In this document: in pieces, positions 1 to 64,000 of the stretch
How the letters are laid out: each line of letters opens with the position of its first letter
Numbering within the stretch: position 1 is the first letter of the stretch
Source: Cyanobium sp. Morenito 9A2
GTDB taxonomy: Bacteria > Cyanobacteriota > Cyanobacteriia > PCC-6307 > Cyanobiaceae
NCBI RefSeq assembly: GCF_024345575.1
Contig: NZ_JAGQBJ010000007.1
Location: 1-64,000, forward strand
Direction: 5' to 3'
DNA: 64,000 nucleotides
The notes under the pieces: generated by a model
What the model was told of the DNA's origin: nothing
The model's database searches: none
Seen by the model: the letters and a program-made list of their open reading frames with translations, nothing else
Made by a program: the position numbers and the translations under genes

Positions 1-346
1 AGGACGCTCAGGCCCCACTCGGCCCTCCAGGGGCGTACGCCCCTGGAGGCAGCTCAACCAAGAGCTGCCGCATGACCAAGACCACCCACTCTCATAAGCA
101 CTGGACCGATAAAGGGGGTCACGTCACACCACATCTGCCAAGACTCTCTGCAAAACCAACAGAGAGGCGCAGATGGGATGGAATGGGCAGACCACCCGGG
201 CCCAGGTTCGGCAGGGCCATCCCTACTGCCGCCTGGACCGGAATCTCCACTGGATGGAGCGCCCAGGCCGAAAGCCCAATGTCGAGAGAGTCGCCCTCGA
301 GACTCAAGCCAAGGACAAACCCAAGACTTGCATGAGCCAAAAGAGA
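1..346. other. Non-coding, hairpin-rich stretch at the left edge
   Basis: I find no convincing gene in these 346 bases. Three structured elements are visible. Bases 24-49 form a perfect 26-base palindrome centred on GTAC. Bases 49-55 pair with 62-68 (7 bp, six-base loop). Bases 132-138 pair with 169-175 and enclose a second perfect 7 bp stem (144-150 with 160-166). The stretch lies downstream of the minus-strand J-domain gene that ends at 347, so part of it may act as its terminator or 3' UTR. A small RNA gene is an alternative I cannot test. The short ORFs here have no recognisable product. Confidence 0.5.
24..49. repeat. Perfect 26-base palindrome (possible terminator or binding site)
   Basis: The left half, starting CCTCCAGGGG, is exactly mirrored by the right half, ending CCCCTGGAGG, with no spacer. 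It can form a 12-13 bp hairpin in RNA from either strand, or be a dyad site in DNA. No U-tract follows on either side, so it is not a textbook intrinsic terminator. Confidence 0.5.
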
Positions 347-1363
347 TTATGCAGTCTGTCGATAGAGCTCCTTAAGCAACTGGTAGGCCTCGTTCAGCCG
401 ACGCATGGTCTCAACGGATCCACCGGCGTCAGGGTGATGGCTGACGGCCTGCTCCCGGTAGGCCTCGCGGATGGCCGCCAGGGTCAAGCGATGGCCCGCT
501 GCGGTAGGCAACTTGAGCAATTTGAGGGCACCGTGGAGGGTCAGGGTGTTTTCCAGGGCCTGGAAGGATGTTCCCCGGGGACGGCGCCGGAAACGGTGCA
601 CGAAGCGGCGAATCAGGGTGGGGATGCGCAGGGTCAAGGTGTCGGCGCTGAAGGGATCCTCCAGCAGACCGGCTGCGACAACGACGCGGGCGAACGATGG
701 CTCACAGGGCGTCCAGGCTGGGGCGAATTCCCTGACGATCTGCTCTGTGAGACTCCAGCTGAAGGGACGCCCTTCGCCCAGATCAGACTGCCTCCACAGG
801 TCCTGGGCCAGCCACACCATGGCGGCCTCCAGCACCGCAGCGTTCGCGGGCTGGCCATACAGATTGATCCAGTGCTCCTCGGCGGCGCGCAGGGCATCCT
901 CCAACTCGCGTCCCTGAACCAGAACCAACGACTCCGGCCCATGGCTGGTCTTCGGCGGGGGATTGAGACTGCGTTTCACCTGGGCCGTCTGGCTGCGCAC
1001 GAAGCCAGGCAAATCGATGCCAGCCGGAGGCGTTCGGACACTCTGGCTTGATCGGGGCCCCACGGGACCATCAGCCCCAAGCCATGGGCTGTCATCGAGA
1101 GCAAAATCAAACGCCAGTTCGGCCTGGGAGTCGCGGCTGACGAGCACCAAAGCCCCCCGCTCATGAAAGCTTGAAGGGGGACTCTCGTCTTCTTCGGGCG
1201 CGTCCTGCTCCTGGCCAAGAAGCACCAGTTCCAGAAGCCGCTCAATCAGATCTCCGCGCTTGCGCAGACCCCACTCCTTCTTGAGCGCATCAAGCTTGGC
1301 GAGCATCGCGATCGGCAGCTCGACAGTCGTGCGTCGCCTGTCCTGATCACTGGGGTTGGCCAA
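347..1363 (-). CDS. J-domain protein with N-terminal ribbon-helix-helix-like segment
   Basis: The 338-residue product has an unusual order. Residues about 10-48 (RRTTVELPIAMLAKLD, then GLRKRGDLIERLLEL) resemble a ribbon-helix-helix/CopG-type DNA-binding fold. The middle is a variable, partly helical region. The last ~60 residues form a J domain with the HPD tripeptide at 310-312 followed by the helix MRRLNEAYQLLKELY. J domains stimulate the ATPase of Hsp70 (DnaK) through HPD. The only start I see is TTG at 1363; no ATG/GTG would preserve the N-terminal domain. It follows the DUF3370 gene by 18 bases on the same strand. The J domain is certain; the DNA-binding reading of the N terminus is inference. 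Confidence 0.75.
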   Translation of the reverse strand: MANPSDQDRRRTTVELPIAMLAKLDALKKEWGLRKRGDLIERLLELVLLGQEQDAPEEDESPPSSFHERGALVLVSRDSQAELAFDFALDDSPWLGADGPVGPRSSQSVRTPPAGIDLPGFVRSQTAQVKRSLNPPPKTSHGPESLVLVQGRELEDALRAAEEHWINLYGQPANAAVLEAAMVWLAQDLWRQSDLGEGRPFSWSLTEQIVREFAPAWTPCEPSFARVVVAAGLLEDPFSADTLTLRIPTLIRRFVHRFRRRPRGTSFQALENTLTLHGALKLLKLPTAAGHRLTLAAIREAYREQAVSHHPDAGGSVETMRRLNEAYQLLKELYRQTA

Positions 1364-1381
1364 GGAGAGCGGGTGCGGGGC

Positions 1382-3037
1382 TCAGCGGCCCATGAGGTTC
1401 TTGATGATGCGCTGCTGGGCTTCAACCGCTTGCTGGTACCGATCCATCAGGGTCTGACTCAGGCGAGCCGGTGGGATGAACGCCGGAGGCATCCCATTCA
1501 CACCCGAGGACGGTGTTCCGATCAGGGCATTGTTGATCAACGGTGGGGGCGGCGGCGGCAACGGTTTGCGCCATGCGGAGGGAGGAAACGGCCGCGGTCG
1601 TTTCGACGCTGAGGATGCACGGGGACTCATTGGCGCCTTGACCTGCGCCGCCGGGATGCCGTTGGTGGCCACAGAGGGTGGAATGGGCGCCGCCGCAGCG
1701 GAACGGGCCGCCGCCGCGCGGGCGAGTGTCACCTGGCGCTCCCGTTCGAGCAACTGGGCCAGTTGCTCCTCGGGCACCACACTGAGCAAATGACCCGGGG
1801 TGCTGTCAGCGGGGTAGACGAGGCTCACTTTGACGGTGTTGGTGACCCCAGGACGGAGGTTCAAAGAGGCCAGCTGCAGGCTCTCACCGGAGCGCATGCC
1901 CACATGGACTTCCCGGTACCCCTCATCGGTCTCGATGCCGATCGAACCGCGGAAGGCCGTGAAGGTGCGGCCGTTCGGAGTGGGATGGCTGAGGGCCAGC
2001 GCGTAAGGACCGCTGCCGATCAGATTGAGCTGGACGTCAAAGCGAACCCCATAGGTGCCGACGTTGTCGAGGGAGGAATCCACCATGCGGCTGGCCAGTG
2101 GATTCACCTGAACCTCACGGGTGCCGAAGTTGTGACGGTTGGTGCTGGTCAGGGGCACGTGCAAGGCACCCTGGCGCAGGTCGTAGGACAGCGATGCCTG
2201 GTAGGCATCGCCATAGGCCACACCAGCAACCCTGGAGAACACCCGACCGCTGTCGATGTCCGCGAGCCTGTTGAGGTAAATCCGACCAGGGGCAAGAACA
2301 CCCTGATCGAGAACGGCAACGATGTCGTAGTCATTCTCAGGGTTTTTAGCCGCGACCACGGCCATCTGGAACGGGCCATCGCTCCGCCCGCGCAACAGGC
2401 CGTTGGCGATGCCCTGGGCCGGAAGCTGCGTGCGGAACAGCACCATGCGGCTTCGGGGAGGCACCACCACCTCCGACGGCAGGCGCGCGTCCAACTTCCC
2501 TCGCAGCATCGTCACCGCCGTGGCATCACCGGGCCCGGTGTTCCAGGGGCGAGGCCCCAGGGGCTTGACCCCCATCAAATAGTTGGGTCGGTAGGGGGCC
2601 TCAAAACTATTGCTGAAGGCTCCCCGATCGAAGCGGATTCGTACCGGCTGATAACCGGGATTGATCAGGATCGTGGCCAGGGCGAGCTCAGAACGAACGC
2701 GGCCAGGGGTCGGCTCAGCTCCCGGCGGAGCTGCGTACTTGTGGTGGACATGCAGCCCGAAGTCACCGTTGAAGGTGAAAGCGGCGTTGGTGAGGGGTTG
2801 TCCGCTCTCGGAGGTGACCGCCGATCCTGGAGCGGTGTTCACCAGAATCCCAGGCCCGAAAACCTCTTCGGGCTGGTTGGAATGCAGCACGGGCACGTTG
2901 TTGAAACGACCGCTCAGGGGGCGAGCGGCTTGCCCTGCCATCAGGGGGACGTAGGCCCAGGCCATGGGCGCCTGAAGAAGAGCGCCGCCAAGGGCAGCCA
3001 ACAAAAAAGACCGCCTGAGACCCGTGGGACCAACCAT
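1382..3037 (-). CDS. DUF3370 family exported protein
   Basis: A 551-residue protein of the cyanobacterial DUF3370 family, recognised by its start after the signal peptide (VPLMAGQAARPLSGRFNNVP) and the following conserved fold. Residues 1-28 look like a Sec signal peptide: RR near the N terminus, a hydrophobic core FLLAALGGALL and an AWA cleavage site. The last ~130 residues are Ala/Pro-rich, including a run of six prolines, suggesting a flexible or wall-spanning tail. Function is unknown; a periplasmic or surface location follows from the signal. I prefer ATG at 3037 over the TTG at 3043. Confidence 0.8.
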   Translation of the reverse strand: MVGPTGLRRSFLLAALGGALLQAPMAWAYVPLMAGQAARPLSGRFNNVPVLHSNQPEEVFGPGILVNTAPGSAVTSESGQPLTNAAFTFNGDFGLHVHHKYAAPPGAEPTPGRVRSELALATILINPGYQPVRIRFDRGAFSNSFEAPYRPNYLMGVKPLGPRPWNTGPGDATAVTMLRGKLDARLPSEVVVPPRSRMVLFRTQLPAQGIANGLLRGRSDGPFQMAVVAAKNPENDYDIVAVLDQGVLAPGRIYLNRLADIDSGRVFSRVAGVAYGDAYQASLSYDLRQGALHVPLTSTNRHNFGTREVQVNPLASRMVDSSLDNVGTYGVRFDVQLNLIGSGPYALALSHPTPNGRTFTAFRGSIGIETDEGYREVHVGMRSGESLQLASLNLRPGVTNTVKVSLVYPADSTPGHLLSVVPEEQLAQLLERERQVTLARAAAARSAAAAPIPPSVATNGIPAAQVKAPMSPRASSASKRPRPFPPSAWRKPLPPPPPPLINNALIGTPSSGVNGMPPAFIPPARLSQTLMDRYQQAVEAQQRIIKNLMGR

Positions 3038-3225
3038 TCTCAAAACTTGTCTGATTCGCGAACAGCTGATGGGTCAATCCGTCGTCTTCGCCCAGAGCAT
3101 GTCATGACTGTGCCGGGGAGGAGAGGGAAGTGATCGGGGCTCGGGTGGATCTCACCAGCGGTGGATCAGTCGCGCGTCTTCGGTTGGAAAACCGTTAGAA
3201 GCGTGCCGAACCGCATCATTTTCCC

Positions 3226-3399
3226 ATGTTCCCCCCATTCCTCTGCCCCTCCTCCCCAGAGGAGGCCCGGAAGACGCGGCGGCGCTACCAGGAGCGCAAA
3301 CTACGCACCCTCAGCTTCTGGCGTGACGGTCTGGAGCGTCAACTGGCCGCACTCCAGGCGGCCATCAGCACGCTCGAGCAGCAAATCGCCCGGGAGTGA
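3226..3399 (+). CDS. Small basic/coiled-coil protein (57 aa)
   Basis: A short ORF starting at ATG 3226. After a Pro-rich start it encodes EEARKTRRRYQERKL, then a helix with regular hydrophobic spacing (FWRDGLERQLAALQAA, ISTLEQQIARE). The charged first half and heptad-like second half suggest a real small coiled-coil protein; I recall similar unnamed proteins in picocyanobacteria, but cannot search. Its 3' end overlaps the convergent sigma-factor gene by 35 bases. No function can be assigned. Confidence 0.6.
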   Translation: MFPPFLCPSSPEEARKTRRRYQERKLRTLSFWRDGLERQLAALQAAISTLEQQIARE

Positions 3400-4123
3400 G
3401 CTCCGGCTCTGCCCTGAGGACCTGACGCAGCTGATCCAAACCCCTGTGGAGAAGCCGATGGGCAGTCATGGGGCTCACCTCGAGCTCCCGCGCCACCTCT
3501 CGCAGGCTGGCCCCTCCCAGCACTACGGCGCGCACCACCCGTCCTTGGCGTGGCTCCAGTTCGGCCATCGCAAGCAGAGCCCGGGGCGGCTGCTCGGGTT
3601 CGCCAGGAGCGACAGGCTCCGCCGCAATCGCGGGATCGTGCTCCAGCAGCTCAACTCGCCTGAGGCAGCAGGCCTGCTCGAATCGCTGCCATTGCTGAAC
3701 TGAGAGACCGAGCACCTGGCGCAGCTGGTCGTCGGAAGGCGTTCTGCCCAGTTCCTGGGTGAGCTGTCGACCGGTGGCCCGCACCCGATCGGCCAGCTCC
3801 TGCTGACGCCGTGGCAAGCGGACGCTGGGTGCAACATCCCGCAGATAGTGAAGGATCGCCCCGCGGATGTGGGGACGGGCAAAGGCCGCAAAAGGGATGG
3901 CCCGTTCCCGTTGGTAGAGCTCCGCGGCCCGGATCAGCCCCAGCAGACCCACCTGTTGAAGATCATCCGCCTGCTCGCTGCAGACCGAGGCGTAATGAAG
4001 GGCAATCGGGCGAACGATGCCGCGGTAGTGCTCAACGCGTTGGTTACGTTCCTGGAGAGCCCTGCTGAGGGGCCTGGCGGGACGACTTGAAGCGGACGAG
4101 AGGGTGGTCAGAATCGGAACCAT
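3365..4123 (-). CDS. Group 3 (type III, SigF-like) RNA polymerase sigma factor
   Basis: A 252-residue sigma-70 family protein. Region 2 is recognised in DDLQQVGLLGLIRAAELY and IPFAAFARPHIRGAILHYLR. Region 3 follows (QLTQELGRTPSDDQLRQVLG). A C-terminal helix-turn-helix of region 4 lies in SLREVARELEVSPMTAHRLL. Short sigma factors without the long region 1 of RpoD are the group 3 factors of cyanobacteria, some of which control motility, pili or stress genes; the regulon here is unknown. I chose ATG 4123 because an earlier start at 4393 would run 170 bases into the upstream gene and add no recognisable domain. Confidence 0.85.
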   Translation of the reverse strand: MVPILTTLSSASSRPARPLSRALQERNQRVEHYRGIVRPIALHYASVCSEQADDLQQVGLLGLIRAAELYQRERAIPFAAFARPHIRGAILHYLRDVAPSVRLPRRQQELADRVRATGRQLTQELGRTPSDDQLRQVLGLSVQQWQRFEQACCLRRVELLEHDPAIAAEPVAPGEPEQPPRALLAMAELEPRQGRVVRAVVLGGASLREVARELEVSPMTAHRLLHRGLDQLRQVLRAEPELTPGRFAARAC

Positions 4124-4224
4124 GGAGCAGAACAGATCGGTCAAAGGAGGGGATGCAGGTGCTGCCCCTCTTTCAACAGAGGCCTGAACGACCTCGATCT
4201 GACAACCGTGAAAACACCGAATCT

Positions 4225-5055
4225 TCAGGCTACGGACGGTGCCGCCACCTCCTGGAGCAGGCGCAGGGGGCCGTTCGCCCTGAGCCAATCGAGATCGGAG
4301 CGACCGGTGAGCAGCAGATAGCCCGCGAAGCCGAGGGCATTGACGCTGAAACCAGCGCCATGTTCCCGAACGCGCCGAATCGTCAGGAACCAATCGTCGT
4401 CAAACAGAAGGTTGTAGGGATGCCGGGGCCTTGGATTCAGACCTGGGCTGCCCAGGCCGAGGCTGTGGCAGTGGCGCTCGTACAGCGCCCGTAGCGCACC
4501 ACCTGTGAGACCCCCTCGCCGCTCCAGCCGATAAGCCCACGGCCAGGACGCGGACTTGCCCTCCAGCTGGGCGATCAACTCGGCCGCCAGCGGGCAGCTG
4601 GGTTGACCGCTGGGGCGCGGGAGCAGTTGCAGGTGGCGATGGGGCTGACTGGCCCCGGCGACCGATGAGCTGTTGAAGAACCAGAGGCCACCGGTATCAG
4701 CTGTCACATCGGCAACGGCCTGCCAATCGCAGGCGTTCAGCCAGCCGCTCTGGGGCCACCAGTTCTGGGTGATCAGCAGCAGATGACCTTCTTGGACGGG
4801 GTACTTGTTGAGCAGCAACAGGTGCTCCTCCCCCAGCCGGCTGACCTCCAGGGGCCGCTCCCAGGGCAGGAAGGGATTGGGGCGTGGTCCTGGTTCGCGC
4901 AGGTGGCGGGGGGGCAGGCCCAGGAGCCGCCTCAGCACGAAGGGCTCACAGCCAGGAAGCTCCAGCCGTTCGGTGCTCAGGGGCGCCAGATCACCGCTGG
5001 TGGCGGCCTGGCGGCTGCGATCCAGCGCCGCACGCCAGTACTGCTCAGCCCGCAC
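4225..5055 (-). CDS. ATP adenylyltransferase / Ap4A phosphorylase-like HIT-superfamily protein
   Basis: A 276-residue protein with the family layout of Ap4A phosphorylases. The N-terminal nucleotide-binding part contains LNKYPVQEGHLLLIT, and the histidine triad segment is QPHRHLQLLPRP (His 139 and 141). A C-terminal DUF4922-like domain follows with HPYNLLFDDDWFLTIRR. These enzymes split diadenosine tetraphosphate using phosphate. The GTG at 5055 is the best start: it overlaps the upstream SpoIID-like gene by 11 bases, whereas the ATG at 5145 would give a 100-base overlap and a non-conserved leader. Confidence 0.8.
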   Translation of the reverse strand: MRAEQYWRAALDRSRQAATSGDLAPLSTERLELPGCEPFVLRRLLGLPPRHLREPGPRPNPFLPWERPLEVSRLGEEHLLLLNKYPVQEGHLLLITQNWWPQSGWLNACDWQAVADVTADTGGLWFFNSSSVAGASQPHRHLQLLPRPSGQPSCPLAAELIAQLEGKSASWPWAYRLERRGGLTGGALRALYERHCHSLGLGSPGLNPRPRHPYNLLFDDDWFLTIRRVREHGAGFSVNALGFAGYLLLTGRSDLDWLRANGPLRLLQEVAAPSVA

Positions 5056-6133
5056 CGGGCTTGAGCCGAGCGAGGGAAGCCCCCTGGTAGTAGCGGCCGA
5101 GAATGGCGTTGTACCGAAGGCCTTGGGAGGCCAGTGCCTGGGCACCTTCCTGGCTCATGCTGGCGCCCAGGTGCCCATGGGCTTCCAGGACAATCTGCTG
5201 ATTGGCGGCATAGAGGCTTTCGACGATGCCCCCCTGATAGCTCAGGATCACGCCAGCGGTGCTGGCCGCCGCTCGCTGGGTGCGTTCATTGACCGATTCC
5301 AGCCCCCGATAGGCCTGCCAGCGCGTGGTGTTGCCCAGGTGCCAATGGGCGCTGGCGGGGCGGGCCATGTGAGCAACGGCATAGGAGCGGGCGGCGATCG
5401 CCTGGGCCCGGAGCGCCTCCATGTTCCAGGAGCTGGGCATCTCCGAGCCCACCACCGAGGCGATGTAGCGCTCCAGCGCAAGATGGTTGACCACCGTGTA
5501 GGTGCCCCCCTGACGCACCAGGCGCAGGCGGCCGTCATAGCGGCGGCCCTGCACACTCACCGGATCACCTCCCTGCGTTTCAAACCACAGCTCGGCGGGG
5601 AGATCAGCGCTCGGCGAAAGGTCAGGGCCAGCGCCGCCCCCCCCCTGGCGAAGGACATTGCCGGAGCGGTCCCGCAGCAGCCAGGGCCCCTCAGACCCCA
5701 GTTGAAGCGTGGTGGGTTGATTGAGCAGGGCCACCCGAATCTCCAGGGCGAGGGGCTCGCCAGGCTCTGGTTCGGCCAGGATCAACGGTCCGGCGCCGGT
5801 GGTGGGGGCACTGGCCCGGCGGGATTGGATCCCGCTCAGGGGGTCCGGCTCAACACCATCGCCACGGACCACGGCGGCGGCCCGGCGGGGCGGAGGGGGC
5901 GGCGCTTGGAGCATCGCGTCGATCAAGGGCGCATCGAGCGCCGGTGTGCTGGGTACCAGGCCCTGGGCCATGAATCCGACACCCAGGGCACCGAAACCCA
6001 CGGGGGCGGTGAGCAAGATGGCCTTGAGCCGCGCCTGGCGCGACAAGCGACCGCGCCAGCGGCGCCCGAGGGCCAGCACGCGATGACGGAGCCTTTGCAC
6101 GGGTCTGGGTTCCTTTCGCAACAGCCGGATCAT
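5045..6133 (-). CDS. SpoIID/LytB domain protein, membrane-anchored
   Basis: A 362-residue protein with a basic N terminus, one membrane helix at about 38-58, a Pro/Ala-rich linker and a C-terminal SpoIID/LytB domain. The domain is recognised by YIASVVGSEMPSSWNMEALR, AQAIAARSYAV and the later YQAYRGLESVNERT-like stretch. SpoIID is a lytic transglycosylase acting on denuded glycan strands; cyanobacterial homologues are little studied, so catalysis here is inference. It lies in a run of minus-strand genes and overlaps the Ap4A phosphorylase-like gene downstream. Confidence 0.85.
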   Translation of the reverse strand: MIRLLRKEPRPVQRLRHRVLALGRRWRGRLSRQARLKAILLTAPVGFGALGVGFMAQGLVPSTPALDAPLIDAMLQAPPPPPRRAAAVVRGDGVEPDPLSGIQSRRASAPTTGAGPLILAEPEPGEPLALEIRVALLNQPTTLQLGSEGPWLLRDRSGNVLRQGGGGAGPDLSPSADLPAELWFETQGGDPVSVQGRRYDGRLRLVRQGGTYTVVNHLALERYIASVVGSEMPSSWNMEALRAQAIAARSYAVAHMARPASAHWHLGNTTRWQAYRGLESVNERTQRAAASTAGVILSYQGGIVESLYAANQQIVLEAHGHLGASMSQEGAQALASQGLRYNAILGRYYQGASLARLKPGAG

Positions 6134-6166
6134 GCCGGAAAACGGTGCCCTGGGCCCATCAGGGTT

Positions 6167-7078
6167 TCATTCATTCTTGAGGGCTCGATCCATCAGGGCT
6201 CTGACGGTCTCCCTGGGCTGGATGCGCTCGTTCACCAGGGCCGCCACCTGCTCACAAATTGGCAGATGCCATGCGCGCTGCAAGGCAAGACGAACCACCG
6301 CCGTTGCCGTTGATGCCCCCTCCACGGTGGCACCCACTTGAACCAAGGTCTTCTGGTGGCCCAGCCCACTGGCTCGCAGGGACCCGTAGCGGTAATTGCG
6401 GCTCAAGGGACTGTTGGCGGTGGCCAGCAGATCTCCCAGGCCCGCAAGGCCATAGAGGCTGCTGATCTGGCCCCCGAGGCCTTCGATCACCACCCCCATC
6501 TCCGCCAGGCCGCGGGTCAGCAGTGAGGCCTTGGCGTTGGCCCCCAGCCCCAGGCCATCACAGACCCCGGCGGCGACAGCCATCACATTCTTGAGGGCGC
6601 CCGCCACCTCTGTGCCGAGGGGGTCGTTGTTGGTGTATAAACGCAGGCCATCGCCACTCAATTGGCGTTGCAGGGCGCTGGCCAGGTGGGAATGCCGGGA
6701 AGCGAGCACACTGGCGGCCGGCAGACCCTGCTCCAGCTCAGCGGCCAGGTTCGGGCCGCTCAGCACCAGCACCGGAAGCCCCGGAATCATGCCCTCCCAG
6801 AGCTGGGACGGGGTGCAAAGCCGCATGGGGTCCAGTCCCTTGCTGCAACTCAGCAAGGGCAGCCCCGGGGGCCAGTGGGGGGCCAGCCGTTGGGCCAACT
6901 CACTCACTCCGGCCATCGCCACCGCCGCCAGCACCAACTCCTGGGCCGGCAACAGGGCGGCAGGATCACCGCCGCCCCCGCGGGACCAGGTCTGTACCCG
7001 GTGACCCTGGCGCTCCAGCAACGCGCCCAGGGTGCGACCCCAGGCCCCCTGACCCAGCACCACGACGCGCACACTCAT
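6167..7078 (-). CDS. gpsA: Glycerol-3-phosphate dehydrogenase [NAD(P)+]
   Basis: A 303-residue cytosolic enzyme that reduces dihydroxyacetone phosphate to sn-glycerol 3-phosphate, the backbone precursor for membrane lipids. The N-terminal Rossmann motif is GQGAWG. The substrate/catalytic segments LSGPNLAAEL, EVAGALKNVMAVAAG (catalytic Lys) and SRNYRYG are all present. Length is slightly below the usual 330 residues but the ends are intact. The next gene upstream starts 18 bases away on the same strand. Confidence 0.95.
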   Translation of the reverse strand: MSVRVVVLGQGAWGRTLGALLERQGHRVQTWSRGGGGDPAALLPAQELVLAAVAMAGVSELAQRLAPHWPPGLPLLSCSKGLDPMRLCTPSQLWEGMIPGLPVLVLSGPNLAAELEQGLPAASVLASRHSHLASALQRQLSGDGLRLYTNNDPLGTEVAGALKNVMAVAAGVCDGLGLGANAKASLLTRGLAEMGVVIEGLGGQISSLYGLAGLGDLLATANSPLSRNYRYGSLRASGLGHQKTLVQVGATVEGASTATAVVRLALQRAWHLPICEQVAALVNERIQPRETVRALMDRALKNE

Positions 7079-7096
7079 GGCCGCGATCCGCGCCCC

Positions 7097-7483
7097 TCAG
7101 ACGTCAGCCGCATTCTCCTCCAACAGCTTCAGGGGGATCAGCTCCAGGGTCGAGACCTCACAGGCCTTGAGCAGCACCGGCGGCGCCATGCCATCTTCAT
7201 GGGCCTCAAGCCAGCGGGGAGCGCAAACGCACCAGTGATCGCCCGGGTGCAGACCGGGGAAGCCAAAGGCAGGCATGGGAGTGGAGAGGTCGTTGCCCTG
7301 GGCCTTGCTGTAGCTCAGAAAGGACTCGGTGATCACGCAACAGACCGTATGGCGGCCTTGGTCGCTGGGGCCGGAGCGGCAACTGCCATCCCGGGTCCAC
7401 CCGGTGAGCGGTGCACAGCTGCAGAGCTCCAGCGGCTGGCCGAGCACGTTCAGGGACTGACTTTCAAAGGTGATAGGGCCCAT
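7097..7483 (-). CDS. DUF2237 family protein
   Basis: A 128-residue protein that matches DUF2237 throughout: LNVLGQPLELCSCAPLTGW, GRHTVCCVITESFLSYSKAQ, GDHWCVCAPRWLEA. Six or more cysteines are spread in conserved positions (CSC, CC, CVC), but no function is established. I chose ATG 7483 because the family starts just before LNVLGQ; the longer ORF to 7537 adds a non-conserved leader. Confidence 0.85.
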   Translation of the reverse strand: MGPITFESQSLNVLGQPLELCSCAPLTGWTRDGSCRSGPSDQGRHTVCCVITESFLSYSKAQGNDLSTPMPAFGFPGLHPGDHWCVCAPRWLEAHEDGMAPPVLLKACEVSTLELIPLKLLEENAADV

Positions 7484-7606
7484 GGAACGCAATGGTGCGA
7501 AGGCGATGCAGACAGGAGTCTGGCGAAGGTGTGGCACAAATTCGCCCCAAGAGGTTGACGGATTCGGGGGGTCAGGCGTTAAAGGTCATTCAGCAGATCG
7601 CCCTTC

Positions 7607-7834
7607 ATGAGCTGGGACTTCAGAGAAGACGCGGCCTTCCTGGCGTTGTGCGACGCCTTCAAGGAAAGCGGTGAGGACTCAGCGATTGAGTTTCTGGCCA
7701 GCGGCGAAGGGGCATTCCATTTCCAGGAGCTCACCCAGAATGCCGCCGGCGAAGGCATCGATCTCAGCGACTCCACGGCCCTCCAAAGCTTCCAGCAGGA
7801 GGTGATCGACACCCTTGAAGAGCTCTGCGCCTAG
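7607..7834 (+). CDS. Small acidic conserved hypothetical protein (75 aa)
   Basis: An isolated plus-strand ORF of 75 residues starting MSWDFREDAAFLALC and ending in an acidic helix (QQEVIDTLEELCA). The composition (many Asp/Glu/Phe, two short helices) and clean ATG argue for a real gene, and I recall similar unnamed proteins in marine picocyanobacteria. It lies between two minus-strand genes with ~70 bases free on each side. No domain or function is recognised. Confidence 0.65.
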   Translation: MSWDFREDAAFLALCDAFKESGEDSAIEFLASGEGAFHFQELTQNAAGEGIDLSDSTALQSFQQEVIDTLEELCA

Positions 7835-7905
7835 GGGCCGTCCGTCTTCTACCCGACCCTTCCCCGTCGCCTCAGGGCTAGGGAGGGGCACAGAACAGCT
7901 CGAAC

Positions 7906-8178
7906 TCAGCCGTAGAAAAAGGCAATCTCCCTGGCCTTCAGGCCCTCCCAGCCCGCAGCCTGAAGACGGGCATCGAGGCTGGCCTGATCCAGGTGCTTGG
8001 CCCCGGTGCGCACGATTCGGTTGCGCATCGACTTGCGCACACCGCTGCGGGCCCGCTGGGCCTCCAAGGCCATCACCTCGTTGTAGAGCTCCAGCATTGC
8101 CGCGGGCAGGGGTGATCCGTCGAGATCAAGGCCAGCGGCGATCGCCTCATCAACGCCACCGGGTCCGGCTATGGCCAT
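7906..8178 (-). CDS. Conserved hypothetical protein (90 aa)
   Basis: A 90-residue, mostly helical protein: MLELYNEVMALEAQRARSG, then a basic stretch VRKSMRNRIVRTG and LDARLQAAGWEGLKAREIAFFYG. The conserved-looking SMRNRIV segment and terminal aromatic residues suggest a genuine small cyanobacterial family, possibly nucleic-acid or protein binding. No named domain is recognised. It follows metH by 78 bases on the same strand and may be co-transcribed with it. Confidence 0.65.
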   Translation of the reverse strand: MAIAGPGGVDEAIAAGLDLDGSPLPAAMLELYNEVMALEAQRARSGVRKSMRNRIVRTGAKHLDQASLDARLQAAGWEGLKAREIAFFYG

Positions 8179-8256
8179 GGAAAGTCAGGCAAACAGATTG
8201 CAAGCCTGCCATCCGAGCACCCCTGGCGGTTGGCCAGCCCCTCGAGAACGGTTGGA

Positions 8257-11200
8257 TCAGACACTGAAGTAGCGGGCGCGGCTGTGCAGGGCCACGAGGG
8301 CCGTGGTGCTCTGCTCGGGCTCAAGCTGATCGCTCTCATCCATGCGCAGGCCGATCCGCTCGGCCCCCAACCAGACCAACTGCTGGCGTGAATCGGCCAC
8401 GTTCGGGCAAGCTGGATAACCGAAGGAATAGCGGCTGCCGCGGTAGCGCTGGGCCAGTACATCACGCAACTCTGAGGGCTCCTCGGCCCCAAACCCCAGC
8501 TCCCGGCGGATACGGGCGTGGGTCCACTCCGCCAGGGCTTCGGCCAGCTGCACCGCCAGCCCATGGAAGTAGAGATAATCGCTATAGCGATCGGCAGCGA
8601 AGAGCTCCCGGGCAAAGGCACTGGCCTTCTCCCCCATGGTCACCGCCTGCATCGGCACCACATCCATGGGGTGCCCCTCCACCAGATCTCTGTAGAAATC
8701 CGCGATGCAGTAGCGGTTGCCGCCCCGCTGGCGGGGCAGATCGAAGTGGCCTAATGCGCGGCTGGAGGCAGCGGGATCAAACACCCGCAGGGCATTGCCC
8801 TCGCGGCCAGCGGGGAAATAGCCATAGGCCAGGCGGGGCGTCAGCAGGTTGCCTTCCAGGCAGCGCTGGGTCCAGTCGGCCAGCACCGGCTCGGCTTTTT
8901 CCTTTAGAAAGGCTTCATAGGCCTCACGGCTTTGGTCCTTGGCCTTGCGCAGCTGCCACTGACCAGCGAACAGGGCGTTGCGATCGAGGTACGCAAACAC
9001 CTCCTCCAGGGAAATCTGTTCCTCCAGCAGCACCTGGCTGCCCCAGAAAGGTGGCGTCAGCGCGGGTTCTTCCGGTACGACCTCCGATCGGGCCTCGCTG
9101 GTCGCCGGCACAGGAGCATGGCTGAAATCGTCGAGGCTGCCTTCACCAGAACCATCAGCCGTGCCGTTGCTGACGGCCTCAAGGCCGGTGGCGCCATCAA
9201 GGCCCAGGCCAGTGGGGGCGCCCGCCAGAAATCCCCTTTTCGCCTCCCACTGGCCCGTGTCACGGGCCTCCACGTAGGCATCCATGAAACGCAGATCAGC
9301 GAAGGCGTCACGGCCGTAGATCACCTGGCCGTTGTAGACGGAGCGGCAATCCTTGTTCACAAACCTGGGAGTGAGCGCCGCGCCCCCGAGGATCACGGGA
9401 ACGTCGATGCCGGCTGCGTTGAAGGCCTGCAAGTTATCTTTCATGAAGGCCGTGGATTTCACCAGTAGGCCACTCATGGCGATGCAATCGGCCTGATGAA
9501 GCCTCTGGGCTTCAATGATCGCTTCTACGGGCTGTTTGATGCCAAGATTGATAACCTCATAACCGTTATTTGTGAGGATAATATCAACAAGATTCTTGCC
9601 AATATCATGGACATCTCCCTTCACAGTGGCGATCAGGAATCTAGCCTTCGCCCGCCTCTGACCGCCCGCTTCATCTCCTTCCGCCCGATCCATCAGTGGT
9701 TCAAGAAAAGCCACAGCCGCCTTCATCGTTTCGGCGCTCTGGAGCACGAAGGGTAGTTGCATCTGGCCGGAACCGAACAATTCACCCACCACCTTCATGC
9801 CATCAAGCAGGAAGGTATTGATGATGTGCAACGGCGGGTAGCTCTCAAGGGCCTGTTTGAGCGAAGCCTCCAGGCCAATGCGTTCGCCGTCGATGATGTG
9901 CTGCTTGAGCCGTTCCTCCACGGGGAGGTCCGCCAGGCTGGGCCCTGAGGCGCGGGCCTCCCGCGCGCTCACCCCCTCGAACAGTTTGGTGAGCTCGGTG
10001 AGAGGGTCATAGATGCAGACCTCAGCGTCAAAGCGACGGGCATCGTTGATGAGGTCGCGGCACACCTGCTGATGCTCAGGGCTGATCTTGGCCAGGGGCA
10101 GGATCTTCGCCGGGCTGACGATCGCCGCATCCAGACCCGCTTGGCAGCAATCGCTCAGGAACACCGAATTGAGCACGATCCGGGCGGCTGGGGAGAGTCC
10201 GAAGCTCACGTTGCTGACCCCCAGCACCACATGCACGCCTGGCAACCGCCCGCGGATCAGACGGATGGCCTCAACCGTGGCCGAGGCGTTCTTGCGGTCT
10301 TCCTCGATACCCGTGGAAATCGGCAGGGCCAGGGGGTCGTAGAAGATTTCGTAGGCGGGTAGGCCAAACCCAAGGGCGTCGCGGTAGGCACGCTGGGCAA
10401 TGGCAAACTTGCGCTCAGCGGTACGCGCCATGCCCTCCTCGTCAATGGTGCCGATCACCACACCGGCCCCATAGGACTTGGCCAGTTCAAGCACCTTGAA
10501 GAAACGCTCATCGCCATCTTCGTAGTTGGTGGAGTTGAGCAGACATTTTCCGCCGGACACCTTGAGACCCGCCTCCATCTTCTGCCACTCGGTGGAATCG
10601 AGCATCAACGGCAGGCTCACATTGGTGACGAGTCGGCTCACCATTTCATGCATGTCGCGCTCTCCGTCGCGACCCACGTAATCGACGTTGACATCGAGCA
10701 CGTGGGCGTTCTCCTTCACCTGACCGCGGGCCACTGCCACCAGACCATCCCAGTCTTCGGCATTGAGCAGTTCTCGCACCTTCTTTGAGCCGCTGGCATT
10801 CAGCCGCTCGCCGATGATCAAAAAGGAGTTGTCCTGAAGGTAGGGGGTGACGCCGTAGATCGAGGCCACGGAAGGCTCGTAGGCCAAGGCTGGTCGCTGT
10901 TGCTGGAGCGCCGGGGTGCGTACCGCCCGTTGGTGCGGCTTGAGGCCCTTCGCCATCTCAGCGAGGGCGGCGATGTGGGCGGTGGTGGTGCCACAGCAGC
11001 CGCCGATCACCTGCACCCCCAGATCCTCGACGAAATGCAGCAATTGCATCCGCATCTCAAGGGGCGTGAGGCGGTAATGGGCCACGCCGCCAATATTCTC
11101 CGGCAGGCCGGCGTTGGGGATGCAGCTGACCACGAAGGGGCTGTGCTCGCTGAGGTAGTGCACGTGCTCCTTCATCTGCTCAGGACCCGTGGCGCAGTTG

Positions 11201-11943
11201 AGGCCGAGCACATCGATCGGGAATGGCTCCAGAATCGCCACCACGGCGGCGATGTCTGAGCCCACCAACATCGTGCCGGTGGTTTCCATCGTCACCGAGA
11301 CCATGAGCGGCCGGCGTTCACCGGTGGCGGCAAAGGCCGCCTCGATGCCCTGAAGCGCTGCCTTGATCTGCAGCACGTCCTGGCAGGTCTCAACGATGAA
11401 CAGATCCACATCGCCGGCGAGCAGGCCTTCGGCCTGCTCCCTGTAGGAGGCCTTCAGGTCGTCGAAGGAGACATGGCCCAGGGTAGGCAGCTTGGTGGTG
11501 GGGCCCATGGAGCCGGCCACGAAACGCGGCTGCTCGGGGGTGCTGAATTCAGCCGCCACCTCCCGGGCCAGCTCGGCCGCACGCCTGTTGATGGCGAAGG
11601 CCTGGTCCTGCAGGTCGTATTCGGCCAGCACGATCGAAGCCGCCCCGAAGGTGTCGGTTTCAATCACATCGCAACCCGCCTCCAGGAACTGGCGATGCAC
11701 GGCCCTGACGGCATCCGGACGGGTGAACACGAGGTGCTCGTTGCAGCCCTCCAGGGCAGCCCCACCAAAATCATCAGCGCTGAGGTTCAGCTCCTGCAGC
11801 GAGGTGCCCGTGGCGCCGTCGAACACCAGCACCGGCCTCTCGGGGCTGTGGAGCCGCTCCAGGAAGCCGATGCGCCCAGTGGCGGTGGCCGGGCGTCCCG
11901 GAGTTGGAATCCCTGCCGCCTGGCTCACCGTGGAAACGCCCAT
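8257..11943 (-). CDS. metH: Cobalamin-dependent methionine synthase
   Basis: A 1228-residue enzyme that transfers the methyl group of 5-methyltetrahydrofolate to homocysteine via cobalamin. Domains in order: the homocysteine barrel ([10 protein letters not shown], Zn ligands in NCATGP and GGCCGTT); the pterin barrel ([24 protein letters not shown]); the B12 helical cap and Rossmann domain with GDVHDIGKN, whose His ligates cobalt; a ~65-residue Gly/Ser/Ala/Glu linker; and the AdoMet-binding reactivation domain ([10 protein letters not shown]). ATG 11943 overlaps the ilvE stop as TGATG, so the two are translationally coupled. Bases ~9530-9610, over the cobalt loop, are strikingly AT-rich. Confidence 0.97.
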
Positions 11944-12860
11944 CAGTCGCTCAAACGCACACGCGTCACCCAATGGTCATAGGCGGGATCTCGGCCCTCT
12001 GTGATCGTCGTAAGCCGATCGCGCAGGAGCTCCATCACCGGGCGATGGGTGGCCAGATCAGTGCTCTCGATCCTCCGCACCGGCGTCACCCGGGCCGCAG
12101 TTCCCGTAAGGAACACCTCATCCGCGATGAAAAGTTCGGTCTTGTCAACTGCCCGCTCCAGGGTGGGGATGCTCAGATCCCTGGCGAGCTCGAGCACGCT
12201 GGCGCGGGTGATGCCTTCGAGAATGTCCTGATCAACACCCGGTGTGATCAGCACCCCATCGCGCACGATGAACAGGTTCATGCCGCTGGCTTCACTCACC
12301 TTGCCGCGGCTGTTGAGCAACAGGGCCTCATCAAAGCCGCTCTTGACCGCCTCGGTTTTGGCCAGGGAACTGGTGATGTAGGCGCCACTGATCTTGCCGC
12401 GCAGGGGCAGGGAGCGGTCCTCCTGGCGCGCCCAGCTGCTGATGCGACAACTCACCCCCTCGGGTGAGAGGTAGTCCCCCAGCTCAATGCCGTAGATCAG
12501 AAAATCGGTCTGGATATCGTGCAGGCGCGGGGCGATGCCCAGATCGCTGGTGTAGACGAAGGGCCGCAGGTACACCGGCGTGGTGGGGCGGTTGGCCTGC
12601 AGGAACAGTTCGATCGAATCGTGGACGCGTTGCTCACTGAGCTCCGTGAGCAGCAGCCGGGCACTCTGGCTCAAGCGCCTGGCGTGGCGGTCGGCGCGGA
12701 ACAGCAGGATCTCGCTGGGATCGGCGGGGTTGGGCAGAGCACGCATGCCACCAAAAGCCCCGGTGCCGTAGTGGAGGGCATGGGTGGCCACCGACAGGGT
12801 CGCCTCGGGAAAGGGAACAATCTGACCGCCGAACCAGGCGTAAGGAAGAAACTGATGCAT
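11943..12860 (-). CDS. ilvE: Branched-chain amino acid aminotransferase
   Basis: A 305-residue class IV PLP aminotransferase that makes Leu, Ile and Val from their keto acids. Family marks are [14 protein letters not shown] near the N terminus, [17 protein letters not shown] with the PLP lysine, [10 protein letters not shown], and [14 protein letters not shown]. The stop codon shares a base with the metH start (TGATG), an arrangement that couples translation of the two amino-acid genes. cobN starts divergently 92 bases upstream. Confidence 0.95.
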
Positions 12861-12952
12861 CGGTTGGCGGGGCAGTCCGACGGGACAGGGGGCGGCGGCC
12901 CAGGGGCTCGGCGTAACCCGATCTTCTCACTGTCAGGCCCCAGGATGGGGCG

Positions 12953-15900
12953 ATGCATCGGCTTGCGGCGGTCCCTGGCAGCGACGACGGCTTCGGCAGC
13001 CCCGCCTATGTGGAGCAGCCGACGGCTCCTGTGCTGGTGCTCAGCAGCGCCGACACAGACCTGATGGCTCTCGCCGGTGTGCTGGAGCGGGAGCCGGATC
13101 TGCTCGGCGTGGAGCTGCGTGGGCTCAACCTGGCGGCCCTGGAGCACCCGGCGGTGCTCGACCACTACATCGCGAGCACCCTCCGCCCGGCGCGACTGGT
13201 GCTGGTGCGGCTGCTGGGGGGGCGGGGGCACTGGAGCTATGGGCTGGAGCAGCTGGGGCTCTGGGCCACTGAGCCAGGCCGTCAACTGATCGTGCTGGCG
13301 GGCACCCCCGACCAGGACCTTGACCTGGCCGCGTTGGGAACCGTCGATCCGGCCCTGGCGGTGGCCCTGGGTCGCTGCCTGCGCGAGGGAGGAAACGCGA
13401 ACTGGCGAGCGGTGCTGCTCAGCCTGCGGCAGCTGCTGGCGGGCCGGCAACCCACCCCGCCCGCCCCCGTGCCCTTGCCCGATCCCTTGCCCCACGACTG
13501 GCGCGACGACCCTGGCCCCCGCGTGGGTGTCGTGCTCTACCGGGCCCTGCTCCAGGCCGGTGATCTGGCCCTGCCGGAGGCGCTACTCACGGCCCTGCGC
13601 AACGGGGGGCTCTGCCCCCGCGCCCTCTGGGTGAGTGGACTGCGGGAGTTGGCGGTGCAGCGGGGCGTCGCCGATCTGCTCGGGCGCGAGCAGGTGCAGG
13701 CGGTGGTCTGCACCACCTCCTTTGCCTCGGTGCAGTTCGAGGAGGCGGGTCTGGGGGCACCGCTCTGGGAAGCCCTGGCAGTGCCCGTGCTGCAGCTGCT
13801 TTGCAGCACCCAGAGCCGGGCCCGTTGGGAGGCCAGCAGCATTGGCCTGGGGCCCCTCGACCTCAGCCTGCAGGTGGCCCTGCCGGAGCTCGATGGCCGC
13901 CTCACCACCCGGGTGGGGGCGTTCAAAGAATCGGCGGGGGCCGATGGGCGCCTGGCCAGCGCCACCATGCGCTACGTGCCGGAGCCTGAACGGCTCGCCT
14001 GGGTGAGCCGGCTGGTGAAGGGTTGGGCGGATCTGCGGCTCACCCCCATCAGGGAGCGGCGTCTGGCCCTGGTGCTGGCCAATTACCCCACCCGCAACGG
14101 ACGGCTCGCCAACGGCGTCGGCCTCGACACACCCGGCAGTTGCGCCCGGATGCTCGGCTGGCTGCGCGGCAGCGGCCACGACCTGGGCGATGCACCCCTG
14201 CCGGCCGATGGCGATGCCCTGATCCACCGCCTGCTGGAGGGACGCACCAACGATCCGGAAAGCGGTCACCGCCCTCCCCTGGCGCATCTGACCTTGGAGG
14301 TCTACCGGCAGTGGTACCTCGAGCTGCCCGAGCCCGGCCGACAGCGGCTTGAGGCGCGCTGGGGACCGCCGGAGATGGACCCCTCCCTGGAGCCGGACGG
14401 CTTCCCCATCCGGGGGCTCCGCTTCGGCGCCGTGGTGGTGCTGGTGCAGCCGGAACGCGGCTATGACCGCGACCCCAGCCTCAACTACCACGCCCCCGAC
14501 CTGCCCCCTCCCCACGCCTACCTGGCCCAGTACCTCTGGCTGCGCCAGCAGGCCCGCTGCCAGGCGGTGGTGCACGTGGGCAAGCACGGCAACCTGGAAT
14601 GGCTGCCGGGCAAGGGGCTGGGCCTGTCTCCCTCCTGCTTCCCCGAGTGGGCCCTGGGGCCGATGCCCCACATCTATCCCTTCATTGTCAATGATCCGGG
14701 CGAAGGCTCCCAGGCCAAGCGCCGCGCCCAAGCGGTGATCCTCGACCACCTCACCCCCCCGCTCGCGCGAGCGGGTCTGTACGGACCCCTGCTGGAACTC
14801 GAGACCCTGCTCGATGAACACTGGGAGGCCCGCCAACTGGGCAGCGGGCGGCTCGACCTCTTGCGGGAGCGCCTGGAGCGCCGCTTGAAGGAGCTCCACC
14901 TGCCCCTGGATCTGGAGGCCGCCGACGGTTACCTCTGTGAGCTCAAGGAAGCCCAGATCCGCACGGGTCTGCACACCTTCGGAGCGCTGCCCGAGCCCGG
15001 TGCGCTGGCAGAACTACTGCTGGCCCTGGCCCGGCCCCCCGTGGCCGGTGGCCCGGGCCTGACCCAGGCCCTGGCCCGGGACCAAGGCCTTGAGCTGGAT
15101 CCCTGGGCCGACCCTGAGGAGCAGCCCCTGGGCGCTGCCGACCGGCAGCGGCTGGGGCAGGGTGTGCGCCGGGTGGGAGATGGGGTGGCGCGGCTGGAGC
15201 AGGAGGCCCTGGCCCTGATGGAAGCCTTGCTGGCCCAGCGGCAAGGCCCAGTTCCGGAAGCAGGCGCGGCCACCACGGCGGTGCTCGAACGGGTGCGCGC
15301 GGGCCTGCTCCCCAACCTGCTGGCCTGCGGCGCGGCGGAGCGCTCTGCGTTCCTGGCGGCCCTGGCCGGCGAGCGCATCGCCGCCGGTCCCTCCGGTGCC
15401 CCCACCCGGGGCCGGCCCGACCTGTTGCCCACGGGGCGAAATTTCTACAGCGTCGATCTACGCGGCCTGCCCACCGAAGCCGCCTGGGACCTGGGTCGCC
15501 GCAGCGCTGAACTGTTGATCGAGCTGCACCTGCAGGAGAAGGGCGATGACCTGCGCCACCTGGCCCTTTCGGTGTGGGGCACGGCCACCATGCGCAACGG
15601 CGGCGAGGACATCGCCCAGGCCCTGGCCCTGATGGGGGTGAGACCGGTGTGGGATGGTCCCACCCGGCGGCTGGTGGAGTTGGAGGTGATCCCCTTGACC
15701 TTGCTGGGTCGGCCGAGGGTGGATGTGACCCTGCGCATCTCCGGGCTGTTCCGTGATGCCTTCCCCCAGCTGGTGACCTGGTTCAACCAGGCCACGGAGC
15801 GGGTGGCGGCCCTGGATGAATCCGAGGCCGACAACCCCTTGGCGGCGGCGGCCCGGCGGGAGGGGCAGTCGGCGCGGGTCTATGGCTCAGCGCCGGGGGC

Positions 15901-16600
15901 CTACGGCGCGGGGCTCCAGGGGCTGATCGACAGCGGCCAGTGGGAGAGCCGAGCCGATCTGGGAGAGGCCTATCTGAATTGGAGCGGCTGGCGCTATGAG
16001 GGAACGGGCTCCAGAGGCACCGAGGCGGTGGCGGATCGCCCCGGACTTGAGCAGCGCCTGCGCAGCGTGCAGGTGGTGCTCCATAACCAGGACAACCGCG
16101 AGCACGATCTGCTCGATTCAGACGACTATTACCAGTTCCAGGGGGGGATGAGCGCCGCCACCGAAGCGGTGCGCGGCAGCGCCCCGGCGCTGTGGTTCGG
16201 TGATCACTCCAGGGCCCAGCGGCCACGGGTGCACCGGTTGGAGAAGGAACTCGACAAGGTGTTGCGCTCCAGGGTGCTCAACCCCCGCTGGATTGAAGGC
16301 ATGGCCGGCCACGGCTACAAGGGCGGTTTTGAGCTGGCCGCCAGCCTCGACTACCTCTTCGCCTACGACGCCAGCACCGGTCAGGTGCCCGATTGGAGCT
16401 ACGGCGCCATCTGCGACCACTGGCTCAGCTCCGAAGCGGTGCTGGCCTTCCTGCGTCAATCCAATCCCTGGGCCCTGCGGGACATGGCCGAGCGGCTACT
16501 GGAGGCCCACAACAGAAAGCTCTGGGATGGGGCCACAGGGGATCAACTGGAGCACCTGCGTGGTCTCGTCCTCAGCAGCGAGCAGATGGTGGAGGGCTGA
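12953..16600 (+). CDS. cobN: Cobaltochelatase subunit CobN
   Basis: A 1215-residue protein of the CobN/magnesium-chelatase H family, the large subunit that inserts cobalt into the corrin ring during aerobic-type cobalamin (in cyanobacteria, pseudocobalamin) synthesis. Recognisable stretches are YPTRNGRLANGVGLDTPGS, VVHVGKHGNLEWLPGKG, GDDLRHLALSVWGTATMRNG, and NPRWIEGMAGHGYKGGFE near the end. The length fits CobN. CobN is distinguished from the Mg chelatase subunit ChlH by overall resemblance only. It is divergent from ilvE-metH, so the maker and the user of the cofactor are neighbours. Confidence 0.93.
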   Translation: MHRLAAVPGSDDGFGSPAYVEQPTAPVLVLSSADTDLMALAGVLEREPDLLGVELRGLNLAALEHPAVLDHYIASTLRPARLVLVRLLGGRGHWSYGLEQLGLWATEPGRQLIVLAGTPDQDLDLAALGTVDPALAVALGRCLREGGNANWRAVLLSLRQLLAGRQPTPPAPVPLPDPLPHDWRDDPGPRVGVVLYRALLQAGDLALPEALLTALRNGGLCPRALWVSGLRELAVQRGVADLLGREQVQAVVCTTSFASVQFEEAGLGAPLWEALAVPVLQLLCSTQSRARWEASSIGLGPLDLSLQVALPELDGRLTTRVGAFKESAGADGRLASATMRYVPEPERLAWVSRLVKGWADLRLTPIRERRLALVLANYPTRNGRLANGVGLDTPGSCARMLGWLRGSGHDLGDAPLPADGDALIHRLLEGRTNDPESGHRPPLAHLTLEVYRQWYLELPEPGRQRLEARWGPPEMDPSLEPDGFPIRGLRFGAVVVLVQPERGYDRDPSLNYHAPDLPPPHAYLAQYLWLRQQARCQAVVHVGKHGNLEWLPGKGLGLSPSCFPEWALGPMPHIYPFIVNDPGEGSQAKRRAQAVILDHLTPPLARAGLYGPLLELETLLDEHWEARQLGSGRLDLLRERLERRLKELHLPLDLEAADGYLCELKEAQIRTGLHTFGALPEPGALAELLLALARPPVAGGPGLTQALARDQGLELDPWADPEEQPLGAADRQRLGQGVRRVGDGVARLEQEALALMEALLAQRQGPVPEAGAATTAVLERVRAGLLPNLLACGAAERSAFLAALAGERIAAGPSGAPTRGRPDLLPTGRNFYSVDLRGLPTEAAWDLGRRSAELLIELHLQEKGDDLRHLALSVWGTATMRNGGEDIAQALALMGVRPVWDGPTRRLVELEVIPLTLLGRPRVDVTLRISGLFRDAFPQLVTWFNQATERVAALDESEADNPLAAAARREGQSARVYGSAPGAYGAGLQGLIDSGQWESRADLGEAYLNWSGWRYEGTGSRGTEAVADRPGLEQRLRSVQVVLHNQDNREHDLLDSDDYYQFQGGMSAATEAVRGSAPALWFGDHSRAQRPRVHRLEKELDKVLRSRVLNPRWIEGMAGHGYKGGFELAASLDYLFAYDASTGQVPDWSYGAICDHWLSSEAVLAFLRQSNPWALRDMAERLLEAHNRKLWDGATGDQLEHLRGLVLSSEQMVEG

Positions 16601-16632
16601 ACGATCGGCTGGCTGGGCACACGACCGGGGGA

Positions 16633-17151
16633 TCAGTTGTTAAGGTCCCGTGCCGCGTTCAGCCAGGCGTCGGCGGAGCCGGGCTTGGCGGTAGGCACGG
16701 AACTGGAGGGCTGGCTTCCCAGATCGTCGCTTTTGGCACGGCGTGGCGCCGGAGCGCCTGGCTGGTTGACACCGGCCACGGCGGAGCCGTTCATCCGCTT
16801 GGTGAGTTCGGAGGCGCTCAACCTCTGAGCGAAGGTCTTCTTGACTGCCTTCGGCACACCGCCGGTGAGGTCGAGACTGGCCTCCGCCCTTGCGGTGCCG
16901 GGAAGACCATCGGCCTTATCCACCCGAGCGGCCATGGAATCGACCTCCTGGACGAACTCCTTGCCGCCGGGACTATCGACATTGCCCGGGAAGGTGCGGC
17001 GGATCGTGTTCGGGCTGCGCATGAACTCGACGTTGCCCAGGCTGCTCGAGGCATCCGGGTCGAGGTAGTAGGTGGTCGTGTCTTTCTTGGGTTTCTCGTC
17101 GGTGCTCTTGCTCCAGGAACGGTTGCCCAACAAACGATCGAAGAGTCCCAT
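16633..17151 (-). CDS. Conserved hypothetical cyanobacterial protein (172 aa)
   Basis: A 172-residue protein starting MGLFDRLLGN with a basic, polar N terminus, then TTTYYLDPDASSSLGNVEFM and RSPNTIRRTFPGN. The RTFP-type segment resembles short conserved blocks in unnamed cyanobacterial proteins. The C-terminal half is Ser/Pro/Ala-rich and looks disordered. ATG 17151 was chosen because the longer ORF would run into the downstream end of the neighbouring PHP gene and adds nothing recognisable. No enzymatic motif is visible. Confidence 0.7.
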   Translation of the reverse strand: MGLFDRLLGNRSWSKSTDEKPKKDTTTYYLDPDASSSLGNVEFMRSPNTIRRTFPGNVDSPGGKEFVQEVDSMAARVDKADGLPGTARAEASLDLTGGVPKAVKKTFAQRLSASELTKRMNGSAVAGVNQPGAPAPRRAKSDDLGSQPSSSVPTAKPGSADAWLNAARDLNN

Positions 17152-17180
17152 CGAAAGGGTCAGGAAAACGTGACTGAACC

Positions 17181-17828
17181 CTAGCGGCCGTCGAGGGCCA
17201 GACCATGGGTATCCGTACCGCAACTACGCAAAAGTCCGAGATCCGCCAACTGCTGATCGATCGCGGCACAAACCACGGGTGTGGGGTTCCAGGCCCCGGC
17301 CATGCCGTAGTCGTACCAGGCCTCTGCCCCATCGAAACCCAGCGCCGCAACCGCCTTGATCAGGCGCTGGTGGGGCAGGCGATAGCGGGCGGGGTGGGCC
17401 AGCAGGGCCAGGCCGCCGGCCGAGGCGATCGCCGCACGCACCGCCTCGGCCCGCAGGGCCTTCCCCGCCACGGAATGTCCCTGGAGGTAGGGCTGCAGGG
17501 CCCCATGACCCGGGTCGAAGCCGAGGGCCAGCACATGCACCAGACACCCCTCCAGCAGGCAGCTGATCTCGACGCCTGTCCAGAGCACCGGCACCGGTCG
17601 CCCTTGCTGGCGTTCTTGATCGAACAGTGCCTGGATCGGGCCATGGGCCCCCAGGCTGTGGTGGTCGGTGACGGCAAGGTGCTCAAGCCCCCGGTCGAGC
17701 GCCTGGCGGGCCAGGCGCTCAGGCCGCAGGCTGCCGTCGCTGCAGGTGCTGTGGCAATGAAAGTTGAAACGCTGGGGGCAACTCTCGGCGGTGACCTGGG
17801 CCAGTACGGCTGCCAGGGGGTGAGGCAC
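17181..17828 (-). CDS. PHP-domain phosphoesterase
   Basis: A ~215-residue PHP protein. Metal-binding motifs are FNFHCHSTCSDG at the N terminus, TDHHSLGAH, GVEISC, LLAHPARYR and GTDTHG at the C terminus, a complete set. PHP proteins hydrolyse phosphoesters, for example nucleoside monophosphates or pAp in the YciV/TrpH group, which this resembles in length. The substrate is not certain. I prefer the GTG at 17828, since the longer reading from 17918 would overlap hemJ. Confidence 0.82.
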   Translation of the reverse strand: MPHPLAAVLAQVTAESCPQRFNFHCHSTCSDGSLRPERLARQALDRGLEHLAVTDHHSLGAHGPIQALFDQERQQGRPVPVLWTGVEISCLLEGCLVHVLALGFDPGHGALQPYLQGHSVAGKALRAEAVRAAIASAGGLALLAHPARYRLPHQRLIKAVAALGFDGAEAWYDYGMAGAWNPTPVVCAAIDQQLADLGLLRSCGTDTHGLALDGR

Positions 17829-17895
17829 TCCAACACCATGGCCATGCTGATCTGACCGCCTCTGGGTAGCGCTGAGCGCAACAGCTGCGCGGGAG

Positions 17896-18483
17896 TCAGC
17901 CACCGGCCACCAGGGCATCCCGTTCAGCCCTCTGGCGCCGCCAGCGGGCGTAGAACTGAATTGAGGCTGCCATGGATATCACCAGGGCCACCAGGAACCA
18001 GGTGGCCGCCCCCGTGGGGAACTGGCCCTTGAACACCACCAGCATCACCACCAACACCAGCATCAAGGTGGGCAGCTCGTTGAGGGCGCGCAGTTGTTTG
18101 GCTCCCCAGCGACAGGTGCCCGCCCCCAGCTGGCCCATCAGCCGATAACAAACCGCGTGATAGGTCAGGAGGGCCACCACCACCGCCAACTTGGCGTGCA
18201 TCCAGCTCTGGTGCAACCAGGCCGGTTGCAGCGCCAGCAGCCCCACCGCCATCGCCAAGGCGACCGCCATGCCAGGGGTGGTGATGATGTTCGCCAGGCG
18301 GCGCTCCATCAGGCCGTACTGGGCCTTGAACGCCCCCCGCAGCGGCTCGGCCAACTCCTCGGCTTCCACGTGATAAATGAACAGTCGCACCAGATAGAAC
18401 AAACCCGCAAACCAGACCACCACGCCCACGATGTGGAGCGTTTTGAACCACAGGTAGGCCTCGGCGGGGAGGGCCAGCGGCAT
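17896..18483 (-). CDS. hemJ: Protoporphyrinogen IX oxidase HemJ
   Basis: A 195-residue integral membrane protein with at least four hydrophobic helices. The family start is AYLWFKTLHIVGVVVWFAGL, whose His is a conserved haem-related residue, and RRLANIITTPGM follows. HemJ (UPF0093) converts protoporphyrinogen IX to protoporphyrin IX for haem and chlorophyll in most cyanobacteria, replacing HemG/HemY. ATG 18483 follows the DUF2811 stop by two bases, so the two are in one transcription unit. Confidence 0.92.
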   Translation of the reverse strand: MPLALPAEAYLWFKTLHIVGVVVWFAGLFYLVRLFIYHVEAEELAEPLRGAFKAQYGLMERRLANIITTPGMAVALAMAVGLLALQPAWLHQSWMHAKLAVVVALLTYHAVCYRLMGQLGAGTCRWGAKQLRALNELPTLMLVLVVMLVVFKGQFPTGAATWFLVALVISMAASIQFYARWRRQRAERDALVAGG

Positions 18484-18485
18484 GG

Positions 18486-18719
18486 TCAAGGCATGATGAA
18501 CAGACCTTCAAGGTAAAGCTCCCGCACCTCCGGCTGGGCGACCCCCTGCTGGACGAGAAACTGGGCTAGGGCGATCTGCAGCAACTGATCGACCTCGAGA
18601 CCAGGCCGCCGGCGCAGGAAAGACTGCATGGCGTCCAGCAGATCGACAGGCAGCTCGATCTCCAGCCCCCAACGGCCGCTGGCATTGTCGGCACTACATG
18701 TGGTGGCAGGAGAGGCCAT
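18486..18719 (-). CDS. DUF2811 family small protein
   Basis: A 77-residue protein embedded in a much longer artefactual reading frame. It starts at ATG 18719 and contains GLEIELPVDLLDAMQSFL, EVDQLLQIALAQFLVQQG and YLEGLF. This pattern (amphipathic strand, two helices, terminal YLxxLF) matches the cyanobacterial DUF2811 family as I remember it. Function is unknown; the N-terminal strand-helix-helix resembles a ribbon-helix-helix fold. It lies directly upstream of hemJ. Confidence 0.75.
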   Translation of the reverse strand: MASPATTCSADNASGRWGLEIELPVDLLDAMQSFLRRRPGLEVDQLLQIALAQFLVQQGVAQPEVRELYLEGLFIMP

Positions 18720-18869
18720 GGCCCAGATATCTGGTGGATGGACGCACAAGATCCACCGCCGGCGGGTCCCTGTCAAGGGACTGAAGCAGCCACCCCGGTG
18801 GCCCCAACTCGCCTGGTGCGCTCCCCTCCAGACCCGTGAGATGCTCAGCCCATCAAGGGGGCTGACGCC
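18720..18869. promoter_or_regulatory. Divergent intergenic region with two hairpins
   Basis: The 150 bases between the DUF2811 gene (minus) and gor (plus) contain two clear inverted repeats: GGTGGAT at 18733-18739 with ATCCACC at 18751-18757, and GTCCCT at 18766-18771 with AGGGAC at 18776-18781 (four-base loop). They could be structure in the gor leader or operator-like sites. No known riboswitch is recognised. Confidence 0.35.
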
Positions 18870-20222
18870 ATGGCTGAACGCTGGGATCTGGTGGTCATTG
18901 GAGCGGGTTCCGGGGGCCTGGCAGCGGCCAAGCGGGCGGCGGCCCATGGGGCTCGGGTCGCCCTGATCGAAGGCGACCGCGTCGGTGGCACCTGCGTGAT
19001 CCGCGGCTGTGTGCCCAAGAAGCTGTTGGTGTACGGATCGGCCTACCGCGAGACCCTGGCCAACGCCACCAGCTTCGGCTGGGAGCTGGGGGACGTGCGC
19101 TGCAAGCCCGCCACCCTGCTGGCCAACGTGCGCGCCGAGGTGGATCGCCTCGATGGGTTGCACGTTGGCTTGTTGGTGAAGGCCGGGGTCGAGTTGATGC
19201 GTGGCTGGGCCCGCTTTGAGAGCCCCCATGAGCTGCTGGTCACCAGCGCCGAGGGGGAGCAGCGGATCGACGCCAATCGGGTCCTGATCGCCGTGGGCGG
19301 AAGGCCCGTGCGGCCCGCGATTCCAGGGGCGGAGCTGGCCTGGGTGAGCGACGATCTGTTTCTCCAGGACGACCTGCCCGCGTCTGTGCTGATCGTGGGC
19401 GGCGGCTACATCGCCTGCGAGGTCGCCTGCATCCTCGTCGGCCTCGGGGTGGCCGTGACCCAGCTGGTGCGTCGGGATCACCTGCTGGCGGGCTTTGACC
19501 GGGAACTCTCCGACGCGGTGCAGGCCGGCATGGGGGAACTGGGGGTGTCCATCCGCTTCGGCGCCGCTCCGGTGCGCATCGATGGTTCGCCCGGGATCCT
19601 TAGCGTGGACGACACCGCCGCTGGTGTTCATCAAGCCGCCGCCGTCCTGCTGGCCACGGGCCGCGAACCATTCACGGCTGGGCTCAACCTCGAGGCCGCC
19701 GGTGTGCGCCAGGAGGGGGCCCGCCTCCCTGTGGATGCTGATCAACGCACCAACATTCCCCACATCTATGCGGTGGGGGATGTGATCGACCGCATCAACC
19801 TCACCCCCGTCGCGGTCGATGAGGGTCGCGCCTTCGCCGACTCGGTCTTTGGCGGCAAGCCCCGGCGCACCGACCTCAGCCTGGTGGCGAGTGCGGTGTT
19901 CACCCAGCCGGAACTGGCCAGTGTGGGGCTCAGCGAAGAGGAGGCTAAACGCACCCTGGGCGCTGAGGCTGTGCGCGTGCACCGGGCCCGCTTCCGCAGC
20001 CTGGCCCTCGCCCTGCCCCAGCGCGGCCCCCGCTGCCTGCTCAAGCTGGTGGTGGAAGACGCCACCGACCGGGTGCTCGGGGCGCACATGGTCGGGGAGC
20101 ACAGCGCCGAGATCATTCAGATGGCGGCGATTGCCCTGGGCATGGGGGCCACCAAGGCCGATTTTGATCGCACCATGGCCCTGCACCCGAGCGTGGCCGA
20201 AGAATTTGTGACCATGGCCTGA
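18870..20222 (+). CDS. gor: Glutathione reductase
   Basis: A 450-residue flavoprotein disulfide reductase that regenerates GSH from GSSG with NADPH. It has the FAD motif GAGSGG (11-16) and the redox pair in GTCVIRGCVPKK (Cys 42 and 47), the form used by plant and cyanobacterial enzymes. The nucleotide-binding motif is GGGYIACEVA, the second FAD motif is YAVGDV, and the C-terminal interface has the catalytic His in MALHPSVAEE. Start ATG 18870 leaves a normal-length N terminus. Confidence 0.95.
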   Translation: MAERWDLVVIGAGSGGLAAAKRAAAHGARVALIEGDRVGGTCVIRGCVPKKLLVYGSAYRETLANATSFGWELGDVRCKPATLLANVRAEVDRLDGLHVGLLVKAGVELMRGWARFESPHELLVTSAEGEQRIDANRVLIAVGGRPVRPAIPGAELAWVSDDLFLQDDLPASVLIVGGGYIACEVACILVGLGVAVTQLVRRDHLLAGFDRELSDAVQAGMGELGVSIRFGAAPVRIDGSPGILSVDDTAAGVHQAAAVLLATGREPFTAGLNLEAAGVRQEGARLPVDADQRTNIPHIYAVGDVIDRINLTPVAVDEGRAFADSVFGGKPRRTDLSLVASAVFTQPELASVGLSEEEAKRTLGAEAVRVHRARFRSLALALPQRGPRCLLKLVVEDATDRVLGAHMVGEHSAEIIQMAAIALGMGATKADFDRTMALHPSVAEEFVTMA

Positions 20223-20236
20223 AGCGGGTTCGGGCA

Positions 20237-20294
20237 ACACTGGACTGGCCTGCCTGCCCTGAACCCGGCTGACTGGAACCTGGCTGGCCTGGGC
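20237..20294. repeat. Low-complexity CTGGCCTG-type repeats between gor and uvrC
   Basis: The short space between the convergent gor and uvrC genes is built from degenerate copies of CTGGCCTG / CTGGAACCTGG, continuing slightly into the 3' end of uvrC. It has no clear U-tract terminator. It looks like slippage-prone or recombinogenic filler sequence. Confidence 0.4.
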
Positions 20295-22349
20295 TTAGCT
20301 GGCCTGGACCTGGTCGAGCTCATCAACCTGACTTCCCTCGTCGTCATCGGGGTGGAAGTAGGACCTGATCTGGCGCGCCAGGGCCGGCCCCACGCCTGGT
20401 GCCGCGACGATCTGCTCCACACTCGCCAGCTGAATCGCCTCGATCGAGCGGAAGTGGCCCAGCAGATCCTTCACCCGCCTCGGACCGAGACCGGGGATCT
20501 CGCTCAGCCGCGAGCGCTTCATGCGCTCGCCCCGTTGCTGGCGGTGAAAGCTGACGGCGAATCGGTGGGCCTCATCGCGCAGGCGCCTCAGGAGCATCAC
20601 TCCCAACTGATCGGGTTCGCTCTCCAGGGGTTGGCTGGCCCCGGGCAGGAACACCTCCTCCCGCTGCTTGGCCAATGAGCAGACCACTAGCTCCCCGTGC
20701 AGATCCAGCTCCCGCAGGGCCTCCATCACGGCCGAAAGCTGACCCTTGCCGCCATCGATCATGACCAGATCGGGCCAGTCGCCCAGGCCTCCGGTGTGCA
20801 GGGCACTCTGGCTGGACCGCCGCAGTTCGGCCAGGTTGGCTCCCTCGGCCTTGGCCTGGGCCCAGCGGCGGAAGCGGCGGCGCATGATCTCGGCCATGGC
20901 CATGAAATCGTCGCTATGGCCGGCGCCGATGCTGCTGCTCTGGATCTTGTACTTGCGGTAGTGCTGGCGGGCTGGCAAGGCATCGATGAACACCACCTGC
21001 GAGGCGACCGCATCGCTGCCCTGGATGTGGCTGATGTCGTAGCCCTCGATGCGCCGCGGTGGAACGGGCAACTCCAGCAACTGGGCCAGGTCTTCGGTGG
21101 CCAACTGATGCTGCTCAGCGCTGCGCTGGGCGCGGCTGAGCTCGAATCCGGCGTTGCGCTCCACCAACTCCACCAGATCGGCCTTCTGCTGCCGTTTGGG
21201 GTGCTGCAGGCTCACCTTGCGACCGCGGCGCTCCCCCAGCCACTCGGCCACCAGTTGCTGCTGGGGCAAAGCGTGCTGCACCAGCACCTCGGGCGGAATC
21301 TCCACGGGCTCCACCTGGCCGTAGTGTTCCTGCACCACCCGCTGCAGAATCTCCCCGGGCGTGGCGATACTGGCGTCGGCGGTGTAACCCAACCGGCCCA
21401 CCAACTTGCCGGCACGCATCTGAAACAGCTGCACCGCCGCCACGCGCTCGTCGGAGGCCAGGGCGATCACATCTCGCGACACGGAGCTGTCTCCCAGGCT
21501 CATCTTCTGATCTGCCGTGAGGTTTTCAAGTCCCTGCAGCTGATCGCGCACCAGGGCCGCCTGCTCGAAGTCAAGGCGCTCGGCGTAGCGCACCATCTGG
21601 GCCGTGAGGAGCTCCAGCAGCTCGTCGTTGCGCCCCTGGAAGATCATCGCCACCTTGCGCAGCAGGCGCTGGTAATCGTCGGGACTGATCTTCTCCTGGC
21701 ACACCCCAGGGCAACGGCCGATGTCGAAGTTGAGGCAGGTGCGCTCCCGGTAGAGGGGCTGGGGCCTCTGGCGCATCGGAAACACACGTTTGACCAGCGA
21801 GAGGGTGCGCCGCAGCAGCCCCACATCCACGTAGGGGCCGTAAAAGCGATCAAGGGGCTTGCGGAAGCGCCGCTGGCGGGTGATGAAGATGCGCGGGTAG
21901 GGCTCGCTCCAGGTGATGCAGAGGTAGGGGTACTTCTTGTCGTCCTTCAGCAGCACGTTGAAGTGGGGCTGATGGGCCTTGATCAGGTTCGACTCCAGCG
22001 CCAGCGCTTCCGCCTCGCTGTCTGTGACGATGAACTCGATCTCCACCACCTGCCGCACCATCAGGGCGATGCGGGGGCTCAGGTCATGGGAATCTCGAAA
22101 GTAACTGCGCACACGGCTGCGCAGGAGCTTCGATTTACCGATGTAGAGCATGCGGTCTTCGCCATCGCGCATCAGGTAGCAACCGGGCTCCGCCGGCAGC
22201 TCCTTCAGCCGTTCCTCCAGCCGCTCAGGATGCAGCACCAGCGGCCGGCGTGCGTCGCTGCGGGCAGCCCTCGTCGAAACAGGCTCGCTCGAAGTAAACT
22301 CGCTCGAAAGAGCCTCAGTGACATCCGGCTCAGGGGTGGACCCGGCCAC
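20295..22349 (-). CDS. uvrC: Excinuclease ABC subunit C
   Basis: A ~684-residue nucleotide-excision-repair nuclease that cuts both sides of lesions marked by UvrAB. The GIY-YIG domain is [18 protein letters not shown]. The UvrB-interaction helix is around [14 protein letters not shown]. The RNase H-like C-terminal nuclease has [13 protein letters not shown] and [10 protein letters not shown], and two helix-hairpin-helix motifs follow ([25 protein letters not shown]). The GTG at 22349 lies three bases beyond the stop of the upstream gene and fits the conserved start better than 22481, which would overlap that gene. Confidence 0.95.
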
Positions 22350-22351
22350 GC

Positions 22352-22834
22352 TCAACCGCCGTAGGACCAGCCCGTGGCGGACAGCTCCAGGGCCTCGCCC
22401 TCGCGGTGCAGCACGGCACTTTTCACCTCGCCGACGAACACCGTGTGGTCGCCATGGGCCACCTGACCGACCAGCTCGCACTCCACGGCTCCGAGGGCAT
22501 CGTCGAGGATCGGAAGCCCAAGCTCCCCCAACTGGAACGGGGCCGCCTCGAAGCGGCCGCCGATGCCCTGCTGGGGCTTGAAGAACACAGCGGCCAAGTC
22601 TTTCTGCTCGGCGGAGAGCACGTTCAGGGAAAAGCGGCCCGTGCGCTGGATGATGCCGTTGCTGGTGGAGTCGGAGCGCACCCCCACGACCACCAGTGGC
22701 GGCTCAAAGGAGCCCTGGGTCACCCAGCTGGCGGTGAAGCCATTCACCTGGTCTCCCTCGGCCACGCCACAGATGAACAACCCGTGGGGAATCTTGCGAA
22801 GCAGGGATTTCTTGGCGGCGGCATCGAGGCCCAT
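22352..22834 (-). CDS. Flavin reductase-family protein (FMN-binding split barrel)
   Basis: A 160-residue protein of the flavin reductase/flavoredoxin family: [51 protein letters not shown]. Such domains bind FMN. In cyanobacteria the same domain is also the C-terminal part of flavodiiron proteins, but here it stands alone. The electron donor and substrate cannot be read from the sequence. ATG 22834 removes a non-conserved leader. It is divergent from coaD. Confidence 0.85.
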
Positions 22835-22916
22835 GGCAGCGAGAGCAAGGGGAGAGATCAACTTTAGGCAGCGAGAGCGAGGAGCCAGGTCCAAGCCCCT
22901 CCATAGGATCCCTGCC

Positions 22917-23408
22917 ATGAAGGTGCTCTATCCCGGCAGTTTCGACCCCCTCACCCTGGGGCACCTCGACCTGATCGAGCGCTCGGTGCGCCTGTTCGGC
23001 GGCGTCGTGGTGGCGGTTCTCCAGAACCCCGGCAAGACCCCCAGCTTCCCGCTGGGGCAGCGGCTCGAGCAGATCCACCTGGCCACGCTTCACCTGAAGG
23101 GGGTGGAGGTGAGCAGCTTCGATGGCCTCACGGTGGAGTTTGCACGCCGCAGCGGCGCTCTGGTCATCCTGCGGGGCCTGCGGGCCCTGAGCGACTTCGA
23201 GTTCGAGCTCCAGATCGCCCACACAAACCACAGCCTCGACCCGGCTGTCGAGACCCTCTTCATGGCCACCTCGGTCCATCACAGTTTTCTGAGCAGCTCA
23301 GTGGTCAAGGAGGTGGCGCGTTTCGGCGGCGACGTCCGTCACATGGTGCCGGCGGGAGTGGCGGAAGATCTCACCAGGCTCTTTAATCAAACAGCCCCGC
23401 CCACCTGA
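22917..23408 (+). CDS. coaD: Phosphopantetheine adenylyltransferase
   Basis: A 163-residue enzyme of coenzyme A synthesis that joins ATP and 4'-phosphopantetheine. Hallmarks are [16 protein letters not shown] at the start, with the (T/H)xGH nucleotidyltransferase motif, [12 protein letters not shown], and the C-terminal [21 protein letters not shown] 22917 gives the exact family start. The stop is one base before the coiled-coil gene at 23410, so the two are probably co-transcribed. Confidence 0.96.
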
Positions 23409-23409
23409 G

Positions 23410-24345
23410 ATGACCGAGATCCGGTTGACCGTGCTGGATCAACTTGACCAGCTCGAGGAGGTGGTTCTCGATGGGAGCCGCATCCCCTTCAGCGGTGGTC
23501 GGCTGGTGAACGAGCAGGAGGCGATCGAGGTGATCGACGCGCTTCGGGAAGCCCTGCCGTTGCAACTCACCCAGGCCGACGAACTGATCCGCCAGCGGGA
23601 CAGCTTCATCGGCCAGGCCCGTCAGCAGGCCGATGAAATCCTCAGCCAGGCGCGCCTGCAGAGGGAGCAGCTGATCAGCTCGGCTTCCGTGCGCCAGGAG
23701 GCCGAGCGCCAGGTGGGTGAACTGCGGGAGCAGGCCCGCCAGCAATGCGAGCAGTTGCTGCTCCAGACCCGTCAGCAGGTGGCCCAGGCGGAACAGGACC
23801 ATCAGACCCGCCTGGCCCAGATGGAGCAGCAGTTCGGCGCCCGGCGCCAGCAGATCGAGCAGGAGGCGCTCCAGCGGCGCCAGCAACTCGACCAGGACCA
23901 CGTCGAGATCAAGCGTCAGCTGGTGGAGCAACACGAGCGCGCCCGCCAGCAGAGCCTCCACGAGTTGGAACAGGTGCGCCAGGAAAGTGGGCGCGTTCAG
24001 CGGGAAAGCCAGGCTGAGGCGGAACGGCTCCATTCCGACGCCCTGCAGTTCCGCCAGCAGACACAGCAGCAGTGCGAAGCCTTGATCAGCCGCTCTCGCC
24101 AGGAGGCCGCCACCGTGCAGGAGGGGGCCAACCGCTATGCCGAGCAAGTCCTTGGCGAATTGGAGGGGCGCCTGCAAGACATGAGCAAAGTCGTGATGGC
24201 GGGCCGCAGGGAACTGGTGCGTCTGCAGTCCACCGACCCCACCGCCATGGGCCCGGCGGCGGAGGAGCGCCCCACCAAGCCCGTGCCGATCAGCCGGGCC
24301 CGTCGTGCCGCCGAGCGCCTCAGGCAGGCGGCTGGCAAAGGCTGA
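23410..24345 (+). CDS. Long coiled-coil protein, DivIVA/Cdv3-like candidate
   Basis: A 311-residue protein. Residues ~10-50 are a compact segment (LDQLEEVVLDGSRIPFSGGR, LVNEQEAIEVIDALREAL). They are followed by ~220 residues of almost uninterrupted Gln/Arg/Glu-rich coiled coil and a basic C terminus (ISRARRAAERLRQAAGKG). A short N-terminal motif plus long coiled coil recalls DivIVA and the cyanobacterial division protein Cdv3, but I cannot confirm this. A structural or ATP-synthase-b-like role is an alternative. It starts one base after coaD ends, and its 3' end overlaps the convergent dacB by 26 bases. Confidence 0.65.
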   Translation: MTEIRLTVLDQLDQLEEVVLDGSRIPFSGGRLVNEQEAIEVIDALREALPLQLTQADELIRQRDSFIGQARQQADEILSQARLQREQLISSASVRQEAERQVGELREQARQQCEQLLLQTRQQVAQAEQDHQTRLAQMEQQFGARRQQIEQEALQRRQQLDQDHVEIKRQLVEQHERARQQSLHELEQVRQESGRVQRESQAEAERLHSDALQFRQQTQQQCEALISRSRQEAATVQEGANRYAEQVLGELEGRLQDMSKVVMAGRRELVRLQSTDPTAMGPAAEERPTKPVPISRARRAAERLRQAAGKG

Positions 24346-25603
24346 CGTTCTGCACCTGGGTGAGAATCCGCCCGATCGTGGTGTTGGGGGCCGAGGCCCC
24401 GTTGGAGATCGTGCTCACATAGCGGGGCCCATCGCTGGTGTCGAGCACCCCACTGATGGAGCGTACGCCTGAGATCGTGCCGGTCTTGCCTCGGAAGCGT
24501 CCCTCAAGGGAGGTGCCCTTGTAGAGATTTCTGAGCGTTCCCCGGCGCCCGGCAATCGCCATGGAGGCCTGGTAATTGGCCGCATAGGGGTGCTGGGCCA
24601 TGCGCACCAGCAGCGCGGCCAACAAGCGGCTCGTGAGCCGGTTGGCTCGGTCGAGGCCACTGCCGTCAGCCACCGTTACTCCGGCCATGGGGAGCCCCTG
24701 CTGGTACAGCCACTGGGTCTCCAGTTGTCGGGCCGTGGGCAGGTTCCAACTGCCACTGGCGGAGCGAAGCAGGACCTCTGCGGTGAAGTTGTGGCTCTCG
24801 GTGTTGGCCAGGCTGAGCAGGTCGTGCATGGGTGCCGATGGCTCCTCATGCAGCAGAACCATGTCGGCGCTGACGTTGGCCTGGGCGGGCACCAGGGAAA
24901 TCTGTACGGATTTGCCGCCCTGGCGAGCCATTTCCTGCTGCAACAGGCGCTGGAGACGGCCGACGGGATTGGGGATCGCCATCTCGATGGCATTGCTGGT
25001 CAGGGCGAGGCGGGTGATCGGAGCCCCGTAGGCCTCGGCACGATCCCCCAAGCCCCACCCCTGGGGCCACCAACTCGGTTGCGGTTCCTCGGCAAGCTGC
25101 AGGCGCACCAGAGATGGTGCCGGGCTGGAGCTGCCGCCGGACCCCAGGGCGAGCTTGGCAAACCGCTGCAGTTGGGCCAGACCAAGATCGGGATCCCCCG
25201 ATCCAGTGAGCCGCAGGGTGCCGTCGCTCAGGCGCCAGAGCTGGGTCTTGAGGCGGAAATCAGGGCCGAGCCGATCCAGGGCATAGGCCGTGCTGATCAG
25301 CTTCTGATTGGAAGCGGGAATGCGCGGTCGCGCGCCGTTGACGTCAGCCAGCAGGCGGCCGTTGCCGTCGGCGACCGTGACGCTCCAGACCGGTGCTTCA
25401 GAACCGATGGTGGCCAGGAGACGCTGTTGCAGCCCAGGACAGCTGGCGGAGCTCTGCAGCTGGGGCAGGCCCACCGGGGGAGGGGCGGGGGGCAAGGACG
25501 CCAGGGGAACAACACCATCCTGAGCGCGCAGGGGTGTCGCCGTCAGGGCGATCAGGGCCGTGGTGCAGGTGGCCCGGAGAGCTGGTCGCAGCGTGTGCTT
25601 CAT
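24320..25603 (-). CDS. dacB: D-alanyl-D-alanine carboxypeptidase/endopeptidase, PBP4 type (S13)
   Basis: A 427-residue penicillin-binding protein that trims or cleaves peptidoglycan stem peptides in the periplasm. A signal peptide spans about 1-27 (ending PLRAQ). The three active-site motifs are SNQK (Ser 98, Lys 101), SHN (270-272) and KTG (373-375); the large insertion between the first two is typical of S13. It ends inside the coding region of the coiled-coil gene (26-base convergent overlap) and begins one base after the DUF4330 gene. Confidence 0.93.
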   Translation of the reverse strand: MKHTLRPALRATCTTALIALTATPLRAQDGVVPLASLPPAPPPVGLPQLQSSASCPGLQQRLLATIGSEAPVWSVTVADGNGRLLADVNGARPRIPASNQKLISTAYALDRLGPDFRLKTQLWRLSDGTLRLTGSGDPDLGLAQLQRFAKLALGSGGSSSPAPSLVRLQLAEEPQPSWWPQGWGLGDRAEAYGAPITRLALTSNAIEMAIPNPVGRLQRLLQQEMARQGGKSVQISLVPAQANVSADMVLLHEEPSAPMHDLLSLANTESHNFTAEVLLRSASGSWNLPTARQLETQWLYQQGLPMAGVTVADGSGLDRANRLTSRLLAALLVRMAQHPYAANYQASMAIAGRRGTLRNLYKGTSLEGRFRGKTGTISGVRSISGVLDTSDGPRYVSTISNGASAPNTTIGRILTQVQNVSLCQPPA

Positions 25604-25604
25604 C

Positions 25605-26126
25605 TCAGGACCCCACCTTCACACTGGTGACAGTCCCCGACACCCGGAACTGGTTGTCGTCGAGTTCGATGGGCGTGCCCACCTTCAGCCCCTGCCCCCC
25701 GAACTCCACACCCTCTTTGGTCAGCTGCCCCTGGCCCTCAAGAACGAAGCGGGCGTCGAGGGTGCTGAACACCTTCTGGTTGGGATCCTCCACCGTGATC
25801 ACCCGACCGGCGGGGGTGATGGTGGAAATGCGGCGGGGCAGGGGAATCACGTCCTTGACGGTGACCCTGCCGTGGGGCTGATTGCGGATCACGATCTGGA
25901 GGCTGCCCTGGCCCTTGGCGCCAGCGATCAGCGTGGCGGGGTCGGCCGCCGGAATGCCCCGGACATCCACCGTGACCGTGACGGGCTTGAGGGCACCAGT
26001 GGCCTTGGCCACCGCACCGCTGAGCTTCGGACTCCAGATCACCCCCACCAGGGCCAGCAACACGGCCGCACCGGCGCCGATGTCGACCCATCCGATGGAG
26101 CGGCCGTTGGAGTGCGATGCAGCCAT
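25605..26126 (-). CDS. DUF4330 family membrane-anchored protein
   Basis: A 173-residue protein of the cyanobacterial DUF4330 family. Residues ~12-35 form a single membrane anchor (IGWVDIGAGAAVLLALVGV), followed by a beta-rich exported domain (VTVTVDVRGIPAADP, QKVFSTLDARFVLEGQGQ). Function is unknown. It is one base from dacB on the same strand, suggesting a cell-envelope role. ATG 26126 gives the conserved short cytoplasmic head; the longer ORF overlaps the upstream gene. Confidence 0.8.
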   Translation of the reverse strand: MAASHSNGRSIGWVDIGAGAAVLLALVGVIWSPKLSGAVAKATGALKPVTVTVDVRGIPAADPATLIAGAKGQGSLQIVIRNQPHGRVTVKDVIPLPRRISTITPAGRVITVEDPNQKVFSTLDARFVLEGQGQLTKEGVEFGGQGLKVGTPIELDDNQFRVSGTVTSVKVGS

Positions 26127-26196
26127 GGCGGTTGAGCAGTCGCTGAAGTGTAAGGAGACTCTCCCGGCCGCACCAGGGGTTCCCCCCTGGCGGTGC

Positions 26197-26949
26197 TCAG
26201 TTGCGCAACCCTTCGATGAAGCGGTCGAGGGCACCGAGGCCGGCGCCCACATTCACGCCTTGCCCCTCCAGCGCCAGCGCCTGCTCCAGGGTCTCTGTGT
26301 CGGGTTTGGTCTCGAATTGGCTGGCCAGGCGGTAGCCGTCAGGGTCTTGGCGGTAAAGCTCCCAGGGCTCCGGAAACGCACGCCGCAGGGCGGAGGCGTC
26401 CCTGGGGATCAAGGCATAGGCCGCTTCCCAGGTGGAGAGAAACCCCCGCCGGCGTTCACGGGCGACGCTGCCGATGCCGATGGCGGCATCTTCGAGCCTG
26501 CTGTTGAGCAGCACCACGGCTCCGCGGTGGCCCTGGCAGATCTGCTCCACGTCGGTGTAGTCGGCCTGGGCAGGCTCGACGAGCACCAGCACCCCGGGGT
26601 CGGCGGGATCAGGGAAGGCGGCGGCCTCTTCAGCGGAGACTTCCCCCAAGGCAGGTTGGGCCTCCCGCTCCAGCAGGCGCTTTCGGTCCCCCAGGCTGGA
26701 AAGCCAGCCCGCTTGCTCGGGGGAATCCCGCCGGGCCAGGGCCGCGGCACCGGCATCGGGGAACACCAAATGGGCCCGGGACTCCGTTTTGTTCAGGGCC
26801 GCCAGCAAGCGCAACGCCACCGGCAGCAGCCGCAGACCTTCAAAACGCAGCTCCACGGTCCAGCGACCGGCGCTGCGGGCGGCCAGAGCCGAACGCACGG
26901 CCTCAAGAGCTTGCCCTTCGGCGGTGCGCAGATCGGCGGGAAGCACCAT
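26197..26949 (-). CDS. DUF1995 family protein
   Basis: A 250-residue protein matching the DUF1995 family of cyanobacteria and plastids: VLPADLRTAEGQALEAV at the start, WTVELRFEGLRLLPVALRLL, and a P-loop-less alpha/beta body with VLVEPAQADYTDVEQIC. In plants, members occur in chloroplasts, and one (LPA3-like) helps photosystem II assembly, but this member's role is not known. It precedes DUF4330-dacB by 70 bases on the same strand. Confidence 0.8.
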   Translation of the reverse strand: MVLPADLRTAEGQALEAVRSALAARSAGRWTVELRFEGLRLLPVALRLLAALNKTESRAHLVFPDAGAAALARRDSPEQAGWLSSLGDRKRLLEREAQPALGEVSAEEAAAFPDPADPGVLVLVEPAQADYTDVEQICQGHRGAVVLLNSRLEDAAIGIGSVARERRRGFLSTWEAAYALIPRDASALRRAFPEPWELYRQDPDGYRLASQFETKPDTETLEQALALEGQGVNVGAGLGALDRFIEGLRN

Positions 26950-27003
26950 GAAACGTAGCTCCAATGACGGGTGAGCCCCCAAAGTGGAGCCCTGCCGGGG
27001 ACC

Positions 27004-28152
27004 CTACGCAGCAGCGACGGCTCTCTGGGCCCGCCCCAGGGCCGCCGTAAAGCCGATCAGATCCTGGTCCGTCAGCCAGGGCCCGAGGCTGATGCGCAGG
27101 GCCGAGGCCGCCCGCTGCGGCTCCACTCCCATGGCCAACAACACCGGGCTGGCGCTGGCCTGGCCACGACTGCAGGCCGTTCCGCTGCTGACGGCAAAGC
27201 CCTCACGCCACAGCGCCTCCACCAGGCGCCGACCGCTGAGGGGCTCACCGCGTTCGGAACTCACCAGCAGGCTGATGTGGTGGGGCAGGCGCTCAGTGGG
27301 GGAGCCGGTCAGCTCGATGCCGGGTCGAGCCAGTAGTTGCTCCAACAGCTGATCCCGATGCGGCTGAATCGGATCGCCCCGATGGGCCGCCAGGCGCTGA
27401 CCCGTCAGGGTGAGCGCCGCAGCAAAGCCCGCCGCCAGGGCCACCGCTTCGGTGCCACCGCGCCGTCCCCCCTCCTGGCCACCCCCGTCCAGCAGGGGGG
27501 TGAACGGCAGCTCCGATGAAGCCACCAGGGCGCCAATGCCCCGCGGGCCCTGGAGCTTGTGGGCCGTGAAGCTGAACAGATCCACCGGCAGGGCGGCCAG
27601 GTCGATCGGCCGATGGCCCACCACCTGCACGGCATCGGTGTGGAACAGCACCCCTGCGGCGCGGCAACGCCTGCCGATCGCCTCGATCGGCTGCAGGGTG
27701 CCCACTTCGCTTTGTCCCCAGATCACCGACACCAGACGGGTGGGGGGCTCCAGCAGCAGCTCCAGGGCCCCCAGGTCCACCCGCCCCTGGCGATCCACGG
27801 GCAGCAGCGCCAGCTCCCAGCCCTGGCGCTGCAAGCGCCGGGCGGCGGCCACCACGGCGGGGTGCTCCACCGCCGAGAGCACCAACCGCCCGGGCTTCAA
27901 CGGGGCGGTGACCCCGAGAATGGCACTCTGGGCCGCTTCGGTTCCGCCCGAACAGAAGGTGATCGCCGAGGGCTCACAACCCAGCTCACGGGCGATGGCC
28001 ATGCGGCTGCGCTCCAGCCGCTCAGCAGCCGCTAGGCCGAACCCATGCAGGCTCGATGGATTGGCCCAGGCCTCGTCCTGGGCCCGGGCCATGGCCTCCA
28101 AGACGGTGGTGGCTGGCGGTGCCGTGGCACAGGCGTCCAGATAGACGCCCAC
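27004..28152 (-). CDS. Cysteine desulfurase (NifS/IscS family)
   Basis: A ~382-residue class V PLP enzyme that takes sulfur from cysteine for Fe-S clusters or thio-modification. Marks are YLDACATAPP at the start, FCSGGTEAAQSAI, HTDAVQVVGH, the PLP lysine in SFTAHKLQGPRG (Lys ~199) and the persulfide cysteine in SSGTACSRGQASAS. The loop around this Cys is of the longer, IscS-like (group I) kind. The GTG at 28152 starts five bases after the dapF stop; a TTG at 28164 overlapping dapF is also possible. The close link to a cysteine-rich DapF tail is noteworthy. Confidence 0.9.
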   Translation of the reverse strand: MGVYLDACATAPPATTVLEAMARAQDEAWANPSSLHGFGLAAAERLERSRMAIARELGCEPSAITFCSGGTEAAQSAILGVTAPLKPGRLVLSAVEHPAVVAAARRLQRQGWELALLPVDRQGRVDLGALELLLEPPTRLVSVIWGQSEVGTLQPIEAIGRRCRAAGVLFHTDAVQVVGHRPIDLAALPVDLFSFTAHKLQGPRGIGALVASSELPFTPLLDGGGQEGGRRGGTEAVALAAGFAAALTLTGQRLAAHRGDPIQPHRDQLLEQLLARPGIELTGSPTERLPHHISLLVSSERGEPLSGRRLVEALWREGFAVSSGTACSRGQASASPVLLAMGVEPQRAASALRISLGPWLTDQDLIGFTAALGRAQRAVAAA

Positions 28153-28156
28153 TGGT

Positions 28157-29362
28157 TCAGCCAAGGGGTTCGGGCCTGGCCCCGCGTTCCTGCTGACGGA
28201 TGCGGCTGCGGGACTCCAGCGAGCTGCTGGCCAAGGAGACCAGGTCGTCGAGGGAGCGTTCGCTCAGCAGGGCTGCCACCCGTGAGCGGGCTTCGGCGCT
28301 GACGCAGGCCTCGGGGCGAACGCAGCCGCGCGCGCAGGCCACCGCACAATTGATCTCCGGCGCGACCGCTGCCGCAACCGGGCCAGGGTCGAGCGCGGGC
28401 TCAGGGCGGCGGGGGGGCCTTTTAGCCGGGGCGAAGGGCAGGGAAGGAGCGGCTGCGGCCTCTGCTTCAGCCGCCTCCGGGGCCTCCCTCGGCTGGTGCC
28501 GCTCGTTCTCCTCGGTGGCGAGGACACCATCAAAGACCAGCTCGGCAGGACCGGTCATGAACAGATGGTTGCTGGAGGGGTCCCAGGCGATCTGCAGGGG
28601 GCCGCCGGGCAGATCGAGTCGGGCCTTGGCCTCGCACAGGCCCAGGCGATGCATGGCCACCAACGTGGCACAGGCGCCCGTCCCGCAGGCGAGAGTGGGT
28701 CCGGCCCCGCGCTCCCACACCCGCAGGCGCAGGTGCGTGGGGCTGAGGACCTGCACGAAATGGACATTGGTGCGGGCCGGAAAACTGGGATGGTGCTCCA
28801 GAAAAGGGCCATAGCGCTCCAAGGGGATAGCAGCCACATCGGCCACGGGCACGACCACGTGGGGGTTGCCCATGCCAGCGGCCGCCACCGGAAAACGCTC
28901 ACCCTCCAGGTCCACCTCCCCCTGGGGCAGACCGGCGGGGCCCACCGGCAGCAGAGTGGGCACCTGGGCGGGATCAAGGACAGGTTCACCCATGTCGACG
29001 CGGACGCTGCCATCGGCCCGCAACTCGGGCACGATCCGGCCCGCCAGGGTTTCCACCTGCCAGGTGCGGCCAGGGGCGTCACCGTCGCTGTCGGCCAGGA
29101 AGCGGGCCAGGCAGCGGATGCCGTTGCCGCACATCTCTGGCTCGGTGCCATCGGCGTTGAAGATGCGCATCCTCAATTCACCATCCTCGGCGGGTGGCAG
29201 GGCCAGGATCACGCCATCGGCGCCGACGCCGAAGCGGCGATCACAGAGTTGGCGGACCAAGGCGGGGGTGAGGCCGAAGCAGAAGTCGGAGTCGCTCTCG
29301 GTGCGGCCATCCAGCAGCAGAAAGTCGTTTCCTAGGCCTTGGTATTTGCTGAACTGGAGCAC
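28157..29362 (-). CDS. dapF: Diaminopimelate epimerase with Cys-rich C-terminal extension
   Basis: A 401-residue protein. Residues 1-281 are a complete DapF, which converts LL- to meso-diaminopimelate for lysine and peptidoglycan. The two catalytic cysteines are in EPEMCGNGIRC (Cys 78) and LACGTGACAT (Cys 226). The enzyme would normally end at ELVFDGVL (~281). Here the frame continues for 120 residues: an acidic/Ala/Pro linker, then NCAVACARGCVRPEACV (Cys 339, 343, 347, 353) and a helix RVAALLSERSLDDLV. The tail has no internal Met. Start GTG 29362 gives the canonical LQFSKYQGLGNDF opening. The stop lies five bases before the desulfurase GTG. Confidence 0.93.
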   Translation of the reverse strand: MLQFSKYQGLGNDFLLLDGRTESDSDFCFGLTPALVRQLCDRRFGVGADGVILALPPAEDGELRMRIFNADGTEPEMCGNGIRCLARFLADSDGDAPGRTWQVETLAGRIVPELRADGSVRVDMGEPVLDPAQVPTLLPVGPAGLPQGEVDLEGERFPVAAAGMGNPHVVVPVADVAAIPLERYGPFLEHHPSFPARTNVHFVQVLSPTHLRLRVWERGAGPTLACGTGACATLVAMHRLGLCEAKARLDLPGGPLQIAWDPSSNHLFMTGPAELVFDGVLATEENERHQPREAPEAAEAEAAAAPSLPFAPAKRPPRRPEPALDPGPVAAAVAPEINCAVACARGCVRPEACVSAEARSRVAALLSERSLDDLVSLASSSLESRSRIRQQERGARPEPLG

Positions 29363-29402
29363 TGAACCCGCCCTGGCATCCAAGGAATGCCATCTTAGGA
29401 AC

Positions 29403-29636
29403 GTGCTCGCCGTACCAGCCTTGGCCCAACTGGACACCTCCCTGCCGGGTGTGCGGCAGATGCAGAAGTGGATTCGAGCCAAGACAGCCGTACGCGTTCA
29501 ACTCAGGGATGGCAGCAAACTCGATGGTGTGCTCGATTGGCAGGACGTGGAATTCCTGGCCCTGCGCTTGCCTAACGATGTCGAACCTGTGCTGATCCTG
29601 CGCCAGGCCCTTTCGGTCATCCGCTCCCTGAATTGA
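29403..29636 (+). CDS. hfq: Hfq/LSm-family RNA-binding protein
   Basis: A ~77-residue LSm protein: LDTSLPGVRQMQKWI helix, then strands AVRVQLRDGSKLDGVLDWQD and PVLILRQALSVIRSL. The LDTSLPGVRQ opening and divergent Sm2 region are the cyanobacterial Hfq type. In other cyanobacteria hfq is a neighbour of dapF as here, and the protein supports motility rather than classic sRNA pairing. Start GTG 29403 is used; a TTG 18 bases on is an alternative. The dapF gene is divergent 40 bases away. Confidence 0.82.
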   Translation: MLAVPALAQLDTSLPGVRQMQKWIRAKTAVRVQLRDGSKLDGVLDWQDVEFLALRLPNDVEPVLILRQALSVIRSLN

Positions 29637-29735
29637 GGGCCAGGTCCTGGGAGAAGCGGATCAAGTCCCGCTCCGGGGGTGTGGCACGATCACGGGCGTG
29701 CGCCGCGGTCTGATCCAGGCGACCGCCGCCGAGCC

Positions 29736-32354
29736 ATGGCCGTGACCGACCCTTCCCGCTACCAGCCCCAGGCGATCGAGGAACGCTGGCAGGCCCTCTG
29801 GCAGGAGCAACGGCTGCATGCCACGCCTGAGCCCGGTGCGGCCCCCTTCTACGCGCTCTCGATGTTCCCCTACCCATCGGGGAACCTGCACATGGGCCAT
29901 GTGCGCAACTATGTGATTACCGATGTGATCGCCCGGGTGCAGCGGCTGCGCGGCCGCCAGGTGCTGCATCCCATGGGGTGGGATGCCTTCGGTCTGCCGG
30001 CGGAGAACGCCGCCATCGAGCGTGGGATCGATCCGGGGGATTGGACCGACCGCAACATCGAACAGATGCGCACCCAGTTGCAGCGCCTGGGGCTCTCGAT
30101 CGACTGGGACCGGGAAGTGGCCACCTGTCATGCCGATTACTACCGCTGGACCCAATGGCTGTTCCTGCAGTTGCTCGATAGCGGCCTGGCCTACCAGAAA
30201 GACGCCACGGTCAACTGGGATCCGATCGATCAGACCGTGCTCGCCAATGAGCAGGTGGATGGCGAAGGCCGCTCCTGGCGCTCCGGGGCCCTGGTGGAAA
30301 AACGCAAGCTGCGCCAGTGGTTCCTGAAGATCACCGCCTACGCCGACGCCCTGCTCGACGACCTCAGTCTGCTGGAGGGCTGGCCTGAGCGGGTGCGAAC
30401 GATGCAGGCCAACTGGATCGGCCGCTCGGTGGGGGCCGAGTTGCGCTTTGCCGTTCTCGATGCGGCCGCTCAGGAAACCGGCGCGGCGATCACGGTGTTC
30501 ACCACCCGCCCCGACACGGTCTACGGCGTGAGCTACCTGGTGCTGGCCCCCGAGCATCCGCTGGTGCCCTCGCTCACTGTTCCGGAGCAGGAGCTGGCGG
30601 TGGTTGCCTTCCGGGATCGGGTCAGCCACCAGAGCGAGCAGGAGCGCACCGCCGAGGACCAACCGAAACAGGGCACGCCCCTGGGGGTCTCGGTGCGCAA
30701 CCCCTTCAACGGCGAGGCCATCCCCCTGTGGATCGCCGACTACGTGTTGGCCGAGTACGGCACCGGCGCCGTGATGGGAGTGCCGGCCCACGACCAACGG
30801 GATTTCGTCTTCGCCCGTCGCTATGAGCTGCCGGTGCGGCAAGTGATTGTGCCCGCCGGCGCCGATGAGCACGCTTTCGAGGGCGGAGCCTGGACCGAGG
30901 CCGGTGTCTTGATCCATTCCGGTCCCTTCAACGGGCAACCTTCGGCCGAGGCCAAAGCCGGGATCATTGCCCTGGCCGAAGACCAGGGCTGGGGGCAGGG
31001 CCGGGTGCAGTTCCGGCTACGGGACTGGTTAATCTCCCGGCAGCGTTACTGGGGCTGCCCGATCCCAGTGATCCATTGCCAGCACTGCGGCGTGGTGCCC
31101 GTGCCCGAGGAGCAGCTTCCGGTGGAGCTGCCCCGGAACGTGGCCTTCAGCGGCAAGGGCGCCTCACCCCTGGCCCAGCTCAAGGAGTGGGCCGAGGTGC
31201 CCTGCCCGAACTGCGGCGCCCCCGCCCGGCGGGAGAGCGACACCATGGACACCTTCATCTGTTCGTCCTGGTACTACCTGCGCTACAGCGACCCCCACAA
31301 CACATCCCTGCCCTTCGGGCGCGAGGCCGCCGACCGCTGGTTGCCCGTGGATCAGTACGTGGGCGGCATCGAGCACGCCATCCTGCACCTGCTTTATTCC
31401 CGCTTCTTCACCAAGGTGCTGCGGGACAGGGGCCTGCTGGGCTTCGACGAGCCCTTCTCGCGCCTGCTCACCCAGGGCATGGTGCAGGGGATCACCTACA
31501 AGAATCACCACACCGGCAAGTACATCCCTCCGGCGGAGGTGGCCGACCCCAGCGACCCCCGCGACCCGCTCACGGGCGAGGTGCTGGAGGTGTTCTACGA
31601 AAAGATGTCGAAGTCGAAGCACAACGGCGTCGATCCGGCCGTGGTGATCGACCGCTACGGCGCCGACACGGCCCGCATGTTCATTCTGTTCAAGGCACCT
31701 CCCGAGAAGGATCTGGAGTGGGATGACGCCGACGTGGAGGGTCAGTTCCGCTTTCTGCAACGGCTCTGGCGGTTGGTGGACGGGGCCGTGGAACGCGGCC
31801 TGAGCCTGGAGGATGCACCCCGTCCGTCGGGTCCAGGCCAGCTCGGATCAGCCGATCTGACCCCCCAGGAACAGGAGCTCCGCCGGGCGGTCCACACCGC
31901 CATTGCCGCCATCGACCATGACCTGGCCGATGGCGCCTACCAGCTGAACACCGCCGTCTCGGAGCTGATGAAGCTCAGCAATGCCATGGCGGGGGCCCTG
32001 GAAAGCGTGGGTGAACCCGTGGCCCAGGAAGCCCTCCAAGCCTTGGTGGTGCTGCTGGCCCCCTTCGCCCCCCACCTGGCCGAGGAGCTGTGGTTGAGGC
32101 TGGGGGGCGGCGGCAGCGTGCACCAGCAACGCTGGCCCAGCGCCGATGCCAGCGCCCTGGTGCGCGACAGCCTTGAACTGGTGATCCAGGTGAAGGGCAA
32201 GGTGCGCGGCAGCCTCACCGTGCCGGCCGATGCCGATGCCGCCACCCTGGAACGGCTGGCCCTCGGCAGCGACGTGGCGCTCAAATGGCTGGAGGGTCAG
32301 CCCCCCCGCCGGGTGATCGTGGTGCCCGGCAAACTCGTGAACCTGGTGCCCTGA
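29736..32354 (+). CDS. leuS: Leucyl-tRNA synthetase
   Basis: An 872-residue class I synthetase that charges tRNA-Leu. The HIGH signature is in [12 protein letters not shown] and the KMSKS loop in [11 protein letters not shown]. The CP1 editing domain ([24 protein letters not shown]) and a zinc-ribbon-like C-x-x-C pair (CQHCG, CPNCG) are present. ATG 29736 gives the family start; the earlier in-frame start at 29679 adds an improbable leader. Confidence 0.98.
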
Positions 32355-32376
32355 GGGTCCAGGGACGTCTCCTGGT

Positions 32377-33501
<1,125 letters not shown>

Positions 33502-35103
33502 TCAGCTCCGCTGGAAGGTCAAGGTGGAGGGATCAGCCCAAGCGCCCACGGCGGTGTAGCCCCGCCCGGTGAGGCTCAAACGGCGCAGGATCCAGAACGG
33601 CTGCTCGGGGCTCTCCAGGGCGAGGCTGGCCTGAATCGTTTCGAGACTACGGGCGACCCCATCGGCCAGCAGGGCCTCCAATCGAACCTGGAGCGCCAGC
33701 ACCTCGGCGGCGGCCTTTTTGCCGGCTTCCACCCCAGGCTGGTGATAGGCATTGACGTCGATGAGTTCGCCGTAGAGGCCCACGGCCCGCTCGAACAGAG
33801 CGACCAGAGCCCCAAGGCTGCGGGCATCGAAGCGGCGCAGGGTCAGGGTGAGGCTCTGGCGGCCGCCTTCGCTGAGGGCGGCGCGGGTGCCCTGGAAGAA
33901 GCCGTCGAGAAAATCACCCGGGTGTTCGCCGCCGATCGGAGCGATGTCGGCAGGATCCTCGAGCACCTCGATGAAGGTGACGAAGAAGTTGTCGAGGCCA
34001 TCGCGCAGCTGCTGAACGTAGGCGTGCTGGTCCGTCGAGCCCTTGTTGCCATAGACCGCCAGCCCCTGGTGGACCACCTCACCCTGGCGGTTGAGGCGCT
34101 TGCCGAGGGATTCCATCACCAGCTGCTGCAGATAGCGGCTGAACACCTCCAGCCGATCGCGGTAGGGCAGCACCACCATGTCGCGGCGACCCCGACCCTC
34201 CCCGGCCCCATACCAGGCGGCCGCCAGCAGGGCGGCGGGGTTAGCGCGCAGATCGGGCACACGGGTGGCCCTATCCATGCGGGCCGCACCCTCGAGGAAG
34301 GCGCGCAGATCAGCGCCGATCAGGGCCGCCGGCAGCAACCCCACGACGCTGGTGATGCTGGTGCGCCCCCCCACCCAGTCGAACAGATCGAAACGCTCCA
34401 ACCAGCCCTCGGCTGCGGCTTTCAGGTCGAGGGCACTGCCCGCCATGGTCACCGCCACGGCCTGGGTGGCCCAGGTCCCGCCATGGGCTTCCAGGCGGGC
34501 CTGGGCCTGCTCCTGGCCGATGCGCGGCTCCGGGGTGCCCCCGGACTTGCTCACCACGATCACCAAGGTGGTGAGCAGCTTGGTCCCCAGACCCGCAAGC
34601 ACACGGCTGAAGCCTTCGGGATCAACGTTGTCGAAGAAGTGGAAAGGAAGCCCCCGCCCCTGCTGGCCAAGGGCCCGCAGGATCAACAGGGGTCCGAGGC
34701 CCGATCCCCCGATGCCGATCCAGAGCACGTCAGTGAACGGCACGCCCCCCGGGGCCCGCAGCCGTCCCTCGAGAACAGCGCCGCCAAAGGCCTCGATCCG
34801 ATCGATCTCAGTACTGATCTGGGCCGCCGTGGCCGCGTCTGGAGCCAGGCTGGGGTCCCGCAACCAGTAGTGCCCCACCTGACGGTCTTCGTCAGGGTTG
34901 GCGATCGCCCCGGCCTCCAGGGCCTCCATGGCGATGAAGGCACGGTCGAAAGCAGGCCCCAGCACCGCAAGCTCTTCCCCGTTGAGGGCCGTGCGGCTGG
35001 GATCGAGCCAAATCCCCAGGTCGTCGTGGTGCCAGAGCAGAGAGCAGAAGCGGTGCCAAGGCGTCGAAAGCGACGCGCTGCTGGAATCCGGAGGCAAGGT
35101 CAT
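33502..35103 (-). CDS. pgi: Glucose-6-phosphate isomerase
   Basis: A 533-residue enzyme interconverting glucose 6-phosphate and fructose 6-phosphate at the branch of glycolysis, the oxidative pentose phosphate route and glycogen synthesis. SIS-fold marks are WIGIGGSGLGPLLI, VVSKSGGTPEP and, near the C terminus, YGNKGSTDQHAYVQQLRDG. ATG 35103 gives the usual start; the longer ORF reaches towards the divergent gene at 35163. Confidence 0.96.
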   Translation of the reverse strand: MTLPPDSSSASLSTPWHRFCSLLWHHDDLGIWLDPSRTALNGEELAVLGPAFDRAFIAMEALEAGAIANPDEDRQVGHYWLRDPSLAPDAATAAQISTEIDRIEAFGGAVLEGRLRAPGGVPFTDVLWIGIGGSGLGPLLILRALGQQGRGLPFHFFDNVDPEGFSRVLAGLGTKLLTTLVIVVSKSGGTPEPRIGQEQAQARLEAHGGTWATQAVAVTMAGSALDLKAAAEGWLERFDLFDWVGGRTSITSVVGLLPAALIGADLRAFLEGAARMDRATRVPDLRANPAALLAAAWYGAGEGRGRRDMVVLPYRDRLEVFSRYLQQLVMESLGKRLNRQGEVVHQGLAVYGNKGSTDQHAYVQQLRDGLDNFFVTFIEVLEDPADIAPIGGEHPGDFLDGFFQGTRAALSEGGRQSLTLTLRRFDARSLGALVALFERAVGLYGELIDVNAYHQPGVEAGKKAAAEVLALQVRLEALLADGVARSLETIQASLALESPEQPFWILRRLSLTGRGYTAVGAWADPSTLTFQRS

Positions 35104-35162
35104 GTCGACGGAACGACGTCCTGTATCGGCGCACCCACCGAACCTATCCACGGACCCCGTGA

Positions 35163-36128
35163 ATGAACGGTTCCAGGCGGGGGCCGGCACAGCAAACCGG
35201 CACAGGCAACCGGCCAGGGACAGGAAAACGCCCAGGATTGCTTAAAGTTTTCTCACTTCTTCCCCAGCTTTTGATCCAACGACTGCCCAAAGGCCCTTCT
35301 CCGGTGGTCCGGCGACGGTTCTTGCTGGGCTTCAGCGTTGGCCTCGCCCTGGCCATCGGCTTGGATGTGGCCCCGCGGATGAACCGCTGGTCCAGTTCCG
35401 TGATCGTGAGCGAGCCTGGTCTGACCGCCAGTGTCGGCATCGACAGCAGCAGCAGTCAGGCCCTGATCAATGAGGGCCAGCGCTCCGACCCCACCAACTT
35501 CAGCCCCCAGGAACTGAGGGAACTCCAACGCCGATTCGGCGTGCATGGGCCCCAAACGCCACTCGCCCAGCTCTTCACCAAGGGCCTCGACGAGCTCACC
35601 CCTCTGCGCGCCCATACGGTGAGTCGCCTGGAAGAGTTACGGCCCACAATTCTGATCGAGAGCCGACGCCGCGGCGTCAACCCCATGCTGGTGGCGGCGA
35701 TTCTCTTCGATGAGATGCAGCACGCCAAGCCCGGAGAAAACCTGCCCCTGGCGGCCCACTCCGGCCTGTTCAGCACCCATGGGCCCGCCCAGCTGGGCCT
35801 GAGTGAAATGGTCAAGCAGGGGCTCCTCGGCCCCGAGGCCAGCGAGGCGGAGATTCAGATCGCGCGCGACCAGCTCCTTGATCCAAAGCGCAACGTCCAG
35901 TTGCTGGTGGGGCAGCTGGCCCGCCAGAAGAAACTCCTCGGCATCTCCACCCAGAGACCCCTCAACGCCAGCACTCGACCACGTGATGCCAAGGCGATGG
36001 CCACCCTCGCCTACCTGCACAACGGCAAGCTCGATTACCCGACCCGGATCCTGCGCTACATGCAGGACCCTGAACTGCATGCCCTGATCTACTCTGCCCG
36101 CAAGACGCCGGTTTCAGGGTTGATCTGA
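35163..36128 (+). CDS. Membrane-anchored protein with lytic-transglycosylase-like helical domain (candidate)
   Basis: A 321-residue protein. After a basic N terminus there is one membrane segment at about 50-68 (RRRFLLGFSVGLALAIG). The exported C-terminal half has RPTILIESRRRGVNPMLVAAILFDE, followed by AHSGLFSTHGPAQLGLSEM. A Glu after LVAAILF and the G-PAQLG pattern are what soluble lytic transglycosylases show around their catalytic Glu and GLMQ motif, so a lysozyme-like fold is likely but not proven. The start is uncertain (ATG 35163, or TTG nearer the membrane segment). The convergent neighbour is a peptidoglycan amidase. Confidence 0.65.
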   Translation: MNGSRRGPAQQTGTGNRPGTGKRPGLLKVFSLLPQLLIQRLPKGPSPVVRRRFLLGFSVGLALAIGLDVAPRMNRWSSSVIVSEPGLTASVGIDSSSSQALINEGQRSDPTNFSPQELRELQRRFGVHGPQTPLAQLFTKGLDELTPLRAHTVSRLEELRPTILIESRRRGVNPMLVAAILFDEMQHAKPGENLPLAAHSGLFSTHGPAQLGLSEMVKQGLLGPEASEAEIQIARDQLLDPKRNVQLLVGQLARQKKLLGISTQRPLNASTRPRDAKAMATLAYLHNGKLDYPTRILRYMQDPELHALIYSARKTPVSGLI

Positions 36129-36154
36129 GCCTGTCAGCCGGTGCGCAGCCCCGA

Positions 36155-37060
36155 TCAGCACAGCGACCCAAGGGCGGCCAGCCGTTCTTGAAGGCCACTC
36201 CAATCGAAGCTGCGGGGATCCTGCCGTTCACCCCCGAGGTCCACCGCCCGGTGGGTGGTGATGGACTGGGGAGGGATGGGGAAGCGCTTCATCCAGTCCG
36301 CCAGCACCACGGCGGTGGCATCCAACTGGGCTTCGGTGTAGCCACTGTGTTCGGGGCCGTCGTTTTCGCCATCAAGGGGCGTTTCCAGGCTGAGGTGGAG
36401 AGCAAAGTTGTTGACCGAGCCATTCAACTTCGGATTGGTGACCACCCATTGACCGTTGAAGGCCGAATTCCCAGCCCCGAAGGCCCGACGGACAGGATCG
36501 AGCACCTGAACCACCTCCCCCTGGAGCCCCACCAGGGTGTGATAGCTGACCTGGTCTTCGTCGCGGGGATGGGGGGTGATGAAGGTGTTGATCGCCGAGG
36601 TCAAGCCATACACCGTTTCATGCAAGACGATCACCCGCGGCGTCGGATCAAGGGGTTGGCCGAAGGCATCCTGGTTGAAGCGTTCGCCGAAGTTCGTGGG
36701 GTCCGTGGGCAACTGGACCGTGCGCTGCTGCAAGACCGCCCCCAAACGCTTCAGGCGCTGCTTCAAAGCCGGGTCGCTGCTCAGGCACTGACGGCGCAGG
36801 GGGCTGCGCCAGGGCTCGGCAGGCGGCGGACCGGGCGCACGGCGAAACAGATCCCCTGCCTTGGAGGTTCCCTGAACACCATCCCTCAGAAAGGACATCA
36901 GGGTGGGGTCACCCCGGCTGGTGGTGCTCTCCCCGATCGTCCGCCCCAGCCAAATCAGACCCAGCAAGCACCCCAGTCCCCCGAGACCGAGGCCCACGAG
37001 CAATGCCGGTCGCTCCTGGCGCCAGCGCTGGAAGGACTTGCGTTCAGGGGGCCTCAACAT
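36155..37060 (-). CDS. N-acetylmuramoyl-L-alanine amidase (Amidase_2/PGRP fold)
   Basis: A 301-residue protein with an N-terminal membrane anchor (PALLVGLGLGGLGCLLGLIW) and an Amidase_2 domain, which cuts the bond between MurNAc and the stem peptide. Zinc-ligand-type positions are IVLHETVYG, NFALHLSLE and TTHRAVDLGG; the central SYHTLVGLQGEV strand fits the fold. ATG 37060 overlaps the stop of the M61 peptidase gene by 7 bases, so the two are translationally linked. Confidence 0.88.
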   Translation of the reverse strand: MLRPPERKSFQRWRQERPALLVGLGLGGLGCLLGLIWLGRTIGESTTSRGDPTLMSFLRDGVQGTSKAGDLFRRAPGPPPAEPWRSPLRRQCLSSDPALKQRLKRLGAVLQQRTVQLPTDPTNFGERFNQDAFGQPLDPTPRVIVLHETVYGLTSAINTFITPHPRDEDQVSYHTLVGLQGEVVQVLDPVRRAFGAGNSAFNGQWVVTNPKLNGSVNNFALHLSLETPLDGENDGPEHSGYTEAQLDATAVVLADWMKRFPIPPQSITTHRAVDLGGERQDPRSFDWSGLQERLAALGSLC

Positions 37061-38823
37061 CGGACATCCCGGGAGGAAAGCCCGCTGGCCGGCTTCGACT
37101 CCAGCGCGGACCCGTCCTCCGGCTCCAGGGCAAGCCATCGCCGGCGGCGCTCGTGGGCAGCGGCGGGGGCCTGGGGGTGGGGCTTCAGGCTCCAGCGCTC
37201 GATCGCGGCGGCTGCACTCGTGAGCGTCAGCTCGATCAACTGGCCGCGCCGGGCCACCAGCAGCGATTGGGGCTGCTCCGCCCTCAGCTGGGCTGAGAAT
37301 TCATCCGGCTGATGCAGCCGCCTCCGATCAAGGGCCAGCAGCTCATCGCCCACCTCCAGACCCGAGCGCACCCCAGGACCGTCGCGCCGCAACTTGCGCA
37401 CCACCAGGCCCTGCCGGGACTCCACTTGGCAGACAAGGCCTCCATCAGGATGGGCTGCGGATGCAGGGACCAGTTCCAGGCCCACGTCGGCCAGGTAGGC
37501 CGCGAAGGGTGGGTCCTCGGTGGAGCCCAGCCAAGGGGGCAGCAACAGCTCCAGTTCAGGAGAGCGCCGGGCGAATGCGGCGATCAGATCGGCTTCGGAG
37601 TAGCCCCGGCCCGCTCGTCCGAACTGCCTCCACAGGTCCCGCACCACATCGGCGAGGGTGGAACCGCCGCGGCGCAGGTGCAGGTCGAGCACCAAGGCCA
37701 GCAGAGCACCTTTGAGGTAATAACTGATCTGGTTGTCGTCGCTGTGGGCGTCACGCTTGTAGAGCTTCACCCAGGCCTGTTCGCTGCTCTGGCGCAGGCT
37801 TTGCACATGCCTGCCAGGGGTGAGCAGGTAGCGGCTGAAGTCAGCGCCGAGGTCATCGAGGGCGGCCGCCTCATCGGTCAAACCCGCGGCGAAAGGCAGC
37901 AACTGATCGACGTAGCTGGTGATTCCTTCGGCGAACCAGAGGCTGGGGACCACCGCGCTCTGGTGGTAGTCGATCGGAGTCAGCTCGGCCGGCCGCAGCC
38001 GGCGCACGTTCCACTGGTGCAGGTATTCGTGGCCCACCAGCTGCAGGAGCTTGCGCAGGCCATCGGGTCGCCCCAGGGCCTTGCGGCCGAACTGGAGCAC
38101 CGTGCTGGAATCGTGCTCAAGGCCTCCATAGCCCTCCTCGAGCAAGTGCAAGACGAAGAGGTAATCCGGCGCCGCCGGTGCCTCCTCGCCCATGAACCGG
38201 CAGCAGGTGCGGCCAATGGCCGCCACCTGCTCCAGCCACTGGGGCTGCAGCTCCAGCAGGGGCTGCCCCGTCTCCCAGCTGACCCAGCGGTGGGGAACCC
38301 CCAGCACCGCGAAGCTGTGGCTCACGTGGGGACCCACCTCCACCGGCGCATCCACCAGGGCATCAAACGAGGGGGCGATCCAGCAGCCATCCGCCTCGCG
38401 GGGCAGGGGCACGAAGGGCTCCCAGCCCTCGGGCAACTCCAGGCGCAGGCGGTGGGGGGACCAGCGCTCCCCCTCCACCTGCAGAGCGATCGCCGCCAGG
38501 GCCAGAAAGCCATGCTGGCCATTGAGGTGGCAGGTGCGCACACTCAGCTCGGTGGCCAGGGTCTGGGTGCGGATCTCCACCGGCTGATGTCCCGTGGCTT
38601 GCACCTCCCAGGCGGCGGGTGCCACGGTCCTGACCGCGAGGGAACGCCCCCCCTGCCACACCTCCAAGCGTTCCAGATGGCGGACGTAGTCACGGATCAG
38701 ATAGGAGCCCGGAGTCCAGGCGGGCAAGCGGAAACGCAGCAACCGCTCGGGGGAAGGCAAGGTGAGCGTGGCCCCCACCAGCTGCTGCTGTGTGGCCGTC
38801 AGGTTCAGCGTCAGCTCGGGCAC
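37054..38823 (-). CDS. M61 family glycyl aminopeptidase-like protease with PDZ domain
   Basis: A 589-residue metallopeptidase. The N-terminal beta domain (FRLPAWTPGSYLIRDYVRH) is typical of M61. The catalytic zinc motif is GHEYLHQWNVRR, with the third ligand in WFAEGITSYVD. A C-terminal PDZ domain is seen in GLVVRKLRRDGPGVRSGLEVGDELLALD-type residues (split across ~490-540). No signal peptide is visible, so it is probably cytosolic. The start is GTG 38823. It sits between the Ycf35-like gene and the amidase on the same strand. Confidence 0.92.
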   Translation of the reverse strand: MPELTLNLTATQQQLVGATLTLPSPERLLRFRLPAWTPGSYLIRDYVRHLERLEVWQGGRSLAVRTVAPAAWEVQATGHQPVEIRTQTLATELSVRTCHLNGQHGFLALAAIALQVEGERWSPHRLRLELPEGWEPFVPLPREADGCWIAPSFDALVDAPVEVGPHVSHSFAVLGVPHRWVSWETGQPLLELQPQWLEQVAAIGRTCCRFMGEEAPAAPDYLFVLHLLEEGYGGLEHDSSTVLQFGRKALGRPDGLRKLLQLVGHEYLHQWNVRRLRPAELTPIDYHQSAVVPSLWFAEGITSYVDQLLPFAAGLTDEAAALDDLGADFSRYLLTPGRHVQSLRQSSEQAWVKLYKRDAHSDDNQISYYLKGALLALVLDLHLRRGGSTLADVVRDLWRQFGRAGRGYSEADLIAAFARRSPELELLLPPWLGSTEDPPFAAYLADVGLELVPASAAHPDGGLVCQVESRQGLVVRKLRRDGPGVRSGLEVGDELLALDRRRLHQPDEFSAQLRAEQPQSLLVARRGQLIELTLTSAAAAIERWSLKPHPQAPAAAHERRRRWLALEPEDGSALESKPASGLSSRDVRC

Positions 38824-38834
38824 CGGGGCAGGGG

Positions 38835-39179
38835 TCAGCGACTGAGCTGGACACTGGCCGTGGGCAGGAGCCGGCCGGCGTCCCGCAGGGCCGAACGGGC
38901 GGCGTAGCTACGGGTGAGCCGCCCCAGCAGCGGGCCCACCTGGTGGCTGCGGCTGAGGCGCTGCAGATCGCCCACCAGGGCCAGTTCGCCGTTGGGCTGA
39001 CGGCGCCAGCCGAGGGCCAGATCGCTCCCGATCCACACCTGCAGCTCCACCGCCTCGGTGTCACCGGCAAATCCCGAGAGGGCACCGCCCCAGTGGGGCT
39101 CGAAGCCCAGTTCGACCAGACTCGCGGCCAGCAGCCTGGTGTCCCGGAGCACGGTGGGCAGGATGGAGAGGTGGGACAT
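38835..39179 (-). CDS. DUF1257 / Ycf35-like protein
   Basis: A 114-residue protein starting MSHLSILPTVLRDTRLLAAS, the signature of the DUF1257 family also encoded as ycf35 in red-algal plastids. The rest (VELQVWIGSDLALGWRR, GELALVGDLQRLSRS) matches it. Function is unknown; the conservation in plastids suggests a photosynthesis-linked or basal role. Its start codon overlaps that of the divergent purN by two bases, so each promoter must lie inside the other gene or further away. Confidence 0.88.
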   Translation of the reverse strand: MSHLSILPTVLRDTRLLAASLVELGFEPHWGGALSGFAGDTEAVELQVWIGSDLALGWRRQPNGELALVGDLQRLSRSHQVGPLLGRLTRSYAARSALRDAGRLLPTASVQLSR

Positions 39180-39852
39180 GGAGCCGATGCCCGAGTTCGC
39201 AGACCCTAGCGATCCGGCGCTGGGCTTCCAGTGGCCGTTGTCACAGGCCTGGCCGTGCTTCGACAGGCCCCTGCGGCTCGGGGTGATGGCCTCTGGGGCG
39301 GGCAGTAACTTCGAGGCCCTGGTGCGGGCCTGCCGCCAGGGTCCCCTCGACGCGGAGCTGGCGTTGCTGGTGGTCAACAACCCCCACTGCGGCGCCCAGG
39401 TGCGCGCCAGGCGACTGGATGTGCCCTGGCAACTGCATGACCATCGCCAGCACGGCAGCCGTGCGGAGTTGGATGGGGCCCTGGTGAGGACCTTCGGCGA
39501 GGCGCGGGTGGATCTCGTGGTGATGGCTGGCTGGATGCGGATCGTCACCCCAGTGCTGATCGAGGCCTATCCCCAGCGCCTAGTGAACATCCATCCCTCC
39601 CTGCTGCCCAGCTTTCGCGGCCTGGATGCCGTCGGACAGGCCCTTGCCGCCGGTGTGACCCTGAGCGGCTGCAGCGCTCATCTGGTCACAGCTGAGGTGG
39701 ATGCGGGACCAATCCTGGTGCAGGCGGCGGTGCCCGTCCTCCCCGGAGACGACCGCAGGCGCCTGACGGAGCGCATCCAGGAGCAGGAGCACCGCATCCT
39801 GCCCCTGGCGGTGGCCCTCGCCGGCCTACGGCTTCAGCAGGAAGCCGCTTGA
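39178..39852 (+). CDS. purN: Phosphoribosylglycinamide formyltransferase
   Basis: The GAR transformylase of purine synthesis, ~224 residues. It transfers a formyl group from 10-formyltetrahydrofolate. Marks are LRLGVMASGAGSNFEAL, the loop VNIHPSLLPSFRGLDAV with catalytic Asn/His, and VTAEVDAGPILVQAAVPV with the catalytic Asp. Candidate starts are ATG 39178 and ATG 39187. A later TTG at about 39238 would give a tighter N terminus and avoid the overlap with the divergent gene. The convergent argC ends two bases after it. Confidence 0.92.
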   Translation: MEPMPEFADPSDPALGFQWPLSQAWPCFDRPLRLGVMASGAGSNFEALVRACRQGPLDAELALLVVNNPHCGAQVRARRLDVPWQLHDHRQHGSRAELDGALVRTFGEARVDLVVMAGWMRIVTPVLIEAYPQRLVNIHPSLLPSFRGLDAVGQALAAGVTLSGCSAHLVTAEVDAGPILVQAAVPVLPGDDRRRLTERIQEQEHRILPLAVALAGLRLQQEAA

Positions 39853-39854
39853 GC

Positions 39855-40961
39855 TCAGGGATAGAACGGCAGCAGCGGCAGGCCGGTGCCGGCGGGCAGA
39901 CCGGCCAGCAGGTTCAGGCACTGCACCCCCTGGCCAGCCTGGCCTTTGATCAGATTGTCGATCGCGCTCATCACGATCAACTGACCCGTGCGTGCGTCCA
40001 CCTGCACCGACAGCAGAGCGCGGTTGGTCTGACGCACCCACTTGGTGGAGGGGTAGGTGCCCACCGGCAGCACCTCCACGCTGGGGCTATGGCGGTAGGC
40101 CGCCTGCAGCAGCGTTGTGCAGTCGTCGGCGGTGAGCCCGGGATCCCGCAGCCGCCCGTAAACCGTGGCCAGCAGGCCCCGCACCATCGGCATCAGGTGG
40201 GGAGTGAACTGGAGCTGGATGGCCCGCCCCAGGGCCTGGCTGGCCGCTTGCTCGATCTCACTGGTGTGTCGGTGACCAACCACGGCGTAGGGCGCCACGG
40301 CCTCGGAGGCCTCGGCCAGGAGCAGGTTCTCCTTGGCGGCCCGACCGCCACCGGAGGTGCCGGTCTTGGCATCGATCACGATGCCCCGGGCCTCGATCAG
40401 CCCCTGCTGCAGAAAGGGCAGGAGCGCCAGCAGGCTGGCGGTGGGGAAGCAACCTGGCGACGCCACCAGCCGGGCCTGGGCGATGCGCTCCGCCTCCCAC
40501 TCCACCAGCCCGTAGACAGCCTCCTGACAGAGGTCATCATCGGATCGGGGGAACTGGCGCGCCTCACTGGCATAGACCTCGCGCCATTGGGCCAGGGAGC
40601 GATAGCGGTAATCAGCTGAGAGGTCCACCACCTTGACGCCCCGCTCCAGCAACTCGGGCACGAGGGTGGAGGCGAGGCCGTTGGGAAGGCTGAGCACCGC
40701 CAGGTCGGCTGCCGCGGCGATCGCCTCCGGGTCGGGCCGCTGGATCACCAGATCCTGGGGAAGGGGCAGGAAAGGCACCAGCTCGCTCCAGCGCTTGCCT
40801 GAACTCCGCTCACCCCCCAGGAACGTGACCGTCAGGGTGGGATGGTCCTGGAGCAGCCGCAGCGTCTGCAGACCGCCGTAGCCCGTCGCCCCGATCACGG
40901 CCACGGCGCGCACGGCGGCACCCGCCGGTGCGCTGGGCTCGATTGCCGATGGGCTGGCCAT
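39855..40961 (-). CDS. argC: N-acetyl-gamma-glutamyl-phosphate reductase
   Basis: A 368-residue NADPH enzyme of arginine synthesis. It has the Rossmann start VIGATGYGGLQTLRLL, the catalytic cysteine in SPGCFPTASLLALLP, and GRAAKENLLLAEASEAVAPY and GHRHTSEIEQA downstream. ATG 40961 is preferred to 41018, which would run across the ribBA control region. purN converges on its 3' end with only a 2-base gap. Confidence 0.95.
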   Translation of the reverse strand: MASPSAIEPSAPAGAAVRAVAVIGATGYGGLQTLRLLQDHPTLTVTFLGGERSSGKRWSELVPFLPLPQDLVIQRPDPEAIAAAADLAVLSLPNGLASTLVPELLERGVKVVDLSADYRYRSLAQWREVYASEARQFPRSDDDLCQEAVYGLVEWEAERIAQARLVASPGCFPTASLLALLPFLQQGLIEARGIVIDAKTGTSGGGRAAKENLLLAEASEAVAPYAVVGHRHTSEIEQAASQALGRAIQLQFTPHLMPMVRGLLATVYGRLRDPGLTADDCTTLLQAAYRHSPSVEVLPVGTYPSTKWVRQTNRALLSVQVDARTGQLIVMSAIDNLIKGQAGQGVQCLNLLAGLPAGTGLPLLPFYP

Positions 40962-40997
40962 GCCGGTGGGACAGGAACGCCAGATCGTACCGGGCTC

Positions 40998-41003
40998 TAT
41001 AAA
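40998..41003 (+). promoter_or_regulatory. Candidate -10 element (TATAAA) for ribBA
   Basis: The only TATAAA-like hexamer between the divergent argC and ribBA genes. A transcript starting ~7 bases downstream would have a ~30-base leader to the proposed CTG start of ribBA. No good -35 box is visible 17 bases upstream. The leader is far too short for an FMN riboswitch. Confidence 0.4.
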
Positions 41004-41038
41004 AGTGGATTGCCCCAAGGCCGCCGGCCTCCCCTGCC

Positions 41039-42757
41039 CTGAGCCAGCCTGACGCGATCCGCTTTGATTCCATCGCCGACGCCCTCGCCGCCATCCGCAA
41101 CGGCGACATGGTTGTCGTCGTCGATGACGAGAACCGCGAAAACGAGGGCGACCTGATCTGTGCCGCCCAGTTCGCGACGCCGGCCCAGATCAATTTCATG
41201 GCCACCGAAGCCCGCGGCCTCATCTGCCTGGCGATGGAGGGTGAGCGGCTCGACGCCCTCGATCTGCCGCTGATGGTGGATCGGAACACCGACAGCAACC
41301 AGACCGCCTTCACCGTCAGCGTCGATGCCGGCCCTGAGAACGGTGTGAGCACGGGCATCTCCGCCGATGATCGCGCCCGCACCATCCAGGTGGCGATCCA
41401 GCCCAGTTCCCGCCCCGCCGACCTGCGTCGGCCCGGCCACATCTTTCCCTTGCGCGCCCGGCAGGGCGGCGTGCTCAAACGCGCCGGTCACACCGAAGCC
41501 GCCGTCGATCTCGCCCGCCTCGCCGGGCTCTATCCCTCTGGTGTGATCTGCGAAATCCAGAACGCGGACGGCTCCATGGCGAGGCTGCCCCAGCTGGCGG
41601 ACTATGCCCGCCGCCATTGTCTGCGCCTGATCAGCATCGCGGACCTGATCCGCTACCGCCTCGACACCGAGCGCTTCGTCAAGCGCCTCGCCGAAGCCCG
41701 GCTGCCCAGTGCCTTCGGAACCTTCCGCGCCATCGGCTTTCGCAATGAGCTCGACGGCAGCGAGCACATCGCCATCGTGAAAGGCCATCCCGAAAATGCC
41801 CCTGGGGCGGTGCTCGTACGCGTGCATTCCGAGTGCCTCACCGGCGATGCCTTCGGCTCCCTGCGCTGCGATTGCCGGCCCCAGCTTGAGGCGGCCCTAC
41901 GCATGATCGAGGCGGCCGGTGAAGGCCTGGTGATCTACCTGCGTCAGGAAGGTCGCGGCATCGGCCTGATCAACAAGCTCCGCGCCTACAGCCTCCAGGA
42001 CGGCGGCCTCGACACGGTGGAGGCCAACGAGCGCCTGGGCTTTGGCGCTGACCTGCGGAACTACGGGGTTGGTGCCCAGATCCTCAGTGATCTGGGGGTG
42101 CAGCGACTGCGGCTGATCACCAACAACCCCCGCAAGATTGCCGGCCTCGGGGGTTATGGCCTCCAGGTGGAAGACCGCGTCCCCCTCGTGATGGAGGCCG
42201 GCGAATTCAACGCCCGATACCTGAAGACCAAGCAACTCAAGCTCGGGCATCTGCTCAAGGGCCCCCAGGGTCCCTCGGTGGTGCTGGCCTGGACAGGGAG
42301 CCCCCAGGGCACCCGGCCTGGGCCCAACCAAGCGCCGGTCTCCGTCGAGCAGCGCACCCAGCTATGGCAGGAGTTGCAGCAGTGGGCGGGTGGGCTTGAT
42401 CTGGAGCTGCAGCTGGAGGAGCATCCGCGCCTGCTGGCCCTATTGAACCAACCCGACCTGGCGGTGCTGCTGGGGCCGCTCACCCGTTCACCAGGGGCCG
42501 AGGAGGACCAGAGGGCACACAAAACCAACGCCGCCAGCCCAGAGCAGGAGCTGCCCTTGCAGCGGCTGGGTGAAGGACTGCAGGCCTTGGCCCGCTGGCC
42601 GGGTACGCGGGTCGTCAGCCTTCTGCTGGCTCCCGATGCCCAGCGCACAGCTCACCCCAGCGCCACCTTGGAGCCCGAGCAGCGGCCCCTGGTGGAACTC
42701 CTCCAGGCGCAACCGGGTCTGCGCCTGCAGCCCGGTGCCCTGTTGCGTTGGAGCTGA
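41039..42757 (+). CDS. ribBA: Bifunctional DHBP synthase / GTP cyclohydrolase II (riboflavin synthesis)
   Basis: A ~572-residue fusion catalysing both entry steps of riboflavin synthesis. The RibB part has [20 protein letters not shown] and [10 protein letters not shown]. The RibA part has [20 protein letters not shown] (zinc cysteines) and [12 protein letters not shown] ~160-residue C-terminal extension follows, as in other cyanobacterial RibBA. The first ATG (41108) would delete the conserved helix [15 protein letters not shown]. The frame is open upstream to a TAA at about 40998, and the only plausible start there is CTG 41039 ([11 protein letters not shown], normally MS...). I therefore extend to 41039 while noting that a non-AUG start is unproven. 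Confidence 0.93.
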
Positions 42758-42777
42758 ACGCAGAGCCCGCGTTCAGC
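42753..42777. terminator. Bidirectional terminator-like hairpin between ribBA and the cyclophilin gene
   Basis: GCTGAACGC (42753-42761) pairs perfectly with GCGTTCAGC (42769-42777) around a 7-base loop; the ribBA stop codon lies in the left arm. It sits in the 38-base gap of two convergent genes. There is no U-tract, so it may work as an RNA 3'-end stabiliser rather than a strong intrinsic terminator. Confidence 0.6.
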
Positions 42778-42795
42778 GATCAAGCAATCATCCGG

Positions 42796-43236
42796 TCATG
42801 CGCTGATCGTCACCTTGTTGATCTTGGTGCCCTTCTGAATCGCCAGCACCACCTCCACGTTGGCCACCTGGCCAAACACCGTGTGCACCCCATCGAGATG
42901 GGGCTGGGCGTCGTGGCAGAGGAAGAACTGACTGCCGCCGGTGTTCTTGCCGGCGTGGGCCATCGAGAGCGTGCCGGCCTGGTGCTTGCGGCTGTTGATC
43001 TCGCAGGGAATCGTGTAGCCCGGGCCGCCGGTGCCCGGCGCTCCCTTGGCCCCGGCGCGCGTGTTGGGGCAACCGCCCTGGGCCATGAACCCACCGATCA
43101 CCCGGTGAAACGCCAGACCGTCATAGAAGCCGTCTTGGGCCAGCTTGACGAAATTGGCCACGGTGCCAGGGGCATCGGCATCGAAGAGCTCAATCTCGAC
43201 GCTGCCGGCATCGGTGTCCATCAGGGCTTTGGTCAC
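42796..43236 (-). CDS. Peptidyl-prolyl cis-trans isomerase, cyclophilin type
   Basis: A ~146-residue single-domain cyclophilin that speeds proline isomerisation. Catalytic core residues are [15 protein letters not shown] (Arg, Phe, Met, Gln) and [22 protein letters not shown]. No signal peptide is present, so it should be cytosolic. Start GTG 43236 ([11 protein letters not shown]) fits related proteins; a TTG six bases upstream or the ATG at 43221 are alternatives. Confidence 0.9.
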
Positions 43237-43303
43237 GGGCAAGGGAAGGCAAAGGCGGACTGTATCCGTTCAGGTAGAACGGTCGCGCAGGAGCGCATCG
43301 GCC

Positions 43304-44224
43304 ATGAGCAGCACCACCGGCCTCGATCTCGCCAACGCCCGCCTCGGAGTGCTGGGCGGCAGTGGTCTCTATGCCATGGAGGGCCTTGAGAACATCCAAG
43401 AGCTGCAGGTGAAGACCCCCTTCGGCACGCCCTCCGATGCCCTGCGCCTGGGCCGCATCGGCGATCTGGAGGTGGTGTTCCTGGCCCGGCATGGCCGCCA
43501 CCACACCTACACCCCTTCGGAGGTGCCGTACCGGGCCAACATCTGGGCCCTTCGCTCCCTCGGCGTGCGCTGGATTCTCTCCTGCTCCGCCGTGGGCTCC
43601 CTGTTGGAGGAGGTGCGCCCCCTGGACATGGTGGTGCCCGACCAATTCATCGACCGCACCCACCAACGCCCGATCAGCTTCTTTGGGGAAGGCGCCGTGG
43701 CCCATGTGGGCTTCGCTGATCCCTTCTGCCCCGCCCTCAGTCGCCTGCTGGCCGATGTGGCCGACAGCCTGATGCCCGATGGGCGCCGTCTGCACCGGGG
43801 CGGCACCTACCTGTGCATGGAAGGCCCCGCCTTCTCCACCCGGGCCGAATCGCGCTTCTATCAAAGCCTCGACTGCGCGGTGATCGGCATGACCAACCAC
43901 ACCGAAGCGCGCCTGGCGCGGGAGGCGGAGATCGCCTACACCACCCTGGCCATGGCCACCGACTACGACTGCTGGCACGCCGACCACGACGCTGTGAGCG
44001 TGGAGATGGTGATCGGCAACCTGCAGGCCAACGCGGCCCTGGCCCAAACGATCATCAGGACGGCCGCTGATCGCATCGCTGCCCAACGCCCCCTCAGCAG
44101 CGCCCACAGCGCCCTCCGTCATGCACTGATGACCCCCAAGGAGCAGGTGCCCGCGGTCACCCGCGCCCGACTCGATCTGTTCACCGCTCCCTACTGGGGT
44201 CCCCCGGGGGCGGCGACGGCCTGA
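43304..44224 (+). CDS. mtnP: S-methyl-5'-thioadenosine phosphorylase
   Basis: A 306-residue purine-nucleoside-phosphorylase-family enzyme that splits methylthioadenosine into adenine and methylthioribose 1-phosphate in methionine salvage. Marks are LGVLGGSGLYAMEGLE, FLARHGRHHTYTPSEVPYRAN, CMEGPAFSTRAES and MTNHTEARLARE. GGAG at 43290-43293 lies at a good distance before ATG 43304. Its 3' end overlaps the convergent murQ by 44 bases. It could act on inosine instead if it were a PNP, but the EGPAFST/NHTEA motifs favour MtnP. Confidence 0.92.
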   Translation: MSSTTGLDLANARLGVLGGSGLYAMEGLENIQELQVKTPFGTPSDALRLGRIGDLEVVFLARHGRHHTYTPSEVPYRANIWALRSLGVRWILSCSAVGSLLEEVRPLDMVVPDQFIDRTHQRPISFFGEGAVAHVGFADPFCPALSRLLADVADSLMPDGRRLHRGGTYLCMEGPAFSTRAESRFYQSLDCAVIGMTNHTEARLAREAEIAYTTLAMATDYDCWHADHDAVSVEMVIGNLQANAALAQTIIRTAADRIAAQRPLSSAHSALRHALMTPKEQVPAVTRARLDLFTAPYWGPPGAATA

Positions 44225-45128
44225 GATGCAGGGCCTGGCGGAGGCGACCTCCCGCCTGCCTCAGCCGAGCGGCCGCCTCGGTCGCGGAAATGTCATGCTG
44301 GGCCATCAGCAGCGCCCGCTTCACCGAGCCGCCGGCCTCCTGCAGCATCCGCGACCCCAGGGCCCGCTCCACCCCAGCCAGGTCGCGGAGGATGCGCAAA
44401 GCGCGGTCTTCCAGCTTGCTGTTGGTGACGGCCACATCGACCATGCGGTTGCCGTGCACCTTGCCCAGCCGCACCATCACCCCGGTGGAGAGGATGTTGA
44501 GCGCCATCTTGGTGGCGGTGCCGGCCTTGAGCCGGGTGGAGCCGGTGAGCAATTCGGGGCCGGTGAGCAGCCGGATGTCGATCTCACAGGGCATCGGTGC
44601 CTGATCGGCGGGCACGCAGGCCAGGGCGATCGCCAGGGCGCCCAACTCCTGCGCAAGTTCCAGGGCGCCGAGAACGTAGGGGGTGGTGCCTCCAGCAGCG
44701 ATCCCCACCAGGGCATCGGCGGCCGAAAACCCCCGCTCGAGAAGATCGGCGCGGCCGGCCCCACGGAGATCTTCGAGGCCCTCGGAGCTGCGCAGCAACG
44801 CCGGCGCCCCCCCGGCCAGCACTCCCTGCACCAGCTCCGGCTCCGAGCAGAAGGTGGGCGGGCACTCGGCCGCATCCAGCACCCCCAGGCGCCCGGAGGT
44901 GCCAGCACCGATGTAGAACAAGCGCCCTCCCTGGCCCAGGCGGGCGCTGATCGCGTCCACCGCCTGGGCCAACTGGGCGGCGGCGGCGGCCACCGCCTGT
45001 TGGGGCTTGCGGTCTTCCTCGCAGAACAGTTCCACCAGGGCAAGGGTGTCCAGCTGATCGAGCTCAGCGCTGGCGGGGTTGGGTTGCTCCGTGAGCAAGG
45101 CGCCCCGATCGATCGCCGGGTCGCTCAC
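44181..45128 (-). CDS. murQ: N-acetylmuramic acid 6-phosphate etherase
   Basis: A 315-residue SIS-domain lyase that cleaves the lactyl ether of MurNAc 6-phosphate, a step of cell-wall recycling. The core motifs are FYIGAGTSGRLGVLDAAECP, VGIAAGGTTPYVLGAL, STRLKAGTATKMALNILST and VAVTNSKLEDRA. The start is GTG 45128, overlapping the stop of the upstream DUF3110 gene as GTGA. No MurNAc kinase (AnmK/MurK) gene is in the window. Confidence 0.93.
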   Translation of the reverse strand: MSDPAIDRGALLTEQPNPASAELDQLDTLALVELFCEEDRKPQQAVAAAAAQLAQAVDAISARLGQGGRLFYIGAGTSGRLGVLDAAECPPTFCSEPELVQGVLAGGAPALLRSSEGLEDLRGAGRADLLERGFSAADALVGIAAGGTTPYVLGALELAQELGALAIALACVPADQAPMPCEIDIRLLTGPELLTGSTRLKAGTATKMALNILSTGVMVRLGKVHGNRMVDVAVTNSKLEDRALRILRDLAGVERALGSRMLQEAGGSVKRALLMAQHDISATEAAARLRQAGGRLRQALHLRPSPPPGDPSRER

Positions 45129-45556
45129 AGCAGCCCCTCCAGCCGGCGGCGAAAGTTCTCCAGCTCGGGGTCACTGGAGGTCAAGGGTTCAACGGAAGCC
45201 GGGGATTCCGGTTCACCGTCAGCGCTGCGGCGATCGGCCTGCTCCTGCCAACTGGAAACGTCCATGTTGGCCTCCGGCGGCGCAATCAACAGCCGTTCTT
45301 CTGCCGACTGGGGCAGGAACCCACTGGGCACCACCCGAGCCTGGTAGCCCGATTCAACGCAGAACAGCTCCATCTCCTCCCGGTCGAGGGACTCCACTGT
45401 GGGGGTGGGGAAATCCTGGGCCTCCAGCAACCCTGCGTAACGCTCGGCGTCGTCGCGATCCTCGAACAGCAGCACCACCGTGGTGCCGTTCAGCTCGAGG
45501 GAGTGGATCCCCTCGTTTTCGCTTCCGGCATCAAAGAGGAGCACGTGGACCGGCAT
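45125..45556 (-). CDS. DUF3110 family protein
   Basis: A 143-residue protein beginning MPVHVLLFDAGSENEGIHSL, TVVLLFEDRDDAERYAGLLE: the DUF3110 domain of cyanobacteria (also found fused to other domains in plants). The C-terminal ~50 residues are polar and probably disordered, ending in LENFRRRLEGLL. Function is unknown. It is translationally coupled to murQ downstream (GTGA) and 31 bases downstream of the J-protein gene. Confidence 0.85.
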   Translation of the reverse strand: MPVHVLLFDAGSENEGIHSLELNGTTVVLLFEDRDDAERYAGLLEAQDFPTPTVESLDREEMELFCVESGYQARVVPSGFLPQSAEERLLIAPPEANMDVSSWQEQADRRSADGEPESPASVEPLTSSDPELENFRRRLEGLL

Positions 45557-45587
45557 CGAGCGGAGGGGAAGCGCACTTGCCAGTTTC

Positions 45588-46523
45588 TCACTCCTGTTCG
45601 AGGCCGAGCTGCTGCAGGCGGCGGTAGAGCGCTTCCTCGGCTTCGCTGAGCTGGTCGGGCACCACGATGCGGATTTCCACCAACTGGTCGCCCCGTTGCT
45701 GATCCAGCTCCAGCCCCCGACCACGCAGCCTCAGCAAACGGCCGCTGGAGGACCCGGCCGGCACCCGCAACTTCACCGGCCCCGCCAAGGTGGGGACCAC
45801 CACCGAGCAGCCCAGGGCGGCATCGGCGGGCAGCAGCTCCAGGGGGTAGCTCACCCGCAGGCCATCGACCCGCAGGCCCTCATCGGTGCGGACGCGCAGC
45901 TGCAGAAAGTGGTCGCCGCCGCCGGGGGTGACCCCCGCCAGGCGCAGGCGCCAGCCGTCCCCGGCCAGGGGTGGTGTCCAGACCTCCACAGTGGTGCCAT
46001 CGCTGAGCTCCAGCTCGATCCGCTCCCCAGCCAGGGCCTGCTCCGGGGTGAGCTCCACCAGGGTTTCCTGGTCAGACGCCGCGTGAACGGGCGGGGGCGA
46101 CGCCGAAGCAGCGGTCACCTCACCGGGGCCGCCAGGCGGCTCAGGGGCCCGCTGCTGCCAACCCCCTCTGGCCGGTTCTGGAGGCGCTTGAGCCTGCTCG
46201 GAAGGACGGCGGCGAGCGAACAGACTGTCCAGATAGGTGTCAAAGTCGGGAAATCCGGTGGCAAAGGGATCTGAGGCGTTGCCCATCGCCGGATCGCCCC
46301 CCGACTCCCAGGCCTGACGCCGCTTCGGGTCGGTGAGCACCGCGTAGGCCTCATTGACGAGCTTGAAGCGCTCCTCGGCCACCGGATCGTTGCCGTTGAG
46401 GTCCGGGTGCCAGCGGCGGGCCAGCTGGCGGAAGGCGCGCTTGAGGGCAGGACCATCGGCACCGGGCTCCAGGCCCAACACCGCCCAGTAGTCGGAGCCG
46501 GCGGTGGCGGCGGTGCGGGTCAC
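45588..46523 (-). CDS. J-protein (DnaJ/CbpA type, without zinc domain)
   Basis: A 311-residue Hsp40. The J domain occupies residues ~10-75 with the HPD motif in RRWHPDLNGND. A Gly/Pro/Ala-rich linker follows, then two beta-sandwich client-binding domains (LTPEQALAGERIELELSDG, VSYPLELLPADAALGCSV) and no CxxCxGxG zinc centre, i.e. a type II/CbpA-like protein. GTG 46523 begins five bases after the dnaK stop, so it is the cognate partner of that Hsp70. Confidence 0.93.
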   Translation of the reverse strand: MTRTAATAGSDYWAVLGLEPGADGPALKRAFRQLARRWHPDLNGNDPVAEERFKLVNEAYAVLTDPKRRQAWESGGDPAMGNASDPFATGFPDFDTYLDSLFARRRPSEQAQAPPEPARGGWQQRAPEPPGGPGEVTAASASPPPVHAASDQETLVELTPEQALAGERIELELSDGTTVEVWTPPLAGDGWRLRLAGVTPGGGDHFLQLRVRTDEGLRVDGLRVSYPLELLPADAALGCSVVVPTLAGPVKLRVPAGSSSGRLLRLRGRGLELDQQRGDQLVEIRIVVPDQLSEAEEALYRRLQQLGLEQE

Positions 46524-46528
46524 GCGGC

Positions 46529-48622
46529 TCAGACCTCCGACCAGGGGTCGTCGTCGTAGGGACGGCTACGAGGCAGGGGCGCACTGGATCGGCGCGGGGG
46601 GGCCTCGTCCCGCTCGTAACGACGGGGCGCCGCCGGGGTGCGCTCGCGGCCATAGGTGGGCTCAAGCCAAGGGTCGCGTCCGTAGCGGGGGGAACCGCCC
46701 GGACGGTCCCAGTCATCCCAGTCATCGTCCGAGAACAGCTCATCCTTGAGCGAGCCCAGGGTGTTCTTGAGGCCCTGCAAGGGATTGGAGTCCTGCTTGC
46801 GCTCACTGCTCAGACGCCGGTTGAGTCCATAGATCGCCTCCTGCAACTGGCTCACGGCCAGATCGAGTTCCTGCAAGTTGGCGGCTTCGCCCGGGGCGAG
46901 CAGATCCTGCACTTCGCGCAGGGCCATCTCCACCGAGCGCTGCTGGCGTTCGGCGCCATAGGGCCCCAGTTCAAGGGCGGCATCCCGCAGCCGGCGCTCC
47001 GCCTGGGCCACCAGGGTCTGGGCGCGGTTGCGGCGATCGATTTCCGCGCGCTTGCGCCGGTCGTCGCCGGCCTTGCGCTCCGCCTCCTCCAGCAATCGGG
47101 CGATCTCCTCCTCGCTGAGGTTGGAACCGCCCTGGATCGACACGCTCTGCTGGCGGCCCGTGGTGCGATCGGTGGCCGAAACCTGGAGCAGCCCGTTGGC
47201 ATCGATGTCGAAGGACACCTGGACCTGGGGGACACCGCGGGGTGCCGGGGGGATGCCCGCCAACCGGAAACGACCGAGCGACTTGTTGCCCTCCGCCATC
47301 TGCCGCTCCCCCTGGAGCACGTGCACCTCCACCGAGCTCTGGTTGGCCTCGGACGTGCTGAACAGATCGGACTTGCGCACCGGAATCGGGGTGTTGCGCG
47401 GGATCAGCACCTTCATCACCCCGCCGATCGTCTCCAGGCCCAGGGAAAGAGGGGTGACGTCGTTGAGCATGAGGTCGCGAAGTTCGCCGGTGAGGATGCC
47501 GGCCTGCACCGCCGCCCCGATCGCCACCACCTCATCGGGGTTCACCGACTGGCAGGGCTCCAGGGGAATCAAGGTGCGCACCATCTCCTGGACCATCGGC
47601 ATGCGGGTGCTGCCCCCCACCAGCACCACATCGTCGATGTCCTCCGCCGCCAGGCCCGAATCCCGCAGGGCGCGCTGGACGGGCCGCAGCAGGCGGTCGA
47701 GGAGGTCGGGGCAGAGTCCTTCGAACACTCTCCTCTCCAGGGTGGTCTCGATGTGCAGGGGGCCATCGGGACCGGTGGCGATGAACGGCAGGGACATCGG
47801 GGTGCTGGTCACCCCGGAGAGCTCCTGCTTGGCCTTCTCCGCCGCCTCGGTGAGCCGCTGCAAGGCCTGGCGATCCCGACGCAGATCGAGGCTGTGCTCG
47901 GCCAGAAACGCCTCCGCCAGCCAGTCGACGACGCGCCGGTCCCAGTCGTTGCCTCCCAGCTGGGTGTCGCCGCTGGTGGCCTTGACGTCAAAGACGCCAT
48001 TGGCAATGCGCAGCACCGAGACATCAAAGGTGCCCCCCCCCAAGTCAAACACCAGCACCCGTTTGACCGTGCTGCGATCGAAGCCGTAGGCCAGGGCCGC
48101 GGCGGTGGGCTCATTGAGGATGCGCTCCACGGCAAGGCCCGCCAGACGGCCCGCATCCCGGGTGGCCTGGCGTTGGGCGTCATTGAAGTAGGCGGGCACG
48201 GTGATCACCGCCGCCTCCACCGGCTCCCCCAGATAGGTGGAGGCGTCATCGACGAGTTTGCGCAGGATGCTGGCCACCAGCTCTTCAGGGGCGTACTCCC
48301 GCTCGGTGGCCGGGCAGACCACACGCACATTGCCCTGGTCGTTGGCGCGCACCGTGAAGGGCACTGAAAGGCTGTTGTCCTCCAGCTCGTTCCAGCCACG
48401 GCCAACGAAGCGCTTCAAATTGGCAAAGGTGTTGCGGGGGTTCAGCACCAGCTGGCGGCGGGCCAGCTGACCCACCAGCAGGTCCTGATCACGGCTGAAG
48501 CCCACGACCGAGGGCGTGGTGCGCCCGCCTTCGGCGTTGGCGATCACCTGGGGTCGCCCACCCTCCAGCACCGCCACCACAGAATTGGTGGTGCCAAGGT
48601 CGATGCCGACGATTCGCCCCAT
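46529..48622 (-). CDS. dnaK: Hsp70 chaperone DnaK (paralogue with divergent tail)
   Basis: A 697-residue Hsp70. ATPase marks are GIDLGTTNSVVAVLEGG, VPAYFNDAQRQATRDAGRLAG, NEPTAAALAYGFD and VLVGGSTRMPMVQ. The linker and substrate domain follow (DVTPLSLGLETIGGVM). The last ~90 residues are unusual: instead of an acidic EEVD-like or EExD end they are rich in Asp, Trp, Arg and Pro (DDDWDDWDRP, PYDDDPWSEV). Cyanobacteria have several DnaK paralogues, and a long odd tail is reported for DnaK3, which associates with thylakoids, so DnaK3 is possible. ATG 48622 is the family start. Confidence 0.95.
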   Translation of the reverse strand: MGRIVGIDLGTTNSVVAVLEGGRPQVIANAEGGRTTPSVVGFSRDQDLLVGQLARRQLVLNPRNTFANLKRFVGRGWNELEDNSLSVPFTVRANDQGNVRVVCPATEREYAPEELVASILRKLVDDASTYLGEPVEAAVITVPAYFNDAQRQATRDAGRLAGLAVERILNEPTAAALAYGFDRSTVKRVLVFDLGGGTFDVSVLRIANGVFDVKATSGDTQLGGNDWDRRVVDWLAEAFLAEHSLDLRRDRQALQRLTEAAEKAKQELSGVTSTPMSLPFIATGPDGPLHIETTLERRVFEGLCPDLLDRLLRPVQRALRDSGLAAEDIDDVVLVGGSTRMPMVQEMVRTLIPLEPCQSVNPDEVVAIGAAVQAGILTGELRDLMLNDVTPLSLGLETIGGVMKVLIPRNTPIPVRKSDLFSTSEANQSSVEVHVLQGERQMAEGNKSLGRFRLAGIPPAPRGVPQVQVSFDIDANGLLQVSATDRTTGRQQSVSIQGGSNLSEEEIARLLEEAERKAGDDRRKRAEIDRRNRAQTLVAQAERRLRDAALELGPYGAERQQRSVEMALREVQDLLAPGEAANLQELDLAVSQLQEAIYGLNRRLSSERKQDSNPLQGLKNTLGSLKDELFSDDDWDDWDRPGGSPRYGRDPWLEPTYGRERTPAAPRRYERDEAPPRRSSAPLPRSRPYDDDPWSEV

Positions 48623-48696
48623 ACAGCCCGCCGCCCCAGGAATCCGCCAACGGAGCACCCAAGGTAACGGGGCCAAGGGCCGCATCCAAGGGAGGC

Positions 48697-48715
48697 CTTA
48701 ATCCGTCCTTAGTGA
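48697..48715 (+). promoter_or_regulatory. Pho-box-like direct repeat upstream of pstC
   Basis: CTTAATCC, then GTC, then CTTAGTGA: two imperfect 8-base repeats at an 11-base period, close to the cyanobacterial PhoB (SphR) consensus of CTTAACCT repeats separated by three bases. They lie ~50 bases upstream of the pstC ATG, where phosphate-starvation activation of the importer would be expected. Only two repeats and several mismatches are present, so this is a candidate. Confidence 0.6.
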
Positions 48716-48762
48716 CGGGTGAGGGCGACCACACCTAGGTTTCTGGCGCCGACCGAGCCTGC

Positions 48763-49716
48763 ATGACCACCAGTTCGAATGGGGATCTGTTCACGCTGAA
48801 GCGCCGGCCGCCCAGCGAAAAATTCCTTGATATCGGCTTTCGACAACTGGTTATTGTGCTCGCCTCCCTGGTGGCGATCGTTCTCCTCGGGATCCTGCTG
48901 ACTGTGGTGCATGGCTCGGAAGAGGCCTTCAAACAATTTGGCTTCAGCTTTCTGGTCAAGTCAAGCTGGAATCCGGTTAATGAAGAATACGGAGCCTTCA
49001 CGGCCATCTACGGCACCATTGTCACATCGCTGCTCTCGTTGTTGATCGCCGTTCCCCTGGGCGTCGGCACGGCAATCTTCATCACCGAGAATCTGATCCC
49101 ACTCAAACTCCGCAATCTGATTGGGTTGATGGTGGAGCTGCTGGCGGCGATTCCGTCGGTGGTGCTGGGCCTCTGGGCGATTTTCGTGATGGAGCCCTTC
49201 CTCAGACCGATTCTTAACTGGCTCTACGAGGCCTTGGGCTGGCTGCCGATCTTCAGCACCCAGCCCTTGGGCCCCGGCATCGCCCCGGCCATCTTGATCC
49301 TGGTGGTGATGATCCTGCCGATCATCACGGCGATCGCCCGCGACTCCCTCAATCAAGTGCCCCCGGAACTGCGCCAGGCGGCCTACGGCATAGGCACCAC
49401 CCGTTGGGGAGCGATCCTGCAGGTCATCCTTCCAGCGGCTGTATCAGGAATCACCGGAGGCGTGATGCTCGCCCTGGGAAGGGCGATGGGCGAAACAATG
49501 GCCGTGACAATGATCATCGGCAACTCCAATAATTTCAGTCTCTCGCTGCTGGCTCCGGGCAACACGATTGCCTCGATGCTGGCCAACCAGTTCGGTGAGG
49601 CCGATGGCTCCCAGGTGTCCTCTCTTATGTATGCGGCGCTGGTCTTGATGGTACTCACCCTTGTGGTGAACATCTTTGCCCAGTGGATCGTCAAACGCCT
49701 CAGCCTGAAGTACTGA
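48763..49716 (+). CDS. pstC: Phosphate ABC transporter permease PstC
   Basis: A 317-residue inner-membrane subunit of the high-affinity phosphate importer with about six helices. The family regions are LVSLVAIVLLGI-like TM1, YGAFTAIYGTIVTSLLSLLIAVPLG, ELLAAIPSVVLGLWAIFV and the EAA-type loop ELRQAAYGIGTTRWGAIL before VMLALGRAMGETMAV. It is the first gene of pstC-pstA-pstB. No pstS (binding protein) gene is adjacent. The operon has lower GC than its neighbours. Confidence 0.95.
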   Translation: MTTSSNGDLFTLKRRPPSEKFLDIGFRQLVIVLASLVAIVLLGILLTVVHGSEEAFKQFGFSFLVKSSWNPVNEEYGAFTAIYGTIVTSLLSLLIAVPLGVGTAIFITENLIPLKLRNLIGLMVELLAAIPSVVLGLWAIFVMEPFLRPILNWLYEALGWLPIFSTQPLGPGIAPAILILVVMILPIITAIARDSLNQVPPELRQAAYGIGTTRWGAILQVILPAAVSGITGGVMLALGRAMGETMAVTMIIGNSNNFSLSLLAPGNTIASMLANQFGEADGSQVSSLMYAALVLMVLTLVVNIFAQWIVKRLSLKY

Positions 49717-49725
49717 ACAGATCCC

Positions 49726-50625
49726 ATGACGATCGCCACCCAGAGCCTCTTCGAGCGCCAATCGCTCCATAGGCAGCCCAACCTTCCCCGCAACCGCTGG
49801 AACGTTTTTTTCACCGTTCTCGCCGGCTTCTTTGCTCTGATCGCCGTACTCCCCCTCCTCCTGGTCCTACTCTACGTCCTGATCAAAGGCGGTTCGCTCA
49901 TCAGCCTCGGTCTTCTGACCCAGCTCCCCCCCGCCCCCGGCACCAGCGGCGGTGGCATTGGCAACGCCATCCTGGGCACCTTTCTGGTCACCCTGGTGGC
50001 CTCTTTGATCGCCATCCCCGTGGGTGTTGGTGGTGGCATCTATCTTGCTGAATACTCCCGTGGCGGCTGGTTCCAGAGCTTCGTGCGCTTTGGCACCAAC
50101 GTGCTGGCTGGAGTTCCCTCGATCATCTGCGGCGTTTTCATCTATGGCCTGATCGTCGCCACCCGACTCCTATTCGGTGAGAGTTACAGCGCCGTGGCCG
50201 GAGGCATTGCCCTGTCTGTGCTGATGCTGCCCACGGTGATCAAAACCACGGATGAGGGGCTGAAACTCGTGCCCCAGGAACTGCGCTGGGGGGCGATTGG
50301 TGTCGGTGCTTCCAAGTTTGTGACCGTGACCCGCATCACCCTTCCAACCGCCTTCACCCCGATCGCCACCGGTGTGGTCCTCGGCATCGCCCGCGCGGCC
50401 GGAGAAACAGCACCTCTGATCTTCACGGCGCTCTTTTCTCCCTTCTGGCCGGAGGGTCTGCTCAAGCCGATCGCCACCATGTCGGTGTTGATCTTCAACT
50501 TCGCGATCATGCCCTACGAGGCCCAGAACGCCCTGGCCTGGGCGGCCTCCTTCGTGCTTGTGATGCTGATCCTGGGGGCCAATCTCTTCGCCCGCTGGCT
50601 GAGCCGCTTCGCCTCCTCCACCTGA
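49726..50625 (+). CDS. pstA: Phosphate ABC transporter permease PstA
   Basis: A 299-residue membrane partner of PstC, starting 9 bases after it. Characteristic stretches are [49 protein letters not shown], the cytoplasmic coupling loop [17 protein letters not shown], and [18 protein letters not shown]. About six transmembrane helices are seen. The N-terminal 20 residues are hydrophilic, and the membrane part begins near residue 25. Confidence 0.95.
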
Positions 50626-50674
50626 GCAAGGCACCAGCGCAACCCACCCGCCACCACCTCTCCCCTCCATCGGC

Positions 50675-51493
50675 ATGACCAACTCCACCCTCACCTCAAC
50701 GAAAACGGCCTCCTCCACAAGCTGCCTATCCCTGGAGAACGTGTCGATCAGCTACGGCAGTTTCGAGGCCGTTCGCAACGTCTACATGGAGATCCCCAAG
50801 GGCCAGGTGACGGCCTTCATCGGTCCCTCCGGTTGCGGGAAGTCGACGGTGCTGCGCGGTCTCAATCGCATGAACGATTTGATCGAGGGCTGCAGCCTCA
50901 AGGGGCGAGTGGTGTTCGATGGCCATGATCTTTATGCGCCCAACGTCGATCCAGTAGAGGTGCGCCGTCGCATTGGCATGGTGTTTCAGCGTCCGAACCC
51001 GTTTCCGAAATCGATCTACGAAAACATTGCCTTCGGTGCACGCATTAACGGCTATAGGGGGGACATGGATGAATTGGTAGAACGTTCCTTGCGCAAGGCC
51101 GCGATCTGGGATGAAACCAAGGACAAGCTCAAGGCGAGTGGCTATTCCCTCTCCGGCGGACAACAGCAACGCCTCTGCATCGCCCGGGCGATCTCCGTGG
51201 AGCCAGAGGTGATCCTGATGGATGAACCCTGCTCGGCCCTCGATCCGATCTCCACACTGAAAATTGAAGAACTGATGCATGAACTCAAGAAGAATTACAC
51301 GATCGTGATCGTGACCCACAACATGCAGCAGGCCGTACGTGTGTCCGATCAGACGGCCTTCTTCAACGCCGAGGCTGTAGAAGGTGGCACCGGCAAGATC
51401 GGCTACTTGGTAGAGTTCAACGAAACAGAAACGATCTTCAACTCCCCCGCGCAACAGGCCACCCAGGACTACGTCAGTGGCCGGTTCGGCTGA
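50675..51493 (+). CDS. pstB: Phosphate ABC transporter ATPase PstB
   Basis: A 272-residue ATPase that powers PstCA. Walker A is GPSGCGKST, the Q loop is in [18 protein letters not shown], the ABC signature is [15 protein letters not shown], Walker B is [13 protein letters not shown], and the switch His is in VTHNMQQA. All are intact. The C-terminal [12 protein letters not shown] is typical of PstB. ATG is at 50675, 49 bases after pstA. No clear terminator follows before the AT-rich gap. Confidence 0.97.
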
Positions 51494-51774
51494 CGATTGA
51501 GCTCTTTCCTTCGGGCGTACAGGCAATATCTGCGTGCAGAAAGTAGCCCTATGAGACGGATTTCATCAGGACAAACTATCCTATTTACTTAGGCTGCCCA
51601 TCCATGGCGTGTGCCATCGGGCACGTACCCATGGCCAGTGGAAAATGCAACAATCTCGTCCCCCACGTTGGAGGCGAGCTGGAACAATTCGCCACTCCGA
51701 GCAGCAACCGAAAGCGGGCCATTCAAGCCCCTAGGCATCGCCATAAAAAAACCGGCCCTGGGGCCGGTTTTCAA
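51494..51774. other. Intergenic gap with AT-rich patch and tRNA terminator
   Basis: No supportable gene lies in these 281 bases. Bases ~51525-51595 are clearly AT-richer than the chromosome around them. A minus-strand reading frame of ~50 codons (51589-51744) exists but begins directly after the tRNA terminator and resembles nothing I know. Gaps beside tRNA-Ser genes are frequent landing sites for integrating elements; no integrase or repeat of the tRNA 3' end is seen here. Confidence 0.4.
51745..51771 (-). terminator. Intrinsic terminator of tRNA-Ser (possibly bidirectional)
   Basis: CCGGCCC (51752-51758) pairs with GGGCCGG (51761-51767), flanked by seven A (51745-51751) and four T (51768-51771). 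Read on the minus strand this is a GC-rich stem followed by a run of T, immediately downstream of the tRNA. The flanking A/T runs also extend the stem, so termination from the plus strand is possible but weaker. Confidence 0.85.
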
Positions 51775-51861
51775 CGGAGAGGGAGGGATTCGAACCCTCG
51801 ATAGAGTTGCCCCTATACAGCATTTCCAGTGCTGCGCCTTCGACCACTCGGCCACCTCTCC
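51775..51861 (-). tRNA. tRNA-Ser (anticodon GGA)
   Basis: On the minus strand an 87-base class II tRNA folds completely. The acceptor stem is GGAGAGG/CCTCTCC. The anticodon arm is CAGCA-CTGGAAA-TGCTG with anticodon GGA. A long variable arm (TATAGGGGCAACTCTAT-like) is diagnostic for serine. The T arm is GAGGG-TTCGAAT-CCCTC, and the discriminator is G. No CCA end is encoded. A strong intrinsic terminator follows at once. Confidence 0.97.
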
Positions 51862-51937
51862 AGGGGCTTAAATGGGGCAGGAGGCAATGTAGCAGCAGCA
51901 CCCCCAACCCTCCAGCGCCCGCAGAGCATTCAGCGCC

Positions 51938-52321
51938 ATGACCCAGGCTCCGACCCTCCGGCGATTTCCGATCACCGTGCACCATCGCCAGCGCGGGCGC
52001 ACGATCCTGTTGGAGGTGCCGGAAGGTGAGTACATCCTGCGCAGCTTCGAAGCCCAGGGTGAGGCTCTCCCCTTCAGCTGCCGCAACGGCTGCTGCACGG
52101 CCTGCGCCGTGCGCGTGCTCAGCGGCACGATCGACCAAAGGGAGTCCCTGGGGATTTCCAAGGAGCTGCGCGCCAAGGGCTACGGCCTGCTCTGCGTCGC
52201 TAGGGCCCTGGGGCCCCTGGAGGTGGAAACCACCGACGAGGACGAGGTCTACGAGCTTCAATTCGGGCGCCACTTCGGCCGTGGCAAGGTGCGGACCGGC
52301 CTGCCGCTCGACGACGAATGA
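51938..52321 (+). CDS. [2Fe-2S] ferredoxin, plant type
   Basis: A 127-residue ferredoxin with the plant-type cluster ligands CRNGCCTACAV (Cys 48, 53, 56) and a distant fourth cysteine (GYGLLCVA, Cys 86). It is longer than photosynthetic PetF, with ~10 extra residues at the start and ~25 at the C terminus (FGRHFGRGKVRTGLP). This suggests a dedicated partner rather than the main photosystem I acceptor. Its stop overlaps the start of the next gene (ATGA). Confidence 0.92.
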   Translation: MTQAPTLRRFPITVHHRQRGRTILLEVPEGEYILRSFEAQGEALPFSCRNGCCTACAVRVLSGTIDQRESLGISKELRAKGYGLLCVARALGPLEVETTDEDEVYELQFGRHFGRGKVRTGLPLDDE

Positions 52322-53193
52322 GTCATTCGGATCAGGCGGCGGCGGCGGCCGGACTTTCCACTGCCGACATCGAGCGGCTTGTGGAGGTGGCCCGCAGTGC
52401 CGCTGGGGCAGGTGCCTCCGCCCTAGGGGAACACATCGGACGACTGGAGTGCATCCGAGAAAAGGGGCGGGCGGGGGATCTGGTCACCGAGGCTGATGAA
52501 GCCGCCGAGGGGGCCGTGCTGGCGGTGCTCAGTGCCCAAACCCCCGAATTCGGGGTGCTCGCTGAGGAAACCGGGCAGAGCTCCCTGAGGAGCGAGCTGC
52601 AGTGGTGCGTCGATCCCCTCGATGGCACCACCAACTTCGCCCACGGCTTTCCCTTCTTCGCCACCTCGGTGGGTCTCACCTGGCGCGGCCAGCCCCTGCT
52701 GGGGGCCCTGGCGGCCCCGGCCCTGGAACAGTTCTTCTGGGCGGCCCCGGGGCTGGGGGCCTGGTGCAACGGCAGCCGCCTGACGGTGAGCCGTTGCGAA
52801 GCACTCGCAGCTTCCCTGCTGGCCACGGGGTTCCCCTATGACCGCCAGATCCGCCTCGACAACAACTACGCCGAGTTCGCCTGGTTCACCCATCGCACCC
52901 GCGGGGTGCGCCGGGCCGGCGCCGCCGCCCTCGATCTGGCCTATGTGGCCGCCGGCCGCCTCGATGGCTTCTGGGAGAGCGGCCTCTCCCCCTGGGATCT
53001 GGCGGCGGGGGTGGTGCTGGTGGAACAGGCCGGTGGAGTGGTCAGCCGTTATGACGGCAGCCCACTGGAACTCGGCGAGGGCCGCTTGATCGCCTGCACC
53101 CCCAAGCTCCAGGGGGCGCTGGTGGAGGGCCTTGCTGCCATTGGGCCCCTCAGGGGGGCCAGCTTCGGGGCCCCGGAACTGGACGCTCCATAG
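52318..53193 (+). CDS. Inositol monophosphatase-family phosphatase (possibly histidinol phosphatase)
   Basis: A 291-residue Mg-dependent phosphatase. Metal-binding motifs are LAEETG, WCVDPLDGTTNFAHGFP and, near the C terminus, SGLSPWDLAAGVVL, the full IMPase set. Substrates in this family include inositol phosphate, fructose 1,6-bisphosphate, 3'-phosphoadenosine phosphate and histidinol phosphate (HisN type). The gene next to it, 34 bases downstream, is hisZ, which makes histidinol phosphate plausible; this is inference from context. ATG 52318 overlaps the ferredoxin stop. Confidence 0.88.
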   Translation: MSHSDQAAAAAGLSTADIERLVEVARSAAGAGASALGEHIGRLECIREKGRAGDLVTEADEAAEGAVLAVLSAQTPEFGVLAEETGQSSLRSELQWCVDPLDGTTNFAHGFPFFATSVGLTWRGQPLLGALAAPALEQFFWAAPGLGAWCNGSRLTVSRCEALAASLLATGFPYDRQIRLDNNYAEFAWFTHRTRGVRRAGAAALDLAYVAAGRLDGFWESGLSPWDLAAGVVLVEQAGGVVSRYDGSPLELGEGRLIACTPKLQGALVEGLAAIGPLRGASFGAPELDAP

Positions 53194-53227
53194 GATCCCC
53201 CCACACCCCCCGAAAGGTCCTTCCCCC

Positions 53228-54400
53228 ATGGCCCTGCAACCTGCCGCCGGTGCCAGGGACCTCAATCCACTGGAGGTCGATGGCAACCGCCGACTGCGTG
53301 AACGCCTGGCCGCGGTCTACCGGCTTTGGGGCTACCAGGAAGTGGCACCGCCAAGCATCGAGCGCCTCGACACGCTCGAGGCGGGGGGCGCCATCGACGA
53401 CAGGGAGGTGGTGCGCCTGGTGAGCGACGAGCCCCTGGGGCTGCGGCCGGAGATGACCGCCTCCATCGCCCGCGCCGCCTCCACCCGCCTGGCTGGTCGC
53501 CCCCGGCCCCTGCGCCTCTGGGCCAACGGCACCACCTTCCGTAGCTTCATCGGCGATGCCGGCAGCCAGCGCGTGCAGGAACAGCTCCAGAGCGGTGTGG
53601 AGTTGTTGGGGGTGGCCTCCGCGGCCGCCGACGCCGAACTGCTGCGGCTGCTCCTGGCCTGCACCGAAGCCCTGGGCCTGGAGGCGCACCATCAGCCCCG
53701 GCTGCTGCTGGGCCACCACGGGGTGCTCAGCGCCTTGCTGGAGCGCGTGCCCTGCGCGCAGCGCACCGCTGCACGCCAGGCCCTCACCGGCTTCGATCCC
53801 CTCGCCCTGGAGGCCCTGCCCCTGGAGGCCGCCGACCGCCAGGCCCTGCAACAACTGATGCGCCTGCGGGGAGAACCCACGGCGGTGCTCTACCAACTCG
53901 AGCAACTGCTGGGCCCTGTTGGACTGGTGCAGGATCTGGGCGCCGTGCTCAGTTGCCTCGCCCCCACGGCCGAGCGTCTGGGGGTGGCCGTGCAGCTCGA
54001 CCCCAGCTTTCAACCCCACTTCGACCTCTACGACGGATTGGTGCTCAAACTGGTCTGCCGCGGTGACGCGGCGCCCGTGGAGATCGCCAGCGGTGGCCGC
54101 TACGACGCTTTGGTGGGGAGATTCGGAGGACGCCCGGCGGCGGGGGTGGGCTTCAGCTTTCAGATCGAAGAGGTGCGGGAGTTGCTCGGGGCCGACAGCG
54201 AGCCTCACCGCTCCAGCGCTCCTGTGCTGGTGGCCTATGGGGAACCCGCCCTGCTGGGTGCCGCCCTGGATCAATTGCAGCAGCTCCACGGCGAGGGCCA
54301 GATGGCCGAATTGCTCAGTGAGCCCTGCCCCAGCCAGGTGGAAGCCGAAGCCCTGGCGGCTGAGCGTGGCGCCAGCTCTTCCCTTTGGCTTGCTGCCTAG
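53228..54400 (+). CDS. hisZ: ATP phosphoribosyltransferase regulatory subunit HisZ
   Basis: A 390-residue paralogue of histidyl-tRNA synthetase that pairs with the short-form HisG to begin histidine synthesis and to sense histidine. It shows class II core segments such as LRPEMTASIARAAST, LWANGTTFRS and GGRYDALVGRFGG, but lacks the HisRS anticodon-binding domain and full histidyl motifs. ATG 53228 gives the usual start; the longer ORF at 53132 runs into the preceding gene. Confidence 0.9.
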   Translation: MALQPAAGARDLNPLEVDGNRRLRERLAAVYRLWGYQEVAPPSIERLDTLEAGGAIDDREVVRLVSDEPLGLRPEMTASIARAASTRLAGRPRPLRLWANGTTFRSFIGDAGSQRVQEQLQSGVELLGVASAAADAELLRLLLACTEALGLEAHHQPRLLLGHHGVLSALLERVPCAQRTAARQALTGFDPLALEALPLEAADRQALQQLMRLRGEPTAVLYQLEQLLGPVGLVQDLGAVLSCLAPTAERLGVAVQLDPSFQPHFDLYDGLVLKLVCRGDAAPVEIASGGRYDALVGRFGGRPAAGVGFSFQIEEVRELLGADSEPHRSSAPVLVAYGEPALLGAALDQLQQLHGEGQMAELLSEPCPSQVEAEALAAERGASSSLWLAA

Positions 54401-54427
54401 GATCGGCGACCTTTGCCCCCCTCTTTG

Positions 54428-54652
54428 ATGGCCCACACGATCCTCACCGATGTCTGCGAGGGTGTGGCCGACTGCGTGGATGCCTGCCCGGTGGCCTGCA
54501 TTCACCCCGGCAGTGGCGCCAACCGCAAGGGGACAGGCTTCTACTGGATCGATTTCGACACCTGCATCGACTGCGGCATCTGCCTGCAGGTGTGTCCGGT
54601 GGAGGGGGCGATCGTGCCCGAGGAACAACCGCAGCTGCAGCGCCGGGGCTGA
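54428..54652 (+). CDS. Small ferredoxin with two Fe-S centres
   Basis: A 74-residue ferredoxin. The C-terminal set is classical, CIDCGICLQVCP (Cys 46, 49, 52, 56). The N-terminal set is irregular: Cys 10, 16, 20 and 24 in VCEGVADCVDACPVACI. The widened first spacing resembles 7-Fe (3Fe-4S/4Fe-4S) ferredoxins, so the first cluster may be 3Fe-4S. It lies 27 bases downstream of hisZ. Two hairpins follow the stop. Confidence 0.9.
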   Translation: MAHTILTDVCEGVADCVDACPVACIHPGSGANRKGTGFYWIDFDTCIDCGICLQVCPVEGAIVPEEQPQLQRRG

Positions 54653-54653
54653 G

Positions 54654-54699
54654 GCGGTCGAGGCCGACCGCGGGTGGTCACGGGGGTGGTTCGGTGACC
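54654..54699 (+). terminator. Tandem hairpins after the ferredoxin gene
   Basis: GCGGTCG (54654-54660) pairs with CGACCGC (54665-54671) around a four-base loop. GGTCAC (54676-54681) pairs with GTGACC (54694-54699). They fill the gap before htpG and probably end the ferredoxin transcript, though neither has a T-tract. Confidence 0.5.
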
Positions 54700-54775
54700 C
54701 GTCCCTGGCCGCCCTTGAGCGCCAGCGGGGCCGCTCCGTAGGGTCGCCTCACCACAGAGCGGAAACGCTGCAGCC

Positions 54776-56761
54776 ATGGCCGTTCTCCAGGAACAGGGTC
54801 AGATCCAGATCCACACCGAGAACATCTTCCCGATCATCAAAAAGGCCGTCTATTCGGGCCATGAGGTGTTCCTGCGGGAGCTGGTGAGCAACGGGATGGA
54901 TGCGATCAGCAAGCGGCGCATGGCCGCCATGGCCGGCGACTGCAGCGAGGGCGAGGAGGGCCGCATCGCCATCAGCATCGACCGCGAGGCGAGGACCCTC
55001 ACCATCAGCGACAACGGCATCGGCATGAGCGCCGATGAGGTGAAGCGCTACATCAACCAGGTGGCCTTCTCCAGCGCCGAGGAGTTCCTCGAGAAGTACA
55101 AGCGCGAGGACGACGCGATCATCGGCCACTTCGGCCTGGGCTTCTACTCCAGTTTCATGGTGGCCGCCCGGGTGGAGCTGGTGAGCCTGAGCGCCAAGCC
55201 AGGCGCCGAGCCCGTGCGCTGGAGCTGCGACGGTTCCCCCAACTTCAGCCTCGATGCGGGCGAGCGCAGCGAAGCGGGCACCGACGTGATCCTGCACCTG
55301 CAGGAGGAGGAGCTGGAGTACATCGAGCCGGCCCGGATCCGCGCCTTGATCACCACCTACTGCGACTTCATGCCCGTGGAGGTGCAGCTCGAGGGGGAAA
55401 CCGTCAACAAGCGTCTGGCTCCGTGGCGTCAGAGCCCCCGCGACCTCACAGACAACGACTACATCGAGCTCTACCGCTACCTCTACCCGTTCCAGGGAGA
55501 CCCCCTGCTGTGGGTGCACCTGAATACCGACTATCCCTACACCCTGCAGGGCATCCTGTTTTTCCCCAAACTCACCGGCCGCGGTGACTGGGAGAAGGGC
55601 GAGATCCGTCTGTATTGCAACCAGGTGTTCGTCAGCGACTCGATCAAGGAGGTGGTGCCCCGTTACCTGCTGCCCCTGCGCGGCGTGATCGATTCCCCCG
55701 ACATCCCGCTCAACGTGAGCCGCAGCGCCCTGCAGACCGACCGCCGGGTGCGCTCGATCGGCGGATTCGTGGCCAAGAAGGTGGGGGATCGGCTCAAGGA
55801 GCTGCACCGCGACGATCCCAGGCGCTACGCCGAGATTTGGGAAGGCCTGGCCCCGTTCATCAAGATCGGCGCCCTGGAAGACGACAAGTTCGCCGAGCAG
55901 GTGGCGGATCTGGTCCTGTTCGGCACCACCGCACCACTGCAGGAACGGCCCGCCCAGCCCGAGGCCAACGGCGACACCGAAGGCGCCCCAGACAGCACAG
56001 GCGATGCCTGGGGCGATCAGGCGGACCAGCCCATCGATCCGATCCCAGACGGCCGAGGCAAGGCCTACACCACCCTGGCCGGCTACCGCAGCAGGCTCCC
56101 TGAGGCCAACGCCCAGCGCATCCTTTACTGCACCGATGAGGCGGGCCAGGCCGGTGCCCTGGCGCTCTGGAAGGGCCAAGGGGCCGAGGTGCTCCTGGCC
56201 GACACGGTGATTGACGCCCAGTTCATCCCCTGGCTGGAAGACCGCCACGGGGAGCTCAAGTTCCAGCGGGTGGACGCCGAGCTCGACAGCAGCATCCAGG
56301 AGCAGGACAGCGAGCTGGCCGACGCCGACGGCAAGGAGGGCTCCGAGAAACTTCGGGACCTGTTCAAAACGGCCCTGGCCAACGACAAGGTGACCATCCA
56401 GGTGCAGGCCCTCAAGGGCGAGACGGCCCCGGCGGCCCTGATCCTGTTGCCGGAGCAGATGCGCCGCCTCAACGACATCGGCGCCCTGATGGAGCAGCGT
56501 CTGCCGGGCCTGCCCGAGCACCACGTGCTGGTGGTCAACCGCCGTCACCCCTTGGTGGCCGGCCTGCTCAAGCTCTCCAGCGGCGCCGTGCTCACGGGCA
56601 GCGGCGGCAGCTCCCCCAGCCAGCAGCTGGCCGATGACCTGGGCCGCCACATCTACGAGCTGGCCCGGCTGGCGGTGGGGGGCCTGGAGCCCAACCAGCT
56701 GGCGGGCTTCCAGCAACGCAGCGCCGATCTCATGGGCCGGCTGATGGAACGGGGCTTCTAA
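54776..56761 (+). CDS. htpG: Chaperone HtpG (Hsp90)
   Basis: A 661-residue Hsp90 dimer subunit. The N-terminal ATP site has EVFLRELVSNGMDA, ISDNGIGM and IGHFGLGFYSSFM. The middle domain has RYLLPLRGVIDSPDIPLNVSR with the catalytic Arg region, and the C-terminal dimerisation domain ends MGRLMERGF. The NGMDA variant (usually NASDA) in the first motif keeps the ATP-binding Asn and Asp. Cyanobacterial HtpG supports heat and light stress and phycobilisome assembly. Plus strand, start ATG 54776. Confidence 0.97.
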   Translation: MAVLQEQGQIQIHTENIFPIIKKAVYSGHEVFLRELVSNGMDAISKRRMAAMAGDCSEGEEGRIAISIDREARTLTISDNGIGMSADEVKRYINQVAFSSAEEFLEKYKREDDAIIGHFGLGFYSSFMVAARVELVSLSAKPGAEPVRWSCDGSPNFSLDAGERSEAGTDVILHLQEEELEYIEPARIRALITTYCDFMPVEVQLEGETVNKRLAPWRQSPRDLTDNDYIELYRYLYPFQGDPLLWVHLNTDYPYTLQGILFFPKLTGRGDWEKGEIRLYCNQVFVSDSIKEVVPRYLLPLRGVIDSPDIPLNVSRSALQTDRRVRSIGGFVAKKVGDRLKELHRDDPRRYAEIWEGLAPFIKIGALEDDKFAEQVADLVLFGTTAPLQERPAQPEANGDTEGAPDSTGDAWGDQADQPIDPIPDGRGKAYTTLAGYRSRLPEANAQRILYCTDEAGQAGALALWKGQGAEVLLADTVIDAQFIPWLEDRHGELKFQRVDAELDSSIQEQDSELADADGKEGSEKLRDLFKTALANDKVTIQVQALKGETAPAALILLPEQMRRLNDIGALMEQRLPGLPEHHVLVVNRRHPLVAGLLKLSSGAVLTGSGGSSPSQQLADDLGRHIYELARLAVGGLEPNQLAGFQQRSADLMGRLMERGF

Positions 56762-56819
56762 GCGCCCCTGGCCCCAACGACGGGCCCCGAGGCCCCGCCG
56801 GTCAGTTGTTAAGATCCCA

Positions 56820-56825
56820 GTTCGG
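56820..56825 (+). promoter_or_regulatory. Candidate -10 element (TAAGAT) for rpmB
   Basis: TAAGAT, preceded by GTTG, lies 36 bases before the rpmB ATG. With a transcript start near 56832 the leader would be ~30 bases. The -35 region is GC-rich and not recognisable. It separates rpmB from the htpG unit. Confidence 0.45.
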
Positions 56826-56860
56826 GTTTTTTGCCCACTCCAGTTGTATCGGTTGAAGTC

Positions 56861-57097
56861 ATGTCCCGGGTTTGTCAGCTCACCGGCAAGCGCGCCAACA
56901 ACGGCATGGCTGTCAGCCATTCCCACGTGCGCACCAAGAAACTCCAGCAGGTGAACCTGCAGGAACGCCGCCTCTGGTGGGCCGAGGGCAACCGTTGGGT
57001 GAAGCTGCGGGTTGCTACCCGCACCCTGCGCACCATCCAGAAGAAGGGCCTGGGTGCCTACGCCAAGGAGCTGGGCATCAACCTCGCCAAGATCTGA
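56861..57097 (+). CDS. rpmB: 50S ribosomal protein L28
   Basis: A 78-residue basic protein with the L28 signature [20 protein letters not shown] followed by [19 protein letters not shown]. It binds 23S rRNA in the large subunit. ATG 56861 is the family start. It is a short monocistronic-looking unit with its own candidate promoter. Confidence 0.98.
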
Positions 57098-57139
57098 GCA
57101 GCGCCGGTTGCTACCAGCATCTCGCCTGATCCGAATGCC

Positions 57140-57700
57140 ATGAACCGTCGTCAGCTGCTCGGCAGCCTCGGCCTCACCACCCTGGGCCTGCTGGCGTTTC
57201 CGCCGCAGGCCCTTTCCCTTGGCGGTGTCTGGCCGGAGCTGGATCAACCAGCCCCTGACTTCGACCTGGCCGGAGTGGTTCCCGAGGCCGGAGAGGCGGT
57301 GGAGGCCCACAGAAGCTTGGGGGAGTTCGCCGGCCGCTGGCTGATTCTCTACTTCTACCCCAAGGATTTCACGTCCGGTTGCACGCTCGAAGCCCGGGGT
57401 TTCCAGCGCGATCTGGCGGCCTTCCATGCCGCAGGCGCTGAGGTGGTGGGCGTCAGCGCCGATGACCCCGACTCCCATGCCGCCTTCTGCGGCAGTGAGA
57501 AGCTCGCCTACCCCCTGCTGTCCGACCCTGGCGGAACGGTGAGCTCGGCCTACGGCAGCTGGATCGCCCCCTTCTCCCAGCGCCACACCTTTCTGATTGA
57601 TCCCCAAGGGGTGCTGCGGGCCAGCTGGCGGGCGGTGCGCCCCAGCGGCCACAGCCAGGAGGTGCTCGCTGCCCTCCAGCAACAGCGCACTCGAGGCTGA
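57140..57700 (+). CDS. Exported peroxiredoxin, BCP/PrxQ type
   Basis: A 186-residue peroxiredoxin with an N-terminal signal sequence (MNRRQLLGSLGLTTLGLLAF, possibly lumenal or periplasmic). The active site FYPKDFTSGCTLEARGF holds the peroxidatic Cys 81, and Thr/Arg catalytic partners are present. The PrxQ resolving Cys expected five residues later is replaced by Arg 86; another Cys in AAFCGSEK (~117) could serve. It reduces peroxides, probably with thioredoxin. Confidence 0.9.
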   Translation: MNRRQLLGSLGLTTLGLLAFPPQALSLGGVWPELDQPAPDFDLAGVVPEAGEAVEAHRSLGEFAGRWLILYFYPKDFTSGCTLEARGFQRDLAAFHAAGAEVVGVSADDPDSHAAFCGSEKLAYPLLSDPGGTVSSAYGSWIAPFSQRHTFLIDPQGVLRASWRAVRPSGHSQEVLAALQQQRTRG

Positions 57701-57765
57701 GGCGGAGCCAACCATCAGCCTGCCTTAACCCATCAGGGGTAGCGTGATTGGCCCAGGCTGGGTCC

Positions 57766-59727
57766 ATGGAGCCTCCCGCTGCCAATGGAACAGTGGTGAT
57801 CTGCGGGTTGGGCCTCCTGGGGCAGACCTGTCTATTGCGGCTTCTGCCTTTTGATGTTCCCCTGGGCTGCCTTGATCTGAGCGAGCCACCATGGGTCCAT
57901 CCAGAGCTTGAGGCTTTCCCAAGGGTTCCACTCACCATTGGGGACATGCGTCGTCCCAGCGACCTGCGGCGTGCGGGCATAGCGGAGGCCCGCGCTGTGC
58001 TGCTGCTGAGCTCAAGCAGCAGCGCCAATCTGGAGGCGGCCCTGCAGGTTCGGCTCCTCAACCCCACGGCCAGGATTGTGGTGCGCTCCTCGAGTCAGCA
58101 GGTCTCCCTGGGCGCCCTGCTGGAGCAACGATTACCCGGAATGGTCGTTCTCGACCCCCTGCTGCTCACCGCAGGTGCCATCAGCCAGGCCTTGCGTCCA
58201 GGCCGACAACAGGCCTGCCTCAGCCTGGACGGGGTCATCTACGAACTGGTGAACGTGCCAACGGATCAGTTGGCCCAGCCAGGGGACCGCCGCTGGCAAC
58301 GGGAGCGAATCCTGCCGGTGGGCACCGTCAGCGGGGATGGGAAGAACCCGGGACGATCGCTGGTGATTTCCGCCCGGGATCAGAACCCGAACAGGGCTGC
58401 TCCCTCTCGCCAGAGGGGACAGCTGCGCGTCACCACGGCGAAGCTGGCCTGGCCTCCCCTGCGAACGTGGCCAGGGCGGATCGGATCCTGGCTTCGGCAG
58501 CGTCTACCGGACGCGCGACAGGACCCATTGAGCTGGACGGCTGGGTTGGCCCTGCTCCTGCTTCTGGTGGTCGGCGTGCTGATCTTCGGATCAGGCGGTG
58601 GCTGGCGCACGGGCTTGTTCGTGACCCTGGCGCTGCTGAAAGGCGAGTTCGTCGATCCCCTGAACGTGCTCATGGGGAACAAGGCCTCACCGACCATGCT
58701 CGGCGAGGGACTGACGACCCTGTCATTGATCTACGCCCTGATCGGCACCCTGATCACGTCCGCCCTTGTGGCGATCATCCTGGAATGGTTGTTGACCAAG
58801 CGCTTGGGAATGCGGCAACCGAGCGTTCCAAGGCACCACAGCAGCCATGTGCTTTTAGTTGAGGGGGGCGAGCTGGCCGCGCGCGTGGCTGCCGAACTCA
58901 GAAAGGAGCGGATCTCGGTGTTACGCATTCAACAGGCCAGGGAGGGAGCCAGGGACAGTGACACTGATCCGGTCTTTCCAAGCGTGGAGAGTGCCCTGAA
59001 AGCCCTTCGTTCAGCGAACCTCGGTGGCATCGGCCTGCTTTCTGAGGATTTGCTCGCCAACCTGCACATCGCCTTGACCCTCCAGCATCGCTGGCCCCAG
59101 GCGCGGGTGGCCCTCGAGGCCCGTGAGGTCTCCGCTGCCGAACCGCTTGGGGATCTGCTGGGCGGAATGACCGTCCTCTCCGCCATCGATCTCTCCGCTG
59201 ATGCGATCGTGGCCACGGCCTTCGGAGAGCAGGTGGTCTGGGTCGGACGGGTGCAGGACCGCACCTTGATGTTGGTGCGTTATCGCATCGAACCCGGCGA
59301 CACCCTTCTCGGCCTGACGATCGCCCGAATCCAGAACGGCTACGACGTCACCGCGATCAGCCTCAGGCGCCACAACCACTCGGAGCCAAAGTCGATGCCG
59401 AGCCTCGACCTGGTGCTGGCCGTTGATGATGAACTGGTGGTGCTGGCCAGTCTGCGCAGTCTGAGGCGAATCGAGCGCGGCAGGATACGAGCACCGGAGT
59501 GGAGCCTGCGGCTGCAGGTCAGGAGGGCTTCGATCGTGGGATTCGAAACCCAGCAGTGCCTGGCACGCCACCTGGGCGGATCTCCGGGTTCCATGGCCCC
59601 ATGGCTGGATGGGGAGTCCCACCTCACACCTCCGCTGGATCTCGATCTGGCCCGCCAGTTGGAGTACGAGTTGCTCCGTCGCGGCATCTTCTGCGAACTG
59701 GAATCATTGAGCCGCCAGGAGTCCTGA
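57766..59727 (+). CDS. RCK/TrkA-N domain membrane protein, ion-channel-like
   Basis: A 653-residue protein. An N-terminal nucleotide-binding domain (GTVVICGLGLLGQ) spans ~9-140, then a basic linker. A membrane unit of two helices (about 256-275 and 317-343) encloses a short re-entrant stretch (LFVTLALLKGEFVDPLNVLMG). A second Rossmann-like RCK_N (SHVLLVEGGELAARVAAEL, ~360-520) and a TrkA_C-like domain (YRIEPGDTLLGLTIARI) follow. The layout resembles ligand-gated K+ channels such as CASTOR/POLLUX. The pore stretch lacks a TVGYGD-type filter. ATG 57766 is chosen over TTG 57748. Confidence 0.75.
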   Translation: MEPPAANGTVVICGLGLLGQTCLLRLLPFDVPLGCLDLSEPPWVHPELEAFPRVPLTIGDMRRPSDLRRAGIAEARAVLLLSSSSSANLEAALQVRLLNPTARIVVRSSSQQVSLGALLEQRLPGMVVLDPLLLTAGAISQALRPGRQQACLSLDGVIYELVNVPTDQLAQPGDRRWQRERILPVGTVSGDGKNPGRSLVISARDQNPNRAAPSRQRGQLRVTTAKLAWPPLRTWPGRIGSWLRQRLPDARQDPLSWTAGLALLLLLVVGVLIFGSGGGWRTGLFVTLALLKGEFVDPLNVLMGNKASPTMLGEGLTTLSLIYALIGTLITSALVAIILEWLLTKRLGMRQPSVPRHHSSHVLLVEGGELAARVAAELRKERISVLRIQQAREGARDSDTDPVFPSVESALKALRSANLGGIGLLSEDLLANLHIALTLQHRWPQARVALEAREVSAAEPLGDLLGGMTVLSAIDLSADAIVATAFGEQVVWVGRVQDRTLMLVRYRIEPGDTLLGLTIARIQNGYDVTAISLRRHNHSEPKSMPSLDLVLAVDDELVVLASLRSLRRIERGRIRAPEWSLRLQVRRASIVGFETQQCLARHLGGSPGSMAPWLDGESHLTPPLDLDLARQLEYELLRRGIFCELESLSRQES

Positions 59728-60010
59728 GAGCAAGCTCCGCTGCCGAGAGCATCGGTGGGCACCCCCCCACAAGCTCCCCGGCCTTGAAGTAGCGCACTCC
59801 CTGCCCCTCCAACAGCCGGCGAAGCAAGCGGCGACGTCAGCTCGAGAGCACCGCAGGGCCTCCTGAATCGAACCTCGCAACGGCTCCCTGAATGGTGGCC
59901 GCTCCCCCGCCAAGCAGATCCGCGTCACAGCGATCGGGGCACCGTACGTGGGGAGATGGACGAGCTGCTCCTCACCGATAGCGTGAGTGCTCAGCTGCCG
60001 AAACCCTGGC
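59728..60010. other. Intergenic region, no gene seen
   Basis: About 280 bases between the RCK protein and the metallophosphoesterase. Several ORFs cross it on the minus strand, but none has recognisable composition or conserved motifs, and all run into neighbouring genes. I see no T-rich terminator, tRNA or Pho-box repeat. Confidence 0.4.
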
Positions 60011-60925
60011 GTGGACTCCAGACGAACGAGCCGACGCGACCTGCTCAGGCTGCTGATCGGCGGCGGCCTCACAGGCGGTTGGCTGTTGACACAAGAGCTA
60101 CGGGACAGAGGCGCCATGGCGGGGCCTTCCGGATCGGTAGCCAGCGCCGCTCAACTGCGCTGGCTGGCGGTGGCCGATACCGGCGGCGGCAACGCTGCGC
60201 AGCGGGCCGTGGGGGCCCGGATGGCGGCGGTGAACCGCCAGCGGCCGGTGAATCTGGTGGTGCTCGGCGGCGACAACATCTACCCGAACGGTGACATCGC
60301 CCAGATCAAGGACATGTTCACCATCCCCTACAAGCCTCTTCTGGAAGCCGGGGTGCCCTTCCATGCGGTGCTCGGCAACCACGACATCCGCACCGGCAAC
60401 GGCAATCCCCAGATCGCCTATCCGCCCTTCGGGATGAAGGGTCGCTGGTACAACCTGCGCCAGGGGCCGGTGGAGTTCTTCATGCTCGACACCAATGTCA
60501 ACGCCGACTGGGGCCGCCAGTTGCCCTGGCTCCAGCAGGCCCTGGCCGCCAGCGCCGCTCCCTGGAAAGTGGTGGTCGGTCACCACCCGATCTATTCCTC
60601 GGGCCACTACGGCGACGACGGGGCGGCCCAGGCACGACTCGGCCCCCTGTTCCGCCGCCACGGCGTACAGCTCTACATCAACGGCCATGACCACAACTAC
60701 GAGCGCACCAAGCCGATCGCCGGCACCACTTACCTGGTGGTCGGCGGCGGCGGGGCCTACCTGCGCGATGTGAACCCCAATGGGAACACGGCCCGGGCGA
60801 TCAGCGTGCACAGCTTCGCGGAGCTGAGTGCCCGTGGGAACCAGCTTGAGATCCAGGCCTGGGACAGCAGCGGCCGCTCGATCGACCGGGCTGTGCTCGA
60901 TCGCAGCGGCAAGCTGGTGGGCTGA
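60011..60925 (+). CDS. Exported metallophosphoesterase (purple-acid-phosphatase-like)
   Basis: A ~304-residue phosphatase. The N terminus has SRRDLLRLLIGGGL, a twin-arginine-like signal, so export of the folded, metal-loaded protein is likely. Metal-binding motifs are ADTGGGN, GGDNIYPNG, LGNHDIR, VGHHPIY and NGHDHNYERT: the complete calcineurin/purple acid phosphatase set. The substrate is unknown; phosphate scavenging from organic esters fits the pst genes elsewhere in the window. GTG 60011 is preferred over GTG 59987 because it puts the signal near the start. Confidence 0.87.
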   Translation: MDSRRTSRRDLLRLLIGGGLTGGWLLTQELRDRGAMAGPSGSVASAAQLRWLAVADTGGGNAAQRAVGARMAAVNRQRPVNLVVLGGDNIYPNGDIAQIKDMFTIPYKPLLEAGVPFHAVLGNHDIRTGNGNPQIAYPPFGMKGRWYNLRQGPVEFFMLDTNVNADWGRQLPWLQQALAASAAPWKVVVGHHPIYSSGHYGDDGAAQARLGPLFRRHGVQLYINGHDHNYERTKPIAGTTYLVVGGGGAYLRDVNPNGNTARAISVHSFAELSARGNQLEIQAWDSSGRSIDRAVLDRSGKLVG

Positions 60926-60937
60926 GCCCCGCCGAGC

Positions 60938-62155
60938 TCAGGCCAGGGAGCGGCCTCGCCAGGTCCAGCCCCGACCGGTGACCGTCTTCCAGATCGAGGC
61001 CGGCACAATCAGGGCGATCAGCAGCCCCCCCAGGGCGGCGAGCCACCAGTAAGTGATCGGTGTGGCGAAACGGAGTCGGCTCCAAACGCGCAAGGACAGT
61101 TGCAGGGCGATCGCGAGGCCACAGGGTGCCGCCAGGGCAGGGTCAAGTAGGGTCAGGGGAAGGAGCGCCCAGGGCACCGTGTACAACAGCAGCACCAGTC
61201 CGGCACTGCCGAGGGCGGCGGCGGGGTTGCGATCAACGCCCAGGTACCAGTTCTTGGTCCAGCCCTCCCAGAGGGCCGCCAGGTTGCGGTACATCCGCAC
61301 CGCCACCAGCTCGGTGCCGATCAGATAGCGCAGGCGGTGGCCGCTGGTCTTGATCGCCCGGGCCAGGGCCAGGTCTTCAACCACCTCTGAGGCCACGGCG
61401 CCATGGCCACCGATCGCCTCATAGGCCCTGCGCCGAAACAGCATGAAGGGGCCGGCTGCGAAGGCAGTGGTCTCGGAGGGATCGTTGCTCTTTTCCAACG
61501 AAAAGGCCAGACCGAGCAGGCTGGCCACAATCGGCTGCACCAGCCACTCGGCCAGGCAGCCACAGACCAGCCGAGGCGCCAGGGTGAGCAGATCGGCGCC
61601 CGAGCTCTCCCCCAGGGCTCCGGCTGAACCCGAAGCCTCAAAGAGAGCAGCCGCCAAGGCCTCGGGATCCAGGCGCACATCGGCGTCCAGGAAGAGCAAC
61701 CACTGGCCGGAGGGATCGCCGGGGGGACAAGGCAACGCCGCCGCCCGGCTGGCGGGCCAGTTTTTGCCACACCAGCGCTCCCCTGGGGGACGGGGTCCAG
61801 CCTCAAGGATCCGCACCAGGGGAAGAGTCTCCGGACGCAGGCGGATCGCTTCGAAGGCCAGATCAACGGTGCCATCGCTGGAACCGTCGTCCATCACCAC
61901 CAGCTCCCAGGGCAGACCGGGATCCCGGCTGGCAAGAATGGCTTCGAGGCAATCAACGACATTGTCCCGTTCGTTGAACACCGGTACAACGACGCGCAGG
62001 AAGGGTCCGGGTTGCACAGCCGGCTCAGTGGCGCCCTCGGCCGGCAGGGCCTGGAGGCGTGGGGCGTTGCCAAAGCGAACTTCCAGCAGAAGCAGAAGCA
62101 GGGCCAGCCCCAGGGCAGCCAACCAACCGAGAAGCTCAAGAATTTGAATCAACAA
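60938..62155 (-). CDS. Membrane glycosyltransferase, family 2 (CruG/HpnB-like)
   Basis: A 405-residue GT2 enzyme with an N-terminal membrane helix (GWLAALGLALLLLLLEV), a catalytic domain (VVPVFNERDNVVDCL, LVVMDDGSSDGT, LFLDADVRLD) and three C-terminal helices. The segment ERWCGKNWPASRAA corresponds to WTGK-type motifs of HpnB and the cyanobacterial carotenoid glycosyltransferase CruG, so glycosylation of a carotenoid such as a myxoxanthophyll-like compound, or of a hopanoid, is the best guess. Start is TTG at 62155 or 62152, overlapping the glutamine-synthetase-like stop (TTGTTGA). Confidence 0.82.
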   Translation of the reverse strand: MLIQILELLGWLAALGLALLLLLLEVRFGNAPRLQALPAEGATEPAVQPGPFLRVVVPVFNERDNVVDCLEAILASRDPGLPWELVVMDDGSSDGTVDLAFEAIRLRPETLPLVRILEAGPRPPGERWCGKNWPASRAAALPCPPGDPSGQWLLFLDADVRLDPEALAAALFEASGSAGALGESSGADLLTLAPRLVCGCLAEWLVQPIVASLLGLAFSLEKSNDPSETTAFAAGPFMLFRRRAYEAIGGHGAVASEVVEDLALARAIKTSGHRLRYLIGTELVAVRMYRNLAALWEGWTKNWYLGVDRNPAAALGSAGLVLLLYTVPWALLPLTLLDPALAAPCGLAIALQLSLRVWSRLRFATPITYWWLAALGGLLIALIVPASIWKTVTGRGWTWRGRSLA

Positions 62156-63447
62156 TCGAGGGTGTGCTCCCGCTCCCAGGAGCTGACCTCACTGTTGAAC
62201 TGCTGCCACTGGCGCCCCCGCAGACGCTCGTAGGCCCGGCAGAAGGGTTCACCGAGGCTCTGGCGCAGGCGGCCATCGGCGGCGAAGGCCGCCAGGGCTT
62301 CTCCCAGGTTGCCGGGCAGGGGGCGCTGCTCGGGGCCGGCACCGGGGTCGGCGTAGCTGTCGTTGTCGGAGCGGGGGCCTGGATCCAGCTGGCGCTCGAT
62401 GCCATCGAGGCCCGCCGCCAGGATCACCGCCTGCAGCAGGTAGGGGTTGGCGGCCCCATCGGGCAGGCGCAGCTCCAGGCGCTGGTCATCGGGGATGCGC
62501 ACCATGTGGGTGCGGTTGTTGCCGCTGTAGCTGATGCCCCCCGGCGACCAGGTGGCGCCGGAGCTGGTGGGGGGCGCCGCCAGGCGGCGGTAACTGTTGA
62601 CCGTGGGGTTGGTGAGACAGCTGAGGGCCGGGGAATGCTCCATCAGGCCCGCCAGGAAGTGGTAGGCCAGGGCCGAGAGACCCAGTTCACCGGCCGGGTC
62701 ATGGAAGAGGTTGCGGCCCTGGGCATCCCAAAGGGAAATGTGGCAGTGGCAGCCGTTGCCGGTGAGGCCGCCGAAGGGCTTGGGCATGAACGTCGCCCGG
62801 CCCCCGTGGCGCTCCGCCAGGGTCTTCACCATCACCTTGAAGAAGGCGTGGCGATCGGCCGTGACCAGGCCGTGGTCGAAGGTCCAGTTCAGCTCGAACT
62901 GACCGTTGGCATCCTCGTGGTCGGCCTGATAGGGCCCCCATCCCAGGGATTCCATCGCCCCCACCAACCCAGCCACCAAAGGCAGCTGACGCATCAGGGC
63001 GAGCTGGTCGTAGCAGGGCTTGCTCTGGCGATCGCCTGCATCGAGGAGGGCCTCGCCGCTCGAATCGAGCAGAAAGAACTCAGCCTCCACTCCACTGCGG
63101 AAGCTGAATCCCAGCCGTTCAGCCCGCTCCAACTGTCGCTTGAGCACCTGGCGCGGCGATTGCTCCATCGCCACCCCATCGAGCACCAGATCACCCGCCA
63201 CCCAGGCCACATCCGGCTGCCAGGGCAGGGGCATCAGGCTGCTGGGATCGGGGATGGCGAGCACATCGCCATCGGCGGGGGAGAGATCGAGCCAGGCGGC
63301 GAAGCCCGCGAAGCCGGCCCCCGCGCTCTCCATCGCCGCCATGGCGCTGGCGGGCACCAACTTGGCCCGCTGCACGCCGAACAAATCGGTGAACGAGATG
63401 AGGAAGTGGGCGATGCCGTTGGTCTGGGCGTAGGCCTGAAGGCTCAT
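62149..63447 (-). CDS. Glutamine-synthetase-family protein (GlnT-like)
   Basis: A 432-residue member of the glutamine synthetase superfamily. It contains FTDLFGVQRAKLVPA, EAEFFLLDSSGE, GQFELNW, GNGCHCHISLW (ATP/metal site) and RIPDDQRLELRLPDGAANPYL. It is shorter and more divergent than GlnA and may act on another amine or acid (gamma-glutamylpolyamine or -methylamide type). PGAP-style annotation would call it type III GlnT. ATG 63447 is the best start. It lies between a MetX-like gene and a glycosyltransferase in one minus-strand unit. Confidence 0.85.
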   Translation of the reverse strand: MSLQAYAQTNGIAHFLISFTDLFGVQRAKLVPASAMAAMESAGAGFAGFAAWLDLSPADGDVLAIPDPSSLMPLPWQPDVAWVAGDLVLDGVAMEQSPRQVLKRQLERAERLGFSFRSGVEAEFFLLDSSGEALLDAGDRQSKPCYDQLALMRQLPLVAGLVGAMESLGWGPYQADHEDANGQFELNWTFDHGLVTADRHAFFKVMVKTLAERHGGRATFMPKPFGGLTGNGCHCHISLWDAQGRNLFHDPAGELGLSALAYHFLAGLMEHSPALSCLTNPTVNSYRRLAAPPTSSGATWSPGGISYSGNNRTHMVRIPDDQRLELRLPDGAANPYLLQAVILAAGLDGIERQLDPGPRSDNDSYADPGAGPEQRPLPGNLGEALAAFAADGRLRQSLGEPFCRAYERLRGRQWQQFNSEVSSWEREHTLDC

Positions 63448-63485
63448 GACGGAAAAGCGGCGGGGAAGGAGGAAGGGGTGATGGC

Positions 63486-64000
63486 TCAGAGCGGTGAGGG
63501 CAGAGCCCACAGCCGCTCCACGGCCGCCCGCACCTGGGCCTGCTCAGGCGGGCTGTCGCGGGGGTTGCCGGCCCGGTGTCCCAGCACCGACTCGATCACC
63601 TCGAACTGGGCGCCTGGAATCAAGGCCGCCTCAGTGGCCATGTCATCCACCGTGAAATAGAGGTCGTGACGGCCGGCCAGCACGGCGGTGCGGGCACGGA
63701 TCGAGCCCAGGGCGGCGGCCAGATCGCCCTGGTAAGCCTCTCCAGCGGCCACGTCATGGGCCAACCAGGTATCGAGCATGGCGATCAGGTTACGGGGGTC
63801 ATGGCGCCGGTAGGCAGGCAGCCAGCGGGTCTCGACGTAGTCGCCCAGGCTGATCGGACCATCCGCCAGGTGATGGCCTTCACCGTAGAAACGCTGGCTG
63901 GCGGCCCAGCTGGCATAGATCAGGGCAAAGGTGCGCAGCCCCTGGAGCGGTTCACCATCAAAGCCCTCACCCGTCCAGTGGGGATCAGCGGTGAGGGCCT
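63486..64000 (-). CDS. MetX-like alpha/beta hydrolase (partial, 5' end outside window)
   Basis: The C-terminal 171 residues of an alpha/beta-hydrolase; the frame is open to the window edge. The segments ALTADPHWTGEG, GLRTFALIYASW and YVETRWLPAYRRHDPRNLIAMLDTW match the lid region of homoserine O-acetyltransferase (MetX) relatives. The catalytic Asp is likely in AGRHDLYFT and the His in ESVLGHRAGNP. The substrate may not be homoserine. The nucleophile Ser lies upstream of the window. The gene is 38 bases upstream of the GlnT-like gene. Confidence 0.8.
   Translation of the reverse strand, partial: ALTADPHWTGEGFDGEPLQGLRTFALIYASWAASQRFYGEGHHLADGPISLGDYVETRWLPAYRRHDPRNLIAMLDTWLAHDVAAGEAYQGDLAAALGSIRARTAVLAGRHDLYFTVDDMATEAALIPGAQFEVIESVLGHRAGNPRDSPPEQAQVRAAVERLWALPSPL

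Follow-up and report, generated by a model that had tools for sequence, protein, structure and literature searches.

A picocyanobacterial protein that combines a ribbon-helix-helix-like N terminus, an orphan helical region and a C-terminal J domain

The window analysed here is a stretch of 64,000 nucleotides from Cyanobium sp. Morenito 9A2 (contig NZ_JAGQBJ010000007.1, positions 1 to 64,000), and the gene at 347-1363 encodes a predicted protein of three parts: a ribbon-helix-helix (RHH)-type N terminus, a mostly helical orphan region at about residues 111-272, and a C-terminal J domain (Table 1). Sequence comparison and AlphaFold modelling indicate these parts, their order, their joint occurrence among genomes and an intact HPD motif. 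At a probability of about 40%, we read the protein as a lineage-specific class C J-domain protein that would address DnaK, through its RHH, to a DNA site or a DNA-bound complex; this is our best single guess, narrowly ahead of a co-chaperone in which the RHH serves for dimerisation only.

Table 1 Features of the RHH-J gene and its upstream neighbour (positions in the window).
Feature	Position	Strand	Basis or remark
Whole coding sequence	347..1363	minus	338 aa plus stop, TTG start; full-length homologues aligned
RHH N terminus, residues 9-49	1217..1339	minus	Pfam, PDB profile, AlphaFold
Variable acidic linker, residues 50-110	1034..1216	minus	pLDDT < 50 over 55-110
GIDLPGFV motif and helix 120-133, residues 111-134	962..1033	minus	Invariant columns, AlphaFold
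Helical domain, residues 151-272	548..913	minus	AlphaFold; among sampled genomes only in this RHH-J protein
Strongly basic stretch, residues 241-266 (helix 240-260)	566..643	minus	Charge over 50 homologues
J domain, residues 276-338, HPD at 428-436	350..538	minus	Pfam, structure alignment, HPD count
DUF3370 gene	1382..3043	minus	Upstream neighbour, 18 bp gap; Pfam PF11850, E 4.7e-90; probable operon partner

Searched alone, the window protein matched both RHH_1 and DnaJ of Pfam below threshold, and its relatives were therefore used to decide. A preliminary description, made from the sequence alone, had recognised the RHH-like N terminus and the J domain at the C-terminal end, and both stand; it had overlooked the middle region, where half (25) of the 50 invariant columns in an alignment of 50 homologues fall (J domain, 20; RHH, 2). 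By this measure conservation is lowest in the RHH.

The RHH_1 match of the window protein (residues 11-45; E 0.024, 15.0 bits against a cut-off of 20.5) and its NCBIfam matches, all far below cut-off and including DnaJ_bact (E 0.0018) and the BrnA antitoxin (E 0.083), make for a weak RHH call when this protein is taken alone. Among the 50 aligned homologues, RHH_1 matched 33 at E <= 0.1, the best at E 9.8e-6. An N-terminal profile of 46 rows, searched against all PDB sequences, retrieved NikR at the top (E 0.018) and then CopG (0.04), with further RHH matches to a second NikR (0.13), TCP15 (0.17), a CopG-family regulator (0.56) and yiiF (1.1); individually these E-values are not strong, but the matches are in mutual register. 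ETV6/TELSAM chains, interspersed at E 0.05-0.9, aligned only from residue 36 or 37 onward and look spurious, and the full-length profile found NikR again (E 0.016 and 0.029). NikR, an RHH with a metal-sensing domain, and CopG, an RHH alone, share an N-terminal strand-helix-helix sequence pattern in register with the fusion, in which a J domain comes after.

AlphaFold, supplied with the 50-row alignment, predicts helices at residues 18-31 and 36-49 (pLDDT blocks of 83-92) with a tight turn between them. Alignment to NikR and CopG places a strand at residues 9-16; DSSP assigns none to the monomer model, where residues 9-17 are non-helical, which would fit a strand formed solely by pairing within a dimer. 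Second-look structure alignment of the N terminus gave CdbA (Z 5.4 over 52 residues, rmsd 5.9), a Z value common for unrelated chains. The profile matches and the model lift the RHH-like reading of the N terminus above chance. A simple coiled coil is supported neither by the profile search nor by the structure prediction.

At the other end, Pfam DnaJ matched residues 294-332 of the window protein alone (E 1.4e-5; 25.6 bits, just under the cut-off of 27.8), the same site reached 28.8 bits, above cut-off, in the whole-genome search, and all 50 aligned homologues matched at E <= 0.1. The HPD (residues 310-312) lies between predicted helices 295-308 and 317-337 and is kept in 110/110 homologous ORFs, a set in which some genomes are counted twice under different ids; R299 and Y302 are present in 50/50 homologues. 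These results bear out the earlier description of a J domain with HPD at the extreme C terminus. The predicted J fold aligned with chain B of 2guz, the Tim14-Tim16 complex (Z 10.3, 63 residues, rmsd 1.5), with the DnaK-bound J domain of 5nro (Z 7.2, 57 residues, rmsd 2.5) and with the polyomavirus T antigen 1faf (Z 7.5). T antigens, which carry HPDxGG, are among the best J matches to the fusion and resemble it in the J domain only; theirs is N-terminal, by the title of 1faf, whereas that of the fusion is C-terminal. The DNA-binding part of T antigens is unrelated.

The fusion, with its J domain at residues 276-338, does not have the layout of class A/B J proteins (DnaJ, CbpA), in which an N-terminal J domain precedes C-terminal substrate-binding domains; among the families listed for the 50 homologues there was neither a DnaJ C-terminal domain nor a zinc domain. 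A phage origin was rejected, as the six viral contigs matched all did so within residues 275-338 and the five PHROG matches lay within 266-333. Seven J sites in the window genome score above cut-off, the fusion's included; of its four Hsp70-family matches, two are close to full length. No DnaK gene adjoins the RHH-J gene; the one in the window lies about 45 kb away, where a J-domain gene and an Hsp70 gene stand close together on the minus strand (46308-48613).

We searched 386 genomes of the phylum with the window protein and again with the 50-homologue alignment. Within the window's family, 57/58 genomes had the full-length or near full-length protein, against 0 of the other 328; the total of 58 is taken to comprise the 57 matching genomes and G294, the last family member among the non-matching genomes listed, after which come remoter kin. 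Among the matches listed outside the family, all fell toward the C terminus and most within the J domain; the longest spanned residues 241-333. Among the best 80 of 296 homologues, named records are mostly Synechococcus, Cyanobium and Prochlorococcus, from which we infer that the window's family is the picocyanobacterial one. The proposed conservation of both ends in picocyanobacteria is upheld by the RHH_1 (33/50) and DnaJ (50/50) counts given above and by the aligned full-length relatives.

G294 is rated 100% complete and holds remnants of both gene ends, the first interrupted by stops, with about 560 bases missing at the same site relative to a related locus, L181. The decayed copy is locus L180 (G294:C1:878500-882500), and its host is probably a Prochlorococcus. 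In a wider family sample, an N-terminal profile matched 165/201 genomes and 120/130 of the more complete ones, counts that standalone RHH paralogues can raise. Of the 36 non-matching family genomes, 10 were searched with the full profile: in one, a contig end truncates the copy; eight matched over the J domain only, in frames of 176-306 aa that we read as different J proteins; and the last gave nothing at E <= 0.001. The protein is thus widespread rather than universal. The RHH and the middle domain were absent together in nine of these 10. Its decay in G294 and the failure to find it in some family members indicate that the gene is dispensable.

The strongest alternative to DNA addressing is that the RHH merely dimerises and that the protein is a client-specific co-chaperone, its middle domain selecting the client and DNA never being touched; we hold this to be a genuine but tentative possibility. 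R4/T6/T8 of CopG and R5/S7/S9 of NikR, positions that face DNA, align with residues 11, 13 and 15 of the fusion. Residue 11 is R in 43/50 homologues and residue 13 is S/T/Q/N in 49/50 (S/T in 40), with which base reading would be compatible; residue 15 is E or D in 36/50, with which it would not, and this acidic position speaks for dimerisation alone. The same holds for the near neutrality of residues 1-50 (mean net charge +0.24, range -5 to +3 over 50 homologues) and for the concentration of 45/50 invariant columns in the middle and J domains as against 2 in the RHH. A mere clamp, however, might not need the residues that are kept in this region, namely R11, S/T13, R34 (48/50), R36 (49) and G37 (50); L16 (49) and G32 (50) are likewise conserved. 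CopG and NikR, moreover, are DNA-binding regulators, and their presence among the PDB profile matches argues against a domain that never meets DNA. The RHH core (residues 9-46) has a mean net charge of +1.8 versus -1.1 for 13 control RHH cores, which were weakly aligned, mostly from one antitoxin-like family and of unproven DNA binding; they came from 59 phylum genomes, in which alignment to the family core succeeded for 18/30 loci (E 0.009 to 0.93), 13 of them distinct. One control from the window genome (L211) also has D at the third strand position. DNA binding by the fusion's RHH is plausible.

No clear operator was seen by eye in upstream alignments of 14 Prochlorococcus loci (six closely related and eight other), and before DUF3370 no perfect 6-bp inverted repeat with a spacer of up to 8 occurred in 80% of loci (13 + 7 + 7 = 27), the search covering perfect inverted repeats and not imperfect or direct ones; both results again favour dimerisation without DNA contact. 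The six related Prochlorococcus loci (L098, L102-L104, L108 and L111) share a conserved upstream block, ATTATATAAATTCA then GTGTGTTGA, with none in the second set; it may be a promoter or regulator site, perhaps just a promoter.

In other genomes of the window's family, small standalone proteins close in sequence to the fusion's N terminus were observed at L144 (488-730, plus strand), L145 (537-731, minus strand), L146-L149, L155 and L156. Two were scanned for RHH_1, with L144 scoring 20.9 bits, over the cut-off of 20.5, and L145 16.9 bits, under it. Such proteins are possible mixed-dimer partners of the fusion, judging by their sequences; within the window genome itself, there was no second match to the N-terminal profile.

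Upstream of DUF3370 follow a sigma-70 family factor, then an Ap4A phosphorylase and a SpoIID protein. Of the best 80 of 296 loci, 61 have DUF3370, all on the same strand and 59 of them separated from the RHH-J gene by -4 to 54 bp (starts by rule), which suggests that the RHH-J gene is usually, and probably, in an operon with it. Two of the 80 loci have less than 200 bp of upstream sequence, and the 17 others without DUF3370 comprise 16 titled Prochlorococcus and one Synechococcus MAG. Since 16/17 Prochlorococcus-titled loci keep the RHH-J gene without DUF3370 (the exception is MIT 0701), the gene does not depend on this neighbour, and the adjacency may be only positional. No literature on DUF3370 was found in a mostly open-access coverage.

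RHH proteins often autoregulate, and the position of the gene, second in a probable two-gene unit, invites a reading as a chaperone-controlled repressor: the RHH would repress a stress operon, possibly the one it belongs to, and the strength of repression would depend on DnaK recruited by the J domain. The nearest start codon by rule in the 110 homologous ORFs (GTG in 77, ATG in 24 and TTG in 9) is consistent with this, as GTG or TTG in 86/110 may mean low expression. A precedent exists in Streptomyces, where DnaK is the corepressor of HspR according to the title of a work cited in PMC2687793. We nevertheless give this reading little credence, considering that no common inverted repeat precedes DUF3370, that none was seen by eye in the 14 Prochlorococcus upstream regions, and that nearly all Prochlorococcus-titled loci keep the gene in the absence of DUF3370.

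Between the RHH and the J domain, residues 51-110 carry a mean net charge of -10.5 over 50 homologues, and I116, L118, P119 and F121 of the GIDLPGFV region are invariant in 50/50. Residues 151-260 are confidently helical in the AlphaFold model (pLDDT blocks of 91-98). The basic stretch (residues 241-266) has a mean net charge of +7.6 (range 5-10), with R246, P248, T249, R253 and F254 invariant and R252, V255 and F258 nearly so. A middle-domain profile found one match per genome in the same 57/58 family genomes and elsewhere among the 386 only two, at E 0.003 and interrupted by stops. Its single match among PDB sequences had E 1.3, Foldseek gave nothing confident (best E 1.1 in the PDB and 0.45 among viral structures), and the second-look structure alignment (VIA) reached a best Z of 3.7; the middle domain has no confident fold match, and a missing match alone does not make a new fold. 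A J protein associated with RNA or the ribosome, docking by basic helix 240-260 and with the RHH as dimer clamp, would account for this charge and for the invariant R253 and F254 and their nearly invariant neighbours, but no RNA-binding domain gave a confident fold match (Foldseek and second-look alignment), and we consider it the least probable of the readings weighed here.

Several described systems lie close to the fusion. Passages of PMC8215388 describe class C J-domain proteins that, like the fusion, have only the J domain in common with DnaJ, that may carry DNA-binding domains, and in which the J domain can stand at any position. The preliminary statement that J domains are usually N-terminal was accordingly overstated; a second J-protein family in genomes of the same family (L151, L152, L153 and L154, with a shared GFDPRxW near the start) also has its J domain at the extreme C terminus. 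E. coli CbpA is a DNA-binding J protein (PMC2955964), and its H. pylori counterpart, besides binding DNA, stimulates DnaK and makes contact with the repressor HspR (PMC7074700); both bind DNA as dimers. CbpA, as portrayed in PMC4063869 and PMC4344490, has an N-terminal J domain and is without motifs of other bacterial DNA-binding proteins, whereas the fusion has a C-terminal J domain together with an RHH and an orphan domain. For Myxococcus xanthus, PMC10313047 describes the CdbA/CdbS/CsdK system, in which an RHH nucleoid protein has a functional link to chaperones of the DnaK type; that system divides RHH and chaperone between different proteins, and in the fusion a single protein carries an RHH and a J domain. 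Given these class C proteins and CbpA, the fusion is, by its recognisable domains, a new combination within an already described kind, the class C J-domain proteins. No RHH-J fusion was found in the mostly open-access literature covered on J proteins, RHH/CopG and cyanobacteria. In PMC2823733, on clade signature proteins, "DnaJ" is absent from the main text, and the portion of the tables covered lists no clade C protein of 330-380 aa.

For the fusion we infer a dimer, DNA binding, a client and a DnaK partner. Under the favoured reading, two copies would dimerise through their N-terminal RHH with strands paired, and the RHH dimer would grip a DNA site or DNA-bound complex. The flexible acidic linker would leave the helical middle domain and its basic helix free to meet a nearby client or nucleic acid, and the C-terminal J domain would trigger ATP hydrolysis by DnaK, which could then hold and remodel the client at that site. 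That the fusion carries DnaK to DNA is plausible from its parts, and this explanation is favoured by the RHH profile and model evidence, the intact HPD throughout the homologous ORFs, the joint occurrence in 57/58 genomes and the CbpA precedents. It is weakened by the failure to find an operator in the upstream regions compared, the acidic residue 15, the near-neutral residues 1-50 and the RHH's 2/50 invariant columns, as well as by the dispensability of the gene and the lack of an adjoining DnaK gene. A more specific form of DNA addressing, in which the RHH dimer itself picks chromosomal sites, the J domain loads DnaK onto whatever occupies them and mixed dimers with the standalone RHH paralogues of some of the same genomes possibly widen the set of sites, strikes us as rather unlikely.

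If the RHH does bind DNA, abundant marine phototrophs would have one protein that directly couples a DNA address to the Hsp70 machine. Elsewhere, this coupling is made by separate proteins or by CbpA, which has no recognised DNA-binding motif. Even without DNA binding, this would be a widespread picocyanobacterial co-chaperone with an orphan domain, for which we found no earlier study and which can be tested in culturable strains.

Among the 110 homologous ORFs (start by rule), GTG starts of the RHH-J gene were also seen in AT-rich Prochlorococcus. No RNA or tRNA genes were found around the RHH-J locus in four loci. In one record titled as a Bifidobacterium breve MAG (L105), the locus is picocyanobacterial and its gene order unchanged, which points to a misnamed or contaminated bin. 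In L035, the convergent downstream gene (7940-8446, minus strand) resembles, by eye, a phycobiliprotein (allophycocyanin-like) subunit.
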